Below are positions 1 through 64,000 of a stretch of 64,000 nucleotides of DNA, in pieces. Location: the NCBI GenBank assembly GCA_902802305.1, contig CADCLG010000001.1, positions 1 through 64,000 of the forward strand, in the 5' to 3' direction. Each line of letters starts with the position of its first letter. Position 1 is the stretch's first letter. Position numbers and translations under genes: made by a program. The notes beneath the pieces are model-generated. The model searched no databases. It was not told the origin of the DNA and saw nothing but the letters and a program-made list of their open reading frames with translations. This DNA comes from an uncultured Spirochaetaceae bacterium. GTDB lineage: Bacteria > Spirochaetota > Spirochaetia > Treponematales > Treponemataceae.

Positions 1-3
1 CTC

Positions 4-73
4 TGAAGTGCTGCCGCTATAGCGGCAAAATATATAATTACAAGGCACTTCAGCGTCTAGCAGTCGAGACTGC
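4..73. repeat. two-hairpin palindromic intergenic element
   Basis: TGAAGTGC (4-11) pairs perfectly with GCACTTCA (45-52) and encloses a hairpin made of GCCGC and GCGGC. A second hairpin follows at once, GCAGTC/GACTGC at 60-73. There is no T-tract, so this is not a plain terminator. The GAAGTG/CACTTC stem plus second-hairpin layout recurs near 14629 and 37736, which suggests a repeat family. The left flank lies outside the window. Confidence 0.5.
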
Positions 74-260
74 GGTTTCGCAAAACCAATTTCACTCCTT
101 TAATTATTTTTTTATTTAATCTTTTATAATGTGTTTGCCCTTAAAAAAAAAATAACAAAAAAAATACTTTTGCTTTTTGTATTAAATTGTAGTAAAGTAT
201 AAGGTGGGTCTTATCGCGAAGATTTTTCTTTTGGGGTGATGAGGGTAAAAAAAAGTAGTT

Positions 261-290
261 TTGAAAGTTTCATTAAATATTTGTTAGAAT
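261..290 (+). promoter_or_regulatory. predicted sigma70-type promoter of the Ig-repeat protein gene
   Basis: TTGAAA (261-266), an 18-nt spacer and TAGAAT (285-290) match a housekeeping promoter. The predicted start near 297 would leave a leader of about 50 nt before the ATG at 350, which has an AAGGAG ribosome binding site. The rest of 74-349 is AT-rich and shows no other gene. Confidence 0.45.
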
Positions 291-349
291 TCTTCCGATA
301 ATGAGAGAGTAGAATTGTATATTTTTGCTTTTCAAGGAGTTCTAGTAGA

Positions 350-3300
350 ATGAATAAGAAAATAACTGTTTTTTTATCATTATTAATATTTACCATATCT
401 TCGGTTTTTGCACATGGACGGAGCGATATTGAAGAAATAAACGTAGAGAATCTTAACAGTTGGCAGGAATCATTCGATTTGGAAGGCAAGGCTGATAAGA
501 AAGCTGTAAAATACAATATCGTTATTACTGCCTCAGATTTGAGCGGCAATAAATATGTAGAAGGTCCTTATAATCTTTATATTGACCCGAATTCAGACTT
601 ACCAGTTTGCAGTATTACAAATCCTTATGAAAACATGAGGGTAGCGGGAAACTTGAACATCGTTGGAACTTGTGTTGATGATGATGCCGTTTCCTATGTT
701 GAATTAATTTTCGATGAGGATATAGATCATCCTGTAAGAGCGGAAGGTCGCGAATTCTGGTCTTACTACCTTGATACAGTTAATTTGAATGAAGGAATGC
801 ATTCAATCAGAGTAACCGGCTATGATGTAAACGGCGTACCAAGTAAACCAATTACACTTAACTGGCAGTTGGACCGTAATCAGCCTGTTACCGAAATCCA
901 AGACAGAACAATGGGTATGCTGGTTTCCGGTAAGGTTAACTTCCAGGGTATTGTATCGGACGGAAACGGAATCAGTGAACTTTATTATTCCCTTGATAAT
1001 GGAAAATTTTTTACTCCTATTAATTTAGGAAAGACAAAAAAAGATACAAGTTCGCTTCCATTCTCACTTTCTGTTGATACAAAACAAATTCCGGACGGAC
1101 CTGCAATCATCTGGTTTAAAGCAATCGATAATTCCGGTTCACAGGGAGTTTATTCTTTCCTTTATTTTGTAGATAATACAAAACCTGAGGTTCAAGTAGT
1201 TTATCCTGAAACTGATCAGGCCTCAAACGGTATATTTACTATTGCCGGTTATGCAAAAGATACAGTGGGAATTACAGAATTAACCTGGACTTTTGGAGAA
1301 GAAAGCGGTGAATTTGAATTAATTCCTGGAAACCCATATTGGGCAATAAAAGTTGATACAATTGGAGCCGTTAAAGAAAAATCCAGAAAATTCACTATTC
1401 ATGCCGTTGATAAAGCCGGAAACGTAGTAGATAAAAGCGTTAATATTCTTCTGAATCAGGAGGAAGATAAACCTATTGTCGAAATTGACGAACCTTACAA
1501 TGCGCAAATCTTTAATGGTGATGATGAATCAGTATTTGTTCGTGGTATAGCAAAAGATGATGATAATGTTAAGTCTGTAAGAATTCAGCTTGATGATAAT
1601 GACCCTATTATTCAGTCAACAAGAGGTGTCTTCTATCAGGAGGTTTGCAAGGCTTCTGATCTTTCTGCTGGAAATCATAAAATTACAGTTACTGCAATTG
1701 ATGAAAACGATATAGAAGGAAATCCTACTGTCGTACAAATCAGTTCAAAAGGTCTTCCTCCTAAGTTCGAGAATCCTTCTGTTGTAAAGGGAAAAGAAAG
1801 CATTCCGTTTGCAAATGGTGATGAAATCCACCCTGAAGGCGGATATTCTCTTGGTGTAACAGTTACATCTGAAAGTGGCATTAAATCCGTACATACAGAA
1901 ATGCTTTATGGAAAAGGCGGAATAACTGAGAATGATGTTGAACTTAAAAATGTTTCTTCTTACAATGCTCTTTTCCCTGTTACTCCAGATTCTCCAAAAG
2001 GCGTTGTTACTTTTGTAATAAAAGCAACTGACTCAATAGACAGAGTTTCAGAAACTAAATTCTATGCATATATTACTAATACTTCTGTAGTAAAATCAAA
2101 TGTCGCTCAAATTGTTTTTGATGACAGCACGGTTTCTGAAAGTGGAGTCATTATAAACAATCCTGCTTTCCCTGTTACAGGTTATCTGATTGGCGCAAAT
2201 CTTTCGGCTGTTGAGCTTGTACCAGAAACCCAGTTTGCCCGTGTTGAAGCTTCTGGTAATCTTATTAAATTGATTCCGGGAGATGCCATTGGAAGCTCTG
2301 AACCAATTGTTGTTACTGTAACAACAGATAAAGGCGAAACAATTGAATCAAAGCCATTGGTTTTCAAGTATGACAAGGTTCTTCCAACTCTTAAAATCGA
2401 CAATCAGTCCACAAGTACTTCTATTAACGGAAAGAGCGGTTATGTAGGAATTACCGGTTCCGTAGAATGTGAAACAGGTGTCGGCGGTGTAAGCTATAGA
2501 ATCTTGGGTGCAATGGCCGAAATGAAGGCAGGGCTGATTAATGCAATGAAAAATGTTCCTGAAACTTCTCTTACTCCTGTTGCAGTTTCAGAAGACGGAA
2601 CATTTAAAATCAATATTGATACAAGTACATTTGGCGGCGGTGTTTTTGTAGCCGAAGTTATAGCTGAAAGTGCAGGTGGAAATAAGGTTGCAAAGGCTGT
2701 AGCTATAAATACAATTCCTGATTTGCCGGAATCTGATGGAAAAGTTGTAATGCCAAAAGCTCCTATTGTTGTATGGCTTGAAGGCATGGATGTTTATGCT
2801 CTTGGTGCATACCAGGGAACTTTGGACAGAGATTTCTATGTATTCCCACGCAGCGAAATGACAGAAGGGGCAAATCCGCTTATGGCAGGAGTTAGTCCTG
2901 ACGGAGGTAAGGAAGTTCTTTCAAAATACACAGCCTTTAAAGAGCCGACACTGGATGCAAACATTGTAATGGTTGACGGAAAGAATTATTACAGCGGAAT
3001 GACAGTTACTCTTCCTTATGGCGTTCAGAAATTACCTGAAAATTATGTAACAGTTTACATAGACACAGGTGCAACCGTAAGCTCTGTTAATTATGAAATT
3101 ACCGGTGAAGAAGTTCCTGGTGGTGACAATATTCAAAAAGGTTCAGTAAAACTTACAAAACCTTTCCCTGGCGAAACTCGATGGACTGCAGAAATCCCAT
3201 TGAATAATCTTCCAAGCCGTGTAAATCACATTGCTGTAACTATAAAAGCCGGTTCTCTTGAAAAGACAATTACCGGTTCCGTTACTGTTGTAAGAAGTAA

Positions 3301-6300
3301 TGAATCATATCTGATTGAAGATACAGAAAAAATCTTTACATTCACAGATGCTGATACTGTTTTTGATGAAGAGAATGGCAACTGGGTTTTGAGCAATAAT
3401 TCAAAATATTACCTTTACCCTAACATTCCAGCCCCTGTTTCCGCAGAATTAGTTTGTGATGTTCCAGGCCTTCTTCTTACTTGTGATTTAGACAAGCATT
3501 TCTATTCTCTGTATGCAGAAAAAGACGGATTATATAGTGACGTTAAAGTTGTATTTACAGATTGCAATGGTGTAGTTTATGAAACTCCATATATGAACTT
3601 CCTTGCTGACTCTGAATCACCAGAAGTTAATTTGCAGACACCTGCAATTCATCAGTGGCTGGGAGACTGGGTAAAAATCTCTGGTACAGCAGCTGACTCT
3701 CTGGGTGTAAGGTCAGTTGAATATTCTACAAACAAAGGTGTAACCTGGACTCCTCTTGTAATCCAAAGTTCATCAAATGAAAATAACCTTGGAATTACAT
3801 TTAATGAAGATGTTGATATTACAAATCTGAATGACGGACTTTTCAGTCTTGATATAAGGGCTGTTGATAATGCTGGAAATATTACAAATGTTAAGACTGT
3901 ATGTTTCAAAGATACAACTCCTCCAAAGGCAACTGTAATTCTTCCACAGGCTCAGGATGTTGTAAACGGTCATACTCTTATTGTATTTAAGGTTGAAGAC
4001 GACGGTTATTTCAATGATGCCCAGTATGTAATTAAGCCGGAAGACAGAGAAGAAGAGGTAAGACGTTCCATTGACATTCAGCCTCTTGTTTTAAGCTATG
4101 TTGGTACAGCAGATATGCCTATCGACAACTCAATGAACTTTGTTTTCTCTGATGAAGCTGGCAATAGAAATGTTGTGGATGCCTGGTATTATACTATCGA
4201 TAACGAATCTGACCTTCCTGTAGCAGAAATCCATGTTCCAGAAGAGCTTGAAGTAGTAACAAGAGACTTTACTATTTCCGGTATTATTTATGATGATGAT
4301 GGCGATTCAACAATCTGGTATAGAATAGATGATGGTGAATACATACAGATTCCAGAACCAAACTCAAGCTTCTCAATCGATGTGCCAATCATTACTATGG
4401 CAGATAATGAACATACAATTTCTGTTTATGCAGTTGACGTAAACGGAGTCAAAGGAAATGAAACAACAAGAACCTTCCGTGTTTCTCTTGAGGAACCAAA
4501 GGGCGAGGTTATTGAACCTGCTATTGATGTTTCTGTTTCTGGAGTTATAACTATGACTGGTGTTGCCAGCGACAAGAACGGTATAGCAAAAGTAGAAGTT
4601 TCCCTTGATAACGGTAATTCTTACAACGATGCAGAAGGTGGAGAAGACTGGTCTTACACTGTAGATTCGCGTGCAATTCCTGGTGGTACAGAAGTAGTAT
4701 TCCTTAGAATTACAGATAATTATGGTATTGTGGGACTGTATTCAAGTCTTATAAACATTGATAACGATGCTCCATCAATTACTCTTGATATGCCTGTGGA
4801 TGATTCGACAACAACTGGTGAATTGTTCTTTGCTGGTTCTGCTTTTGATAACGTAGAAATTACCCGCATGTATGTTACTATCCGCAATATGGAAGAACCG
4901 TCTTCTGATGTTATCGTTAGAGACCTTACTGTTGATTACATCATCGGTGAATATCTTGATATTACAGATTTGGATAACGGTTATTACAACATTCAGTTTA
5001 CCGGTGAAGATATGGCTGGTAATAAAACAAACATAAGCCGAAACGTTCATCTTGATAAAACACTGCCACCTGCTCAGATTGATATTCTTTATCCTATGAA
5101 CGGTGAACATAAAAACGGAAAGTTTAATATTTATGGTCAGGTTGCTTCTAATCAGAAGAGTCCAATCCGTTCTCTGCGACTCTTTGTTGATGATATTTAT
5201 GTAAAGGATGCAGAACTGTCAAATACCGGCTTCTTCAAGATTACTCTTTCTCCAAATTCTCAATATGACTCTGGTGAATTCGATATCGATGGTAACCCAA
5301 TTAAAGTTACAAGAGCCGATATAGCTGATGGTGTACATAAAATTCGTGTAGATGCTATGCTTGAAAATGGACAGCAGTATTCTTCACGAGAGCAGACTTT
5401 AACCTACAAAACTTATGGACCTTGGGTAACTCTTGATAATTTTGCTTATGGATATTTTGCTATAAATCGTCCTTTCCTTAGAGGAGCTGCCGGTTATACA
5501 CTTTCTGAGGAAGAAATCTTCAAGCTAAAGGCAAAAGATACCAAGAAAGAAGAAAAAGACATGATTGCTGCAAAATCAGTAGCTAAGATTGAAATAAGCT
5601 TGAACAACGGTAAAACTTATGAAACTCTTTCTACAAAAGAAAACTGGGCATATCGTGTTGAAAATGAAGATATTCCGGAAGGCTACCACTTTATGCTGGT
5701 TCGTGCCACAATGAAGAATGGAGAAACTGCAATAGAACGCTTTGTTATTCAGGTTGATAATACTTCTCCAACAGTCAGATTGATTACTCCAAACCGAGGT
5801 GGACATTATAATCAGGAAATGATAGTTTCTGGACTTTCACAGGATGATGTTGCTCTTCAAAGTGTAAATGTTGCTCTGCGTAAGGGTGATAAGATGGGAT
5901 ATGAGCTTCCTTCATTTGTTCAGGGCTTGTATCTTGATTTGCGCTTCTTTGGTCCAATGCTCTTTGACTTTGGTGCCGGCTTTACCTTCTTTGATGATAA
6001 CGTAAAACTTCAGGTTGGATGGGGTATGTATACTCAAGAGCAGCGCGATGCTATGTCTGTACTCAAAGGTGAAGAACCTCAGTCAATGCGTTATGGTGGA
6101 AACAACATCTGGAACCTAAAGATTATTGCTAACGTTGCTTCTATTCCATTCCGAAGCTTCCTTGGTCGTGACTGGGATTGGCTTTCTGCAACCTTTGCAA
6201 TTGGTGCCGAGTTTGCAAGATTTAATCAGACAAGCAGTGGTTCTCCACAGATTCTGTCGGCCTTACTTGGTCAGATGGAATTCCCTAGAGTTCATTTGTC

Positions 6301-6454
6301 TGAGCTTAAATACTTCAGTACCTTCTCATTCTATACCGAAGGTTCTCTCTGGTTCATTCCGAGTGATATTTCTTCTAATCATATTGCTGGTGCTCCTACT
6401 GTTCCTCGTATTGTTCCTCAGATTGCAATTGGTATAAGAGCAAACGTATTCTAA
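350..6454 (+). CDS. giant exported Ig-like repeat protein with barrel-like C-terminus
   Basis: This 2034-residue protein begins with a Sec signal peptide (residues 1-21, cleavage expected after VFA). Residues from about 80 to 1845 form roughly a dozen or more Ig-like beta-sandwich repeats. Many start with a D.xP.V.I..P motif and contain Y.LDNG and a VDNT.P-type linker at the end. Residues about 1850-2034 differ: alternating hydrophobic/aromatic strands rich in Gly, ending in a terminal Phe, as in outer-membrane beta-barrel proteins. The likely picture is a surface protein whose repeats extend from a C-terminal outer-membrane anchor, perhaps in adhesion or envelope architecture. The exact function is unknown. 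Start chosen at 350 because AAGGAG precedes it and the signal peptide begins there. The next gene starts 54 nt downstream and is also exported. Confidence 0.7.
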   Translation: MNKKITVFLSLLIFTISSVFAHGRSDIEEINVENLNSWQESFDLEGKADKKAVKYNIVITASDLSGNKYVEGPYNLYIDPNSDLPVCSITNPYENMRVAGNLNIVGTCVDDDAVSYVELIFDEDIDHPVRAEGREFWSYYLDTVNLNEGMHSIRVTGYDVNGVPSKPITLNWQLDRNQPVTEIQDRTMGMLVSGKVNFQGIVSDGNGISELYYSLDNGKFFTPINLGKTKKDTSSLPFSLSVDTKQIPDGPAIIWFKAIDNSGSQGVYSFLYFVDNTKPEVQVVYPETDQASNGIFTIAGYAKDTVGITELTWTFGEESGEFELIPGNPYWAIKVDTIGAVKEKSRKFTIHAVDKAGNVVDKSVNILLNQEEDKPIVEIDEPYNAQIFNGDDESVFVRGIAKDDDNVKSVRIQLDDNDPIIQSTRGVFYQEVCKASDLSAGNHKITVTAIDENDIEGNPTVVQISSKGLPPKFENPSVVKGKESIPFANGDEIHPEGGYSLGVTVTSESGIKSVHTEMLYGKGGITENDVELKNVSSYNALFPVTPDSPKGVVTFVIKATDSIDRVSETKFYAYITNTSVVKSNVAQIVFDDSTVSESGVIINNPAFPVTGYLIGANLSAVELVPETQFARVEASGNLIKLIPGDAIGSSEPIVVTVTTDKGETIESKPLVFKYDKVLPTLKIDNQSTSTSINGKSGYVGITGSVECETGVGGVSYRILGAMAEMKAGLINAMKNVPETSLTPVAVSEDGTFKINIDTSTFGGGVFVAEVIAESAGGNKVAKAVAINTIPDLPESDGKVVMPKAPIVVWLEGMDVYALGAYQGTLDRDFYVFPRSEMTEGANPLMAGVSPDGGKEVLSKYTAFKEPTLDANIVMVDGKNYYSGMTVTLPYGVQKLPENYVTVYIDTGATVSSVNYEITGEEVPGGDNIQKGSVKLTKPFPGETRWTAEIPLNNLPSRVNHIAVTIKAGSLEKTITGSVTVVRSNESYLIEDTEKIFTFTDADTVFDEENGNWVLSNNSKYYLYPNIPAPVSAELVCDVPGLLLTCDLDKHFYSLYAEKDGLYSDVKVVFTDCNGVVYETPYMNFLADSESPEVNLQTPAIHQWLGDWVKISGTAADSLGVRSVEYSTNKGVTWTPLVIQSSSNENNLGITFNEDVDITNLNDGLFSLDIRAVDNAGNITNVKTVCFKDTTPPKATVILPQAQDVVNGHTLIVFKVEDDGYFNDAQYVIKPEDREEEVRRSIDIQPLVLSYVGTADMPIDNSMNFVFSDEAGNRNVVDAWYYTIDNESDLPVAEIHVPEELEVVTRDFTISGIIYDDDGDSTIWYRIDDGEYIQIPEPNSSFSIDVPIITMADNEHTISVYAVDVNGVKGNETTRTFRVSLEEPKGEVIEPAIDVSVSGVITMTGVASDKNGIAKVEVSLDNGNSYNDAEGGEDWSYTVDSRAIPGGTEVVFLRITDNYGIVGLYSSLINIDNDAPSITLDMPVDDSTTTGELFFAGSAFDNVEITRMYVTIRNMEEPSSDVIVRDLTVDYIIGEYLDITDLDNGYYNIQFTGEDMAGNKTNISRNVHLDKTLPPAQIDILYPMNGEHKNGKFNIYGQVASNQKSPIRSLRLFVDDIYVKDAELSNTGFFKITLSPNSQYDSGEFDIDGNPIKVTRADIADGVHKIRVDAMLENGQQYSSREQTLTYKTYGPWVTLDNFAYGYFAINRPFLRGAAGYTLSEEEIFKLKAKDTKKEEKDMIAAKSVAKIEISLNNGKTYETLSTKENWAYRVENEDIPEGYHFMLVRATMKNGETAIERFVIQVDNTSPTVRLITPNRGGHYNQEMIVSGLSQDDVALQSVNVALRKGDKMGYELPSFVQGLYLDLRFFGPMLFDFGAGFTFFDDNVKLQVGWGMYTQEQRDAMSVLKGEEPQSMRYGGNNIWNLKIIANVASIPFRSFLGRDWDWLSATFAIGAEFARFNQTSSGSPQILSALLGQMEFPRVHLSELKYFSTFSFYTEGSLWFIPSDISSNHIAGAPTVPRIVPQIAIGIRANVF

Positions 6455-6478
6455 AGGTATTCTAAATCTTACCTCAAC

Positions 6479-6510
6479 ATATTCTGATTATCTGCCGATA
6501 ATCAGAATAT
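6479..6510 (+). promoter_or_regulatory. perfect 12-bp hairpin overlapping a start codon
   Basis: ATATTCTGATTA (6479-6490) and TAATCAGAATAT (6499-6510) form a perfect 12-bp stem with an 8-nt loop. The last two bases of the stem are the AT of the ATG at 6509. No Shine-Dalgarno sequence is seen between the hairpin and the ATG, so the structure could hide or couple the start. No T-tract follows, which argues against a plain terminator. Confidence 0.6.
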
Positions 6511-8863
6511 GAAAATTTTACCTATTTTAATAACGTTAATACTTACTGCATCTAATATTTTTGCAGATGAAATAAAACCCTTATATCAATTGCCGGAAAA
6601 AATTACCTCAAATCCTGCTCAAGATGAAAATGATGTATTTCTTGTCGGTTCTGATTCTGGACTTTTTAAAATAACTGGAAATAATTATGTTCTTTCTCTC
6701 TGGTCTGAGGGCAGGGTAGATCAGATTGCTCCCCTTGAAATTTATGATGAAGCTTCACACACTGCGAAAAAAGCCTGGTATTTTAGAACCGACAAAGGCG
6801 TTTTCTATACAGAAGACTTAAAAAACTTTGAAGAAAGGAATAACGGGCTTCCATTTTTAACAATAAAAACCTATGAAAATGGAGAAACAACTCTACAAAA
6901 ACAGATTCAGGAATTAAAAGATATTTGTGTAAATCCGCTTAATCCTCTGGAATTAGTAACAGCTACAAAGGATAAGGTTTTTTATTCAGCGGATGGTGGA
7001 CTTTCCTGGAAAAATCTTGGTTCTATGAGTAAGGCAACGCCTGGCATAAAAGCAGCTGCGGTTGCAACAATAGACGGCGAACCTGTTGTTTTTATGTCTC
7101 ACCCAATTTTTGGCTTGTCATATATCTATCCGGCACGGGCAAAGGCTTCCTGGGAGGACGTAACCGATGGATTTGAAAAGATGCCATCCTTGTCTTCACC
7201 AGATGAAATTGCGGATATTTTACCTGTCGTAAGAACCCGTGCAGATGGAAGTGTTTATACCGAAATCTATTTATCACAATCATTTATTCCACGCCTTTAC
7301 AGATTTAATTGGGCAAATAAAAGCGGGGAGTTGATTTACAAGGGTACAGAGCCCGTTGATTCTATTGACGGACTTTCAATGATTGATAATGTTTTGATTT
7401 ATTCTCACCTGGAAGGTTTAGGTTCTCTTGATATTGATACCTTAAAAAGTCCAGGGGTGCCGGTTCAGTTTAAAAGCTGGAATAATACTTTTGCTTCTGT
7501 ACCGGGAATGATAAATACGGCCTGGATTCCAAAATATGCGAGTGGTTTTTCGTCAGGAGTTTTGTTAAATGAACTCTGGCTTTTGTATCCGGGAACAATC
7601 AATACTCCTTATGCAGAAAAAGCTAACGGCAAAAAAAGTATTTATGCTTCTGCCTATCAGTGTCGTAATCAGGAGGGAATAAATAAGTTCAAAAAGGTTA
7701 TAAAAGACCGCAATATGAACAGTATTGTAATCGACATGAAGGATGATTATGGTTTCCTTCGATATGATACAAAAGACCCTCTTGTAATGGAAAAAGGCGT
7801 TGTGTCTCAGTATGCAGTTGATTTGGATCACTTTATTGAAGAGTTCAAAAAAGAAAACATTTATCTGATTGCCAGAATTGTTACTTTTAAAGACCGTTCA
7901 CTTACAAAATATAAAAACGGAAAATACGCGGTTTGGGATAGTGCTCTGAACAAGCCATGGGTGGGAATCCGTGGATATGAAGATGTAACAGATGAAGAAG
8001 GAAATGTCACTGGTACAAATACCTTGTATTTTGATGAAAACTGGTGTGATCCTTATTCAGAAGAAGTTTGGGAATATAATGTGGCGGTTGCAAAAGAACT
8101 TGTGAGCCGCGGTTTTGATGAGATTCAGTTTGATTATATAAGATTCCCTACTGATGGAAACAATCTGAAAAATGCCCAGTATCGTTGGAAGAGTTCGGGA
8201 ATGGACAAAGAAAGTGCCTTGATTTCTTTCTTATCGTATGCAAGAAAAAATATAGATGCTCCGATTGGAATTGATATTTATGGTGCAAATGGCTGGTATA
8301 GAAGTGGTACTCGTACCGGGCAGGATGCAGAAATGCTCGCGGAATATGTTGATGTTATCGGTCCTATGTTCTATCCGAGTCACTTTGAGCAGTCTTTCTT
8401 AAATTATTCGCCTTATGCCGATAGAACTTATCGTATTTATTTTTACGGTTCTTTTAGAAATACAATTTTATGCCGCAACCGGGCAATAATTCGTCCCTGG
8501 ATTCAAAGTTTCTACTTGAATGTAAGCTACGACAGGCAGTATTATGATTCGGACTATATTAAGAAAGAATTTTTTGGTACCAGGGATTCTATAAATCGTG
8601 GCTATATGTGCTGGAACAATTCCGGTGAATATGGTGTTACACCAGCTGATATAAGTGATACTGAACCCTTTATTGGAACAGATTCCGCAGCTGGAGAGCA
8701 ATTCAAAAAACCGGCGATTGGAACGACTATGAAGCCGCTTTCGCTAAAAGAGCAGTCGGACCTTTCTATTCTGGACAGTATTTTGTATCCAACTTATGAT
8801 GAAGCCGAAATTGTACAATCCTTTTTACCATTTTTATTCGTTCAGCCTATAAGGGGTAATTAA
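6509..8863 (+). CDS. exported DUF4015-family putative glycoside hydrolase-like protein
   Basis: The 784-residue product starts with a signal peptide (about residues 1-19, cleavage before DEIKP). The N-terminal half (about 25-360) has repeats such as KVFYSADGGLSW that resemble BNR/sialidase-type beta-propeller blades. Residues about 374-715 match the DUF4015 putative glycosyl hydrolase (TIM-barrel) family. That family's hallmark EIQFDYIRFP lies near residue 538, and upstream is the strand VIDMKDDYG. Enzymatic activity in this family is not firmly established, so the substrate is unknown. The stop codon overlaps the mnmE start (TAATG), which indicates translational coupling. The ATG is embedded in the hairpin at 6479-6510 and lacks an obvious ribosome binding site, but the signal peptide supports this start. 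Confidence 0.72.
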   Translation: MKILPILITLILTASNIFADEIKPLYQLPEKITSNPAQDENDVFLVGSDSGLFKITGNNYVLSLWSEGRVDQIAPLEIYDEASHTAKKAWYFRTDKGVFYTEDLKNFEERNNGLPFLTIKTYENGETTLQKQIQELKDICVNPLNPLELVTATKDKVFYSADGGLSWKNLGSMSKATPGIKAAAVATIDGEPVVFMSHPIFGLSYIYPARAKASWEDVTDGFEKMPSLSSPDEIADILPVVRTRADGSVYTEIYLSQSFIPRLYRFNWANKSGELIYKGTEPVDSIDGLSMIDNVLIYSHLEGLGSLDIDTLKSPGVPVQFKSWNNTFASVPGMINTAWIPKYASGFSSGVLLNELWLLYPGTINTPYAEKANGKKSIYASAYQCRNQEGINKFKKVIKDRNMNSIVIDMKDDYGFLRYDTKDPLVMEKGVVSQYAVDLDHFIEEFKKENIYLIARIVTFKDRSLTKYKNGKYAVWDSALNKPWVGIRGYEDVTDEEGNVTGTNTLYFDENWCDPYSEEVWEYNVAVAKELVSRGFDEIQFDYIRFPTDGNNLKNAQYRWKSSGMDKESALISFLSYARKNIDAPIGIDIYGANGWYRSGTRTGQDAEMLAEYVDVIGPMFYPSHFEQSFLNYSPYADRTYRIYFYGSFRNTILCRNRAIIRPWIQSFYLNVSYDRQYYDSDYIKKEFFGTRDSINRGYMCWNNSGEYGVTPADISDTEPFIGTDSAAGEQFKKPAIGTTMKPLSLKEQSDLSILDSILYPTYDEAEIVQSFLPFLFVQPIRGN

Positions 8864-10281
8864 TGGCATTGAATCAATATACACCTGAAGAGCCGATTTC
8901 TTCGATTGCAACGGCTTTGGCTCCTGCTGCTTTGGGAATTGTACGTGTGAGTGGTAAAAACTGCATTGAATTAATTTCGAAAGTTTTTTCCCGTCCTAAG
9001 GCTTTACTTGAAGCAGCTGGAAATACGCTTGTTTACGGGTGGATTCAGGATGCTGCCAGTCAGAATGAAGGTGAAAAAAGCCGCATTTATGATGAGGTTA
9101 TGCTTGGTGTGTATCGTGGGCCTAAAAGCTTTACCGGCGAAGATATGGTAGAAATCTTTTGTCATGGTGGCCCGGCAGTGGTGACTTCGATACATTCTCT
9201 TTTATTGAAAAATGGATTCAGGCAGGCTTTACCGGGTGAATATACTTTCCGTGCCTATATAAACGGCAAAGCAGATCTTACAAAAGCAGAAGCCGTAAAA
9301 GAAATCATAGACAGCCATACAAATGTTTCGCAGCAGCGTGCCGCAGGAAGACTTTCCGGTTCTTTACGACAGGAGATAGACGATATAAAAAAACTGATTG
9401 TGGATACAATTGCTGCAATTGAAGTTGAAATTGAATATCCTGAAGATGAAGAGACAATTGCAGATTCCTTTGATTCTTCTGCACTAAAAACTGCAATAAA
9501 AAGGCTTCAGTCACTTTCGGATTCTTGGAAAGGAGAAAAGCTTTATCAGGATGGAGCCCGAGTAGTTTTATGTGGTCGAACAAATGCAGGAAAATCTTCT
9601 TTATTTAATGCAATTTTGAAGGAAGAACGCGCTATTGTTTCTGAAATTGAAGGAACTACACGGGATTGGCTTGAAAGCTGGGCCAGTATAAATGGTATTC
9701 CTGTTCGTTTGTTTGATACAGCTGGATTGCGTAAAACAGATGATGTAATTGAAGCACGCGGTGTTGAACTTACAAAAAATCTTTCACAGGAAGCTGATTT
9801 GGTTTTATATCTGGTAGATTCTACCGGCGGTATGAATGATGAAGACCGTGATTTTATAAAAAATTGTGCCGAGCCACTTGTACTTGTATGGACTAAAGCC
9901 GACAAAAATGCTGCAAATAATGATTCAAAAACTCAAAGTGACGGACTGAAGGGTGATTTACCAGTCGCAGAAGTATTGTTGTCATCAAAGACAGGAGAAG
10001 GCCTTAAAGATCTTTTTTCAAAGATTTACTCTATTCTTACTCAAGGAATAAAAACAGACCGCGAGCAGGCTGGAATTGGTTCTTTGCGTCAGAAAAAAGC
10101 TGTGGATGAAGCCCTTGAATGTGTTAAGCACAGCCTTATTTCGGCAGAAGAGGATTATGCGCTTGATGCTGTAGTTCAGGATTTGGAAGATACTCTTGAT
10201 TGCCTTGCTGAAATTGTAGGTGAAGTAACTCCAGATGATGTTTTAGGCAGTATTTTTGCTAATTTCTGTGTTGGAAAATAG
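8863..10281 (+). CDS. mnmE: tRNA uridine-5-carboxymethylaminomethyl modification GTPase MnmE
   Basis: MnmE works with MnmG to install cmnm5 at U34 in the wobble position of tRNAs that read split codon boxes. The 472-residue protein has the N-terminal folate-binding domain (about 1-125), then a helical region into which the Ras-like G domain is inserted. G1 GRTNAGKSSLFN starts near residue 237, G2 GTTRDW lies near 263, G3 DTAGL near 283, and G4 TKAD near 345. The protein ends in FCVGK, the conserved C-x-G-K terminus that carries the essential cysteine. The ATG overlaps the preceding stop by one base, and AAGGGG upstream serves as ribosome binding site. mnmG is not nearby. Confidence 0.97.
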   Translation: MALNQYTPEEPISSIATALAPAALGIVRVSGKNCIELISKVFSRPKALLEAAGNTLVYGWIQDAASQNEGEKSRIYDEVMLGVYRGPKSFTGEDMVEIFCHGGPAVVTSIHSLLLKNGFRQALPGEYTFRAYINGKADLTKAEAVKEIIDSHTNVSQQRAAGRLSGSLRQEIDDIKKLIVDTIAAIEVEIEYPEDEETIADSFDSSALKTAIKRLQSLSDSWKGEKLYQDGARVVLCGRTNAGKSSLFNAILKEERAIVSEIEGTTRDWLESWASINGIPVRLFDTAGLRKTDDVIEARGVELTKNLSQEADLVLYLVDSTGGMNDEDRDFIKNCAEPLVLVWTKADKNAANNDSKTQSDGLKGDLPVAEVLLSSKTGEGLKDLFSKIYSILTQGIKTDREQAGIGSLRQKKAVDEALECVKHSLISAEEDYALDAVVQDLEDTLDCLAEIVGEVTPDDVLGSIFANFCVGK

Positions 10282-10331
10282 ATGATTTTGTAGGGAATAT
10301 TTCTGAAAGAAGCGTATTTTTGAAAAAGAAT

Positions 10332-10361
10332 TCGACAGAATTATTTCTATTATGTTATAAT
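10332..10361 (+). promoter_or_regulatory. predicted promoter of the chemotaxis receptor gene
   Basis: TCGACA (10332-10337), an 18-nt spacer and a consensus TATAAT (10356-10361) lie 37 bp before the ATG at 10399. An AGAGG ribosome binding site sits in the leader. This looks like a sigma70 promoter rather than the sigma28 type often used for motility genes. Confidence 0.5.
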
Positions 10362-10398
10362 TAATCGTTATACGCTTTTCCCTTAATCAGAGGTTATT

Positions 10399-12474
10399 AT
10401 GAAAATAAAACAGAAACTCATTGTGAGTTATGTTTCAATCGTTATTTTTTCAATTCTTGTTGTATCAATCCCTCTTTTCAGCTTACAGTTAAAAGAATTG
10501 GAATCTCAGTTACATAAAAATTCCGAAGCTCAGTTGAACATTGCCAGGCTTTCAATAGATTCTTTTTTTGATCTTCCTTCAAGAATTGTAAGAGACACAG
10601 CACCTTTTGTTAATAAAGGTAATCTTGATTTGGAAACAACTCAAAAAGAATTACAGAAAATGATTGATGGCCATTCCGCCCTTGCCTGTCTTTATTTTGC
10701 AGATGATAAGAATATATGGGATGGCGGAATGTTCTATTCCAGTGATGAATGGATTCCTGATAATACTTATGATAAATTGACCCGTGACTGGTTTGTTGAG
10801 GCAAAAAATACTTCTGATGTTGCTATTACGGAGCCTTATGTTGATGAAGATACAGGTGATTTGGTAAATACAGTTTGCTGTGCAATTTACGGAAATGACG
10901 GAAAATTTGTAGGCGTATCGGGTATAGATATTCATCTTACTGAATTGAATGGAATCATAGAAAATATAAAGCTTACAAAAGGCGGTCAGTCATTTATTCT
11001 GGATAAAGACGGCAATTACATAACAAATGATTCCCTTGATAAAATTCTTTCTGCTAACTTCTTCAAGGAATATAAGGAACTTGCGGGCTACAAAAATCAG
11101 ATGGGAAAAGAAACTGTAGTCAACATGAATGCCGGAAATGGTTATTATTTTATGTCCACCAAAATAGTAGACAGCAAAGGCTGGATTTTTGTAACAGTTG
11201 GAAAACAATCTGAGCTTTATGCTTCAATCAACAAGGGTTTTGTTATTTTTATTACAATTGGAATTGTCACTTTGATAGCTTCAATCCTCATCTCTCTCTT
11301 TATATCTTCGACTCTTGTAAAACCTATTATTGCTGTTGATTCTTCTGTTAATGAAATTGCTTCTGGTAATGCAGATTTAACCAAACGTCTTGAAGTTGTC
11401 AGTAAAGATGAAGTAGGAAGTCTCGGCACAGGGTTCAATAAATTCGTTGAAAAATTACAGGCGATTATTTCTCAAATTCAAGGATCAAAAGCCGAGCTTG
11501 GAAGTATTGAACAGGAGCTTAGTGGTAGTGTTTTGGATGCTTCCAGTTCAATTACAGAAATCCTTTCAAACATCGAAGGAATAGGAACTCAAATCAGCAA
11601 TCAGATTAATGCAGTTTCCCAAACTTCTTCAGCTGTCACAGAAATTGCAGAAAATATTAACAGTCTTGAAAATATGATTCAGAAGCAGGCTGATGGTGTT
11701 GAAAGTGCAAGTACGGCCGTTGAAGAAATGATTGGAAATATCCGTTCGGTTAATAATTCTGTAGAAAAAATGGCTGAATCATTTGAAAAACTGCAGGAGA
11801 GTTCTGCAAGTGGAATAGAACAGCAGTATGTTGTAGATAAGCAGATTAGCGAAGTTGCTGTTCAATCAAAAACTCTCCAGGATGCTAACCAGGCTATTGC
11901 TAATATTGCACGCCAGACTAATTTGCTTGCTATGAATGCAGCAATTGAAGCCGCTCATGCGGGAGAAGCTGGAAAGGGGTTTGCCGTAGTTGCTGACGAA
12001 ATCAGAAAGCTTTCCGAAACTTCTTCGGAGCAGTCAAAGAAAATTGGTATGGAGCTTGGTGTAATTGTAGAAACAATCAATGGTGTTGTAGCTGCTTCTT
12101 CTAAGAGTAAGCAGAATTTCAATGATGTTTCAAATCTGATTGTCGACACTGATGAACTTGTCCATCAAATCAGAACTGCTATGGAAGAACAGCAGGAGGG
12201 TTCAAAACAGATTCTTGAATCTCTTAAACTGATGAATGACAGTACTTCTGAGGTTAAGACTGCAGGTCAGGAGATGAAGGCTGGAAATCAGATGATTCTG
12301 TCGGAAATTCAGCATCTTCAGAATACTACAGCTGTCATTAAAGATAGTATGAGTGAAATGTCTGCTGGTGCAAAGGATATGAACAAAACTAGTGCCAGCC
12401 TGTCTGATATTACTGGAAAGGTTCACTATTCTATTCAGAAAATTGGTGCACAGATTGATCAGTTTAAGGCATAA
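10399..12474 (+). CDS. methyl-accepting chemotaxis protein with Cache sensor
   Basis: This 691-residue transmembrane receptor has a membrane segment near residues 8-28 and a large extracytoplasmic domain at about 35-270 that looks like a double-Cache ligand-binding module. It contains the Cache-typical stretch DWFVEAKN and later [10 protein letters not shown]-like strands. A second membrane segment lies near 275-300, a HAMP domain at about 302-355, and a long coiled-coil signalling domain to the end. The signalling tip is the highly conserved stretch around [18 protein letters not shown], followed by [12 protein letters not shown], which contacts CheA/CheW. The ligand cannot be read from the sequence. 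It is a single-gene unit with its own promoter, unlinked to other chemotaxis genes here. Confidence 0.93.
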
Positions 12475-12587
12475 AAACATTTCACGTTCAAGTTTCTGTC
12501 TCTTCTATAAAATCGCTTTTGTAGATATTAACAAATCTTTTTCTTCTTGTTAAACTATCTTACTATTATTTTCTGGAGTGTTTAGAT

Positions 12588-14432
12588 ATGTGTGGAATTG
12601 TTGGTTACGTTGGTAATAAAATGGCATCTCAGGTGCTGGTAAATGCACTTAAAAAACTCGAATATCGTGGTTATGACAGTGCCGGAATTGCTGTTTTAGA
12701 CGGCGAAAATATACTTGTTAGAAAATGCAAGGGAATGCTTAAATTCCTTGAAGAAAAGATTGCTGACGAAACCATAAAAGGCAGTATGGGAATCGGTCAT
12801 ACAAGATGGGCAACTCACGGTGAACCAAGTGATACAAATGCTCATCCTCACACAAGTGAAGACGGTTCTATTTCTATCGTTCATAACGGAATTATCGAAA
12901 ATTATGCCGAATTAAAAGACAGGCTTCAGTCTCAGGGCATTGTATTTAAAAGCCAGACTGATACAGAAGTTATCGTTCATCTTATAGATCAGAACTATAA
13001 AAAAGAAAAGGATATTTTCAAGGCCGTTATTAAGACTTTACATACTTTGGAAGGTTCTTATGCGCTTGGTGTTTTGTGCAAGGATTATCCAGACAGAATT
13101 ATTGCAGCCCGCAAAGAAAGTCCTCTTGTTGTAGGTCTTGGAAAAGGTGAAAACTTTATTGCCTCTGATGTTCCTGCCCTTTTGGAATATACCCGTGATG
13201 TTTATTATCTTGATGAAAAAGAAATTGCAGTTTTGTATTCTGACCATGTAAATCTCTTTAATTTTGAAGGCGAAAAAATTGTTAAAAAGCCTAGTCATGT
13301 TGAATGGGATATGGAAGCAGCAGAGAAGGGCGGTTATGAGCACTTTATGATTAAGGAAATCCACGAGCAGCCAAAAGCTCTTCGAGATACAATGCGTCCT
13401 AGAATCGTAAAAGACGGAAATGGAAAGCCTACAGATGTTTATTTTGAAGAAAATAAAATTGATGATGCATGGAAAAAAGCTAAGCGTGTTGTAATTACTG
13501 CGTGTGGAACAGCTTATCATGCTGGTGTAGTTGCAAAATATGCTTTTGAAAAAATTGCCCGTCTTAAGGTTGATGTCGATGTAGCCAGTGAGTTCCGCTA
13601 CAGAGATCCAATTCTTGAAAAAGATGATATTTTTATTGTTATAAGCCAGTCGGGTGAAACTGCTGATACTCTTAGTGCTTTGAGACTTGCAAAAAATCAT
13701 GGGCTAAAAGTAATTGCAATTACAAACTGCGTTGGTTCTACTGTAAGTCGTGAAGCTGATGATGTTATTTATACACTTGCAGGACCAGAGATTGCTGTTG
13801 CATCTACAAAGGCTTATACAACTCAGGTTTTGTGTCTTTTCTTGCTTGCAATTAAAGCAGGAAAATTGAAAGGCACATTAAGTGATGAAGAGGCAACAAA
13901 ACTCCTTGCAGAACTTGAAACAATCCCGGAAAAAATCCAGGAGATTCTTGATAACAAGGAAGTAATTCAGAAGTTTGCAAGCCGTCAGTACAATAAAGAT
14001 AAGATTTTCTATATTGGTCGTCAGTTTGATAGTGCAACCAGCCTTGAAAGTGCGCTTAAATTAAAGGAAGTAAGCTATATGCATTCTGAAGCTTTTGCTG
14101 CCGGTGAATTAAAGCATGGTCCTATTGCCCTTATAGACCCACAGACGCTGGTTGTTGCAATTGCTTCAAAACCTGATTTGTATGACAAAATTGGTTCAAA
14201 CATGGTAGAGGTAAAATCCCGAGGTGCATCTGTTCTTGTTATTACCCAGGATGATAGCGGTGCATTTGACGGAAAAGCAGATGAAATTGTAAAGATTCCT
14301 GCCTGTTCTGAAACTTTGGCTTCCTTGCTTACTGTTATCCCTGCCCAGTTATTTGCATATTACTGTTCAATTTTGCGTGGTAATAATCCAGATAAACCAA
14401 GAAATCTTGCAAAGAGTGTAACGGTTGAGTAA
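12588..14432 (+). CDS. glmS: glutamine--fructose-6-phosphate aminotransferase (isomerizing)
   Basis: GlmS makes glucosamine-6-phosphate from fructose-6-phosphate and glutamine, the first step to UDP-GlcNAc for peptidoglycan. Residue Cys2 in the N-terminal MCGIVGYVG is the class II amidotransferase nucleophile once Met is removed. The glutaminase domain (about 1-220) contains GHTRWATHG. Two SIS sugar-isomerase domains follow, with the substrate-binding signature ISQSGETADT in the first. The C-terminus ends in the conserved DKPRNLAKSVTVE. Length 614 is normal. A TGGAGTG ribosome binding site precedes the ATG. The leader of about 110 nt has no glmS ribozyme core that I can recognise. Confidence 0.97.
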   Translation: MCGIVGYVGNKMASQVLVNALKKLEYRGYDSAGIAVLDGENILVRKCKGMLKFLEEKIADETIKGSMGIGHTRWATHGEPSDTNAHPHTSEDGSISIVHNGIIENYAELKDRLQSQGIVFKSQTDTEVIVHLIDQNYKKEKDIFKAVIKTLHTLEGSYALGVLCKDYPDRIIAARKESPLVVGLGKGENFIASDVPALLEYTRDVYYLDEKEIAVLYSDHVNLFNFEGEKIVKKPSHVEWDMEAAEKGGYEHFMIKEIHEQPKALRDTMRPRIVKDGNGKPTDVYFEENKIDDAWKKAKRVVITACGTAYHAGVVAKYAFEKIARLKVDVDVASEFRYRDPILEKDDIFIVISQSGETADTLSALRLAKNHGLKVIAITNCVGSTVSREADDVIYTLAGPEIAVASTKAYTTQVLCLFLLAIKAGKLKGTLSDEEATKLLAELETIPEKIQEILDNKEVIQKFASRQYNKDKIFYIGRQFDSATSLESALKLKEVSYMHSEAFAAGELKHGPIALIDPQTLVVAIASKPDLYDKIGSNMVEVKSRGASVLVITQDDSGAFDGKADEIVKIPACSETLASLLTVIPAQLFAYYCSILRGNNPDKPRNLAKSVTVE

Positions 14433-14500
14433 TTCGTTATTGTAAAAAAATCCTGCTGGGTGCTTCTTATTCGAGGTATTAGGAATTAAGTATCCGTATC

Positions 14501-14530
14501 TTGACGAAACACCCTTTTTTCTGTTAAGAT
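14501..14530 (+). promoter_or_regulatory. predicted promoter of tRNA-Ile2
   Basis: TTGACG (14501-14506), an 18-nt spacer and TAAGAT (14525-14530) stand 12 nt before the mature tRNA 5' end. Interval 14433-14500 shows no gene and no convincing terminator for glmS. Confidence 0.55.
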
Positions 14531-14542
14531 ATTTAACAATTC

Positions 14543-14615
14543 GGGCCATTAGCTCAGCGGTTAGAGCAGAGGACTCATAATCCTTTGGTCCTAAGTTCAA
14601 ATCTTAGATGGCCCA
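14543..14615 (+). tRNA. tRNA with CAT anticodon, probably tRNA-Ile2 (lysidine type)
   Basis: A full cloverleaf of 73 nt can be drawn. The acceptor stem is GGGCCAT/ATGGCCC with discriminator A, and the anticodon loop CTCATAA gives CAT. The body (D-arm AGCTCAGCGGTTAGAGC and the GACTCATAATC anticodon region) resembles the minor isoleucine tRNA whose C34 is changed to lysidine by TilS. Elongator tRNA-Met is the alternative. The CCA end is not encoded. Confidence 0.85.
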
Positions 14616-14693
14616 GTATTTTCGCAACGAAGTGAGAAAATACACGTAAATCACTTCCTTTCGGACAAAAGATGCAAAGCATCTTATGGCCCA
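14601..14693 (+). repeat. palindromic segment bracketed by a copy of the tRNA 3' end
   Basis: The tRNA 3' end ATCTTAGATGGCCCA (14601-14615) recurs as ATCTTATGGCCCA at 14681-14693. Between them, GTATTTTC (14616-14623) can pair with GAAAATAC, while the overlapping GAAGTGA (14629-14635) can pair with TCACTTC (14651-14657). These are mutually exclusive stems. AAGATGC/GCATCTT forms a further hairpin at 14669-14685. The role could be tRNA 3' processing or termination, or a small inserted element. Confidence 0.5.
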
Positions 14694-14710
14694 TATTATC
14701 TTTACAAGAG

Positions 14711-14789
14711 CTGTCTGATAAGTTATATGCATGAGATTATTTCAATATTTTGAAAAAATCCTGTATCTGCTTTATTGGACAGTTTTTTT
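14711..14789 (+). terminator. possible long-loop terminator
   Basis: CTGTCTGATAA (14711-14721) can pair with TTATTGGACAG (14772-14782) over 11 positions with two wobble pairs, and seven T follow. The loop of about 50 nt is unusually long, so this call is tentative. The remaining interval to 14895 is AT-rich. It probably holds the promoter of the next lipoprotein gene, but I could not fix a convincing -35/-10 pair. Confidence 0.35.
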
Positions 14790-14895
14790 ATACTTTTTTT
14801 CTAAAAGCAGACATTTCACTGTTAAATATTTTTTCAAAATCATATATTATTTAAATAATTAATCAAAGAAAAATTAACAAAAAAAGGAATTAAAA

Positions 14896-15441
14896 ATGAA
14901 AAAATCACTTTTATTCAGTTTTCTTGCATTGTGTGCCCTGATGTTATTTGCATCATGTGCAACTCTTCCTAAAAAAGTAAAACCTGGTGATTCACTTGTA
15001 ATCGGTCGCGTAGAAATTAATGTTCATGATTATGGCACATTTGATGGTGTAAATTTGAATGAAACTGATATTTCAGAAGTTGAACTTGTTTTAAAAGATG
15101 TGATATACGGTAAGGAAAAAATAATACGTCCAAATAAAGATGGCTTTCTTTATATAACAGGACTGACTCCCCACAGAACTTATGCCTTTACTCATTTGAA
15201 ATTTTCTGTTGTAGCAAATGATGGTCATGGAGGAATATTTAACACTGATCTTCCCCAGATAAGAAGTTTTATCGCCTATGATAATATAATTGTAAATATT
15301 GGTTGTACGTCTTTTGATTACAACGGTGCAAAAAGTTGGGTGTCATGGAAAACAAGCAATTATTATTATATAAAAGAAAACTTTGAATCTTTGGATGAAG
15401 AGTCAGAGTGGTTTGATAAAGAAATTGTAGAACAGCGCTAA
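14896..15441 (+). CDS. small predicted lipoprotein
   Basis: The 181-residue product has a lipoprotein signal peptide (residues 1-20) with lipobox FASC, so Cys21 would be lipidated. The mature part has a beta-rich look, with alternating motifs such as VIGRVEINVHDYG and GFLYITGLTPHRTYAFTH. This recalls a carboxypeptidase-regulatory-like or transthyretin-like beta-sandwich that carries a GLTP-type turn. I do not recognise the family. The start follows AAAAAGGAAT, a usable ribosome binding site. A strong terminator directly follows the stop codon, so the gene is a single unit. Confidence 0.75.
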   Translation: MKKSLLFSFLALCALMLFASCATLPKKVKPGDSLVIGRVEINVHDYGTFDGVNLNETDISEVELVLKDVIYGKEKIIRPNKDGFLYITGLTPHRTYAFTHLKFSVVANDGHGGIFNTDLPQIRSFIAYDNIIVNIGCTSFDYNGAKSWVSWKTSNYYYIKENFESLDEESEWFDKEIVEQR

Positions 15442-15489
15442 AAAAAATTGGTGGTCTCAATTAGATTCTTTTCAACCACCAATTTTTTT
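15442..15489. terminator. bidirectional intrinsic terminator
   Basis: AATTGGTGGT and ACCACCAATT form a perfect stem flanked by A-tracts on the left and T-tracts on the right. It can therefore stop the lipoprotein transcript on the plus strand and the GH43 transcript from the minus strand. Confidence 0.85.
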
Positions 15490-15520
15490 ATTATCAATTG
15501 TCAATTCTCAACTGTTAATT

Positions 15521-15627
15521 GTTTTTAACGTCTCCCCAATCTGAGGCTCGATAAATCTCGCCCCTGGCTGTTTTGTGGATGAGACTAAACTAATGCTGGC
15601 GCATTAGTTTTTAACGTCTCCCCAATC
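15521..15627. repeat. short element bracketed by a duplicated GH43 gene end
   Basis: A perfect 21-bp direct repeat (15521-15541 and 15607-15627) duplicates the last codons of the GH43 gene. The 65-bp stretch between the copies contains GCTCGATAAATCTCGC (15547-15562), also found at 17708-17723, and a hairpin CTAATGC/GCATTAG (15590-15607). Confidence 0.65.
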
Positions 15628-16590
15628 GGAGCCGTCTTCAGTGATGATTCCGCCGTTGGCGTCGAAGTGGATTTCGCGGAATTTAACGTTGCGTTTTTGG
15701 TTGATACCATTAGAGCGTTCGCAGTCGTGGTAGAACAAATACCATTTTCCCTGATATTCAAGAATAGAGTGGTGTGTTGTCCAGCCGAGAACTGGAGTTA
15801 AGATTTTTCCGCCGTAGGTATATGGACCGTAAACATTCTTACTGGTTGCATAGCAGAGGAAATGAGTTGTACCTGTTGAATAAGTGAAATAATAGGTATC
15901 ACCTTTTTTGAACAACCATGGGTCTTCAAAGTAGCGGCGATCTTCATCACCACCTGTAAGAGGTTTTCCATTTTCATCTGTAATTACTAAATCGCGGTAA
16001 TCTTCTGCAAGCTCAGTCATATTGTCTTTCATTAATGCGATTTTTGGTGTGCAGGCTGCTTCATCACCTTTTGGTTCTTTGTTATCAGCTGACCATTTAT
16101 TGTTTTTATATTGATCTAACTGTCCACCCCAAAGTCCGCCTGCTGTAAGGTAGTATTTACCGTCTGTATCAGGGAACATACAAGGATCTATTGAATAAGT
16201 GCCTTTAATATAATCTGCTTCTGGTTTGAATGGACCTTCCGGTTTATCACCGATTGCAACTCCAATTCTGAACATTCCGGTTTTGTCGCGGGCAGGGAAG
16301 TAGAAATAGTATTTTCCATCTTTTTCAACACAATCAGGAGCCCAAAGCTGTTTGCTTGCCCAAGGTACATCGTTAATAGTAAAAACACAACCGCAGTCTC
16401 TTGGATATGTTTCTGTATCTGGCATTTCGTAAACATGATAATCTTTCATGTCATACTGATCGCCATTATCGTTACTTTCTACGTCGATATCTTCATCATG
16501 TGATGGATAAATGTAAATTTTTCCATTAAATACGTGAGCAGAAGGGTCTGCTGTGTATAAATCTTTTACAAGTGGTCTTTTCTGTATCAT
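15604..16590 (-). CDS. glycoside hydrolase family 43 enzyme
   Basis: The 328-residue product shows the five-bladed GH43 propeller and its three acidic residues. Asp15 in LYTADPS is the expected catalytic base, Asp135 in YSIDPCMF the pKa modulator, and Glu222 in YFEDPWLF the expected acid. GH43 members are beta-xylosidases, alpha-L-arabinofuranosidases or related enzymes acting on plant hemicellulose. No signal peptide is seen, so it probably acts on imported oligosaccharides in the cytoplasm. The start at 16590 is preferred over an upstream in-frame ATG because GAGGA stands 6 nt upstream and MIQKRPLVKDLY is a natural N-terminus. The 3' end is duplicated just downstream. The sugar kinase gene lies upstream on the same strand, with about 75 nt between. 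Confidence 0.88.
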   Translation of the reverse strand: MIQKRPLVKDLYTADPSAHVFNGKIYIYPSHDEDIDVESNDNGDQYDMKDYHVYEMPDTETYPRDCGCVFTINDVPWASKQLWAPDCVEKDGKYYFYFPARDKTGMFRIGVAIGDKPEGPFKPEADYIKGTYSIDPCMFPDTDGKYYLTAGGLWGGQLDQYKNNKWSADNKEPKGDEAACTPKIALMKDNMTELAEDYRDLVITDENGKPLTGGDEDRRYFEDPWLFKKGDTYYFTYSTGTTHFLCYATSKNVYGPYTYGGKILTPVLGWTTHHSILEYQGKWYLFYHDCERSNGINQKRNVKFREIHFDANGGIITEDGSDWGDVKN

Positions 16591-16664
16591 AAAAATCCTC
16601 AAAAATAATTAATAGATATATTTTTTAGCATACACATTCTTTTTTCAATAAGATATTTTACCTA

Positions 16665-17603
16665 TCATTGAATTGTTCCCGGACATTCATTTTCTGCATT
16701 ACGAGCAGCACACCAGGTTCCTTTTTTCAGGGCTTTTTCAAAATTACTAGAATATGTGTATTCATACAGAAATCCAGCATTGAAGCTGTCGCCACAGGCA
16801 GTTGTATTTACAGCTTTTACAGGAATTATAGGACATTCTGCAAAATCACCATTTTTCGCTGCAAAAGTTGATTCGGTTCCTCTGGTTACAATTATGATAT
16901 TTTTTAATTCTTTGCTTTTCTGAATAATCAGGGATTTTAACTGCTCTTCGGATTCAGATTTTGATTCGGATTCTGAATGTTTTTGTTTATCACAAAATGT
17001 AGAAAGAAATTCTTCTTCATTTATTTTTATGATTGTTGGAGTGCATACTTTTAAGGTTTCAAGCAAATCTTTACCGTGATAATCAGCAAGAAAGATTTTC
17101 CCGGCACCCACAGCGGCTTTTGCAATTAAAGGATAAGCTTCATCGCTCCAGACAGAGGGGCGGCTTCCTGCAAGAAGAACTGCATCATTTTTACCAATAT
17201 AAATTGGAAGTTCAACTTGAAGCAGCTGTCTTTCCTGCCTTTTGAATTCTTTTGTAGGTTTGAAAACAGGTTCACTAACGACAAGCTCTGTTGTAGTTCC
17301 TTTTGTTTTATCCAGGAGTGTCCAACATTCCCGTGTATTTCCGGGGATTTTCATGAACATTAAGTTAAGATTATCTTTTTTTGCAAGGAATTCAAAATCT
17401 TTGTAATTATTTATTCCAAGAGGACAGAAGGTCGTAACGCAATCCCTCTCCAGCTGAGCAAGAATTCGCGCGGAATTTACAGCTTTGCCAGATGCATCTA
17501 TTCTGTATTGCTCGGAACGGTTTACGTGTTCAAGTTGTACACTGTTGAATGTGATTGTGCGCTGGAGAGTTGAACTAAAACAAATACAAAAAAACTTCTT
17601 CAT
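16665..17603 (-). CDS. PfkB-family carbohydrate kinase
   Basis: This 312-residue ribokinase-fold protein resembles the 1-phosphofructokinase/tagatose-6-phosphate kinase branch. It has the N-terminal DASGKAVNSARIL, which matches the family's SGKG-N-AR substrate-binding loop. Near the end it has NTTACGDSFNAGF, a variant of the GAGDSF motif, in which Asp272 would be the catalytic base and Cys replaces the usual middle Gly/Ala position. A low-complexity stretch of Ser, Glu and Lys at about 212-222 is unusual. The substrate cannot be fixed. The ribosome binding site is weak (TAGAAAAA), and the leader carries repeated AAGAACCGTTA motifs derived from the tRNA-Ala 3' flank. Confidence 0.8.
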   Translation of the reverse strand: MKKFFCICFSSTLQRTITFNSVQLEHVNRSEQYRIDASGKAVNSARILAQLERDCVTTFCPLGINNYKDFEFLAKKDNLNLMFMKIPGNTRECWTLLDKTKGTTTELVVSEPVFKPTKEFKRQERQLLQVELPIYIGKNDAVLLAGSRPSVWSDEAYPLIAKAAVGAGKIFLADYHGKDLLETLKVCTPTIIKINEEEFLSTFCDKQKHSESESKSESEEQLKSLIIQKSKELKNIIIVTRGTESTFAAKNGDFAECPIIPVKAVNTTACGDSFNAGFLYEYTYSSNFEKALKKGTWCAARNAENECPGTIQ

Positions 17604-17637
17604 TTTTTCTAACGGTTCTTGATTGACTGTTCTTCTA

Positions 17638-17807
17638 TTAACGGTTCTTCGATTATCGTCTGGAGCTGACTAAAACCAATTATCACTGGTTCAAGTCCTA
17701 AAAGTTCGCTCGATAAATCTCGCTCAGAGACGTTTTTTCGTTGAACCTAAAATGACCGCTTCCGCGCTCATTTTTTAACGGTTCTTCGATTATCATCTGG
17801 AGCTGAC
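17638..17807. repeat. direct repeats of tRNA-Ala 3' end and flank around a palindromic insert
   Basis: Two 33-bp direct repeats (17638-17670 and 17775-17807, 32 of 33 identical) each contain 10 nt of the tRNA-Ala 3' end and 23 nt of its 3' flank. The 104-bp insert between them holds GCTCGATAAATCTCGC (17708-17723), shared with 15547-15562, and a near-perfect hairpin of about 11 bp at 17749-17774. A third partial copy of the flank lies near 17609-17624, just before the kinase start. Confidence 0.65.
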
Positions 17808-17870
17808 CGGACTTGAACCGGCTACCCTTTGATTGCGAACCAAATGCTCTACCAGATGAGCTACAGCCCC
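17798..17870 (-). tRNA. tRNA-Ala (CGC)
   Basis: The 73-nt cloverleaf on the minus strand has acceptor stem GGGGCTG/CAGCTCC with a G3-U70 wobble pair, the classic alanine identity element, and discriminator A. The anticodon loop TTCGCAA gives CGC, which reads GCG. CCA is not encoded. It lies divergent from the AICAR transformylase gene with about 60 nt between. Confidence 0.92.
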
Positions 17871-17896
17871 AAATTAGAGTCATTTTGCCATACTGA

Positions 17897-17925
17897 TTGA
17901 AAAAAAGCAATATTTGTTTTAATCT
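17897..17925 (+). promoter_or_regulatory. strong promoter that predicts a leaderless mRNA
   Basis: TTGAAA (17897-17902), a 17-nt spacer and TAATCT (17920-17925) place the transcription start within a base or two of the ATG at 17933. No Shine-Dalgarno sequence precedes that ATG, in agreement with a leaderless transcript. Confidence 0.6.
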
Positions 17926-17932
17926 ATCCCAC

Positions 17933-19108
17933 ATGAAAGAATTAGAACTTAAATACGGATGCAATCCGAATCAGAAGCCTGCAAGGGTTTACATGGAAAA
18001 TGGCGATCTTCCAATTACAGTATTAAATGGAAGACCGGGTTATATCAATCTTCTTGATGCATTGAACGGCTGGCAGCTTGTAAAAGAATTAAAGGAAGCA
18101 ACTGGACTTCCAGCAGCTACAAGTTTCAAGCATGTTTCACCGGCTGGCGCTGCTGTTGGACTTCCTCTTTCTGATACTTTGAAGCAGATTTATTTTACCG
18201 GCGATGTAGAACTTTCACCTCTTGCTTGTGCTTATGCCCGTGCCCGCGGTGCAGACCGTATGTCTTCATTTGGTGATTTTATTTCCCTTAGTGATGAATG
18301 TGATGAAGCAACGGCTCTTTTAATTAAAAAAGAAGTTTCTGACGGAATTATTGCTCCTGGATATTCAGAAAAAGCTCTTGAAATCTTAAAGTCAAAGAAG
18401 GGTGGCAACTATTGTATTATTCAGATTGATGCTGATTATGTTCCTGCAGAACTTGAAAAGAAACAGGTATTTGGCGTTACTTTTGAACAAGGTCACAACT
18501 TTCTTAAAATCGATGAAAAATCAGCTCTTTCAAATATTGTTACTAAAAACAAGAGCCTCAGTGAAGATGAAAAACGCAATCTTGTAATTTCTCTGATTGT
18601 TCTTAAATATACTCAGTCTAATTCTGTTTGTTTTGTAAAAGACGGACAGGCAATTGGTATTGGCGCAGGTCAGCAGAGCCGCGTTCACTGTACGCGACTT
18701 GCCGGACAGAAGGCTGATAACTGGTGGTTGCGACAGTCTCCAAAAGTTCTTGGTTTGCAGTTTGTTGATACAATCAAACGTGCTGACCGCGATAATGCAA
18801 TTGATGTTTATATTGGTGAAGAATATATGGATGTTCTTGCTGAAGGAAAGTGGCAGAATATTTTCAAGGTAAAACCAGAAGTATTCACCCGCGAAGAAAA
18901 AGCAGAATGGATTGCAAAAAATACTGATGTTGCTCTTGGTTCTGATGCCTTCTTCCCATTTGGTGATAACATTGACCGTGCACATAAATCTGGTGTAAAA
19001 GTAATTGTTCAGCCGGGTGGAAGTGTTCGCGATGATATTGTAATAGAAGCTGCCGATTCTTATGGAATGGTAATGTGCTTCAACGGAATCAGATTATTCC
19101 ATCACTAA
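17933..19108 (+). CDS. purH: AICAR transformylase (PurH C-terminal domain only)
   Basis: The 391-residue protein corresponds to the phosphoribosylaminoimidazolecarboxamide formyltransferase half of PurH. It transfers a formyl group from 10-formyl-tetrahydrofolate to AICAR in the penultimate step of IMP synthesis. Recognisable family stretches are TSFKHVSPAGAAV near residue 61, IGIGAGQQSRVHCTRLAG near 240, SDAFFPFGDNIDRA near 340 and IVQPGGSVRDD near 365. The N-terminal MGS/IMP-cyclohydrolase domain of ordinary bifunctional PurH (about 200 residues) is absent, so ring closure needs another enzyme elsewhere. The ATG at 17933 is chosen over one 36 nt upstream because it gives the natural N-terminus and the promoter overlaps the longer version. 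Confidence 0.93.
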   Translation: MKELELKYGCNPNQKPARVYMENGDLPITVLNGRPGYINLLDALNGWQLVKELKEATGLPAATSFKHVSPAGAAVGLPLSDTLKQIYFTGDVELSPLACAYARARGADRMSSFGDFISLSDECDEATALLIKKEVSDGIIAPGYSEKALEILKSKKGGNYCIIQIDADYVPAELEKKQVFGVTFEQGHNFLKIDEKSALSNIVTKNKSLSEDEKRNLVISLIVLKYTQSNSVCFVKDGQAIGIGAGQQSRVHCTRLAGQKADNWWLRQSPKVLGLQFVDTIKRADRDNAIDVYIGEEYMDVLAEGKWQNIFKVKPEVFTREEKAEWIAKNTDVALGSDAFFPFGDNIDRAHKSGVKVIVQPGGSVRDDIVIEAADSYGMVMCFNGIRLFHH

Positions 19109-19124
19109 TTTTTTCTATCTCTAA

Positions 19125-19166
19125 TTGTTTCTATCGCAAAAAAACAGTATAATCTTCTTTTGCGAT
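19125..19166 (+). promoter_or_regulatory. promoter with operator-like inverted repeat at the XPB gene
   Basis: TTGTTT (19125-19130), a 17-nt spacer and TATAAT (19148-19153) end 11 nt before the ATG at 19165, which leaves a leader of only a few bases. A perfect 9-bp inverted repeat ATCGCAAAA (19133-19141) / TTTTGCGAT (19158-19166) brackets the -10 box and overlaps the start codon. This is a plausible repressor operator. Confidence 0.6.
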
Positions 19167-20958
19167 GAATTATGAAAATCCATTGATTGTTCAGGGCGAT
19201 AGAACTCTTCTGCTTGATGTCCATGCACCTCTTGCAGAAGAGTGCCGTAATGCACTTATTCCTTTTGCAGAACTGGAAAAATCCCCTGAACATCTTCATA
19301 CATACAGACTTTCTCCCCTTTCTTTGTGGAATGCAACCAGCGCTGGTTTTAAGCCCGAAGATGCAGTAAATGTTTTACAAAAGTTTGCCCGCTATGATAT
19401 TCCTCAGTCTATCATTATGTGGATTCATGAAACTGCCGGAAGATTTGGAAAATTAAGACTGATTTCAGGGCCAGAAAAAGAAGTGCTTTTGAATCCAGAA
19501 AAAGCAATAAAAGATGATTCCGAAAAAAAGACTCTGGTAGAAAAATATCTTTATCTGGTTTGCAATTCCCTGCCTGTATATAAAGAAATCCTTGCTAATC
19601 AGTCTCTCAAAAAGGTGCTGACAGCCTGTGAATATGAAGGTGAAGATAAATCTGTTTCTGAAGCAGAGCAAAAACAATGTTTTATTCTTCCTTTGACTGA
19701 CCGTGGAACAATAAAACAGCTTTTATTAAAAGCAGGCTGGCCGGTAAAGGATGATGTTCCTCTCACAGACGGCGAACCTCTTGAAATATCTCTGCGTAAG
19801 ACTACCGGTAATGGAAAGCCTTTTGAAATCCGTCAGTATCAGATTGATTCAGCAAAAGCACTTGTAGGTGATAAAGGTCCGGGAACAGGCTTTGGTACAA
19901 TCGTTCTTCCATGTGGAGCTGGTAAAACCATAGTTGGAATGCAGATTATGGATTTACTTAAAACTTCGACGCTGATTATCACAACGAATATTTCTGCTGT
20001 TCACCAGTGGATTGACGAACTTTTGGATAAGACCTCTCTTAAATCAGAAGATATTGCTGAATATACTGGTGAATCAAAAAGCATTAAACCTGTCACAGTT
20101 GCAACTTATCAGGTTTTGACCTGGCGACCAAACAAAGAAGGTCCTTATCCTCATTTTTCTATTTTCCATGAACGTCCCTGGGGCCTGATTATTTATGATG
20201 AAGTTCACATGCTTCCTGCTCCAGTTTTTAGAGTTGTTGCAGAGCTTCAGGCAGTAAGACGTGTTGGATTGACAGCAACTCTGGTTAGAGAAGATGGCTG
20301 CGAAGGCTATGTGTTCAGTCTGGTTGGTCCTAAGCGTTACGATGTTCCCTGGAAAGAACTGGAGCGGGATCACTGGATTGCAACTGCCGAATGTATTGAA
20401 GTTCGAATAGATTTATCTGTCGAAAAAGAAATTGATTATGCAGTTGCCGGAGCTAGAATAAAGCACAGAATTGCAAGTGAAAATAAAGCAAAGCTGCCGG
20501 TTGTAAAACAAATTATAGAAAAATATCCTCAGGACAAAATCCTTATTATAGGTCAGTATCTTTCTCAACTGGATGAAATTGCAGAAATGCTCCACGCGCC
20601 TATAATCACTGGAAAAACTCCTAATGCCGAACGTGATAAAATCTACGGAGATTTCCGCGCAGGAAAAATAAATGTTCTGGTTGTATCAAAAGTAGCTAAT
20701 TTTGCAATAGACTTGCCGGATGCTTCACTTGCAATTCAGGTTTCGGGAACTTTTGGAAGCCGCCAGGAAGAAGCTCAGCGTTTGGGAAGAATATTGCGCC
20801 CTAAAGAAAGAACTTCCAGATTTTTTACTTTGATTACAAGAAACACAATAGAAGAAGAGTTTGGCTCTAATCGTCAGAAGTTTCTGGCAGAACAGGGCTA
20901 TGAATATAGAATTGTGCGTTATACAGACGATGGAGAGTTTTTAGAAAATTATGATTGA
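19165..20958 (+). CDS. XPB/Rad25-family DNA repair helicase
   Basis: The 597-residue superfamily 2 helicase carries Walker A CGAGKT near residue 251, the DEVH box near 345, LTATLVREDG (motif III) near 368 and the motif VI region RQEEAQRLGRILRPK near 534. The N-terminal about 170 residues match the damage-recognition-like region of bacterial XPB proteins. The family unwinds DNA 3' to 5' in archaeal, eukaryotic and some bacterial versions, with proposed roles in nucleotide excision repair or transcription. Its physiological job in spirochaetes is not settled. The 3' end overlaps the next gene by 8 bp, so the two are translationally coupled. The leader is nearly absent. Confidence 0.9.
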   Translation: MNYENPLIVQGDRTLLLDVHAPLAEECRNALIPFAELEKSPEHLHTYRLSPLSLWNATSAGFKPEDAVNVLQKFARYDIPQSIIMWIHETAGRFGKLRLISGPEKEVLLNPEKAIKDDSEKKTLVEKYLYLVCNSLPVYKEILANQSLKKVLTACEYEGEDKSVSEAEQKQCFILPLTDRGTIKQLLLKAGWPVKDDVPLTDGEPLEISLRKTTGNGKPFEIRQYQIDSAKALVGDKGPGTGFGTIVLPCGAGKTIVGMQIMDLLKTSTLIITTNISAVHQWIDELLDKTSLKSEDIAEYTGESKSIKPVTVATYQVLTWRPNKEGPYPHFSIFHERPWGLIIYDEVHMLPAPVFRVVAELQAVRRVGLTATLVREDGCEGYVFSLVGPKRYDVPWKELERDHWIATAECIEVRIDLSVEKEIDYAVAGARIKHRIASENKAKLPVVKQIIEKYPQDKILIIGQYLSQLDEIAEMLHAPIITGKTPNAERDKIYGDFRAGKINVLVVSKVANFAIDLPDASLAIQVSGTFGSRQEEAQRLGRILRPKERTSRFFTLITRNTIEEEFGSNRQKFLAEQGYEYRIVRYTDDGEFLENYD

Positions 20959-23056
20959 TAAGAATAGCATAGATGACTGGTGCAATATCATTTCCTCTCT
21001 CCCTGATGAAAACTTTTTTGAAATTATCAGGTTGTATCTGGGAGAAGTGAAAACTCCTTATAATAAGCATCGTCTTGTAGAACAGCTTGCAAGCTTTATC
21101 AGAAATGAAAAAAATCTTGAAACAATAATATGTTTTCTGGATGAGTTTGACATTAAGATTCTTACGGCAATCCATTTTATACCGAACGCGACAACAAAGC
21201 TCCTTGCCGATTTTTTTATAAAAGATTATTCCCTGAGCGACATCTATTCTCAGATATCAAACCTTACTTTAAGACTTTTAATTTATTCTGAAAAAGCAGG
21301 AGATTCAGAAAAAAAATATTTACGCATAAATCCCCTTGTATTGGATAAGCTGGAGCCGCTTTTAAAAATCAGCAATATCCTTATGGAAGAGCAGGTCGTG
21401 TCTTATTCCATGGAGGATGTTTTCTGCCTTTCCCCTGATTTTCTGGCGGCTTTTATTTCTTATATTCATACAAACGGCTGTTCCTGTAAGCAGGACGGTA
21501 CAATCAAAAAAAATGATGCAAATAAGCTGGAAAAAGTTTTTCCGGGAAAAGGGGCCTGTCTTCAATCTTTATTTACGGCTTTTATAAATCTTCACCTGCT
21601 TTTTGAAGGTGAAAAAACTTATGAGCTTGATAAAAAAAGACTGGAAATGTTTGCTGAACTAGATGCATCTAAGCAGTATGCCTTGTTATGTGCGGCTTCC
21701 TCTTCAAGATTGAGCAGAGACGGGCTTAAAAAAGAAGCTCAGCTCTTTCTGGATTGCATTTCATCTATTCCAGAGAATGGTTATAGCCGCTCAACTTTAA
21801 TAAAGCTGGCATTTCTTGTAGCGTCTAAAAGCTCTGATACGGTTTTTGATAAAAAGAAATCAAGATTCAGTCAGATTCTGGAAGCAGCAAAGCCCAAGTC
21901 TCTTTCTCTGGATGATGTTCAGGCTGGAAATATCATTGACCGCATGATTGATTTTGCCGTTGAGTTTGGACTTTTGCAAAAAAAAGGACTCAATGCTGAT
22001 GGCACTGAAGTTTTTATCCCTTATCCACTTTTGAAGGAGCAGGAAAATCAATCTTTACAAAATCCTAAGGTTGTTAATATTGAATCAACTTTTACCGTAA
22101 CTATAATGCCTGCACTTTCTTTAAGCAAGCTTCTTAATCTTGTTTATTTTCTTTCTGTTAAGAGCAGTGGGATTGTTTCGGAATATGAAATAAATCGGCA
22201 GACAGTTTCTTTGTATTTTGATATGGGCTTTACCCCAGATGATATTTTTTCTGAGCTGGAAAAATATACCTATTACGATTTGCCTCAAAATCTAAAAATC
22301 TCAATAGCTGACTGGTATAATTCTTATACTTCGGCAATGATTTATCACGGATATGTGCTCAAGGTTTCTGAAGCTAATGTCACTTTTGTAGAAAATAATC
22401 CAAATATAAAAAAATACATAAAGGAAAAGCTTGCTGATGGCATTTATCTTTTGAACATTCCTGATACGGTTGATATTTCCATATTTATTAAAAGCAGTGG
22501 CCTTGAGTTTATGGGAAAAATTAATAATTCCAGTCAGAATGAAGAAAGAGTGCCTTTCCCCCTGCTTAGAAATGGTATAAATCTTGCGCTGTCTAAAGAA
22601 CTTGAGCTTTCAAAGGTTTCTAAGGTTTCAACTGAGACTGCTGTAAATTATTCAAAGGCAAGTGAGCTTTTGAATAATCTTCGCAAAGAGCTTGAAGCAA
22701 TGAAGCTTTCCGATAATCAAAAAGAGTCTTTAATGAACAGATTGCGCAATCGTCTGATTCTTTCTAAGGAACAGCTGGAAATTGCGAGCGTCAGAACAGA
22801 AATCCTTGAAGCTGATGGAATGGATTATGCCGGGAAATTACGTCTTTTTGAAGCTGCAATGAAAAGTCAGGATATGCTGGAAATTACACTTCCTCATTAT
22901 GTTCAGAATGGTCAGTATTGTACCTGGGTTGGAAAAGCGCTTGGAATTACTAAAGAATATGCGGATGCAATTGTGAGATTTGAAGTTCAACCGTCTGCGG
23001 ATATTCTTAATGTTTTTGTGAGCAAGGTAACTCATATCAGGCGTTTGAGATTCTGA
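20951..23056 (+). CDS. Helicase_C_3 (XPB/Ssl2 N-terminal-like) partner protein
   Basis: This 701-residue protein has no Walker motifs. Its middle section (about 365-500, beginning VVNIESTFTVTIMP) resembles the Helicase_C_3 / XPB-Ssl2 amino-terminal domain family found beside bacterial XPB genes. The N-terminal part is alpha-helical with leucine-rich segments. The C-terminal part (about 560-701) has a charged helical stretch, then a WYL-like beta segment near ITLPHYVQNGQYC. It overlaps the XPB gene by 8 bp and so is probably an obligate partner or regulator of the helicase. A role in DNA binding is inferred only. Start taken at the overlapping ATG. Confidence 0.7.
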   Translation: MIDKNSIDDWCNIISSLPDENFFEIIRLYLGEVKTPYNKHRLVEQLASFIRNEKNLETIICFLDEFDIKILTAIHFIPNATTKLLADFFIKDYSLSDIYSQISNLTLRLLIYSEKAGDSEKKYLRINPLVLDKLEPLLKISNILMEEQVVSYSMEDVFCLSPDFLAAFISYIHTNGCSCKQDGTIKKNDANKLEKVFPGKGACLQSLFTAFINLHLLFEGEKTYELDKKRLEMFAELDASKQYALLCAASSSRLSRDGLKKEAQLFLDCISSIPENGYSRSTLIKLAFLVASKSSDTVFDKKKSRFSQILEAAKPKSLSLDDVQAGNIIDRMIDFAVEFGLLQKKGLNADGTEVFIPYPLLKEQENQSLQNPKVVNIESTFTVTIMPALSLSKLLNLVYFLSVKSSGIVSEYEINRQTVSLYFDMGFTPDDIFSELEKYTYYDLPQNLKISIADWYNSYTSAMIYHGYVLKVSEANVTFVENNPNIKKYIKEKLADGIYLLNIPDTVDISIFIKSSGLEFMGKINNSSQNEERVPFPLLRNGINLALSKELELSKVSKVSTETAVNYSKASELLNNLRKELEAMKLSDNQKESLMNRLRNRLILSKEQLEIASVRTEILEADGMDYAGKLRLFEAAMKSQDMLEITLPHYVQNGQYCTWVGKALGITKEYADAIVRFEVQPSADILNVFVSKVTHIRRLRF

Positions 23057-23078
23057 TGATTTAATAGGGTGGTGATTT

Positions 23079-23690
23079 ATGGAATTGTATTTAATCCGTC
23101 ATGGTGAAACGGAATGGAATAAGCAGAATCGTTTGCAGGGAAGTATTGATGTTCCTCTTAGTGCAGAAGGCATAAGAATGGCGGAAGGTGCGGCTGAAAG
23201 ATTATCAAGCCTTCATTTTGATAAGATTTTTTCTTCACCATTAAGCCGTGCTTTTACAACTGCCGAAATTATCTGCAAAAATCAAAAGGACTTAATCAAA
23301 AAAGATGAACGTCTCCGTGAAATCAGTTTTGGAAGCGGCGAGGGAAGTTATTATTCTGACTGGATTAAATCTGATTCTCCTTTCAAATACTTTTTTTCGT
23401 ATAATCAGGCAGATTTGTATGTACCTCCTGCAGGTGGAGAGCGACTTGAAGAGTTATACTTGCGAACAACTAATTTTATTCAAAAGGAAATAGAGCCTTT
23501 TGCTAACGACGATGGAAAGATTCTTATTGTTGCTCACGGGGCTTTACTTTCATCTATTATGTGTTATCTGGATAAACGTGATATTGCGCATTTTTGGGGA
23601 GATGGACTTGCAAAAAATTGTCAGGAAGTGATTTACGATTATGACAAAAAAAATCAGACCTGGCAGAAAAAAGTTAATCCGCAGGTCTGA
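23079..23690 (+). CDS. histidine phosphatase family protein (phosphoglycerate mutase-like)
   Basis: The 203-residue enzyme has the RHG signature LIRHGETEWN near residue 5, in which the His is phosphorylated in catalysis, and the second catalytic His in VAHGALLSS near residue 157. SPLSRAFTTAEI near 52 is also typical. Family members include cofactor-dependent phosphoglycerate mutases, alpha-ribazole phosphatase (CobC) and broad phosphatases; the short length favours a phosphatase. A GGTGG ribosome binding site precedes the ATG, 22 nt after the helicase partner gene, so it may be the last gene of that operon. Confidence 0.88.
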   Translation: MELYLIRHGETEWNKQNRLQGSIDVPLSAEGIRMAEGAAERLSSLHFDKIFSSPLSRAFTTAEIICKNQKDLIKKDERLREISFGSGEGSYYSDWIKSDSPFKYFFSYNQADLYVPPAGGERLEELYLRTTNFIQKEIEPFANDDGKILIVAHGALLSSIMCYLDKRDIAHFWGDGLAKNCQEVIYDYDKKNQTWQKKVNPQV

Positions 23691-23726
23691 ATACTTTAGG
23701 TATTCTAAGGAGTTTTGCTCCTTATT
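23688..23726. terminator. convergent terminator region
   Basis: Two small hairpins, GAATAC/GTATTC and AAGGAG/CTCCTT, lie between convergent genes. A T-rich stretch follows on the plus strand (23724-23737), but it runs into the GH130 gene end. A moderate intrinsic terminator is likely. Confidence 0.5.
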
Positions 23727-23728
23727 CC

Positions 23729-24898
23729 TTATTTTTTAAGCAGTTCCATATTTTTTCTGATTAATTCACATCTTTGTTTTACACAGTCAGGGCTTCGGTG
23801 CGGATCTGACGGAGTATTGAAAGTATAATCAATCAGTTTTTCTACGCTTGTTGTGGCGACGTGCATTCTGGTGTCGCTGCTTGCATAGTAGATAAAAACT
23901 TTTCCCTCGTGTTCAATTGCTCCGTTTGAGAATACAACATTGCTTACATCTCCGGTTCTTTCTGCTCCAAGTGGCACTAAGAAAACTCCGCTTGGTTCTG
24001 CAATTACTTTTGACGGATCTTCAAGTGAAGTTGCATATACATAAAGTACATAGCGCAATCCATCAGCTGTGTTGCGTACTCCGTGAGCAATATGAATCCA
24101 GCCTTTTGAAGTTTTGATTGGCGTTGCTCCGGCTCCGTTTTTTGCTTCTGTGATTGTGTGGTAAATGCGCTTTGATATGATTTTTTCTTCATCAATTACT
24201 GCATGTGTGATATCGTCGCAAAGTCCAAAGCCTATTCCTCCACCGCTTCCTGTGTTAATAAAATCATCCATTGGGCGGGTGTAGAAGGCGTATTTTCCGT
24301 TGACAAACTCAGGATGAAGGCAGACGTTTCTTTGCTGCGGTGAGTTTTTTGTTACAAGGTTTGGAAGGCGTTCCCAGTTGATTAAATCTTTTGTGCGGAC
24401 AATTCCAGCGGCTGCAACTGCGGCTCCCAAATCTGGATTGCTTTTATCTTTGCTTTCGGAACAAAATACTCCGTAAATCCAGCCGTCTTCATGCTGGGTA
24501 AGACGCATGTCGTAAACGTTGGTTTCTTCCGGGCAGGTATCTGGCAGCTGAATAGGGTAGTCTGTAAATCTAAAGCCGTCTACGCCGTTATCACTTTGTG
24601 CGACTGCAAAAAAGGATTTTCGGTCGTTTCCTTCAACACGGCAAACGAGACAGTATTTGCCGTTCAGGTAGATTGCCCCTGAGTTCATCACTGCGTTTAT
24701 TCCAAGGCGTTCCATGAAAAAGGGATTTGTTTCCTGGCATAAATCGTATTTCCACTCAAGAGGGATTGAATCGCGGGTTAAAATAGGGTTTTCCCAGCGG
24801 TCATAAATGCCGTTGTAGAAGCTTGTGTTGATTTTATTTTTTCGGGATAAAAAGGCTTCCTGCTCTTTTTTCATTTCATAGTATTTTGGATGAATCAT
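23729..24898 (-). CDS. GH130 phosphorylase, probably 4-O-beta-D-mannosyl-D-glucose phosphorylase
   Basis: The 389-residue protein matches GH130 subfamily 1. Features include [11 protein letters not shown] near 68, [15 protein letters not shown] near 86, and NVYDMRLT with the likely general acid Asp130. [11 protein letters not shown] follows, and [13 protein letters not shown] occurs near the C-terminus. These enzymes phosphorolyse Man-beta-1,4-Glc to mannose 1-phosphate and glucose inside the cell during mannan use. A related mannobiose phosphorylase activity cannot be excluded. No signal peptide is present. The gene has its own promoter with paired direct repeats and a GAGGAG ribosome binding site. 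It is separate from ppk1 upstream on the same strand. Confidence 0.88.
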
Positions 24899-24926
24899 AA
24901 TCTTCTCCTCTTCTCTTTATGATTAC

Positions 24927-24972
24927 ACTATAGGAGTAATTTAAGTAAAAATCAAGTTAAATTTAAGTAAAA
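24927..24972 (-). promoter_or_regulatory. GH130 promoter with two 13-bp direct repeats
   Basis: Reading the minus strand, TTGATT (24955-24950), a 17-nt spacer and TATAGT (24932-24927) form a promoter. The plus-strand sequence AATTTAAGTAAAA occurs at 24938-24950 and again at 24960-24972, 22 bp apart, on either side of the -35 box. Tandem sites two helical turns apart are typical of AraC-type or dimeric regulators. Confidence 0.55.
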
Positions 24973-24993
24973 AAAAAACGCAACAGACAGGAG

Positions 24994-27123
24994 CTATTTT
25001 CTGCGGACTTTGAACTCTAATTCTGTATTTTTGCTCTTGTTGTCATCGTATTTTTTATACTTGTTGTAAAGCTCCTGCTGGGCGTGGAAATCTGCCTGAT
25101 TTTTTTCTTTTTGAACAGGCTCCCATGTTCCGTTTGGCAAAAGATTATGGGCATTTGTGTTGTCCATAAAGTAGGTATCCAGAATAGATTTTATGTCGTT
25201 AAAGGCATTTTTATCCAGAATTGGGAACATGAGTTCTATTCGACGGTCTAGATTGCGGCTCATCCAGTCGGCACTTGAGCAGTAGAGTTCCGGGGCTCCT
25301 CCATTCTGGAAATAGAAGATTCGCGAATGTTCAAGATAGCGGTCAACAATGGAAACTACTTTGATATTTTCGCTCATACCCTTTACACCTGGAACCAGCA
25401 TACAGATTCCGCGGATATTGAGAAGGATTTTTACTCCTGCATTGCTTGCTTTGTAAAGTGCCTGGATTATTTCCTGGTGAGTAAGACTGTTCATCTTTGC
25501 AATGATTAATCCCGGGTTCTCTGGGCTGGTGCGGTCTATTTCGCGCTGAATCATTGAGAGCAGCTGCTGTTTTATGGTTACTGGCGCCATTGCAAGGCAG
25601 TTCATTTTCTGGAGAATAGAATAGCCGGTTACAAGATTGAAAAAGTTTGTGGCATCATTTGCAATCTGCGGATTTGCGGTAAAAAGCGACAAGTCAGAGT
25701 AGAGTCGGGCGGTTTTTGGGTTGTAATTTCCTGTTGAAAGATGGACGTATCGTTTAATCGAATCTTCTTCCTGGCGGATAATCATAAGGATTTTGGCGTG
25801 AACTTTAAGGTTTACAAGTCCGTAGATTACCGTAACGCCGGCCTGTTCCAGTTCTGTTGCCCAGGCAATATTGCGCTCTTCATCAAAGCGGGCTTTCAGT
25901 TCAACGAGGGCAACAACCTGTTTTCCATTTTGAGCGGCACGTTCAAGGGCTGCAACAATCGGAGAATCTCTTCCGGTTCTGTAGAGCGTCATTTTTATTG
26001 ACAAAACCTTAGGATCATCAGCGGCATCAGATATAAATTTTACTACCGGGTCATAGCTTTCGTAAGGAACATGCAGAATTTTATCACGAATTTTAAGAGT
26101 ATCCCAGAAAGGTTCGTCATCCGGTAAATCATGAGGATAAAAATGCTGCCATTTTTCAAAGCTCAGAGATTCTGCCTCTTCTGTATCACGAAGTTCAAGC
26201 AGTTCCTGAGGATTTACTATTCCGTCAACTTTGTAAACGTCTTCATTTTTGAGTTCAAGTTTTTCCATCAAAAAGTTGAGAAGTTGTTCACTGGTCGAAT
26301 TGCAGGTTATCTGTACCGGGAAGGAGGATTTTCGTTGAATCAAAACATCTTCCATTGCGTGAATAAAATTCTTGCCGGAATCTTCATCAACGGCGAAATC
26401 AGCATCGCGGGTAACTTTAAAAATCATTGTTTCTTCGACATCAAGACCGGAAAAAAGCTGGGTTCCGAATTCTGTGATTATGTCGTCTATAAGGGTAAAT
26501 TCTTTTTTGCGGCCAGTTTTGCCGGGAAGCCAGTAAATTGCCGGAATAACAGATGGAATTTCAACAAATGCAATTTTTGGCAAATCGTCGGAACCGCGTA
26601 ATTCTTCGGAACCTGCCTGGGTTTTTATTCCCCGAATAGGTTTTAGTAAAAATGCTGCATAAAGGGTAAGATTTTTTATGTGAGTAAAGGTTTCGGTATC
26701 GGTTCGCAGGGGTGTTAATAAGGGGAAGATATTCTGGCGGAAGACGGTTTGGATATATTCACGCTGCTGAGGGGTGTAGTCTTGCGGGCGGACGTATTTT
26801 AAGCCTGATTTGCTCAGCGCGGGGAGAAGGTCGGTCATGAGGCAGGCTTGCTGGGCGCGGATGATTTGATGGGCGCGTACAGAAATGCTGGTCAATTGCA
26901 GGGCAGGAGATAAGCCGGAAATATCAATCTGCTCAGGATTTTCATAAAGGCAGCGTTTTACGGAAGCAACCCGTACCTGAAAGAATTCGTCAAAATTACT
27001 GGTAACGATTGATAAAAACTGCAATCGCTCCATAAGTGGAATATCTTTTCTGAGTGCCTGATATAAAACTCTGGCGTTAAATTCAAGCCAGGAAAGTTCC
27101 CTGTTAAAATATCGTTCTTCCAT
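24994..27123 (-). CDS. ppk1: polyphosphate kinase 1
   Basis: PPK1 reversibly polymerises the gamma-phosphate of ATP into polyphosphate. The 709-residue protein begins with RYFNRELSWLEFN, the N-terminal domain signature, and keeps both catalytic-domain histidines. His442 in NLKVHAKIL is the expected phospho-acceptor, and His599 in YLEHSRIF is the second conserved His. The C-terminal domain includes LSTGNYNPKTARLYSDLSLF. The length is typical. A GAGG ribosome binding site lies about 10 nt upstream of the ATG. It follows the exopolyphosphatase gene by 28 nt on the same strand, so synthesis and breakdown of polyphosphate are co-transcribed. Confidence 0.97.
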   Translation of the reverse strand: MEERYFNRELSWLEFNARVLYQALRKDIPLMERLQFLSIVTSNFDEFFQVRVASVKRCLYENPEQIDISGLSPALQLTSISVRAHQIIRAQQACLMTDLLPALSKSGLKYVRPQDYTPQQREYIQTVFRQNIFPLLTPLRTDTETFTHIKNLTLYAAFLLKPIRGIKTQAGSEELRGSDDLPKIAFVEIPSVIPAIYWLPGKTGRKKEFTLIDDIITEFGTQLFSGLDVEETMIFKVTRDADFAVDEDSGKNFIHAMEDVLIQRKSSFPVQITCNSTSEQLLNFLMEKLELKNEDVYKVDGIVNPQELLELRDTEEAESLSFEKWQHFYPHDLPDDEPFWDTLKIRDKILHVPYESYDPVVKFISDAADDPKVLSIKMTLYRTGRDSPIVAALERAAQNGKQVVALVELKARFDEERNIAWATELEQAGVTVIYGLVNLKVHAKILMIIRQEEDSIKRYVHLSTGNYNPKTARLYSDLSLFTANPQIANDATNFFNLVTGYSILQKMNCLAMAPVTIKQQLLSMIQREIDRTSPENPGLIIAKMNSLTHQEIIQALYKASNAGVKILLNIRGICMLVPGVKGMSENIKVVSIVDRYLEHSRIFYFQNGGAPELYCSSADWMSRNLDRRIELMFPILDKNAFNDIKSILDTYFMDNTNAHNLLPNGTWEPVQKEKNQADFHAQQELYNKYKKYDDNKSKNTELEFKVRRK

Positions 27124-27151
27124 AAAAGCAAAACCTCAAATAATTTTTATT

Positions 27152-28681
27152 TTATATCAATATAACCTTATAACCAAAAGTAGATTCAAACATTTCTGAT
27201 TTTTCAGAAAGGGCCATTTTTTCAAGAACAAGGTTGTTTGAATTCTGTGTATGAATTTCCAGCGCATTTGGCAAAATTTTTATACTTAAATCTGTAAATT
27301 TCTGAAGATGTCCTCTGTCCAAAGCATCTGCAATTCGAAGAATGGAAGTAAGTTTCATAATCATCATTCTGTCTGATCGCGGCAGCATCTGGAAACTGTC
27401 ATCATCCTGAGGCATTATGTGCCCCTTGTGATATTTTACAATTTCAGAAACGATTGAAATATCTTTGCGTGACAGTCCAAAAATCTCGGAATTTTTTACA
27501 ATGTAACTGCTGTGCAGGTTGTGATTGTCATAACGGATAAATACACCGATATCGTGAAGAAGGGCTGCAACTTCCAGCAGAATCTTTGCCTGTTCTTCAA
27601 GCCCTATTTCATCTTTGAGTGTATCGTAAAGTTGTGTGGCAACTATCCTCACATATTCAGCATGATTTTCATCACCATGATACTTTCTCAAAAGATTTTT
27701 TGCCGAAGCTGTAATCTGTGAGTTAAATTCCTTCTGCAATTCTTCGTTTTTATTTGAAATACGGCTCAAAAGCAGTCCGTTTCGGATATTGGTTTCTGGT
27801 ACAAGAATTGTTTCTGCACTGGTCAGCTGAATAAAAATGCTGTAAATCAAAAGACTTACCTGAAGATTTTCTGCTTCGCTGTAAGAGATTTTAAATCTTC
27901 CGGCACATTCATCAATAGAGTAATCCTGGATTTCTTCAAGAAAACTCATAAAATCCTCTCTGCCAATTTCCCATAAAAATGTAGAAATCGGATGCCCTTT
28001 ATTCAAAGCCGCAAGCGTAACATCCTGACCTACCGCAATAAAGCGCTTTATTTGTGAAAGATTCAGTTCATTTTCGAGAGAGCCCTTTGTGTTTGTAACG
28101 GATTCTTTTACAAAACGCTGGATATCATCATAAGAAGAAACCTGATTCTTGATATGCTGGTCAATTCTTACCGTACCCAGGCGCAAACTGTGAACTGCCG
28201 CCATTTTTCCGTGGGACATAAGCATCATTTCGGTGGTACTACCGCCAACCACAAGAATAATTGTATCTTCTGTATTCAATTCTATAGGTTCATCTTTAAG
28301 ACAGTCGGAAATTGCCAGATACATCAGTTTGTTTTCTTCAATTCCGTCAACAATCCTTACTTTAAAGCCAGTCTGTACCAAGACGCGGTCCATTACAAGG
28401 TCGCTGTTTTTAGCATCCCTAAAGGTATTTGTTGCAATACAAACCGTTTCTTCCGGCGTAATTCCCCAGCCCGTAAGCTGTTCTTTGTAGCGTTTTAAGA
28501 TTTGAACCAGCTGATTCTGAGATTCCTGACTAATTGCCCCATTCGTAAAGACATCTCTTCCCAAAGAAAGAGGCATAGCCGAACGGTCGAGGATATTTTG
28601 TTTTCTGTCTGCTGTGAACTCGGCTACAAGGAGACGAACCCCTGTAGAACCGATTTCTATAACTGATTCTGGGGCTGCCAT
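27152..28681 (-). CDS. ppx: Ppx/GppA exopolyphosphatase with C-terminal HD domain
   Basis: The 509-residue protein has the ASKHA-type Ppx/GppA domain at about 1-300. It shows the phosphate-1 loop EIGSTGVRLLVAEF, the acidic stretch IVDGIEENKLMYLA, and the glycine-rich VVGGSTTEMML near 145. The C-terminal third is an HD-like hydrolase domain with LLHDIGVFIRYDNHNLHS and later KYHKG. Family activity is processive hydrolysis of polyphosphate or removal of phosphate from pppGpp; which of these dominates cannot be read here. The start is supported by CCGGAG 7 nt upstream. It sits between a trehalase-like gene (17 nt upstream) and ppk1. Confidence 0.9.
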   Translation of the reverse strand: MAAPESVIEIGSTGVRLLVAEFTADRKQNILDRSAMPLSLGRDVFTNGAISQESQNQLVQILKRYKEQLTGWGITPEETVCIATNTFRDAKNSDLVMDRVLVQTGFKVRIVDGIEENKLMYLAISDCLKDEPIELNTEDTIILVVGGSTTEMMLMSHGKMAAVHSLRLGTVRIDQHIKNQVSSYDDIQRFVKESVTNTKGSLENELNLSQIKRFIAVGQDVTLAALNKGHPISTFLWEIGREDFMSFLEEIQDYSIDECAGRFKISYSEAENLQVSLLIYSIFIQLTSAETILVPETNIRNGLLLSRISNKNEELQKEFNSQITASAKNLLRKYHGDENHAEYVRIVATQLYDTLKDEIGLEEQAKILLEVAALLHDIGVFIRYDNHNLHSSYIVKNSEIFGLSRKDISIVSEIVKYHKGHIMPQDDDSFQMLPRSDRMMIMKLTSILRIADALDRGHLQKFTDLSIKILPNALEIHTQNSNNLVLEKMALSEKSEMFESTFGYKVILI

Positions 28682-28698
28682 ATCTTTACTCCGGTTCT

Positions 28699-30138
28699 TT
28701 AAAGTTTATCGATAAGCATTGAGCATTTTCCAGAAGGAATCGGCAAAGTCTTTTTCTTCTGGTCAAGAATATTTATCGTAAAGTAATAAAGTTTTTCGCT
28801 TTCCATCTGGATTTCCCAGCCACGATTGCTCTTATTGCTTAAAATTGTAATAAGATTTCGTTTGAGGGAAAGATTTTCAATACCCATGATTTCAAGGTTT
28901 GGAATAATCCAGTCAACCGTCTTTCTAGGGAGACTGATAGAAAGTCCAATAACGTTTTCAATCATAAGAGCGATTGTGGAAAGTGCCGCTGTTATCAAAT
29001 AGCGTTTTCTAGGGAAGTTAGGATTTCCTTTTAATTTGAAATCAGCTGCTTTTCCTTCTTTATTTGGTAGATAAGCTTCCCATAAGTTACCAGGTTCTTT
29101 GTTTTCGTTAGGAAGCAGGGCTTCAAGTACAAAATAAAGATGGCGGATTGAACATTCGCGGGCAAGTTCATACTGCGCGTATTTTTCCAGTCCCTTGATA
29201 ACCATAAAATTGAAAGCAGGAATAACACTGCCGCAATAACCATTTCCATCTTCACTGAATGCCGGATGATCTGCACTCAAACATGGGAAAGGATGTTCGG
29301 TACCAAAAGATTTTGGATTGTTCAAATGTTCAACAAGTCTGTCTGCCTTGTCCGCATTTGGGATTTCTGCAAGCATTGTCCAGTAGGCTGCAATTGTCTT
29401 AACATCCAGCCTATTCTGATCTTTGTCCAAATCGTAATAAAAACCAGTATCGTTATCCCACATAAGAGAATTGATTCTGGTTTTTATAGAGAAATACATC
29501 TTTTTATATTGGAAACTTAATTCTTTGTCGTTAAGAATATCACCAAGAGCAGACATATAAGAAGCGTTGATTGCCATGCAGGCATTAAAATCAACTGGAT
29601 AAAATGCATTGTCTCTAGGTGCATTTAACATTGTGCTTACAGTATGAGGAACAGAATACAGACCGTTTTCCTGCTTAAAGTTTTCATCAAGCCAGGTCAT
29701 ATATTTCTGAAGGTAAGGCATTACTTCTTTTATGCGTCGTTTATTTGCTGATTTATGATAAAGATTGAATTCAGCCCAGGCAAAAAGAGGAAGACCAATT
29801 CCGTCTGGATTATCAGCTGAAATTACTGGTTTACCGTTTGAAACATCATATTTACAGCGGATTGCGCCGTTTTCTTCCTGACGTGCATAAAAGTAATCAA
29901 TGTTTTTACATACATCAAAATTGCGGTTTGAATATACTAAAAAGAAAGATGAAAAGATTGATTCAAACTGGCTTATGATTCTTTTGTCATTTTCAGGATA
30001 AATAAATAATCCTTCTATATCCTGTTCACCAGTGGCAGGGTTAAGCCAGAATGAAGAAACCCAAGACCAAGTTTTATTATAAATATCTACTAAATCCTGA
30101 TCATAAAAATGGATTTGTGGAAAATCGTGCTTATTCAC
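28699..30138 (-). CDS. trehalase-like (alpha/alpha)6-barrel glycosidase
   Basis: The product resembles the MGH1-like/GH37-GH63 clan of (alpha/alpha)6-toroid glycosidases. Motifs include DNPDGIGLPLFAWAEFNLYH, the pair LMWDNDTGFYYDLD, and YCGSVIPAFNFMVIKGLEKYA with GNLWEAYLP further on. The exact substrate (alpha-glucosides, mannosylglycerate and others) is unknown. No signal peptide is seen, so it is cytoplasmic. I place the start at the GTG at 30138, because TAGGAG stands 5 nt before it. Upstream in-frame ATG and TTG codons (30198, 30207) lack a ribosome binding site. That gives 479 residues; the longer form would have 502. It is the first gene of an apparent operon with ppx and ppk1. Confidence 0.75.
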   Translation of the reverse strand: MNKHDFPQIHFYDQDLVDIYNKTWSWVSSFWLNPATGEQDIEGLFIYPENDKRIISQFESIFSSFFLVYSNRNFDVCKNIDYFYARQEENGAIRCKYDVSNGKPVISADNPDGIGLPLFAWAEFNLYHKSANKRRIKEVMPYLQKYMTWLDENFKQENGLYSVPHTVSTMLNAPRDNAFYPVDFNACMAINASYMSALGDILNDKELSFQYKKMYFSIKTRINSLMWDNDTGFYYDLDKDQNRLDVKTIAAYWTMLAEIPNADKADRLVEHLNNPKSFGTEHPFPCLSADHPAFSEDGNGYCGSVIPAFNFMVIKGLEKYAQYELARECSIRHLYFVLEALLPNENKEPGNLWEAYLPNKEGKAADFKLKGNPNFPRKRYLITAALSTIALMIENVIGLSISLPRKTVDWIIPNLEIMGIENLSLKRNLITILSNKSNRGWEIQMESEKLYYFTINILDQKKKTLPIPSGKCSMLIDKL

Positions 30139-30207
30139 AAGTGCTCCTAAAATATTACGTTTTGAATATAATTTTTGTCCTTTATAAGTATAACACATTT
30201 TTTTCAA

Positions 30208-30431
30208 ATATAAAAAAAAATCTGCAATATTTTTTATTTTTTTTGAAAGAAAAATCCTCAGAAGTAAAAATTTACTGTAAGATTCAAAAAACTGACCTTC
30301 TAATTCTCATCTGATTCAAATCTAATTCTGAGCTGTTTCTAATCTGATTCTAATTACTTTCTAAAAAAGAATGACTTTAATTTTCCTTATTGTTTTGATT
30401 AAAAAATATTAACAAAATTTAAATATTTTAA
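30208..30431. other. AT-rich divergent intergenic stretch
   Basis: No gene is seen between the trehalase-like gene and the first lipoprotein. It contains an A/T-rich tract near 30208-30245 and irregular repeats of the type TCTGATTC and TCTAATTCT at about 30297-30360. No clear terminator or tRNA was found. Confidence 0.5.
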
Positions 30432-30460
30432 TTGTTTTTAATTAAAAGCTGATTTATAAT
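30432..30460 (+). promoter_or_regulatory. strong promoter of lipoprotein gene 1
   Basis: TTGTTT (30432-30437), a 17-nt spacer and a perfect TATAAT (30455-30460) lie 43 bp before the ATG at 30504. The box TTTATAATTAATT is shared with the region before the second paralogue. Confidence 0.65.
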
Positions 30461-30503
30461 TAATTAGATGAAAAACAACATTAAAATAGTTTATGGAGGA
30501 AAT

Positions 30504-31535
30504 ATGAAAAAACTATTAAGCGTATCTACAATGCTCATTGCATTGGCAGTAATGTTAACAGGCTGTGCTTCTTCTGGAAAGAAGGCAGAGGCAGACGGAC
30601 CATCAATCCCACATCCAAGATCTTATGTATTGGATCCAGCAGATGGAGCTACAACACTTGCACTTCCATTCAATTCTTACGGACCTAACTATCAGGGAAC
30701 TATCGACATGTGGAAATATCTTAAAAAAGACAAACCACAGGCTGGTGATACAATGCAGTTGCGTGGAAAAGTTACATCTGATATCGATATTCCATGTGTA
30801 GTATTCTACCTTACAGATACAAGTCCTGCTGCAAATTACTGGACAAATCTTTGTGGCGACAATTACATTCTTGACATGAAAGCTGGTGTTGCTTATGACA
30901 TCAATGTAGATGTAGTTCTTGATGTAAGCACAAAAGGTGGTCTTGTAATGACATTTGCTTATGATGGTAGTGATCATGGACAGGAAAATTATGAAAAGGT
31001 TGGAAAAGCAGCTAACTTCACATTCGAAAAGGTTGCAGAAACAACAGATACAACTGCAGAAGTACCAAGTGCACCTCATAACTCAAACCCAACTGTAGCA
31101 TTGGAAAAATATGCAGCATTCCTTGAAATTGGAACAAACCATCCATGGGTAAATGGTGCACAGGATATGTCTGTAATTGCTAACTATCAGGCAACTCCAG
31201 AAGTAACAAAAGCATTTGGTGATGATTTGCCAAAAGCAGGTGACAAGCTCACAGTAACTTGGAAAGCTGTTTCTGATGTAGACATTGCACAGGTTTATAT
31301 GCGCCCTGTTGACTGTTCTTCTGCTGCAAACTGGTGGAAGGAACTTATTACAACTGACTGGGAAAATCAGGATCAGTACATTATTGTAAAAGATGTTAAA
31401 GCTGGCGAACCATTTGAAGGTACAATTACTTTTGATATCACAGCAGATGCAGTAGCACAGGTTAATCTTTGTGTATGGTATGATGTTGGTGATGCAACTC
31501 CAGACGGACCTGCAATCACAAAAATGGTAAAATAA
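30504..31535 (+). CDS. two-domain lipoprotein, tandem paralogue 1
   Basis: The 343-residue product has a lipoprotein signal peptide with lipobox LTGC, then a Ser/Gly/Lys linker. The mature protein contains two related beta-rich domains, about 30-180 and 190-343. Each has a KxGD..(Q/T)(L/V) strand opening, an xSD(I/V)DI motif, an A(A/N).(Y/W)W segment and a V.AG..(Y/F)....F strand. This looks like an internal duplication of a jelly-roll/carbohydrate-binding-like fold, but I do not recognise a named family. GGAGG 6 nt before the ATG is a strong ribosome binding site; an ATG 36 nt upstream lacks one. The next gene encodes a close paralogue. High expression is inferred from the promoter and ribosome binding site. 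Confidence 0.8.
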   Translation: MKKLLSVSTMLIALAVMLTGCASSGKKAEADGPSIPHPRSYVLDPADGATTLALPFNSYGPNYQGTIDMWKYLKKDKPQAGDTMQLRGKVTSDIDIPCVVFYLTDTSPAANYWTNLCGDNYILDMKAGVAYDINVDVVLDVSTKGGLVMTFAYDGSDHGQENYEKVGKAANFTFEKVAETTDTTAEVPSAPHNSNPTVALEKYAAFLEIGTNHPWVNGAQDMSVIANYQATPEVTKAFGDDLPKAGDKLTVTWKAVSDVDIAQVYMRPVDCSSAANWWKELITTDWENQDQYIIVKDVKAGEPFEGTITFDITADAVAQVNLCVWYDVGDATPDGPAITKMVK

Positions 31536-31560
31536 TTATTATTTAGTAACCATTTGAATA

Positions 31561-31603
31561 AAAGGCTGTTTTCTTTGCAAAAAAGAAGGCAGCCTTTTTT
31601 TTT
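31561..31603 (+). terminator. intrinsic terminator of lipoprotein gene 1
   Basis: AAAGGCTG and CAGCCTTT form the base of a hairpin, with a second paired segment TTTTCTTT/AAAAGAA inside. A run of nine T follows. Confidence 0.9.
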
Positions 31604-31620
31604 AGGGCTTGTGAGCCCAT
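31602..31620. repeat. REP-like palindrome after a terminator (copy 1)
   Basis: TTAGGGCTTGTGAGCCCAT matches 18 of 19 positions of the sequence at 49077-49095. Both copies sit directly behind a terminator T-tract, and both form a GGGCTY/GAGCCC hairpin. Confidence 0.6.
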
Positions 31621-31715
31621 ATTAACAAATAAGTGTGAAATAAATAATTCAAGGAGGAGTCATAGGGATTTTTACTCAAAAGAAGCGCTAATTTGTCAAA
31701 AAAGTTTAAAAAAAC

Positions 31716-31775
31716 TTGTTTTATACGAAAAATGATTTATACTTAAATATCACAAACATTAAAACGTTTTATAAT
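31716..31775 (+). promoter_or_regulatory. promoter region of lipoprotein gene 2
   Basis: Two overlapping candidates exist. One is TTGTTT (31716-31721), 16 nt, TATACT (31738-31743). The other is a perfect TATAAT at 31770-31775 with a weak -35. The second shares TTTATAATTAATT with the paralogue's promoter. A stray AAGGAGGAG at 31651-31659 precedes no credible start codon. Confidence 0.5.
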
Positions 31776-31798
31776 TAATTGGCTATTAGGAGGCTTTT

Positions 31799-32845
31799 AT
31801 GAAAAAATTATTAGGATTATCTGCAATGCTTTTGGCATTGGGATTAATGTTAACAGGATGTGCTTCAAAAGACAAGGGCGCAGCAGAAGGACCATCTATT
31901 CCACATCCAAGATCTTATGTAGTAGATCCATATGATGGTGGAGAAACACTTGCACTTCCGTTTAACTCATACGGACCTAACTATCAGGGAACAATAGATT
32001 TGTGGAAGTATCTTAAAAAAGATAAACCACTCGCTGGCGATACAATTCAGCTTCGTGGAAAAGTTACATCTGATGTAGATATTCCAAACGTTGTATACTA
32101 TTTAGTTGATAATAGTGCAGCAGCAAATTATTGGACTGCAATCAGCGGTGATAATTACATTCTTGATATGAAAGCTGGACAGGCTTATGACATCAATGTA
32201 GACGTAGTTCTTGATAAAGATACTAAAGGTTCATTTGTTGTTGTATTCGCTTATGATGGCGGTGATCATGGACAGGAATCTTATGCAAAGGTTGGAAAAG
32301 CAGCAAACTTCACATTCGAAAAAGTTGCTGATACAACAGATACAGCAGCAGAAGTACCAAGTGCTCCACACAACTCTAACCCAACTGTAGCATTGGAAAA
32401 ATATGCAGCATTCCTTGAAATCGCAACAAACCATCCATGGGTAAATGGTGCACAGGATATGTCTGTAATCGCTAACTATCAGGCAACTCCAGAAGTTACA
32501 AATGCATTTGGTGATGATTTACCAAAAGCTGGAGACAAACTTACAGTAACTTGGACAGCTGTTTCTGATGTAGACATTGCACAGGTTTATATGCGTCCTG
32601 TTGACTGTTCTGCAGCTGCTGGATGGTGGAAAGAACTTATTGACATCGATTGGGAAAACCAGGAATCAATGATTATTGTAAAAGATGTTAAAGCTGGTGT
32701 TCCTTTCCAGGCTTCTATTACATTCGACCTTGCTGTTGACCCAGTAGCACAGGTTAACCTTTGTGTATGGTATGATGTTGGTGATGCAAATCCTGATGGT
32801 CCTGCTATCACAAAATTGGCTAAAATTGATGTAGATGCAAGATAA
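31799..32845 (+). CDS. two-domain lipoprotein, tandem paralogue 2
   Basis: This 348-residue lipoprotein (lipobox LTGC, Cys near residue 21) is very similar to the preceding gene product along its whole length, including both beta-rich domains and the linker APHNSNPTVALEKYAAFLEI. Differences cluster in surface-like positions of each domain. For example, the ANYWT segment reads AISGDN here and NLCGDN in the paralogue. It is therefore a recent tandem duplicate with possible change in ligand. An AGGAGGC ribosome binding site precedes the ATG. Its own promoter and terminator show that the two genes are separate transcription units. Function unknown; outer-membrane or periplasmic binding of sugars or cell-surface display is a guess. 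Confidence 0.8.
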   Translation: MKKLLGLSAMLLALGLMLTGCASKDKGAAEGPSIPHPRSYVVDPYDGGETLALPFNSYGPNYQGTIDLWKYLKKDKPLAGDTIQLRGKVTSDVDIPNVVYYLVDNSAAANYWTAISGDNYILDMKAGQAYDINVDVVLDKDTKGSFVVVFAYDGGDHGQESYAKVGKAANFTFEKVADTTDTAAEVPSAPHNSNPTVALEKYAAFLEIATNHPWVNGAQDMSVIANYQATPEVTNAFGDDLPKAGDKLTVTWTAVSDVDIAQVYMRPVDCSAAAGWWKELIDIDWENQESMIIVKDVKAGVPFQASITFDLAVDPVAQVNLCVWYDVGDANPDGPAITKLAKIDVDAR

Positions 32846-32870
32846 TCTATAAACTAGTTTGATTAAAACA

Positions 32871-32906
32871 AAAGGACTGTGAGCATTTTGCTTACAGTCC
32901 TTTTTT
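32871..32906 (+). terminator. intrinsic terminator of lipoprotein gene 2
   Basis: AAGGACTGT and ACAGTCCTT form a stem with the extra pair AGC/GCT in the loop. Six T follow. Confidence 0.9.
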
Positions 32907-32937
32907 ATACTTACAAAGCTTTTTTATTTTATTACAA

Positions 32938-33372
32938 TCAGCTTGCTGCTTCAATTGCAATTTTCTTAGGCATAGCGGCAAGTTTTTTCGCCATTGTAAC
33001 GGTCAAAACCCCATTTTTGAAAGTTGCATTTATTGAATCTGAATCAGCATCAGCAGGAAGATTAAAGCTTCTCTTAAAGCTTCCGTATTTTCTTTCCCTC
33101 AAAAGATATTTTGTTTCATTCTTCTTTTCTTCCTTTACCTGTTTTTTATCTTCCTGGGTAGAAGCAATAATTAAGTTATCATGATTTAATTCAATTGTTA
33201 CATCCTTTTCTGTTCGTCCTGGCAATTCCATTTCAATTGTGTAGGATTGATTTTCTTCTTTTACATCAACCTTTGGTTTGCTTACACTTGTGTAATAAAG
33301 AGTTCCGGCTGGTCGCGCGCAGTTTCCGATTAAATCATTGAAAAGTGAATCAAAAAAAGTTACTTCATTCAT
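32938..33372 (-). CDS. Hsp20 / alpha-crystallin small heat shock protein
   Basis: The 144-residue protein holds the alpha-crystallin domain at about residues 36-132, opening with KPKVDVKEENQSYTIEMELPG and closing with the signature GVLTVTMAK. A KIAIE segment near the C-terminus supplies the I-x-I motif for oligomer assembly. Such proteins bind unfolding proteins without ATP. The ATG at 33372 is chosen over an upstream in-frame start because AGAAGGAG stands 7 nt before it. The leader carries a hairpin, and a palindrome overlaps the -10 box, so temperature or repressor control is possible. The gene converges on the lipoprotein terminator. Confidence 0.93.
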   Translation of the reverse strand: MNEVTFFDSLFNDLIGNCARPAGTLYYTSVSKPKVDVKEENQSYTIEMELPGRTEKDVTIELNHDNLIIASTQEDKKQVKEEKKNETKYLLRERKYGSFKRSFNLPADADSDSINATFKNGVLTVTMAKKLAAMPKKIAIEAAS

Positions 33373-33387
33373 AATATTTCTCCTTCT

Positions 33388-33464
33388 AAAGTCCGTATTT
33401 ACGGTCCTTTTGTATGTTTTCTTTCTTTTTTTATGTAACATAAGTTACACTTAATATATAGCAA
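33388..33464 (-). promoter_or_regulatory. Hsp20 promoter with palindrome and leader hairpin
   Basis: On the minus strand TTGCTA (33464-33459), a 16-nt spacer and TATGTT (33442-33437) form a candidate promoter. A palindrome TGTAAC/GTTACA (33434-33449) covers the -10 box. Just before the ribosome binding site, AAAGTCCGT and ACGGTCCTTT (33388-33410) form a hairpin with one bulge. No CIRCE element is present. Confidence 0.45.
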
Positions 33465-33756
33465 GTTTTATGCCAAGAGAAAAATAATGCATTATGTTTA
33501 ATTAAAAATGCATAATGGAGAATATATAATTAAGAATTAGTTTATTAATGGGGAATATTTTGATTGTCATCTATCGCGTTGTATATAGCGTATATGTCAA
33601 AATGATACAAGTTAATTGTGTCAAAATGTACAAATTAGGTCAAATTGGTCTCAAATTGAGGATAAATAAAATAGATAGGGTAGAAAAATCACAAAAAAAT
33701 TTTAAACAACGTTTTTTTTGTTTATATATGCATTCTCAATTATAAATTCTACATTC
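33465..33756. other. AT-rich spacer between Hsp20 and radA
   Basis: No gene is supported. A perfect 12-bp palindrome ATAATGCATTAT lies at 33484-33495, and near-copies of AATGCAT follow at 33505-33516. A plus-strand reading frame at 33548-33745 has no ribosome binding site and biased AT-rich codons, so I do not call it. Confidence 0.4.
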
Positions 33757-35115
33757 TTAATTGTTAAACGCTTTTTTTATCAGTTCTTTTATTGTTGAAA
33801 CCGTAAGTGAAGAATTATCATCTTCGGGAGAAAGAACCTTTGAAAAGCCTGCCTGTTTAGCGGCTTTTATACGCTGCTTTGATTTGCTTACCAGCCTTAT
33901 TTCGCCTGCAAGACTTAATTCTCCAAAAATAACTGTATTGGAAGAAACTGGCAAATCTGCTCTTGCTGAATAAAGGGCAATTGCAATTGCAGCGTCTATA
34001 GAACTTTCGGAAAGCCTGATTCCTCCTGCAACATTTACGTAAATATCCTGATCGGAAAAAACTAAACCGCAGCGTTTTTCAATTACGGCGGCTATTCTTG
34101 CAATTCTTCCGGAATCTATTTTTTCACTGTAAATGCGGGAGATGCTTGCTTTGGCAGGAACTGTTAATGTTTGTATTTCAACAAGAAATACTCTTGAGCC
34201 TTCAAAAACCGGAGTACAGACAACTCCTGCGGGCAATGCTTCCTTTCTGCGGGTAAGAAAAATTGATGAAGGGTCTGAAACAGTTGTTAATCCTTTTTCT
34301 GTCATCGAAAAAATACCGATTTCATCAACTGCTCCAAATCTGTTTTTCTGGGCATGTAAAAATCGGATTTCATCATTATTTTTTTCAAAGGAAATTACTG
34401 TGTCAACCATGTGTTCAAGAGATTTTGGACCGGCAATTGAACCTTCTTTTGTAACATGGGCAGTCATAATCAGAACAGAATCACGTTCTTTTACCCATGA
34501 AATAAACTCATTGGCACAATATTTCAATTGATTTACCGTTCCAGGTATTATTCCGGCTTCAACAGAATAAATTGTCTGAATTGAATCAATAATAATGAGT
34601 GATGGATTAAGCGCGTCCATAGCGTCGAGAGCGTCTTCAAGTCGCGAAGTACATAATAATTGGATATTGCTGCAATCAATTTCAAGACGATCTGCTCTTT
34701 CTTTTATTTGAGCTGCAGATTCTTCTCCGCTTACATATAAAATACAGCCTGCTTTGTTTGCTGCTTCAAAACTAGCACATGTTTGAAGAAGGAGAGTTGA
34801 TTTTCCAATTCCGGGATCTCCACCCAAAAGAATTGCAGAACGTTTAATTGCTCCTCCTCCAAGAACTCTATCAAACTCCTGTATGCCGGTAGAAAATCTT
34901 GTGTTATCTTGGGCAGTGATAGATGAAAGATTTACAGGTTTTGCTTTTTCAACTTCTTCTTTACCTCTGCCTGCGGGAGTGACATTCATTTTGTCTATTA
35001 TAATTTCTTCAAAAGTATTCCATTCATTACATTCAGGACATTTTCCAAGCCAGCGAGGTTGAGAATATCCGCAATTGCTGCATTTATAAATAATTGATCC
35101 GTTTTTCTTTGCCAT
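33757..35115 (-). CDS. radA: DNA repair protein RadA
   Basis: RadA is a RecA-like ATPase that helps branch migration in homologous recombination. The 452-residue protein has the N-terminal C4 zinc finger (CSNCGYSQPRWLGKCPEC near residue 11), Walker A GDPGIGKST near 98, the RadA-specific KNRFG motif in AQKNRFGAVDEIG near 255, and a C-terminal Lon-protease-like domain with GGIRLSESSIDAAIA. The length is typical. The ATG is preceded by a GGGGT ribosome binding site. The predicted small RNA locus and then cysE lie upstream on the chromosome. Confidence 0.96.
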   Translation of the reverse strand: MAKKNGSIIYKCSNCGYSQPRWLGKCPECNEWNTFEEIIIDKMNVTPAGRGKEEVEKAKPVNLSSITAQDNTRFSTGIQEFDRVLGGGAIKRSAILLGGDPGIGKSTLLLQTCASFEAANKAGCILYVSGEESAAQIKERADRLEIDCSNIQLLCTSRLEDALDAMDALNPSLIIIDSIQTIYSVEAGIIPGTVNQLKYCANEFISWVKERDSVLIMTAHVTKEGSIAGPKSLEHMVDTVISFEKNNDEIRFLHAQKNRFGAVDEIGIFSMTEKGLTTVSDPSSIFLTRRKEALPAGVVCTPVFEGSRVFLVEIQTLTVPAKASISRIYSEKIDSGRIARIAAVIEKRCGLVFSDQDIYVNVAGGIRLSESSIDAAIAIALYSARADLPVSSNTVIFGELSLAGEIRLVSKSKQRIKAAKQAGFSKVLSPEDDNSSLTVSTIKELIKKAFNN

Positions 35116-35157
35116 GATTTACCCCAAAAATATTTTTTAATTTTTTTCCAAAAAGTA

Positions 35158-35186
35158 TTGACAGCTTTTTAATAAGATGTTATATT
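35158..35186 (+). promoter_or_regulatory. near-consensus promoter of a predicted small RNA
   Basis: TTGACA (35158-35163), exactly 17 nt, then TATATT (35181-35186). No plus-strand protein gene follows, only the hairpins and terminator of the predicted RNA. Confidence 0.7.
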
Positions 35187-35192
35187 ATAGTC

Positions 35193-35289
35193 AGCTTGTA
35201 AATAAGCTGATAAACTCTCTCCGATGTTCAGCATAGCTGGACGGCAGGATTCCCTTTTAGTGTTACTGTTTGGGAATCCTGTTTTTTTT
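35193..35289 (+). ncRNA. candidate small regulatory RNA (about 97 nt)
   Basis: The RNA would begin with a hairpin TCAGCTT/AAGCTGA (35191-35210), continue with an unpaired CU-rich stretch ATAAACTCTCTCCGAT (35210-35225), and form a second hairpin GTTCAGC/GCTGGAC with a 3-nt loop (35226-35242). It ends in the terminator CAGGATTCCC/GGGAATCCTG (35245-35281) followed by eight T. The CU-rich loop is complementary to Shine-Dalgarno sequences, a design seen in translation-blocking small RNAs. The same 13 bases, ATAAACTCTCTCC, recur at 35326-35338. A 52-codon minus-strand frame (35327 to 35169) with an AGGAG ribosome binding site overlaps this locus and remains a competing reading. The RNA does not resemble SRP RNA, 6S RNA or tmRNA. 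Confidence 0.55.
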
Positions 35290-35364
35290 AACTCATACAA
35301 CCTTGAATTGATTCTGAAGTTTTTCATAAACTCTCTCCTTTTTTTTTGTGAAATCAAATTAAAC

Positions 35365-36222
35365 TTAGATTGTAATAACGGATTCTGCTGGAATGGATTT
35401 TGTTACCCAGGTATTTCCACCGATTGTACTGTCATGTCCAATTACAGTTTCACCACCGAGAATTGTTGCTCCAGCGTAGATTGTAACGTTGTCTTCAATC
35501 GTAGGATGGCGTTTTTTGTTTTGCAGTGATTTTTTAACGCTTAAAGCACCGAGGGTAACGCCCTGGTAGATTTTTACATTATTTCCGATTATACAGGTTT
35601 CTCCGATTACTACGCCGGTTCCGTGATCAATAAAGAAAGAATCACCGATTGTTGCTCCAGGGTGAATGTCGATTCCTGTTTTTCCGTGTATGTGTTCGCT
35701 CATGATACGAGGAATGATTGGTACTCCGTTCATAAAAAGAAAATGTGCAATTCTGTGAACGACAATTGCTTCCAGTCCAGGGTAAGAAAGAATAACTTCT
35801 TCAGCGCTTTTTGCAGCTGGATCTCCATCAAAGGCGGCTTTTGTATCAAGAACAATTTTAGCTCTTATTCTAGGAAGTTCTTCAATAAGTGCAATTGAGG
35901 TTTGTTCTGCAAGCTTAAAACAGCGTGAATCAGCAGTATTTCCAGCTTTGCAACCTTTGTTGGTTGTATAAATCATTGCTTTCTGGATTTCTTTAGTAAG
36001 ATTTGCGATTATATTGTTGACTTTCTGTCCTGTGATATAACGAATATTTATTGGATCAAGATTTTCATCAATTTTAAATCCTGGTAAAATCAGTGATTGT
36101 AAATCAGAAAGAACTGCAACGACATTCTGTCTGTTAGGAAAGTTACCTGAATCGGTTCTGTTAATAAGTCCCTGTTCATCATAAGATTTTAAAAGACCGT
36201 CAACCAAACTATCTATATTCAT
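35365..36222 (-). CDS. cysE: serine O-acetyltransferase
   Basis: CysE acetylates serine with acetyl-CoA, the step that commits serine to cysteine synthesis. The 285-residue protein has a helical N-terminal domain and a C-terminal left-handed beta-helix of hexapeptide repeats. The active-site region is [19 protein letters not shown], followed by [30 protein letters not shown]. The length and the extended N-terminus resemble the EpsC-like subgroup. A GAGGT ribosome binding site precedes the ATG. The leader has two strong inverted repeats, which point to RNA-level control. cysK is not in the window. Confidence 0.95.
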
Positions 36223-36244
36223 TTGTACCTCAAAAAAGTAATTT

Positions 36245-36315
36245 GCAGTTTGCTTGGCAAACTGCAGAAGCAGCTAGTATTAATATAGTGCTGAGTACCA
36301 ATGCCCAGCTGCTTC
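36245..36315 (-). promoter_or_regulatory. structured cysE leader, possible attenuator
   Basis: In the order of cysE transcription, GAAGCAGCT pairs with AGCTGCTTC (36315-36307 with 36275-36267) around a 31-nt loop. Next comes GCAGTTTGC/GCAAACTGC (36265-36245) with a 3-nt loop, then a T-rich run in front of the ribosome binding site. This resembles an antiterminator/terminator leader, but no T-box or known riboswitch core is recognisable. Confidence 0.5.
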
Positions 36316-36406
36316 ATAGTAACATACAAAAAAGATAATATCTAGAAAATTAAAAGGAAAATCATCATGATTAAGTAAAAATTCATAAAAAACTTATATG
36401 TATTTA

Positions 36407-36435
36407 TTGACATAAATCCATTCTTAAACTATATT
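36407..36435 (+). promoter_or_regulatory. near-consensus promoter of the tRNA-Thr/rpmG operon
   Basis: TTGACA (36407-36412), 17 nt, TATATT (36430-36435). The predicted start at about 36442 lies some 38 nt before the tRNA. It probably drives tRNA-Thr, rpmG, tRNA-Trp, secE and nusG. Confidence 0.75.
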
Positions 36436-36479
36436 TCTAGAACGCACGTTTTATACAAGTTGTGTGGAATATTGCAACT

Positions 36480-36552
36480 GCCCCAGTAGCTCAGTTGGTA
36501 GAGCACCACATCGGTAATGTGGAGGTCTGCGGTCCGATTCCGCACTTGGGCT
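36480..36552 (+). tRNA. tRNA-Thr (GGT)
   Basis: The cloverleaf has acceptor GCCCCAG/CTTGGGC, anticodon loop TCGGTAA (GGT), and T-arm TGCGG/CCGCA. Position 5 (C) faces position 68 (T), a mismatch in the acceptor stem. The discriminator base is T. CCA is not encoded. Its place before rpmG is a common bacterial arrangement. Confidence 0.93.
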
Positions 36553-36602
36553 TGTAAAAAACATTTATAAATATTTTTTTTGTTTTCGTTCAGGAGAATA
36601 AT

Positions 36603-36779
36603 ATGGCTAGTAAAAAGAAAGGTGCAGTAGAGATTATCGCTTTACAGTGTACAGAGTGTAAAAGAAAGAATTATACTACATATAAAAACCGTAAGAATAT
36701 TACTGGCAAAATGGAAAAGATGAAGTATTGTCCATTCTGCAGAAAGAGTATTCTTCATAAAGAAACAAAAGCAAAATAA
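36603..36779 (+). CDS. rpmG: 50S ribosomal protein L33
   Basis: The 58-residue protein begins [16 protein letters not shown] and carries two CxxC pairs (CTEC and CPFC), so this is the zinc-binding form of L33, located near the E site of the large subunit. A CAGGAG ribosome binding site stands 7 nt upstream. It lies between tRNA-Thr and tRNA-Trp and ahead of secE-nusG, a conserved order. Confidence 0.95.
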
Positions 36780-36823
36780 AATTGGTATTTGACTGTTGCT
36801 GATTGCAATGGTTTTAAATATAT

Positions 36824-36896
36824 AGGGCAGTAGTTCAGCTGGTAGAGCAGCGGTCTCCAAAACCGCCTGTCGTGGGTTCAAATCCTGCCTGCCCTG
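36824..36896 (+). tRNA. tRNA-Trp (CCA)
   Basis: Acceptor AGGGCAG/CTGCCCT, D-arm GTTC/GAGC, anticodon loop CTCCAAA with CCA, T-arm GTGGG/CCTGC, discriminator G. G73 is a tryptophan identity element. No CCA is encoded. It is 22 nt before secE and co-transcribed with it. Confidence 0.95.
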
Positions 36897-36918
36897 ATTT
36901 TTTAGAGGAAATAATATT

Positions 36919-37101
36919 ATGGCAAAAGTATTTCAGTTTTTCCGCGAAAGTAGAGCAGAATTAAAAAAGGTTGTATGGCCTACAAGAGCTGATGTCATTT
37001 CATCAATCAAGGTCGTTATAATTTCAACTGTTATAATTGCTATTATTCTCGGTTTATTGGACTTAGGATTTTCTTCGTTGTTCCGTATTGTAATGAGATA
37101 G
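36919..37101 (+). CDS. secE: preprotein translocase subunit SecE
   Basis: The 60-residue protein has the typical amphipathic start (FQFFRESRAELKKVVWPTR), in which KKVVWPTR is the conserved cytoplasmic motif. A single C-terminal membrane helix (about residues 30-55) follows. It clamps SecY in the inner-membrane Sec channel. The short one-helix form is usual outside enterobacteria. nusG follows after 10 nt. Confidence 0.95.
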   Translation: MAKVFQFFRESRAELKKVVWPTRADVISSIKVVIISTVIIAIILGLLDLGFSSLFRIVMR

Positions 37102-37111
37102 GACGGTTTTA

Positions 37112-37672
37112 ATGTCTAGAAATTGGTACATTCTTAGCACTTATACAGGTTACGAGGCTAAAATTGAGCGCACAATCAGATCTTTTTTAGATAAAGGTGA
37201 TTTGGATAGTAGCGTAATTCTTGACGTAAAAGTACCTGTAGAAGAAATCACAGAAATCAAAGATGGTAAAAAGAAGACTCGTAAAAATAATTTCCTTCCA
37301 GGTTATGTAATGATTGAAATGGATTTACCTGAGATTGGTTGGAAAGATACCTGCTCAAAATTGTACCGAATTCAGGGTGTTTCTGGTTTTGTTGGAAATA
37401 CAAATAAGAATGCCCATCCTTTTCCTATTTCAAAAAATGAAGCAATGAACCTCCTGCAGAAATGCGGTGTAATCAAAGGTGAAAAAGCAGTTCGTATTCG
37501 TCAGGTTTATAATATTGGCGATGTTGTAAAAATTACCGAAGGTGCTTTTGCTTCATTCTCTGGCTCAATCAAAGAAATCAATTTGGAAAAAGAAAAACTG
37601 CTTGTAGATGTTCAGATTTTCGGACGACCTACACCAGTTGAAGTTAATTTCTCACAGGTTGAGAAAGAGTAG
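37112..37672 (+). CDS. nusG: transcription termination/antitermination factor NusG
   Basis: The 186-residue protein has the NGN domain (starting NWYILSTYTGYEAKIERTI), which binds the RNA polymerase clamp, and a C-terminal KOW domain (VKITEGAFASFSGSIKEI). The KOW domain contacts Rho or ribosomal protein S10. An acidic/basic loop around residue 55 (KDGKKKTRKNNFLPGYV) is family-typical. It is the last gene before the structured rplK leader. Confidence 0.96.
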   Translation: MSRNWYILSTYTGYEAKIERTIRSFLDKGDLDSSVILDVKVPVEEITEIKDGKKKTRKNNFLPGYVMIEMDLPEIGWKDTCSKLYRIQGVSGFVGNTNKNAHPFPISKNEAMNLLQKCGVIKGEKAVRIRQVYNIGDVVKITEGAFASFSGSIKEINLEKEKLLVDVQIFGRPTPVEVNFSQVEKE

Positions 37673-37694
37673 TTTTTTATGGCAAAATCAGGGG

Positions 37695-37811
37695 TCTGTA
37701 TCCCAAATATAGACCGTCTATCCTGTATTTTGGGAGAAGTGTAAGTCCGTCGGACATAGGCACTTCGTTAGAGTAAGTCGCTTGCGGCTACTCACACCAA
37801 TTTTGGGAGAA
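37695..37811 (+). promoter_or_regulatory. structured leader before rplK with repeated ribosome binding region
   Basis: TCCCAAA and TTTTGGGA (about 37701-37735) form one hairpin. ATTTTGGGAGAA occurs at 37727-37738 and again at 37800-37811, where the second copy is the rplK ribosome binding site. Between them GAAGTG (37736-37741) pairs with CACTTC (37761-37766) around GTCCG/CGGAC, and AGTCGC/GCGGCT forms a further hairpin. It might hold an L1-binding site for autoregulation, but the insert also resembles the palindromic elements at 4-73 and 14601-14693. Confidence 0.5.
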
Positions 37812-37816
37812 ATAAA

Positions 37817-38248
37817 ATGGCTACAAAAAAAGTCACAGCTGTAATTAAGTTGCAATGTCCAGCAGGAGCGGCAACACCAGCTCCTCCAATTGGACCAGCA
37901 CTTGGACCTCACGGTGTAAGTGCTCCAAAATTTGTTCAGGAATTCAATGACCGAACAAAGTCCATGGAAAGAGGCTTGGTAATTCCTGTTGTAATTACAG
38001 TTTATCAGGACAAATCTTACACATTCATTCTTAAAACTCCTCCTGCAGCAGTTCTTATCAAAAAAGCAGTAAAAATTGAAAAGGGTTCTGGAAATCCTCT
38101 TCGTGATAAGGTTGCTACACTTTCAAAGAAGGATTTGGAAGAAATTGCTAAGACAAAGATGCCAGATATCAATGCTAATGATATCGAAGCAGCTAAAAAG
38201 ATTATTGCCGGTACTGCACGCAGTATGGGTGTAGAGGTGGAGCAGTAA
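37817..38248 (+). CDS. rplK: 50S ribosomal protein L11
   Basis: The 143-residue protein starts [17 protein letters not shown]. It has the N-terminal thiostrepton-site domain with the proline pair [12 protein letters not shown] and the C-terminal 23S-binding domain ending RSMGVEVEQ. It sits at the GTPase-associated centre. Length is normal. rplA starts one base after the stop. Confidence 0.97.
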
Positions 38249-38249
38249 T

Positions 38250-38930
38250 ATGAAACATGGAAAGAATTATAAGACAGCCGCTGCAAAATATGATCTTTCA
38301 AAGAAATATGATGTAGCTTCAGCTTGTAAAATGGTTCAGGATATGAAGTTTGCAAAATTCGATGAGACTGTAGAAGCTCACGTTTCACTTCGTCTTGAAA
38401 AAAATCAGACTGTTCGCGATACATTAGTATTCCCAAATCAGTTCCGTGGTGAAAAGAAAGTTCTTGTTTTCTGTAAAGAAGACAAGGTTCAGGAAGCTTT
38501 GGATGCTGGTGCTGCTTTTGCAGGTTCTGACGAATATATCGAAAAAGTAAAGGGTGGATGGCTCGAATTTGATGTTGCAGTTGCTACTCCTGATATGATG
38601 AAAGATGTAGGTCGTCTTGGTATGGTTCTTGGTCGTAAAGGTCTTATGCCTAACCCAAAAACTGGTACTGTAACTCCAAACGTTGCACAGGCTGTTGCAG
38701 AACTTAAAAAGGGTCGTACAGAATTCCGCGCTGATAAGGGTGGTGTTGTACATATCGCTGTTGGAAAGTGTTCAATGGCTGCTGATAAAGTTGTAGAAAA
38801 TATCAATACACTTATCACAGAAATTGGTAGAAAAAAGCCGGTTGGTTCAACTGCTGGTTTCATTCAGTCAGTATCTATTAGTTCTTCTATGGGTCCTGGT
38901 GTTTGGGTTGACTTTAAGGAAGGTGAATAA
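38250..38930 (+). CDS. rplA: 50S ribosomal protein L1
   Basis: The 226-residue L1 forms the mobile L1 stalk near the E site and commonly represses its own operon by binding the rplK leader. The conserved block GRLGMVLGRKGLMPNPKTGTV lies near residue 122. The stop overlaps the rplJ start (TAATG), which indicates coupled translation of L1 and L10. Confidence 0.97.
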   Translation: MKHGKNYKTAAAKYDLSKKYDVASACKMVQDMKFAKFDETVEAHVSLRLEKNQTVRDTLVFPNQFRGEKKVLVFCKEDKVQEALDAGAAFAGSDEYIEKVKGGWLEFDVAVATPDMMKDVGRLGMVLGRKGLMPNPKTGTVTPNVAQAVAELKKGRTEFRADKGGVVHIAVGKCSMAADKVVENINTLITEIGRKKPVGSTAGFIQSVSISSSMGPGVWVDFKEGE

Positions 38931-39445
38931 TGGCAATCAAAGCAAAGAAAATCCAAAGCGCAAAAACAGAAGCTATTGAAAGCGCAAAGAAAACTTTTTC
39001 TGAATACAAAGACTTTATTTTTGCAGATTACCGTGGTTTAACTGTAGAACAGATTACTGCTCTTAGAGATAAATTAAGAGAAAAAGAAGCTGTTCTTAAA
39101 GTTGTAAAAAATAATTTTGCAAGAATTGCTTTTGAAGAGATGAAAGTTGAAAATGTAGCAGAGTATCTTAAAGGACCTACTGTAATTGCAATGGCAAAAG
39201 AAGATTCTAATGAAGTTGCAAAGATTCTTTTTGACTTCAAAAAAGATGCTCCTACACTTGCTGTTAAAGGTGCAAGTATCGAGAATGAAGACTACGATGC
39301 AGCAAAAATCGAAGCTTATTCAAAGGTACCTGGAAAGAAACAACTTTATGCTATGTTGATGTCTGCTATGAACGGTCCAGTTCAGAAACTTGCAGCAACA
39401 TTGCAGGCTTATGCAGACAAAAAAGCTGCAGAAGGCGCAAACTAA
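38930..39445 (+). CDS. rplJ: 50S ribosomal protein L10
   Basis: The 171-residue L10 anchors L7/L12 dimers to the ribosome stalk. The N-terminal globular domain contains FADYRGLTVEQITALR and the LKVVKNN stretch. The C-terminal helix (NGPVQKLAATLQAYADKKA) supplies the L7/L12-binding region and is intact. This matters because the L7/L12 encoded downstream lacks its hinge. Confidence 0.97.
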   Translation: MAIKAKKIQSAKTEAIESAKKTFSEYKDFIFADYRGLTVEQITALRDKLREKEAVLKVVKNNFARIAFEEMKVENVAEYLKGPTVIAMAKEDSNEVAKILFDFKKDAPTLAVKGASIENEDYDAAKIEAYSKVPGKKQLYAMLMSAMNGPVQKLAATLQAYADKKAAEGAN

Positions 39446-39456
39446 TTTGTATTATT

Positions 39457-39567
39457 TGGCTTAATCTTAAGATTTAGCCACTAAATAAGAACACGGTCAG
39501 GCTTCATAACTGTCGACTGTCCGTGTCATAAAAAAAGCGGAATACTTAGTTTAAGTAAATGCCGCTG
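39457..39567 (+). promoter_or_regulatory. three hairpins between rplJ and rplL
   Basis: Three stems lie in the 159-nt spacer. They are TGGCTTAATC/GATTTAGCCA (39457-39480), ACACGG.CAG/CTG.CCGTGT with one mismatch (39491-39527) and AGCGG/CCGCT (39537-39567). An A-rich run follows the second stem, but no T-tract is present on the plus strand. They may be RNA processing or L10-binding sites. Confidence 0.4.
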
Positions 39568-39604
39568 CCACGAATGTGGATATTTTAATTGTAAGGAAGA
39601 CAAT

Positions 39605-39922
39605 ATGGCAGTTACAAAAGAAGAAATTCTTGACACAATCGCTTCTATGTCAGTTCTCGAAGTTTCAGAACTCGTAAAAGCAATGGAAGATCCAGCCGCA
39701 GAAGAACAGACAGAATTCACTGTTACTCTTGACAGCTTCGATGCAGCAAAGAAAATCGCTGTTATTAAGATCGTTCGTGAAATCACAGGTCTCGGTCTTG
39801 GTGATGCAAAAGCTCTTGTTGAAGGTGCTCCAAAAACTCTTAAAGAGGGAGTTAGCAAGGCAGATGCTGATGAAATCATTAAGAAGGTAGAAGAAGCTGG
39901 TGGTAAAGCTAGCAAAAAATAA
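39605..39922 (+). CDS. rplL: 50S ribosomal protein L7/L12 with missing hinge
   Basis: The product is only 105 residues, whereas L7/L12 is usually about 120-130. The N-terminal dimerisation domain ([29 protein letters not shown]) runs directly into PAAEEQTEF and the C-terminal factor-binding domain, which is complete ([32 protein letters not shown]). The Phe-Gly-Val segment that normally ends the N-domain and most of the Ala/Pro/Val-rich flexible hinge are absent, roughly 17-20 residues around residue 29-30. The reading frame is intact. The hinge is functionally important for recruiting translation GTPases, so this is either a real in-frame deletion or a sequencing/assembly collapse of a repetitive Ala-coding stretch. 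Confidence 0.93.
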
Positions 39923-40016
39923 TTAGTTTCCTTGTGAAACTAAATCCGAGGGGATGTCTATTTTAGACATCCCCTTAACTTGTTAAAAAATCCAAATCGG
40001 AAACCTCGGTGGTTTC
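39923..40016 (+). terminator. attenuator-like hairpins between rplL and rpoB
   Basis: TTAGTTTC/GAAACTAA (39923-39943) comes first. A perfect 12-bp stem AGGGGATGTCTA/TAGACATCCCCT (39949-39975) with a 3-nt loop follows, then GAAACC/GGTTTC (39999-40016). The downstream T-tract is weak, so partial termination or RNA processing is more likely than a full stop. The equivalent E. coli junction also holds an attenuator. Confidence 0.5.
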
Positions 40017-40081
40017 TGTGCTGTGCAGAGTTTCTAGCATGTAGCAGATAATCCACTGAACCTACATTACAGGGGGAGCTG

Positions 40082-43000
40082 ATGTTCGCAAAAACCCGAA
40101 CCATCAACCGTCAGTACATTGGTAAAGACATCCAGGACTTTATGGATGTTCCAAATCTAATTGCAATCCAGACATCATCTTATGAAGAATTTTTGCAGAA
40201 AGACAAAGTTTTAAGACGTCTTCCTGGTGAAAAAGACGATGCTTATGGACGAAGAAGAAACTCATCTGAAATCCAGCCTTTAAACAAAGGTTTGCAGGAA
40301 GTTTTCACTTCTTCGTTTCCTATCGAAAGCCCAAATGGCGACATGTCGCTTGAATTCGAATTCTACGAATTAGACTGGGATAATCAGAATTTTAGTGAAA
40401 TTGAATGTAAACAGAAGGGAGTTACTTATTCTGTTCCTTTAAAAGCCAGAATTAATCTTAACTTCCTCAACACTGGAGCAATTCTCCAGAAAGATATATA
40501 CATGGGCGATATTCCGCTTATGACAGACCGCGGTACCTTTATCATCAATGGTGCAGAGCGCGTTGTTGTATCGCAGATTCATCGTTCACCTGGTGTAATT
40601 TTCTGCCATGATAAAGGTGTTTATTCAAGCCGAATTATTCCTTACCGTGGTTCATGGCTTGAATTTGAAATTGACCAGAAAAAAGAATTAATTTTTGCAA
40701 AGATTGACCGCAAAAAGAAGATTCTTGGAACTGTTTTCCTTCGTGCTTTAGGATTCAGTACCCGTGAAGAAATTATCCGCTGCTTCTACGATGTTGAAGA
40801 TATCGCAGTAAAAGATGATGCAGAAAGCAAAGAAGCTTTAGTAGATAAAGTATTAGCAAGCGCAGTTATCATCAAAGACGAAAGTGGTGAAGAAAAACGT
40901 CTCTTTAATGCTGGTACAAAGCTTCATCCTCATGATGTTGATGATCTTGTTGCAAACAAAATTGAAAATATCACTGTAATCCGCTTTGATACATCAGAAG
41001 GTAACAACGGAAAAAATACTTCTCTCAATTCACAGATGATTATCAACTGTTTTGAACGTGAGGAAGTAAAATACGTTGCAGAAGGCTCACTTGATAACGA
41101 ACCAACAAAAGAAGATTGTCTCAACGCAGTTTACGCAATTCTTCAGCCTGGCGAGCCAATGACTGTTGAACAGGCAGAAAAAGACTTAAACTCACTCTTC
41201 TTCTCTGAACGCCGCTATGATTTAGGTCGTGTAGGTCGTTATAAGCTTAATAAAAAGTTTGATTACGAAGATGATGTAAAAGACGTAACTCTCATAAAAG
41301 AAGATATCATTCAGACAATGAAGTTCCTCATCAAAGTATTTATTGGTGAAGAACAGACAGATGATATCGATCATCTTGGAAACCGTCGTATCCGTTCAGT
41401 TGGTGAATTGATGACTATCCAGCTCAAATCTGCATTTGCACGTATGGAACGCATTGCAAAAGAGCGCATGAGCCTTAAAGAAACTGACACAATGAAACCA
41501 CAGGATTTGATTTCAAGCAAACCAATTATTGCTTCTCTTAAAGAGTTCTTTGGTTCATCTCAGCTTTCTCAGTTCATGGATCAGGTAAACCCACTTGCTG
41601 AACTTACACATAAACGCCGTTTGAACGCTTTAGGACCTGGTGGTCTTTCTCGCGACCGCGCCGGCTTTGAAGTTCGTGACGTACACTATTCACACTATGG
41701 TCGAATGTGTCCTATCGAAACTCCTGAAGGTCCAAACATTGGTCTTATCGTTTCTTTGGCTATGTTCACCCGTATCAATGACTACGGATTCCTTGAAACT
41801 CCATACCGCAAGGTTGTAGACGGAAAGGTTACCAACGAGGTTGAATACCTTTCAGCTATGGATGAAGATAAATACTACATCGGACAGATCGTTGAAGGTA
41901 TTAAAAAGGACGGTTCTTTCCCTACAGAAACAATTCCTTGCCGCCGCCAGGGTGATTATACTCAGCGCTCACCAAAAGATGTTCAGTACATCGACGTTTG
42001 TCCACGACAGATTATTTCTGTTTCTGCTTCCCTTATTCCATTCCTTGAGCATGACGATGCTAACCGTGCGCTCATGGGTTGTAACATGCAGCGACAGGCA
42101 GTACCACTTTTATTCCCGGAACCACCACATGTTGGAACTGGTATGGAAAAGAAGTGTGCTTATGATTCCGGCGTACTTGTAAAAGCAAAACGCGATGGTG
42201 AAGTTATTTATGTTTCAAGTGATTGTGTAAAGGTACGTGTAGCAGATTCTCAGGAAGTTGATGTTTATACACTTCTTAAATATCAGAGAACTAATCAGGA
42301 TACATGTTATCATCAGAGACCAACAGTTCAGGTTGGCGAAGCAGTAAAAGCTGGTGATGTTCTTGCTGATGGTCCAGCAACATTCAACGGTGAACTTTCA
42401 CTTGGTAGAAACATTCTTGTAGGATTCGTTCCTTGGAATGGTTACAACTATGAGGATGCTGTACTTATTTCTCAGCGCGTTGTTCGCGAAGATATGTACA
42501 CTTCTATCCATATCAAAGAATACTCTATTGAAATCCGCGAAACTAAACTTGGACCAGAAAAGATTACCCGTGATATTCCAAATACATCTGAAAAAGCTCT
42601 TGCTAATCTTGATAACGACGGTATTATCCGAATTGGTTCTAAAGTTCGTTCAGGCGATATTCTGGTTGGTAAAGTTACTCCTAAATCAGAAACAGAAACT
42701 ACTCCTGAGTTCAAACTGTTAAACTCAATCTTCGGTGAAAAGGCAAAGGAAGTACGCGACAGTTCACTTCATGTTCCTCATGGTGTTGAAGGTGTTGTAA
42801 TTGATATCCGCCAGATGAACCGCAGTGAAGGCGATGACCTTAGTCCTGGAGTTGAAAAGGTAGTTAAAGTTATTATCGCTAATAAACGAAAGCTTCGTGA
42901 AGGTGATAAGATGGCCGGACGACACGGAAATAAAGGTGTTGTTTCCCGCATTCTTCCAATTGAAGACATGCCATACCTCGAAGATGGTACACCACTCGAT

Positions 43001-43669
43001 GTTTGTTTGAACCCTCTTGGTGTACCTTCTCGTATGAATATTGGTCAGATTCTTGAATCAGAGCTTGGAATTGCAGGTAAATACCTAAATCAGTTCTTTG
43101 AAGCACCAGTATTCCAGTCTCCATCACAAGAACAGATTGCAGATAAGCTTGAAGAAGCAGGTCTTCCAAGAAGCTGTAAGCAGATTGTTCATTCAGGACA
43201 GACTGGTGAACCATTTGTAAACCCAATTTTCGTAGGTGTTATTTACTACATGAAGCTCCATCACCTTGTTGATGATAAGATGCACGCACGTTCAACAGGA
43301 CCTTACTCACTTGTTACTCAGCAGCCACTTGGTGGTAAAGCTCAGTTCGGTGGTCAGCGTCTCGGAGAAATGGAAGTTTGGGCTCTCGAAGCTTACGGTG
43401 CTGCAAACACCTTGCAGGAAATGATGACAATTAAGTCAGATGATATGAACGGACGTTCTAAGATTTACGAATCTATCGTTAAGGGCGATCCATCATCTCC
43501 AATCGGAATACCTGAATCATTCAACGTACTGGTACAGGAATTGCGTGGTTTGGCTCTTGATTTCACAATTTATGATGCAAAGGGAAAACAGATTGCCCTT
43601 ACAGAAAGAGATCAGGAACTTATAGAGAAAAATGCTTCCGGTTTTGATAAGGAGGATGTAAATGCGTGA
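40082..43669 (+). CDS. rpoB: DNA-directed RNA polymerase subunit beta
   Basis: The 1195-residue beta subunit is full length. The rifampicin-binding cluster reads [33 protein letters not shown]. The residue equal to E. coli Ser531 is Asn515 here, a substitution associated with natural rifampicin resistance in spirochaetes. Later landmarks are [24 protein letters not shown], the [15 protein letters not shown] active-site region and [18 protein letters not shown] near the C-terminus. The start follows the ribosome binding site GGGGGAG. The last 8 bp overlap rpoC. Confidence 0.98.
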
Positions 43670-46600
43670 TGTACAGGATTTTGACAGCTTAAAAATTAAA
43701 TTAGCGTCTCCAGATACAATTCGTTCATGGTCTTATGGTGAAGTTAAAAAGCCAGAAACTATAAACTATCGAACACTCCGCCCAGAGAAAGACGGTTTGT
43801 TCTGTGAAAGAATATTCGGTACTACAAAGGAATGGGAATGCTACTGTGGTAAGTTTAAGTCTATCCGTTATAAGGGCGTTATCTGTGACCGCTGTGGTGT
43901 TGAAGTTACACATTTTAAGGTTCGTCGTGAACGCACAGGACACATTGAGCTTGCTGCTCCAGTAAGCCATATCTGGTACTATCGTTCAGTACCAAGCCGC
44001 ATGGGACTTTTGCTTGATCTTCAGGTTGCAGCTCTCCGTTCAGTTTTGTACTACGAAAAGTACATCGTTATTGACCCGGGTGAGACTGACCTTAAAAAAA
44101 TGCAGCTTTTGTCAGAAGAAGAATATCAGACAGCTGTTGATCACTATGGTTCTTCTTTTGAAGCAGACATGGGTGCAGAAGCAATTAAAACTTTGCTCGA
44201 AAAATTAAACCTCGATGAACTTGCCGCTGAATTACGTGCAAAAATGATTGAAAAAGGTGCAAAATCAGACAAACGCCTTCTTCGTCGAATTGAAATCGTA
44301 GAAAACTTCCGTGCTTCTGGAAATAAAGTTTCATGGATGATTCTTGACGTAATTCCTGTAATTCCGCCTGATTTGCGTCCAATGGTTCAGCTTGATGGTG
44401 GACGTTTTGCTACATCTGACCTCAACGACCTCTACCGCCGTGTTATCAATCGTAACAACCGCTTAAAGAGACTTCAGCAGCTTTCTGCTCCAGATATCAT
44501 TATCCGCAATGAAAAACGAATGCTTCAGGAAGCAGTAGATGCCTTGTTCGATAATACAAAGCGTAAGCGTGCAGTTAAAGGTGCTTCTAACCGCCCTCTT
44601 AAATCAATTTCTGACCTTCTTAAAGGTAAGCAGGGACGTTTCCGTTTGAACTTGCTTGGTAAGCGTGTTGACTACTCTGGACGTTCTGTAATTGTTGTAG
44701 GACCAGAATTGAAGCTCTGGCAGTGCGGTCTTCCTACAAAAATGGCTCTTGAATTGTTCAAACCATTCTTAATGAAAAAACTCGTTGATAAAGACGTAGT
44801 ATTCAATATTAAAAAAGCAAAGATGCTCGTAGAATCTGAATCTCCAGAAGTATACGCAATTCTTGATGAAGTTGTAAAAGAGCATCCTGTTATGCTCAAC
44901 CGTGCTCCTACTTTGCACCGTCTTGGTATTCAGGCTTTTGAACCTGTACTTGTAGAAGGAAAAGCTCTTAAACTTCACCCACTCGCATGTAAAGCTTTCA
45001 ATGCCGACTTCGATGGTGACCAGATGGCTATCCACGTGCCATTAACACAGGCTGCACAGATGGAATGCTGGACTTTGATGCTTTCTGCTCGTAACCTTCT
45101 TGACCCAGCTAACGGTAATACAATCGTTGCTCCTTCTCAGGACATGGTACTTGGTATCTATTACATGACCGCTATTAAGCCTAATGCGAGGGGAACAGGA
45201 AAACGTTTCTCTTCTCCTGATGAAGTTCGTATGGCTGCAGAAACTGGAAATATTGAATGGCAGGCTTTAATTAAGGTTCCTGCTCCAAAGAATTCATTTG
45301 ATTCAAAAGCTTTGAAGGTTAAAGGAGATGAAGGATTCGTTTCTGGAACCCAGGATTTCAAGGCTGGTGATTTAATTGAAACTTCAGCTGGACGTCTTGC
45401 TTTCAATGAAGCTATGCCTGATGATATTGAATATGTAAACCGCCAGATGTTTGATAAATCACTCAAGAAGATGATTGAGCATGTTTATCATACAAAGGGT
45501 TCATGGTCTACAATTCAGATGCATGATGCAATCAAAGATGTTGGTTATAAAAACGCTACTTTCTATGGTGCAACTTTGTGTATGGATGATATCCTCGTAC
45601 CAGAAGAAAAATCAAAGATGGTGGAAGAAGCTAACAAAGAAGTAGAAAAGATTATCTACGATTACAGCCATGGTAAGACAACTGCAGAAGAGCGTTATAA
45701 CCGTGTATGTAGTATTTGGGCTAGAACTAACGATAAGCTTACAAACCTCATGATGAATAATCTTGAGAAAGATAAATATGGTTTCAATACAATCTGGATG
45801 ATGGCCAAGTCTGGTGCCCGTGGTAACCGTGGTCAGATTTCTCAGCTTGCTGCTATGCGTGGTTTGATGACTAAGCCTAATGGTGATATTATCGAACTTC
45901 CAATTAAAGCAAACTTCAAGGAAGGTCTTTCGGTTATTGAATACTTTATTTCTACTAACGCTGCCCGAAAAGGTCTTTCTGATACCGCTCTTAAAACAGC
46001 CGATGCCGGTTACATGACACGTCGTCTTGTTGATGTTGCTCAGGATGTAGTAATTAATGAAGAAGACTGTCAGACAATCAATGGTATCGATTATGCTGCA
46101 ATTAAAGACGGTGATGATATCAAAGTTCATCTGGCAGATCGTATTGTAGGACACTTTACAATTGAGCGTGTTGTTCATCCAATTACAGGTGAACTTATCT
46201 GTGATGTAAACCAGTATATTGATGAAGAAATGGCTGCTAAAATCGAAGCTGCCGGTGTTGAAAAGGTTAAGCTCAGAACTGTACTTACTTGTGAAGCTAA
46301 ACATGGTATTTGTGTAAAATGCTATGGTAAAAACCTTGCACGTAATAAGATTGTAGAAATTGGTGAAGCAGTTGGTATTATTGCTGCTCAGTCAATTGGT
46401 CAGCCTGGTACACAGTTGACACTTCGAACCTTCCACTCTGGTGGTACTGCCGAAATGTCTACAGAAGATAACCATATCGTTCTTAAGTTCAATGCTTTGA
46501 TTAAAGATATTGCTGGTACCCACGTAGTTAAGAAGGATGGAAACTGGTTGTTTACACGTAAGGGTAGCATTACAGTTCTCCGAATCCTCGATGAAATTGA

Positions 46601-47969
46601 AATTACAAAGGGTGACGAAATTGTTGCTGAAGATGGTAACTCTTACATGAGAGGAGATGTTATCCTTAAACGCAAAGGCAAGGATATTACTTCTACTGTA
46701 ACTGGCCGAGTAACAATCATCGATAATAAAATCTATATGACAAGTAAAGAACAGAAGATTGAGATTGCTAACGGTTCTACAATTTATGCAAAAATTGGAG
46801 ATATCGTTAAGAAAGGTGATCCAATCGGTGAGTTCGAGCAGTTCTTCGAACCAATTATTGCAGAAAGCGATGGTTATGTTCACTTTGAAGATATTATCGT
46901 TGGTTCAACTCTTGATGAACATATCGATGCCGATACAGGTGCCCGCGAACGCATAATCAGTGATTTGCATTTGGATCAGAAACAGCCACGTGTTCTTATT
47001 ACTGATGAAGCTGGTAATGAGCTTGGTACATATTATCTTCCTGCCGGCGCTTTCCTTCTTGTTGAAGATAAAGCTCAGATTGAAGCAGGATTTATGCTTG
47101 CCAAGATGCCTAAAGCTGCTCAGAAGTCTCAGGATATTACTGGTGGTCTTCCACGTGTATCTGAATTGTTCGAAGCTCGTAAACCAAAGAATCCTTGCGT
47201 TCTTGCTGCAATTTCTGGTCTTGTTAAGTTCAAGGGAATTACAAAAGGTAAGCGCATTGTAACTGTTGAAGATGAGTTCGGAAAAGTATTTGAACACTTA
47301 GTTCCAATGACAAAACGAATGATTGTCCGCGATGGTGACCATGTAGAAGCAGGTGAACAGCTTTGTGCTGGATCTCCAAATCCACAGGATGTACTTGCAA
47401 TTCTTGGTGAAAATGCATTGCAGAATTATCTTATGGATGAAATCCAGGATGTTTACCGTGCACAGGGTGTAGATATCAATGATAAACATATCGGTATTAT
47501 CGTTCGTCAGATGCTTCGCAAGGTTGAAATTGTTGCCGTTGGTGATACACGTTTCATCTTTGGACAGCAGGTTGATAAATATAAGTTCCATGAAGAAAAT
47601 CAGCGCGTAATAAACGAAGGTGGACAGCCGGCTATCGGTCGCCCAATGTTCCAGGGTATTACAAAAGCATCTTTGAATGTTGACTCATTCATTTCTGCCG
47701 CTTCATTCCAGGAAACAACACGCGTTCTTACAAATGCTGCTATTTCTGGAGCAACTGATGGTCTCCATGGTATTAAGGAAAATGTTGCTATCGGTCACAT
47801 GATTCCTGCCGGAACTGGTATAAAGAATTATAAAGATATTAAACTTTATACTGATGACGATGTTGATTTGGATGATCAGATGAATGAAATCCTTGAACGT
47901 CGTCGTCTGGAAGAAGAAGCTGAATCACAGGCTGAAGTTCCAAACTTTGAGCCGGAAGAGGCTGATTAA
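43662..47969 (+). CDS. rpoC: DNA-directed RNA polymerase subunit beta'
   Basis: The 1435-residue beta' subunit has the N-terminal zinc finger ([21 protein letters not shown]), the catalytic [14 protein letters not shown] motif that holds the active-site Mg ion, the bridge-helix region, and the second zinc site ([13 protein letters not shown]) next to [29 protein letters not shown]. The C-terminal tail is acidic ([17 protein letters not shown]). It overlaps rpoB by 8 bp, with AAGGAGG inside rpoB as ribosome binding site. Confidence 0.98.
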
Positions 47970-47977
47970 GGGTAAAG

Positions 47978-48058
47978 GCAGTTTTGCTTTTGCAAGACTG
48001 CTGACAGTTAGCAGCGGTTAAAAACGTTTATTAAATAAAAAATAAACGCCGCTGCTAA
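47978..48058 (+). other. two strong hairpins between rpoC and rpsL
   Basis: GCAGTTTTGC/GCAAGACTGC (47978-48001) is a 10-bp stem with one wobble. TTAGCAGCGG/CCGCTGCTAA (48008-48058) is a perfect 10-bp stem that encloses CGTTTATT/AATAAACG. No T-tract follows either. The second ends exactly at the -35 box of the rpsL promoter, so it may be an RNA 3'-end/processing structure of rpoBC mRNA. Confidence 0.5.
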
Positions 48059-48134
48059 TTGACAATCTATACTTGAATTTTGTATATTTTTAAAACTATT
48101 TAAATTGTTATTTCTTCCGGGGTGCTGACCGGAA
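48059..48134 (+). promoter_or_regulatory. rpsL promoter and short leader hairpin
   Basis: TTGACA (48059-48064), 18 nt, TATATT (48083-48088) start a new transcript at about 48095. The leader has TTCCGG/CCGGAA (48115-48134), then ATAGGAG before the ATG. Confidence 0.65.
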
Positions 48135-48155
48135 ACAAAATAGGAGAATTAGGCA

Positions 48156-48530
48156 ATGCCTACAATAAATCAATTAATTCGTCAGGGTCGCAAATCTGCC
48201 GCAAACAGAACAAAAGCTCCCGCACTTGAGTCCTGCCCACAGAAACGCGGAGTTTGTACTCGTGTAATGACTCAGACACCTAAAAAGCCGAACTCAGCTT
48301 TAAGAAAGATTGCTCGTGTTCGTTTAAGTAATGGAATTGAAGTAACTGCATATATTCCAGGTATTGGACATAACTTGCAGGAACACTCAGTAGTATTAGT
48401 TCGTGGTGGTCGTGTAAAGGATCTTCCTGGTGTACGCTACCACATCATCCGCGGTACAAAAGATACACTTGGTGTAGAAGACCGCAAACGTGGCCGTTCA
48501 AAATACGGTGCTAAAAAACCAAAGGCTTAA
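48156..48530 (+). CDS. rpsL: 30S ribosomal protein S12
   Basis: S12 lies at the decoding centre. The 124-residue protein contains [19 protein letters not shown] and the loop [22 protein letters not shown]. The lysines at the two classic streptomycin-resistance positions are wild type. A TAGGAG ribosome binding site stands about 9 nt upstream, and rpsG starts 12 nt downstream. Confidence 0.98.
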
Positions 48531-48542
48531 TGGAGGATTAGT

Positions 48543-49013
48543 ATGGGAAGACATAAGAAATCAATCGATCGTCCTTTAATGCCGGATGTAAAATACAACA
48601 GCAGACTTGTATCAAAATTTGTTTGCCGCATGATGCTTGATGGTAAAAAACAGACTTGTTTCAAGATTGTTTATCAGGCAATGGATAACTTAAAGGCAAA
48701 AACTGACAAGGATCCACTCGAAGTTTTCAATAAAGCTATTGAAAATGTAAAACCAATGGTTGAAGTTAAATCTCGACGTGTTGGTGGTGCAACTTATCAG
48801 GTTCCAATGGAAATTCGCGAAACTCGTCGTGAAGCTCTTGCAATGAGATGGATTATTGAAGCTGCAAGAAAGAGAAGTGGTCATGGTATGGCTGATACTT
48901 TGGCTTCTGAACTTTTGGATGCTTACAATAATACTGGTACAGCTTACAAGAAGCGCGAAGATGTTCATAAGATGGCAGAAGCAAACAAGGCTTTTGCTCA
49001 CTACCGCTGGTAG
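48543..49013 (+). CDS. rpsG: 30S ribosomal protein S7
   Basis: The 156-residue S7 nucleates assembly of the small-subunit head. Typical features are the N-terminal basic arm ([15 protein letters not shown]), the [24 protein letters not shown] beta-hairpin region and the C-terminal [16 protein letters not shown] terminator follows directly, so fusA is not part of this str cluster. Confidence 0.98.
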
Positions 49014-49038
49014 TTCATTTTATAAATCTTGTAGAAAG

Positions 49039-49070
49039 GGCGTTTGCGTTAATGTAAACGCCTTTTTTTT
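49039..49070 (+). terminator. intrinsic terminator of rpsL-rpsG
   Basis: GGCGTTT (49039-49045) and AAACGCC (49056-49062) form the stem, and eight T follow. It closes the rpsLG transcript. Confidence 0.92.
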
Positions 49071-49103
49071 ATTTTCTTAGGGCTCGTGAGCCCATGAAAA
49101 TAA
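49069..49103. repeat. REP-like palindrome after a terminator (copy 2)
   Basis: TTATTTTC/GAAAATAA encloses GGGCTC/GAGCCC with a 2-nt loop. The core at 49077-49095 matches 31602-31620 at 18 of 19 positions. It lies between the rpsG terminator and the GNAT-Nudix gene. Confidence 0.6.
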
Positions 49104-49128
49104 TAGTAATTACAAGGGAGATTATTTT

Positions 49129-50199
49129 ATGGAAAATATCACAATTCGAAATGCAGTAATCGAAGATGCCGAAGCTTTACTTCAGATTTATTCGCCTTAT
49201 GTTCGCGAAACTGCAATCTCCTTTGAATACGAAGTTCCATCTCTTCAGGAATTTACTGACCGTATTAAAGTAATTTCCAGTAAATTTCCGTATCTAGTCC
49301 TCTGTAAAAATGGAATCCCAATTGGTTATGCCTATGCCTCTACTTTTCATGCCCGTGCTGCCTACGACCGAAGTGTAGAACTTTCTATATATATTAAATC
49401 AGATTGCAGAGGGAATGGGTATGGAAAACTTTTGTATCAGAAACTTGAAGATGAATTAAAAAAGCGTGGATTTGCTGTTATGTATGCATGTATAGCTGCA
49501 ACTTCAAGAAATCCAGACAAATATCTAACCTCTGCAAGTATTCTTTTTCATGAAAAGATGGGATTTGAAAATGCCGGATATTTTAAAAACTGTGCCCAGA
49601 AGTTTGGCCTCTGGTATAATATTCTTTATATGCAGAAAAATCTTCTTGAAGAGTTTAGAGATGAAGAAAAGTCTTCTTGCAATCGAGAAGTTATAGATTT
49701 ATATGACAGTCAAAGACGCTTGACAGGAAAGACTGTTCCAAGAAATGCAGATGTGACAAAAAGTTTGCCTTATCGTTCTGTTGTGCATGTTTGTATATTT
49801 AATTCAAGAATGGAACTTTTAATTCAACAACGTTCGGATAATAAGCAGTCTGCTCCTTTGAAGTGGGATTTTTCTGCCAGTGGACAAGTTGTCGCCGGTG
49901 AAAGCAGTATAGAGGGGGCAATGCGTGAAGTCTACGAGGAACTTGGAATAAAACTTTCTATAACAGAAGCTCCTGCTTTAACAAAAGTATTCTTTAATGC
50001 CTTTAATGATTACTATATTATAAGAAAAGATTTAGATTTAAGCACACTTAACCTTCAGAAAAGTGAAGTAGCAGCTGTTAAGTGGGCTTCGCGCGAGCAG
50101 GTTCTTGCTCTTTATATGAAAAATCAATTCTTACCTTATGCAAAATCGCTTATTGAACTGATTTTTGATATAGGTGAGTATAAAGATGAAAAAAAATAA
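49129..50199 (+). CDS. GNAT acetyltransferase - Nudix hydrolase fusion protein
   Basis: The 356-residue protein joins two enzyme domains. Residues 1-175 resemble the phosphinothricin/methionine-sulfoximine N-acetyltransferase group of GNAT enzymes (ITIRNAVIEDAEALLQIYSPYV, SIYIKSDCRGNGYGKLLY with the acetyl-CoA loop, HEKMGFENAGYF). Residues about 195-345 form a Nudix domain with a complete Nudix box, GQVVAGESSIEGAMREVYEELGI. The Nudix part resembles isopentenyl-diphosphate isomerase-like/YfcD-type proteins. The natural substrates are unknown. It is inserted between rpsG and tuf, is not part of the classical str operon, and has a GGGAG ribosome binding site. No signs of mobility are seen nearby. 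Confidence 0.88.
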   Translation: MENITIRNAVIEDAEALLQIYSPYVRETAISFEYEVPSLQEFTDRIKVISSKFPYLVLCKNGIPIGYAYASTFHARAAYDRSVELSIYIKSDCRGNGYGKLLYQKLEDELKKRGFAVMYACIAATSRNPDKYLTSASILFHEKMGFENAGYFKNCAQKFGLWYNILYMQKNLLEEFRDEEKSSCNREVIDLYDSQRRLTGKTVPRNADVTKSLPYRSVVHVCIFNSRMELLIQQRSDNKQSAPLKWDFSASGQVVAGESSIEGAMREVYEELGIKLSITEAPALTKVFFNAFNDYYIIRKDLDLSTLNLQKSEVAAVKWASREQVLALYMKNQFLPYAKSLIELIFDIGEYKDEKK

Positions 50200-50219
50200 A
50201 AAAATAAAAGTTTCACCTA

Positions 50220-50248
50220 TTGCCTAAAGTTTTAAAAAATTATATAAA
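50220..50248 (+). promoter_or_regulatory. promoter of the tuf leader RNA
   Basis: TTGCCT (50220-50225), 17 nt, TATAAA (50243-50248). A second TATAAT begins right after, at 50249. The start would be near 50255. Confidence 0.5.
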
Positions 50249-50254
50249 TATAAT

Positions 50255-50701
50255 ACTGCACTCTGAATAAAGGGTGTATTATCTGTATTTATGCAGATTT
50301 GGGTTCTTTGAGAAGACAGGCGGATTTATTCCGGTGCGACCGTAAAGTTAATCATAAATGATTTTCAGGGAGGCGGCCCATTATTATAGTAAATTATTAC
50401 CGTTGGTAATGATTATATAACAACTTGATTTTGGGTTTCTGTCAGCCGTAAGGTAAAACTCGAAATACCAAACCAGGTTGTCAAATTGTTAGAGATGACG
50501 ATAGGTGGTTACGGGTTTGATTCATTCCGAAATTATGGAATGAAAATGTAAAATCTTATCTGTTTTCCAATCAATCGTCTTTAATAACAGCAAATATTGT
50601 GTATGCGAATATAAGTTTTCTTAGTGAAGAAGGTTTATATTCTGGTTTAAAGTGCAACACATAAAAATAAGTATGCCGGAGAAATAGGTTCCGGCAAGGA
50701 G
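50255..50701 (+). ncRNA. long structured tuf leader or independent ncRNA
   Basis: No reading frame fills this interval of about 450 nt. It has a series of hairpins: AATCAT/ATGATT (50350-50363) and a 10-bp stem AATTATTACC/GGTAATGATT (50392-50414). A nested set follows, TAACAACTTGA with TCAAATTGTTA (50418-50491), enclosing GGTTT/AAACC and GGTA/TACC. Then come a perfect 8-bp TTCATTCC/GGAATGAA (50521-50544) and TGCCGGA/TCCGGCA (50674-50696) abutting the tuf ribosome binding site. I do not recognise RNase P RNA, tmRNA, 6S RNA or a known riboswitch core. It may control EF-Tu expression. Confidence 0.5.
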
Positions 50702-50707
50702 AAAAAC

Positions 50708-51892
50708 ATGGCAAAGGAGAAGTTCGTTAGAACCAAACCTCACATGAACGTTGGTACCATTGGTCACGTAGACCACGGTAAGACTACACTTTCTGCTGCT
50801 ATCACTTCATATTGTGCAAATAAATATGGTGATAAAGCTCTCAAGTACGACGAAATTGATAACGCTCCAGAAGAGAAGGAACGTGGTATTACAATCAACA
50901 CTCGTCACTTGGAATATCAGTCAGACAAACGTCACTATGCACATATCGACTGTCCGGGACATGCTGACTATATTAAGAACATGATTACTGGTGCTGCACA
51001 GATGGATGGTTCTATCCTCGTAGTATCTGCTCCAGACTCAGTTATGCCACAGACTCGCGAACACTTGTTGCTTGCTCGTCAGGTAGGTGTACCAAAGATT
51101 ATTGTTTTCTTAAACAAAGTAGACCAGATGGATGATCCAGATCTTCTCGAACTCGTAGTAGAAGAAGTAAAAGATACTCTTAAGGAATATGGTTTCTCTG
51201 AAGATACACCAATCATTAAGGGATCTGCATTCAAGGCTTTGAATGACCCAACTCCAGAAAACACAGCTTGTATCGAAGAACTTCTCCAGGCTATGGATAC
51301 ATGGTTCGATGATCCAATCCGTGATGATCAGAAACCATTCTTGATGCCAATTGAAGATATTTTCACAATTTCAGGACGTGGTACTGTAGTTACAGGTAAG
51401 ATTGAACGCGGTGTTGTAAATATGAACGACCCAGTAGAAATCGTTGGTATTAAACCAACAGCTTCTTCAACTGTAACTGGTATTGAAATGTTCCAGAAGA
51501 CTCTTGATCAGGGTATGGCTGGTGATAACGTAGGTATCCTCCTCCGTGGTGTTGAAAAGAAAGATGTTGAACGCGGACAGGTTCTTGCTAAACCAGGTAG
51601 CATCACTCCACATACAAAGTTCGAAGCTCAGATTTACGTTCTTTCAAAGGAAGAAGGTGGACGTCACTCTCCATTCTTCTCTGGATACAGACCACAGTTC
51701 TACTTCCGTACAACAGATATCACAGGTACTATTGAATTGGAAGCTGGTACAGACATGGTTAAACCAGGTGACAATGTTAAAGTAATTGGTGAACTTATTC
51801 ACCCAATTGCTATGGACGAAGGACTTAAACTTGCTATCCGTGAAGGCGGTCACACAATCGCTTCAGGTCAGGTTGTAAAAATTATTCAGTAG
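50708..51892 (+). CDS. tuf: elongation factor Tu
   Basis: The 394-residue GTPase delivers aminoacyl-tRNA to the ribosome. It has the P-loop GHVDHGKT near residue 19, RGITI in switch [13 protein letters not shown] in switch II and NKVDQMDD as guanine-specificity motif. The domain 2-3 stretch [14 protein letters not shown] and the C-terminal [23 protein letters not shown] are intact. An AAGGAG ribosome binding site lies just behind a leader hairpin. rpsJ starts 67 nt downstream. Confidence 0.98.
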
Positions 51893-51959
51893 TTTTTAGC
51901 TTTCAGACGAAGGGACTGAGAAATCAGTCCTTTCGTTGTTGAAAAGGAGTAAAATAAAA

Positions 51960-52268
51960 ATGGCAAATGGAAAAATCCGAGTCAGACTTCGTGCATTTGA
52001 TGTAGAGCTGATCGACCAAAGTGCTAAATCCATTGTGCAGACTGTTCAGAAAGCAGGGGCAAAAGTTTCAGGACCTATCCCTCTTCCAACAAGAATTAAC
52101 AAAATTACAGTTTTGCGTTCACCTCACGTTAATAAAAAGTCACGTGAACAGTTTGAAATGAGAACCCATAAACGTCTTATTGACATTATTAATCCTTCAC
52201 AGGATGTTATGGATTCTTTAATGAAATTAGAACTTCCTGCTGGCGTTGATGTAGTTATTACACAATAA
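51960..52268 (+). CDS. rpsJ: 30S ribosomal protein S10
   Basis: The 102-residue S10 (NusE) works in the small-subunit head and in NusG/NusB antitermination. It starts at the ATG at 51960, with AAAAGGAG 10 nt upstream, giving [19 protein letters not shown]. An earlier in-frame ATG at 51936 has no ribosome binding site. The block [35 protein letters not shown] is typical. It opens the S10 cluster. Confidence 0.97.
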
Positions 52269-52296
52269 CCAAATATCACTCAGTAGAAGAATAAAA

Positions 52297-52398
52297 CAGA
52301 ATCGTAAGATTTTGTAAAAAATGGGGTACGGTCCCATGGATCGGGATGGCGGCCTAAGTTATTTTTAAGGGAGTGCTTGTTATAATGACAATCATCCC
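52297..52398 (+). promoter_or_regulatory. structured spacer with extended -10 promoter before rplC
   Basis: ACAGAATC/GATTTTGT (52297-52316), ATGGG/CCCAT (52321-52337) and GGGATG/CATCCC (52343-52398) are nested hairpins. An extended -10 element TGTTATAAT (52378-52386) lies inside the last, without a good -35. The 148-nt spacer may hold ribosomal-protein autoregulation (L4-like) or an internal promoter. Confidence 0.4.
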
Positions 52399-52416
52399 AA
52401 ATAGGAGAATATCAGA

Positions 52417-53037
52417 ATGAAAGGTCTGATTGCTAAGAAAGTTGGCATGACACAACTTTTCGATGAAAGCGGAAATCTGACACCAGTAACCGTGATCCAA
52501 GTCGAACCAAATGTTGTTGTTGCCAAAAAAACAAAGGAAAATTGCGGTTATGATGCAGTTGTTCTTGGTTTAGAAGATATCAAAGCTTCTAAAGCAAACA
52601 AAGCATATGCCGGACAATTCCCAGAAAACATCAATCCAAAGCGTCACTTGAAAGAGTTCCGCAATTACGAAAAAGAAGTAAATGTTGGTGATGTTATTGG
52701 TCTTGAACTCTTTGACGGAACTCGCTTCCTTGATGTTACAGCAACATCAAAAGGTAAAGGATTCCAGGGTGTAATGAAGAGATGGGGATTCCATGGTGGA
52801 CGTGCTACACATGGTTCTAAGTTCCATCGAGAGCCGGGTGGTACAGGTGAATGTACAACTCCAGGTCACTCATTCAAAAACATTAAATTACCTGGTCACA
52901 TGGGATTCAGAAGAGTTACTATTCAGAATTTGAAAATCGTCAAAGTTGATCCTGAACTGAAAGTAATTATGGTTCGCGGGGCTGTTCCTGGGAATAAAGG
53001 CTGTACGTTGATTGTTAAATCAGCAGTAAAGAAATAA
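52417..53037 (+). CDS. rplC: 50S ribosomal protein L3
   Basis: The 206-residue L3 reaches toward the peptidyl-transferase centre. It starts MKGLIAKKVGMTQLFDESG and has the conserved RWGFHGGRATHGSKFHREPG loop region and GHMGFRRVTIQNLKIV. A TAGGAG ribosome binding site precedes the ATG, and rplD follows after 18 nt. Confidence 0.98.
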   Translation: MKGLIAKKVGMTQLFDESGNLTPVTVIQVEPNVVVAKKTKENCGYDAVVLGLEDIKASKANKAYAGQFPENINPKRHLKEFRNYEKEVNVGDVIGLELFDGTRFLDVTATSKGKGFQGVMKRWGFHGGRATHGSKFHREPGGTGECTTPGHSFKNIKLPGHMGFRRVTIQNLKIVKVDPELKVIMVRGAVPGNKGCTLIVKSAVKK

Positions 53038-53055
53038 CGGCAGGAGATGATAAGT

Positions 53056-53691
53056 ATGGATAAGAAAGTCTATTCAGTCGATGGTAAAGAGCTGCGTACA
53101 ATCACTCTTGATGATAACGTATTCGGTCTCCCAGTAAATGATGATGTAATTTATTACGCCATTACAAATGAATTGGCAAACAGACGTGTTGGTACTGCAT
53201 GTACAAAAACTCGTTCCGAAGTTCATGGTTCTAACAATAAACCATATAAACAGAAGGGAACTGGTAATGCACGTCGTGGTGATAAAAAGTCTCCAATTAC
53301 AGTAGGTGGCGGTACAATCTTTGGACCAAAACCAAGAGATTTCAGTTATTCAATCCCTAAGAAAGCAAAAAGATTGGCTATGAAGTCAATTTTGAGCGCT
53401 CATGCACAGGGTGACAGATTAACTGTAGTGGAAGATTTTACTATCGAAAGTGGAAAAACAAAGGATTTAGTAAAAATCCTTAATAACTTTGCAAAAGATG
53501 AAAGAACTGTACTGATTTTGAAAGACGATGATAAGATGATTAAGAGGGCTGCAAGAAATATCCCTAACTTAACATTCCTTACATATAACCGTCTTGAAGC
53601 TCATGATTTGTACTACGGAAGAAAAGTAATTGCATTGGAAAGTGCAGTTAAAAATCTTTCAGAGTTCTATGCAGATAAGGAGGCTAAATAA
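53056..53691 (+). CDS. rplD: 50S ribosomal protein L4
   Basis: The 211-residue L4 lines the exit tunnel. The conserved loop reads [24 protein letters not shown] choose the ATG at 53056 because CAGGAG abuts the alternative ATG at 53047 too closely, whereas it lies 9 nt before 53056. The stop overlaps the rplW start by one base (TAATG). Confidence 0.96.
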
Positions 53692-53975
53692 TGAATTACG
53701 AAGATATTCTTATTAAGCCTGTTGTTTCTGAAAAGGCAAGTACATTACGCGAACAGAATAAATATGTGTTTGTAGTTCATTCTGATGCAACTAAAACTCA
53801 GATTAAAGACGCTGTGTCTAAATTGTTCAAAGTAAAGGTAATTGGTTGCACAACAATGAATGTGCTTGGAAAAATGAAACGACTTCGTGGTAAACCAGGT
53901 CGTACAGCATCTTACAAAAAAGCAATTGTTCGTCTTGCAGAAGGTGAAACAATTTCAGCTTTTGAAGGTGTATAA
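53691..53975 (+). CDS. rplW: 50S ribosomal protein L23
   Basis: The 94-residue L23 forms the docking site for trigger factor and SRP at the tunnel exit. KPVVSEKASTLREQNKYVFVV near the N-terminus and the loop MKRLRGKPGRTASYKKAIV are diagnostic. It overlaps rplD by one base and is followed by rplB after 28 nt. Confidence 0.97.
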   Translation: MNYEDILIKPVVSEKASTLREQNKYVFVVHSDATKTQIKDAVSKLFKVKVIGCTTMNVLGKMKRLRGKPGRTASYKKAIVRLAEGETISAFEGV

Positions 53976-54003
53976 GACCGGTATAAATTAAGGGGATAAA
54001 GAA

Positions 54004-54831
54004 ATGGCTCTTAAAGTATATAAGCCAATGACGCCAGGTACACGTGGACGTGTAGATTTGCGTCGTGATGAACTGACAGCTAATAGACCCGAAAAAACAT
54101 TAGTGTCAGGTAAGAAGTCGAACGGTGGTCGTGGTGCTGGTGGACGTATTTCTGTACGTCATCAGGGTGGCGGACACAAGAGACTTTATCGTGATATAGA
54201 TTTCAAACGTGATAAGCACGGTATTCCTGGAACCGTAAAAACAATTGAATACGATCCAAACAGAAGTGCTAATATTGCTTTGATTTATTATGCAGATGGT
54301 GATAAACGTTATATCATCGCTCCAAAAGGTTTGCAGGTTGGTCAGAAAATTATGTCTGGCGAAAATGCAGCTCCAACTGTTGGAAATGCACTTCCTCTGA
54401 ATGCTATTCCAGTTGGTTTTACAATTCATAACATTGAATTGACACTTGGTCAGGGTGGACAGCTTGTTCGTTCTGCTGGTGCCAGTGCAATGATTGCAGG
54501 TCGCGAAGGTGATTATGTTATCGTTCGCTTACCTTCAAGTGAAATGAGAAAGATTAACGGCAGATGTTACGCAACAGTCGGTGTTGTCGGAAACGAAGAA
54601 CACATGAATGTTAAGCTTGGAAAAGCTGGTCACAAACGCTGGATGGGTATCAGACCTACTGTTCGTGGTATGGCAATGAACCCTGTAGATCATCCACTTG
54701 GTGGTGGTGAGGGTGCTGGTAAAGGACGTAACCCAGTTACTCCTTGGGGACAGCCTTGTAAGGGCTACCAGACACGCAACAAGAGAAAGACATCTAGCAA
54801 CTTTATTGTTAGTCGTCGTAAGAAGAAGTAG
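54004..54831 (+). CDS. rplB: 50S ribosomal protein L2
   Basis: The 275-residue L2 is required for subunit joining and peptidyl transfer. It contains [21 protein letters not shown] and the conserved C-terminal motif around [25 protein letters not shown], with the universally conserved histidine in that loop. Length is normal. Confidence 0.98.
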
Positions 54832-54848
54832 TTGCAGAGGAGATAATC

Positions 54849-55130
54849 GTGTCAAGATCTGTTAAGAAAGGACCTTTTGTAGAAAAATCACTTTACAAAA
54901 AGGTTCAGGCAATGAATAAAGAAGCAGACAAGAAGATGATTAAAACATATTCTCGCTGCTCAACAATTATCCCAGAAATGGTAGGTAATACTATTTCTGT
55001 TTACAATGGTAAATCATGGATTCCAGTGTACATTACAGAAAACTTAGTCGGACATAAGCTCGGCGAGTTTGCTCCAACACGTACATATCATGGCCATGGT
55101 GGTTCAGACAAAACTGCCTCAAAAGGCTAA
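54849..55130 (+). CDS. rpsS: 30S ribosomal protein S19
   Basis: The 93-residue S19 starts with GTG (54849), giving [15 protein letters not shown], with AGGAG 7 nt upstream. The C-terminal half has [32 protein letters not shown], typical of the family. It binds with S13 near the A-site finger. Confidence 0.97.
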
Positions 55131-55146
55131 TAAATAGGTGGATATT

Positions 55147-55503
55147 ATGGCTGAGAAAAAAGGTTATGTAGCCACTACTAAGTTCCTGATTGCTTCTCCA
55201 ACTAAGGTTCGCCCAGTTGCAAAAGTAATTAATCAGAAGTCTTATTCAGAAGCTATGGCAATTCTTGCTAATATGCCTCAAAAGGGAGCTAAATTAATTA
55301 GTGCTACTTTGAAATCTGCTGCATCTAATGCTCTCAATCTGAATACTAAGTTAGATGAAGATATGCTCTATGTTAAAGAAATCAGAATTGACGAAGGTCC
55401 AAGACTGAAGAGAGTATGGTTCCGTGCACGTGGTCGTGCAGATCAGCTCCTTAAACGTATGTGTCATATTACCGTCATCGTTGACGAGAAGGCGGGGGAA
55501 TAA
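55147..55503 (+). CDS. rplV: 50S ribosomal protein L22
   Basis: The 118-residue L22 has a long beta-hairpin that reaches the tunnel constriction. The hairpin region [23 protein letters not shown] is intact. The ATG at 55147 has AGGTGG upstream; an ATG nine bases earlier is less well placed. rpsC begins 3 nt after the stop. Confidence 0.95.
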
Positions 55504-55506
55504 AAA

Positions 55507-56253
55507 GTGGGACAGAAAGTAAATCCTATTGGTTTACGCCTTGGTGTAAACAAAACATGGCAGTCACGATGGTATGCAGATCCTCGTGAATATGCAGATT
55601 TAGTTTTGGAAGATTTGAAAATCAGAAAAATGATTTCAGAAATTCCTGAATGTAAAAATGCTGATATAGCTGAAATTGAAATTGTACGCCATCCACAGCG
55701 CGTTACAATTGTAATTCATACAGCTCGCCCAGGCGTTATTATTGGTGTTAAAGGTGCATCTATCGAAAAGATAAGTGCTGATATTCAGAAACAGCTTACA
55801 AAGAAAGTTCAGATTAAGATTAAGGAAATTAAACGTGGTGATTTAAATGCTACTTTAATTGCTCAGAATATTGGTCGTCAGCTTTCTGGTCGTGGTTCAT
55901 TCCGCAAGGCTATGAAACAGGCTGTAAGCAATGCTATGAGAGCAGGTGCACAGGGTATTAAAGTTCGTCTTAGTGGTCGTCTTGGCGGTGCTGATATGAG
56001 CCGTACAGAAGAACACAAGGAAGGAAGAGTACCTCTTCATACTCTTCGTGCTGATATCGACTATGGTACATACGCAGCTTCTACAACATACGGAAAGATT
56101 GGTGTAAAAGTTTGGGTTTATAACGGTATGAACTATGGCGTAGAGCACAATGAAGATGCAGGCCAGCTTGTAAAAAAGCCAAGACGCAATGCACGTCCGG
56201 CAAATACAGACAAGGCTGATGGTGCTGATTCTTCTAAAAAGGCAAGGAGTTAG
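55507..56253 (+). CDS. rpsC: 30S ribosomal protein S3
   Basis: The 248-residue S3 starts with GTG. It has the N-terminal domain ([25 protein letters not shown]), the KH domain with [16 protein letters not shown], and the C-terminal domain ([30 protein letters not shown]). A polar tail rich in Ala, Asp and Lys extends beyond the usual end. S3 is part of the mRNA entry channel and helicase site. Confidence 0.98.
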
Positions 56254-56256
56254 TAT

Positions 56257-56676
56257 ATGCCATTAAGTCCAAAAAGAGTAATTCACCGAAAGGTTCAACG
56301 AGGACGTGAAAAAGGCTTCGCAACTCGTGATAATAATATCGACTTCGGAGACATTGCATTGGTAGCAATGGAACCAACATGGTTGGATGCTAAAGTTATT
56401 GAAGCAGCCCGTGTTGCTATCAACCGTAAATTGGAACGAAAGGGTCAGGTTTGGATTCGTATTTTCCCGGACAAACCTATTACAAAGAAACCTGCCGAAG
56501 TTCGAATGGGTAAGGGTAAAGGTGCTCCAGATCACTGGGCAGCTGTTATCAAACCAGGAATGATTTTGTTTGAAATTGGTGGAGTTGACTTGAAAGTTGC
56601 TCACCGAGCTTTGGAACTTGCAAGTGATAAACTTCCAGTTTTGACAAAAATAGCATATAAGCCAACACAGGACTAG
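56257..56676 (+). CDS. rplP: 50S ribosomal protein L16
   Basis: The 139-residue L16 supports A-site tRNA accommodation. It begins [20 protein letters not shown] and contains [38 protein letters not shown], which includes the arginine-rich loop. Spacing to rpsC (3 nt) and rpmC (10 nt) fits one polycistronic message. Confidence 0.97.
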
Positions 56677-56686
56677 GAGGAATAAG

Positions 56687-56899
56687 ATGGCTGATTCAAA
56701 GAAAAAGAATGACAAAGAACTGTCTTATAATGAACTGGTTGCAAAACGTGATGAGCTTAAAAAGGAATACATGGATCTCCGTTTCAAAATGGTAATTTCT
56801 CATGTAGATAACCCAATGCAGAAACGTACAATGCGTCGCGAAATCGCACGTCTTAATACGTTTATTAGCCAGAAAGAAAAAGCTGGCGAGAATAAGTAG
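56687..56899 (+). CDS. rpmC: 50S ribosomal protein L29
   Basis: The 70-residue, mostly helical L29 sits beside the tunnel exit. It has SYNELVAKRDELKKEYMDLRFKM and the RREIARLNTFISQKE segment. The N-terminus is a few residues longer and more charged (MADSKKKNDKE) than in most bacteria. GGAGG stands 7 nt upstream. Confidence 0.96.
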   Translation: MADSKKKNDKELSYNELVAKRDELKKEYMDLRFKMVISHVDNPMQKRTMRREIARLNTFISQKEKAGENK

Positions 56900-56909
56900 G
56901 AGCTGAACC

Positions 56910-57185
56910 GTGGAAGAGAATGCTGTTCAGACTGTAAAGCCTACAAAAAGATCTTTTGTTGGAATCGTAGAAAGCGAAAAAATGGATAAAACCATCGTTG
57001 TAAAGATCACAACAAAAAAGATGGATAGACTTTACAAGAAATATGTAACTAGAACAAAGAAATACATGGCTCATGATGAAAATAATGATGCTCATGAAGG
57101 CGATACAGTTCGTATAGTTGAATGTAGACCTCTCAGCAAGAATAAGTGCTGGAGACTTGCAGAAATCATCGAACGTGCTAAATAA
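56910..57185 (+). CDS. rpsQ: 30S ribosomal protein S17
   Basis: The 91-residue S17 starts with GTG at 56910. After an 11-residue extension it shows the OB-fold core [21 protein letters not shown], then [29 protein letters not shown]. It binds 16S helix 11 early in assembly. GGAG lies 7 nt upstream. Confidence 0.97.
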
Positions 57186-57202
57186 GGCGAGGAGTTAAGA
57201 AT

Positions 57203-57571
57203 ATGATTCAGATGCAATCTTGTATGACAGTTGCTGATAACTCCGGAGCAAAAATTGTTCAGTGTATTAAAGTTATCGGCGGTTCACATCGCAGATACGC
57301 TGGTATAGGCGACATTGTGGTTGTAGCTGTTAAGGAAGCAATTCCAACATCTACTATTAAAAAGGGTTCAATAGAAAAGGCTGTAATTGTACGCCAGGCT
57401 AAAGAATACCGACGCCCAGATGGAACTTACATTCGTTTTGATGATAACGCTTGTGTTATTGTTGACGATAGCAAGAATCCTAAGGGAAAACGTATTTTCG
57501 GACCTGTAGCTCGTGAGCTCCGTGATATGGACTTTATGAAGATCATTTCACTTGCTCCAGAGGTTCTTTAA
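57203..57571 (+). CDS. rplN: 50S ribosomal protein L14
   Basis: The 122-residue L14 forms an intersubunit bridge. It starts [24 protein letters not shown] and includes [42 protein letters not shown] is the ribosome binding site. rplX follows after 12 nt. Confidence 0.98.
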
Positions 57572-57583
57572 GGAGAAATAAGA

Positions 57584-57886
57584 ATGGAAAAGAAGTTCAA
57601 AATCCATAAGGACGATACAGTACAGGTAATTGCTGGTAAAGATAAAGGAAAGAGAGGAACAGTTGTTCGCATCCTTCCTAAAAAAGATGCAGTTATAGTA
57701 TCTGGTGTAAACATTGTTAAAAAGGCAATGAGAAAGAAGAGCCAGCAGGATCAGGGCGGTATCGCTGAGATCGAAGCTCCTCTTAATATTTCAAATGTAG
57801 CAATCGTATGTAAAAAATGCGGTCCTACAAAGATTGGTTATAAAATCGACGGCGACAAGAAAGTTCGCTACAAAGATTGGTTATAA
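57584..57886 (+). CDS. rplX: 50S ribosomal protein L24, frameshifted C-terminus
   Basis: The 100-residue product has the normal KOW domain (VIAGKDKGKRGTVVRILPKK) and the first half of a C-terminal zinc-ribbon-like region (CKKCGPTKIGYKIDGDKKVR). It then ends in YKDWL instead of VCRKCGDIL. The cause is visible: a 43-bp segment (57825-57867) is repeated exactly at 57868-57910, and 43 is not a multiple of three. Without the second copy the frame would run on through the second CxxC pair and stop in TAATG, overlapping the rplE start, with 104 residues. So this gene lost its second metal-binding pair and its coupling to rplE. L24 is an assembly initiator; the core domain is still complete. Confidence 0.93.
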   Translation: MEKKFKIHKDDTVQVIAGKDKGKRGTVVRILPKKDAVIVSGVNIVKKAMRKKSQQDQGGIAEIEAPLNISNVAIVCKKCGPTKIGYKIDGDKKVRYKDWL

Positions 57887-57910
57887 AATCGACGGCGACA
57901 AGAAAGTTCG
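57825..57910 (+). repeat. perfect 43-bp tandem duplication in rplX
   Basis: Copies at 57825-57867 and 57868-57910 are identical and directly adjacent, beginning CTACAAAGATTGG and ending AAGAAAGTTCG. The lack of any mismatch points to a very recent event or an assembly error. Confidence 0.97.
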
Positions 57911-57940
57911 TGTTTGCCGTAAATGTGGAGATATCTTGTA

Positions 57941-58492
57941 ATGGCAGATTACGTACCTCGGCTTAAGAAAGTCTATAAAGACGAAATCGCCCCAGCTCTT
58001 ACAAAAGAGTTCAATTACACAACTCCAATGCAGATTCCTGCAATTAAGAAGATTGTTGTAAGTATGGGTGTTGGTGAAGCTCTCACAAATAAGAAACTAC
58101 TTGATGCCGCAGTTGCTGACTTAACTCAGATTACAGGTCAGAAGGCTGTTAAAACAAAGGCAAAAAAGAGTATTGCTAACTTCAAACTTCGTGAGGGTAA
58201 TGAAGTGGGTGCAATGGTAACATTGCGCGGAAACATTATGTATGAGTTCTTAGACAGACTCATCAATGTTGCATTCCCACGTATTAAGGATTTCCGTGGT
58301 ATCAAGGCAACAGGCTTTGATGGACACGGCAATTTCTCTGTTGGTATTACTGAACAGTTGATTTTCCCAGAAATCGATTTCGACAAAATTGTTAAAATCG
58401 CTGGTATGAACATCACAATTGTAACAAGTGCAAATACAGATGCAGAAGCAAAAGCACTTCTTACTAAGTTCAACATGCCATTCCGTAAGTAG
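57941..58492 (+). CDS. rplE: 50S ribosomal protein L5
   Basis: The 183-residue L5 binds 5S rRNA in the central protuberance. It begins [20 protein letters not shown] and contains [36 protein letters not shown] and the [23 protein letters not shown] region. The ATG originally overlapped the rplX stop (TAATG). After the rplX duplication, a 54-nt gap without a new strong ribosome binding site separates the genes. Confidence 0.97.
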
Positions 58493-58499
58493 GTGAAGT

Positions 58500-58685
58500 A
58501 TGGCAAAGAAATCAATGATAATTAAAGCAGCCCGCAAGCAGAAGTATGAAACACGCGAGTACAATCGCTGTCAGATTTGCGGTCGCCCTCGTGGATATTT
58601 GCGCAAGTTTAAGATGTGTCGTCTTTGCTTCCGCAAATTAGCAAGTGAAGGTCAGCTTCCTGGCGTTACAAAATCAAGTTGGTAG
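58500..58685 (+). CDS. rpsN: 30S ribosomal protein S14, zinc-binding type
   Basis: The 61-residue short S14 carries [20 protein letters not shown], the two CxxC pairs of the zinc form, and ends [20 protein letters not shown] provides the ribosome binding site overlapping the rplE end. Zinc-free long S14 is not seen here. Confidence 0.97.
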
Positions 58686-58694
58686 GAGATAGAA

Positions 58695-59012
58695 ATGAGT
58701 GCATCAGATCCAGTAGCAGATATGCTCACAAAGGTTCGTAATGCGGCTATGGCCCGCCACGAGAAGATTCAAGAAGATGGACATAACACTCTTCGTATCT
58801 TCTTAAAGTATGATGATGATAATAATCCGGTAATCCACGGTGTTAAGAAAATCTCTACACCAGGTCGCCGTGTTTATTCTGGTTATAAAGATTTACCACG
58901 CGTTTATAACGGTTATGGTACAATCATCGTTTCAACTTCTTCTGGTGTTACAACTGGTAAGAAAGCAACAGAAAAGATGGTTGGTGGTGAATTAGTTTGC
59001 ACAATCTGGTAA
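58695..59012 (+). CDS. rpsH: 30S ribosomal protein S8 with internal deletion
   Basis: The product has 105 residues, while bacterial S8 has about 130. The N-terminus ([25 protein letters not shown]) and everything from [14 protein letters not shown] to the C-terminal [10 protein letters not shown] are well conserved. The segment that normally follows RHEK (DVPxSKxK...ILKxEGYI...), about 27 residues, is missing. The join lies near 58764-58770, and the frame stays open. The missing part belongs to the N-terminal alpha/beta domain, including the PxSxxK loop. S8 is essential for central-domain assembly of the 30S subunit, so an assembly gap, or a deletion with a second gene copy elsewhere, must be considered. 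Confidence 0.93.
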
Positions 59013-59027
59013 TAGGGGGCAGAAAGG

Positions 59028-59567
59028 ATGTCTAAAGTAGGTAAACTTCCTGTTGCTATTCCAGCAGGTGTAACAATCAATGTTGCTGATGGTCTTGTTT
59101 CTGTAAAAGGCCCAAAAGGTGAACTTAAACAGGCAATCAACGGTAACATTAAAGTTGAAGTAAATAACAACGAATTAGTTCTTTCAACATTGGATAATGC
59201 AAAACAGACAAATGCATATCATGGACTTTACAGAAGTTTGATTTCTAACATGGTAAAGGGAGTTTCTGAAGGATTTACAAAAACTCTCGTTATCACTGGT
59301 GTTGGATATCGTGCTGAAGTTAAAGGTAAAGAATTAGTAATGAATCTTGGTTATTCTAGTGACTATATTGCAATCATTCCTGATGGATTAACAGTTGTTG
59401 CTACTCCAGATGGAAAACTTACCATCACAGGTATTGATAAGCAGTTAGTTGGAGAATTTTCTTCTCAGATTCGTAAGTTACGAAAACCTGAACCTTACAA
59501 AGGAAAGGGTATTCGTTACGACAACGAAGTTATCCGACGTAAAGTTGGTAAGACTGGTGTAAAATAA
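59028..59567 (+). CDS. rplF: 50S ribosomal protein L6
   Basis: The 179-residue L6 has two related domains near the sarcin-ricin loop. It starts [19 protein letters not shown] and ends with the signature [30 protein letters not shown] upstream acts as ribosome binding site. The gene is intact, in contrast to the adjacent rpsH. Confidence 0.98.
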
Positions 59568-59578
59568 GGTGAAGCTAT

Positions 59579-59941
59579 ATGTTTAAGAAAATGAACGATA
59601 AAAACAGAAAACGCTTGCACAGAAAAATCCACATTCGTAAGTATCTTTCAGGAACTGCTGAAAGACCAAGAATGACTATTACAAGAAGTAATAAGAATCT
59701 TTCTGTACAGGTAATTGATGATAATGAAGGCAAAACTTTAGCTTCAATCTCAACTTTGGAAAAAGAATTTGCTGCAGTAAAACCTAACATTGATGGTGCA
59801 GCAAAACTTGGTGAAGCTTTTGGTTCACGCTTAAAGGACAAGAATATCACAAAAGTTGTATTCGACAGAAATGGTTACTTGTATCACGGTGTTGTAAAAG
59901 CTTTCGCTGATGGTGCCCGTAAAGCTGGTATCGAATTCTAG
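59579..59941 (+). CDS. rplR: 50S ribosomal protein L18
   Basis: The 120-residue L18 binds 5S rRNA with L5. The motif [27 protein letters not shown] is followed by the C-terminal [28 protein letters not shown]. The first ATG (59579) has AGGTG upstream; a second Met at codon 5 is possible. Confidence 0.96.
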
Positions 59942-59949
59942 GAGTTATT

Positions 59950-60456
59950 ATGGAACATCAGAAAAACTTTGATAAAGATCCAAAAGTCGTAGAAAAACTC
60001 GTAACTCTTAACAGAACTAGTAAGACAGTAAAGGGCGGTCGTAGAATGTCTTTTTCTGCACTTACAGTTGTTGGTGATCAGAAAGGTCGCGTAGGATATG
60101 GAATTGGTAAAGCTAATGACGTATCTGAAGCAATTAAGAAGAGTATAGATAAGGCAAAGAGAAATCTTATTACTGTTCCTCTTAAAAATGGAACTGTTCC
60201 GCATGATATCATCGGAAAATATAAGAGCTCTGAAGTATTGTTGAAACCAGCTTGTTCCGGTACTGGAATTATCGCTGGTGGTACAGTACGTGCTATCATG
60301 GATGCTGCAGGTGCAACAGACGTACAGTCTAAATCTTTGGGTTCAAACTCAGCAGTAAACGTAGTTCGCGCTACTTTTGATGCTATCTCAAAGTTGATGG
60401 ACGCAAAGAAAGTTGCAGCTAACAGAGGTAAAACTCTGGACGAATTGTGGGGTTAA
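59950..60456 (+). CDS. rpsE: 30S ribosomal protein S5
   Basis: The 168-residue S5 takes part in translational fidelity. The double-stranded RNA-binding-like N-domain has KTVKGGRRMSFSALTVVGDQKGRVGYGIGKANDV. The C-domain contains PACSGTGIIAGGTVRAIMDAAGATDVQSKSLGS. Its end overlaps the ribosome binding region of rpmD. Confidence 0.98.
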   Translation: MEHQKNFDKDPKVVEKLVTLNRTSKTVKGGRRMSFSALTVVGDQKGRVGYGIGKANDVSEAIKKSIDKAKRNLITVPLKNGTVPHDIIGKYKSSEVLLKPACSGTGIIAGGTVRAIMDAAGATDVQSKSLGSNSAVNVVRATFDAISKLMDAKKVAANRGKTLDELWG

Positions 60457-60460
60457 TTGT

Positions 60461-60649
60461 ATGGCTAAAGCAAAACAGATTAAAGTAACATTAATTAGAA
60501 GCGTTATCGGACAGAAGCCTGATAAGGTTGCTACTGTTCGCAGTCTTGGCCTCAAGAAAATTAATTCTTCTAATGTTCTTCCAGATAATGATGCTGTTCG
60601 CGGAATGGCTGCAGCAGTTTCACACTTAGTAAAAGTTGAGGAGATCTAA
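60461..60649 (+). CDS. rpmD: 50S ribosomal protein L30
   Basis: The 62-residue L30 shows KQIKVTLIRSVIGQKPDKVATVRSLGLKKINSSN, the ferredoxin-like core. The ATG at 60461 is chosen, as an upstream in-frame ATG lies within rpsE and extends the protein unnaturally. rplO starts one base after the stop, with its GAGGAG inside this gene. Confidence 0.95.
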   Translation: MAKAKQIKVTLIRSVIGQKPDKVATVRSLGLKKINSSNVLPDNDAVRGMAAAVSHLVKVEEI

Positions 60650-60650
60650 A

Positions 60651-61133
60651 ATGGCAGAATATAATCCAATACTTAGCGCTCCTCAGGGTGCTAATAAAAA
60701 ACCAAAGAGAGTTGGTCGTGGTTCTTCTTCAGGTCTTGGTACAACAGCAGGAAGAGGTAACAAAGGTCAGCAGTCTCGCTCTGGTGGAAAAACTTATGTA
60801 GGTTTTGAAGGCGGTCAGATGCCACTTTACAGACGTATCGCTCACAAAGGATTTTCAAACTATCCTTTCAAGAAAGAATATGTATGTATCAATGTGGATC
60901 AGCTTGATTCAAAATTCGATGATGGTGCAACAGTAGATAGAACTACTCTCGCAGAGAAAGGCTTTATTACTAAAAAGTCAGCTTTGATGATTAAAGTTCT
61001 CGGAAACGGTGAAATTACAAAGAAGCTGAACATAGTAGTTGATAAGGTTTCTGAGTCAGCTAAAGCTAAAATTGAAAAAGCTGGTGGAACTGTAAAACTT
61101 ACTGAAGCAAAAACTGTAGAAAGTGCAGAATAA
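60651..61133 (+). CDS. rplO: 50S ribosomal protein L15
   Basis: The 160-residue L15 is a late assembly protein. The Gly/Arg-rich N-terminal extension KRVGRGSSSGLGTTAGRGNKGQQSRSGGK and FEGGQMPLYRRIAHKGFSN are typical. The ATG at 60651 fits the ribosome binding site GAGGAG 8 nt upstream. The C-terminus carries a short Glu/Ala tail. Confidence 0.96.
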   Translation: MAEYNPILSAPQGANKKPKRVGRGSSSGLGTTAGRGNKGQQSRSGGKTYVGFEGGQMPLYRRIAHKGFSNYPFKKEYVCINVDQLDSKFDDGATVDRTTLAEKGFITKKSALMIKVLGNGEITKKLNIVVDKVSESAKAKIEKAGGTVKLTEAKTVESAE

Positions 61134-61148
61134 AAACTGGAGTAGAAC

Positions 61149-62483
61149 ATGGCAAGCAATCCAATTGTAAATATGTTTAAAGTTAAAGAACTTAGAGACC
61201 GTTTGTTCTTTACGCTGCTTATTCTTGCAGTGTTTAGATTAGGTAGTGTTCTTACAATACCTGGAATTGATGCAAACGTTCTCATCAAGTACTTTGATGA
61301 TCTTGCAGCGCAGAATAAAAATGCGTTTGTTAGTTACATGGACTTCTTCGTTGGTGGTGCATTCTCAAACTTTTCTATTTTCATGCTTGGTGTAATGCCT
61401 TACATCTCAATGCAGATTATAATGCAGCTTGCTGTGATTATTTTCCCTTCACTTAAACGTATTTCGCAGGAAGACGGTGGTCAGCGTAAGGTTGCTCAGT
61501 ATACAAGAATTGGTACAATCCTTGTATGTCTGATTCAGTCTTGGGGAATCACCGTTTATGCGAATAGCATTCCTGGTTGTATCGTGCTTCAGAATCAGAT
61601 TGCATTCAGATTGCTTGCGATGCTGACCGTTACAACCGGTTCAATGTGTACAATTTGGTTAGGTGATCAGATTACAGCTCGTGGTATTGGAAATGGTATT
61701 TCAATGATAATTTTTGCAGGTATTGTTGCTCGTCTTCCTAACGCTTGTATCGAATTAGGTCAGGCTGTTAGTGCAGGTGAAGTACAACTTGTATTTGTTA
61801 TCCTTGTTTTGATTATGTTCATAGCGATAATCGCACTTGTTATTTATGAAGAATCAGGTCAGAGAAAGATTCCTGTTCACTATGCAAAACGCGTAGTTGG
61901 AAGAAAAATGTACGGTGGACAGTCTACTTACATTCCATTTAAGGTAAATCCTTCAAATGTTATTCCTTTGATTTTTGCTTCTTCTATCTTAACATTGCCA
62001 TTAACGCTTGTATCTACATTATCTCAGGGCGGTAATTCAAAGCCTTGGGTCGGAGCAGTTTCAAGATTCTTAACTCCGAATGGTGTATGGTATAATATTT
62101 TGTTGGTTCTTCTTATTATCTTCTTTGCATACTTCTACACTCAGGTAACCCTGAACCCTACTGAAATCGCAAAGAATATCCGGGAAAACGGTGGCTCCAT
62201 TCCTGGCGTACGTACGGATAAGACAGAAGAATATCTGACAAAGATATTGAATAGACTTATATTACCTGGTTCATTGTTTCTGGCATTTATTGCTGTTATC
62301 CCAACAATTATTCAACAGTTGTTTGGATTTCCACAGTCAATTTGTCAGTTGATGGGTGGTACTTCTTTAATCATTATGGTTGGAGTAGACCTCGATACAA
62401 TGAGTCAAGTTGAAGCTCTTTTGAAGATGCATCATCATGATGGTCTTACAAAGAAGGGCAAAATCAGGTCACGAAGTTTATAA
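61149..62483 (+). CDS. secY: preprotein translocase subunit SecY
   Basis: The 444-residue channel protein has ten predicted membrane helices. The plug/TM2 region FVSYMDFFVGGAFSNFSIFMLGVMPYISMQI and the cytoplasmic loops YAKRVVGRKMYGGQSTYIPFKVN and RENGGSIPGVRTDKTEEYL contact the ribosome and SecA. It closes the spc cluster. adk and infA, common next genes, are absent; rpmJ follows after 130 nt. Confidence 0.98.
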   Translation: MASNPIVNMFKVKELRDRLFFTLLILAVFRLGSVLTIPGIDANVLIKYFDDLAAQNKNAFVSYMDFFVGGAFSNFSIFMLGVMPYISMQIIMQLAVIIFPSLKRISQEDGGQRKVAQYTRIGTILVCLIQSWGITVYANSIPGCIVLQNQIAFRLLAMLTVTTGSMCTIWLGDQITARGIGNGISMIIFAGIVARLPNACIELGQAVSAGEVQLVFVILVLIMFIAIIALVIYEESGQRKIPVHYAKRVVGRKMYGGQSTYIPFKVNPSNVIPLIFASSILTLPLTLVSTLSQGGNSKPWVGAVSRFLTPNGVWYNILLVLLIIFFAYFYTQVTLNPTEIAKNIRENGGSIPGVRTDKTEEYLTKILNRLILPGSLFLAFIAVIPTIIQQLFGFPQSICQLMGGTSLIIMVGVDLDTMSQVEALLKMHHHDGLTKKGKIRSRSL

Positions 62484-62532
62484 AAAATAAAATAATTTCG
62501 TGAATTAGCAGTAGAAAAGAACTGGGAATATG

Positions 62533-62591
62533 TGATATACTACTTTTCACTGAATTGCTCTCATTGCGAGGTGCTTAAGATTCAGTGAAAA
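62533..62591 (+). promoter_or_regulatory. extended -10 promoter and 12-bp leader hairpin before rpmJ
   Basis: TGATATACT (62533-62541) is an extended -10 element with only a weak -35 (TAGAAA, 62513-62518). From the expected start onwards TTTTCACTGAAT (62544-62555) pairs perfectly with ATTCAGTGAAAA (62580-62591), with a small CTC/GAG hairpin in the loop. The stem ends about 23 nt before the rpmJ ATG, next to GGGGGC. Confidence 0.55.
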
Positions 62592-62613
62592 ATATTCTCA
62601 TGGGGGCTTTTAT

Positions 62614-62727
62614 ATGAAAGTACGAACCAGTGTAAAACCTATCTGTGATAAATGTAAGGTTATTAAAAGAAATGGTATCATCCGTATCATTTGTACTAAC
62701 CCAAAACATAAGCAGAGACAGGGCTAA
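62614..62727 (+). CDS. rpmJ: 50S ribosomal protein L36
   Basis: The 37-residue protein reads [21 protein letters not shown] and ends NPKHKQRQG, the zinc-binding form with C..C and C/H ligands. It is the smallest ribosomal protein gene here. TGGGGGC upstream is the ribosome binding site. rpsM follows after 17 nt. Confidence 0.95.
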
Positions 62728-62744
62728 GGCTTAAGGAGAAACAG

Positions 62745-63113
62745 ATGGCTCGAATTGCGGGTGTTGATATCCCAAATAAACATGTAGATACCGCATTAAC
62801 TTACATTTATGGTATCGGCCGTTCATCGGCAAAAAAGATTTGTGAAGAAGCCAAGATTGATCCATTAAAAATGATGAATGATCTTTCTCAGGAAGAACTT
62901 ACAAAGCTTCGTGAAATTATCGATTCAGAGTATAAGGTTGAAGGACGACTTCGTTCAGAAATTGGTTTGAACCTTAAACGATTGATGGATATTGGTTGCT
63001 ATCGTGGTCTTCGTCATAAGAGAGGTCTTCCTGTACGTGGTCAGAGAACTCGTACAAATGCCCGAACAAGAAAGGGTAAGAAGAAGACTGTTGCTAATAA
63101 GAAGAAGGCATAG
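62745..63113 (+). CDS. rpsM: 30S ribosomal protein S13
   Basis: The 122-residue S13 contacts P-site tRNA and bridges to L5. It begins [25 protein letters not shown] and includes [39 protein letters not shown] stands 7 nt upstream. Confidence 0.98.
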
Positions 63114-63128
63114 GCGGAGGTAAATTAA

Positions 63129-63509
63129 TTGGCTACCACTAAAAAACGAAAGGAAAAAAAGAGCGTATACGAAGGTAATGTTTACATTCAGGCTACGTTC
63201 AATAACACAATCGTAACTATTACAGACCTGAAGGGTAATGCTTTGGCATGGGCTTCTTCTGGTGGATTGGGTTTCCGAGGAGCAAAAAAATCTACTCCAT
63301 TTGCAGCTCAGTCTGTTGCTGAAACAGCTGTTCAGAAGGCAGCAAGTTATGGTTTGCGAGAAGTACACGTATTTGTAAAGGGACCTGGAATGGGACGTGA
63401 AAATGCAATCCGTTCATTGGGTTCTATGGGATTGAAAGTTAAATCAATTTCAGATGTAACACCAATTCCACACAATGGCTGTCGACCACGTAAAACTCGA
63501 CGAATGTAA
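63129..63509 (+). CDS. rpsK: 30S ribosomal protein S11
   Basis: The 126-residue S11 lies in the platform. Translation appears to start at TTG (63129), as GGCGGAGG precedes it and no ATG is suitably placed. The core reads [36 protein letters not shown] and ends [17 protein letters not shown]. The S4 gene (rpsD), often next, is absent. Confidence 0.96.
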
Positions 63510-63688
63510 TTAGTTTTGACAGATTTATTTAATAAGTTTGTCTGACTGGGTGATATTTCAGATCTATTTAGATTAGGTTTGAAATATCAATAGTGTTTCA
63601 AATTAGTATGCGCTTGTATATTTTTTTGATAAATTAAAAGAATAGCTCTAAGTCGAGTTTTATTCTAAAAGTTTTAAAAGGAGTTCAG
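63510..63688 (+). other. structured rpsK-rpoA spacer
   Basis: This 179-nt spacer holds a hairpin GACAGATTTA/TAAGTTTGTC with wobbles (63518-63542) and a perfect 10-bp inverted repeat TGATATTTCA/TGAAATATCA (63551-63589). No clear promoter or T-tract terminator was found. AAAGGAG precedes rpoA. It could be a ribosomal-protein control site. Confidence 0.4.
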
Positions 63689-64000
63689 ATGGCTCGCAAA
63701 AACTTGCTCAAAGGTTTCAAGAAACCTAAAGGCATTTCATTTGAACATATCAGTACAAATCCTAATTATGGAAAGTTCACTGCTTATCCTTTTGAACCAG
63801 GATTTGGTACAACAGTCGGTAACACTCTTAGAAGGGTTTTGTTGTCTTCTATTCAAGGTTATGCTATTACTTCTATTCGTATTACTTCATACGATGCTAA
63901 TGGCATTTCTAAGGTTATCTCCAGCGAATTTGAAGCTATCCCTGATGTTTCAGAAGATACTCTTGAAATCATCAATAGCCTCAAACAGATTCGTTTAAGA
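63689..64000 (+). CDS. rpoA: DNA-directed RNA polymerase subunit alpha, 5' part
   Basis: The first 104 codons are in the window and the frame is open at the edge. The N-terminal assembly domain shows [37 protein letters not shown], which contains the conserved [11 protein letters not shown] used for dimerisation and beta contact. The ATG at 63689 follows AAAGGAG. rplQ is expected downstream but lies outside. Confidence 0.97.

Follow-up and report, generated by a model that had tools for sequence, protein, structure and literature searches.

The sRNAs of the LhrC family of Listeria each carry several CU-rich sites and are induced under stress by LisRK. In streptococci, five cia-dependent csRNAs, controlled by CiaR, present an unpaired region between two stem-loops that is complementary to the Shine-Dalgarno (SD) sequence and the start region (PMC3091779). 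Phages can encode RNAs directed against such regulators: AgvB, a prophage anti-sRNA against GcvB, is a separate sRNA of ~60 nt in an Hfq-containing bacterium (PMC4104026, PMC12197685). Here we compare with these systems an sRNA gene found between radA and cysE of an uncultured Spirochaetaceae bacterium; positions refer to the window, i.e. the whole stretch of 64,000 nt that was analysed.

The Treponema sRNA resembles the csRNAs in the unpaired anti-SD region between stem-loops, the existence of similar copies in a genus and the terminator at its end. It differs from them in phylum, sequence, an extra hairpin, the existence of phage counterparts and copy number (one to three, against five), and its anti-SD sequence is not accompanied by the CAU anti-start element, GAU being present here. 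It is presumably also free of CiaR control, as no operator shared between the loci was noticed. By analogy it would work like the csRNAs, but it is not a member of that group, given the missing CAU, the other phylum and the lack of a relation in Rfam. With LhrC it shares CU-rich unpaired segments and the presence of several copies in some genomes; no sequence relation to LhrC was found by Rfam. The likeness to AgvB concerns the phage side, where an RNA is complementary to the pairing site of a core host sRNA; unlike AgvB, the complement described below is located in mRNA leaders before phage genes, together with a hairpin, and not in a separate phage sRNA. Taken alone, the sRNA family would add a member to a known kind of RNA, and it is the recurrent phage leaders that set it apart.

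The presence of an sRNA gene in the region 35158-35338 was confirmed. The plus strand between 35158 and 35290 contains a complete predicted gene with a promoter, hairpins and an intrinsic terminator (Table 1). The near-consensus promoter, the strong terminator and the exposed CU-rich 13-mer (ATAAACTCTCTCC, unpaired at 35210-35222) had all been read correctly in the first-pass annotation, which had counted two hairpins where we found three, the terminator included. At least 10 of the 12 promoter consensus bases are kept in 127 of 151 homolog loci, and the 17-nt spacer in 133. The RNA 35193-35290 has a folding energy of -34.8 kcal/mol (z -5.6), which was equalled by none of 200 shuffled sequences. 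The sRNA is present in a single copy in its own genome, two candidate second copies (C3 and C6) being judged chance matches. A plus-strand frame of 101 codons (35224-35529) overlaps the sRNA and was judged spurious because it is antisense to cysE. From these sequence features we conclude that the locus is an independent bacterial sRNA gene, with its own promoter, a covarying structured RNA and an intrinsic terminator and without a conserved frame, and that it is presumably transcribed.

Table 1. Features of the sRNA locus and its surroundings (window coordinates)
Feature	Position	Strand	Basis or remark
radA, usual 5'-side neighbour	33757..35115	-	neighbourhood of homolog loci
Sigma70-type promoter TTGACA-17-TATATT, extended -10	35158..35186	+	11/12 consensus bases, TG before -10
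sRNA, ~97 nt (predicted start near 35193, end in U-tract)	35193..35289	+	fold and homologs
Hairpin 1 (AGCUUGUAAAUAAGCU)	35193..35208	+	invariant in tight set, compensatory changes in wide set
Unpaired pairing segment GAUAAACUCUCUCC	35209..35222	+	between hairpins 1 and 2
Most conserved core AAACUCUCUCC	35212-35222	+	unpaired, between hairpins
Hairpin 2	35226..35242	+	compensatory changes in 5/7 pairs
Terminator hairpin and U8	35245..35289	+	compensatory changes in all 10 outer and 3 inner pairs
Terminator parts: hairpin; inner stem-loop; U8	35245-35281; 35259-35267; 35282-35289	+	
Second exact copy of complement, GGAGAGAGTTTAT	35326..35338	-	SD-ATG position before 52-codon frame
52-codon frame, antisense to sRNA, rejected as a gene	35169..35327	-	start and both ends unconserved
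cysE, serine acetyltransferase, usual 3'-side neighbour	35365..36222	-	hexapeptide transferase by Pfam

Of 196 genomes of the genus, 175 gave a match in a DNA search (E<=0.1), although the weakest matches may be due to chance. Treponema bryantii, T. ruminis, T. berlinense, T. porcinum, T. socranskii and T. brennaborense are carriers among the matches listed. Since some genomes of the genus gave no match, the sRNA is not essential everywhere. The covariance model detected the sRNA in 100 of 135 high-completeness genomes of the family Treponemataceae (one match is false) and, over the phylum, in 56 of 393 genomes, all within one family; no sRNA was found elsewhere among these 393 genomes. The match L248 in genus g2 was rejected as a false positive because it lies inside a gene and does not contain the core. 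In a tight set of 38 aligned homologs, compensatory changes were present in 18 of 25 pairs and 98.9% of the cells were paired, and the observed covariation values were reached by none of 500 shuffles and by no slid structure. In a wide set, which was aligned by fitting to the model and contained one weak antisense match, removed before model R2 was built, compensatory changes were found in 23 of 25 pairs, hairpin 1 included; paired cells amounted to 98-99% across both alignments. The conservation and the decisive covariation establish the sRNA as an RNA gene.

Almost no variation is seen in the unpaired segment AUAAACUCUCUCC, even at loci with a replaced hairpin 1; in L249 and L250 the hairpin 1 stem is entirely different, yet it is still complementary and the core is kept. 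The mean unpaired probability of the core is 0.88-0.95 per base in 156 homologs, which were chosen for carrying the core, so that this value tests accessibility and not invariance. A second subfamily contains GAUAAAACUCUCUCCUUUAG; several of its members (L084, L088, L089 and L090) closely follow an hsp20 gene of the same strand. No family of Rfam 15 scores above its gathering cut-off for the sRNA, and no paper describing it was found in the open-access literature. BjrC68 (RF02353) matched the paralog L091 with 28.4 bits against a cut-off of 39 bits, on the hairpin and terminator with the core uncovered, and this likeness was judged a generic hairpin-terminator resemblance; resemblances to PyrR and MicX were below the cut-off or due to chance. 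The sRNA belongs to a previously uncatalogued family of RNAs of about 85-105 nt in the Treponemataceae; the first-pass annotation had likewise called the RNA a new one.

When viral contigs were scanned for the core, one of them (L378) proved to have three antisense copies, at 9374-9412, 9913-9951 and 11202-11240, the best of which is complementary to sRNA nt 1-32 with zero mismatches. The same kind of element is present in two relatives of this phage (L383 and L384) and in phages without detected relation to it, L391 on the one hand and L404 and L405 on the other; the last two were counted as one group because they also have upstream sequence in common. The phage contigs concerned include IMGVR 3300031993_000106, 3300021255_000121, 3300028832_000200, 3300028591_000012 and 3300031993_000037. 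The elements contain GGAGAGAGUUUAUC (AGAGAGAGUUUAUC in L404 and L405), which is mostly followed by a short hairpin whose loop contains or adjoins UUACAAG or UUAUAAG, and then by an SD sequence and a start codon. Both blocks of the element are in register with the sRNA, and the two loop sequences match the two common host variants of hairpin 1, CUUGUAA and GCUUAUAA. In three unrelated phage groups, 26-32 of the 33 nucleotides complementary to sRNA nt 1-33 were matched just upstream of phage ribosome-binding sites; 200 shuffled queries gave no more than 22-23, and control phage contigs gave 18-22. The predicted leader-sRNA duplexes reach -57 kcal/mol. In L405 the element is also part of a longer open frame, which makes its status as a leader less certain. 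L387 is a weak case: it has a related phage gene and matches over 14 nt, but its overall complementarity, 21/33, is within the control range. The extended complementarity beyond chance that characterizes anti-sRNAs and sponges was found in the phage leaders, L387 alone excepted. The 14-mer followed by an SD sequence was not above control in viral contigs (8 occurrences against 11 for the control pattern), and the matches in L379-L381, L386, L388 and L392, which are apparently inside coding sequence and do not form a leader element, were taken as chance.

Phage mRNA leaders are the strongest complementary partners that we found. Because they are antisense to sRNA nt 1-33 beyond the shuffled controls, direct pairing between sRNA and leaders is likely, and the phage transcripts are very likely real partners of the sRNA. 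The complementarity also suggests Treponema as the host of these phages. In L378 and L383, one copy of the element precedes a frame of seven codons (MRMPQAP and MYWPTAP) followed by a stop, and the large phage contig L405 encodes a reverse transcriptase (phrog_1423) at 9442-10686.

On the host side, Hfq (PF17209) was found neither in the genome of origin nor in 20 relatives and was detected in five control genomes; the Hfq-encoding host that defines Hfq-dependent trans-acting sRNAs is not what we see here. The CU-rich exposed segment is complementary to GGAGAGAG-type ribosome-binding sites, as had been noted when the RNA was first compared with CU-motif repressor RNAs, and to this extent the anti-SD reading is supported. 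General repression at host sites found no clear support. Global anti-SD mimicry was rejected because GGAGAGAG seldom precedes ATG and its frequency there is close to that of the control. In 196 genomes, we counted 51 instances of GGAGAGAGTTT close to an ATG; a control of the same composition gave 42. For GGAGAGAGTTTATG, 11 sites (the window site included) were tallied by eye among the matches listed, against 12, 6, 4, 2 and 1 for the five remaining variants with identical base content, i.e. at the upper end of the range (1-12) and inside it. All ten GGAGAGAGTTTATG sites outside the window start long frames, and so do 24 of 28 sites in a mixed variant set. Some of the genes that start at GGAGAGAGTTTATG encode solute-binding proteins, lipoproteins and ABC exporters, with no significant excess of exported proteins. 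Scans with GGAGRGRGTTT, GGAGAGAGTTT and GGAGRRRRTTTATG did not demonstrate recurrent host targets, and no orthologous target recurs widely in the start-site scans. Host start sites complementary to the sRNA were not clearly over-represented. The complement of the sRNA segment may also resemble the 5' end of 16S rRNA.

Several host sites were observed in addition. In two genomes (L283 from 1501, plus strand, and L291 from 1501, minus strand), GGAGAGAGTTT starts a leader frame of 19 codons that precedes DUF2292 and metK; an inverted repeat, ACCTAT...ATAGGT, lies upstream of the frame. The frame ends in HLLFFDCTF or HLLFFDCCF and looks like a cysteine-related leader peptide; together with cysE beside the sRNA, it hints at a link to sulfur metabolism, which we regard as a lead only. 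Apparently orthologous ABC exporter genes of L292, L342 and L352 all start with GGAG(A/G)GAGTTTATG. This sequence is compatible with pairing and makes the exporters candidate targets, although the agreement could reflect either a conserved target or plain relatedness.

We consider it probable that the RNA is a regulatory RNA of the Treponemataceae that pairs with mRNA leaders independently of Hfq, and that phages titrate or exploit it. Transcription of the sRNA would begin at a strong housekeeping-type promoter of its own and stop at the intrinsic terminator. The near-invariant unpaired GAUAAACUCUCUCC would serve as the pairing site, and hairpin 1 could extend the pairing with its loop and 5' arm. 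Most likely, the sRNA needs no Hfq to bind mRNA leaders, which it contacts at the ribosome-binding site or shortly before it, thereby altering translation or stability; leaders with GGAGAGAGUUUAU would be the regulated partners, and regulation would depend on the sRNA part CUCUCUCC. Pairing in the cell is predicted from complementarity, which does not reveal the sign of the regulation. This explanation is favoured by the covariation, the conserved promoter, the family distribution and the exposed core that is kept when hairpin 1 is replaced, as well as by the apparent absence of Hfq, the antisense leaders in three unrelated phage groups and the agreement of the phage loops with the host variants of hairpin 1; the lack of clear over-representation of host target sites and the genomes of the genus in which no match was found count against it.

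Among the other explanations, a small protein gene on the minus strand, with the plus-strand RNA being incidental, is barely credible. The first-pass annotation was exact about the second copy of the complement, which forms GGAGAGAGTTTATG before the 52-codon frame and provides an excellent SD and ATG at 35338-35325. Within the whole 3.5-Mb genome, the two sites, 116 bp apart, are the only exact copies of the 13-mer on either strand, which indicates that the repeat is not due to chance, and a duplex of the second copy with the sRNA is predicted at about -25 kcal/mol. However, the second copy and the frame start are absent from related loci, the frame's ends are missing there too, and conservation follows plus-strand base pairing, so that the conserved minus-strand peptide that would have spoken against an sRNA was not found. 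A cis-acting leader or attenuator of cysE is very unlikely. The neighbourhood itself is robust without proving function: cysE is the 3'-side neighbour in 84 of 137 loci, counted where both flanks cover 1 kb or more, and a few species (L046 and L085) have it on the same strand, starting about 15 nt past the terminator U-tract. On the other hand, cysE is convergent in 72 of these loci (12 are on the same strand), and many sRNA copies are located away from it, which excludes leader action at such loci. It is also quite unlikely that the CU-rich segment is read by a protein instead of an RNA. A short fixed single-stranded motif between hairpins would suit a protein, whereas the long in-register antisense copies in phage leaders would be left unexplained.

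A stronger contender, to which we give somewhat less than an even chance, is an ordinary csRNA-like anti-SD repressor of host genes for transport, the envelope and perhaps sulfur metabolism, whose targets the phages merely mimic. The GGAGAGAGTTTATG sequences found where genes for solute-binding proteins, lipoproteins and exporters really start, the DUF2292-metK leader frame with its matching start region and the cysE neighbourhood agree with such a role, but target-site counts are near controls, exported proteins are not significantly in excess and no target is widely conserved. Alternatively, the sRNA could be a host defence RNA, kept for pairing with phage leaders that it blocks or cleaves and that phages retain for reasons of their own. 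The near-invariant core, the near-universal presence and the phage leaders as best complementary partners are in line with this, yet we find it unlikely: mutation could free the phages, and nevertheless the complementarity stays near-perfect in unrelated phages, of which one has three copies of the element. For the same reason, we think that the element benefits the phage, as a sponge or a leader responsive to the host RNA, and is not solely a target of host defence.

Returning to the reading in which phages titrate or exploit the host RNA, its bolder form is tentative, at nearly an even chance: an Hfq-independent spirochaete sRNA would be the phages' shared contact point, and antisense leaders of at least three unrelated groups would pair with its whole 5' third, wiring phage expression or host takeover to it (sponge, hijacked activator or defence evasion). 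The antisense copies in unrelated phage leaders connect phage biology directly to a core bacterial sRNA, and the RNA may be a contact point between gut and rumen relatives of Treponema and their phages. No described sRNA of this kind was found for rumen, gut and oral treponemes, where Hfq was also not found. Because it is near-universal and its pairing site is almost unchanging, the RNA, which probably works by pairing with other RNAs, offers a defined entry to RNA regulation in treponemes.

The repeat of the sRNA core downstream of the gene is found in this genome only. In T. porcinum, cysE is located on the other side of the sRNA, with a tRNA between them. A terminator-like hairpin, TGCAGTTTGCCAAGCAAACTGCA, is present at 36244-36266 of the minus strand, just upstream of the cysE ribosome-binding site, and is a possible attenuator.
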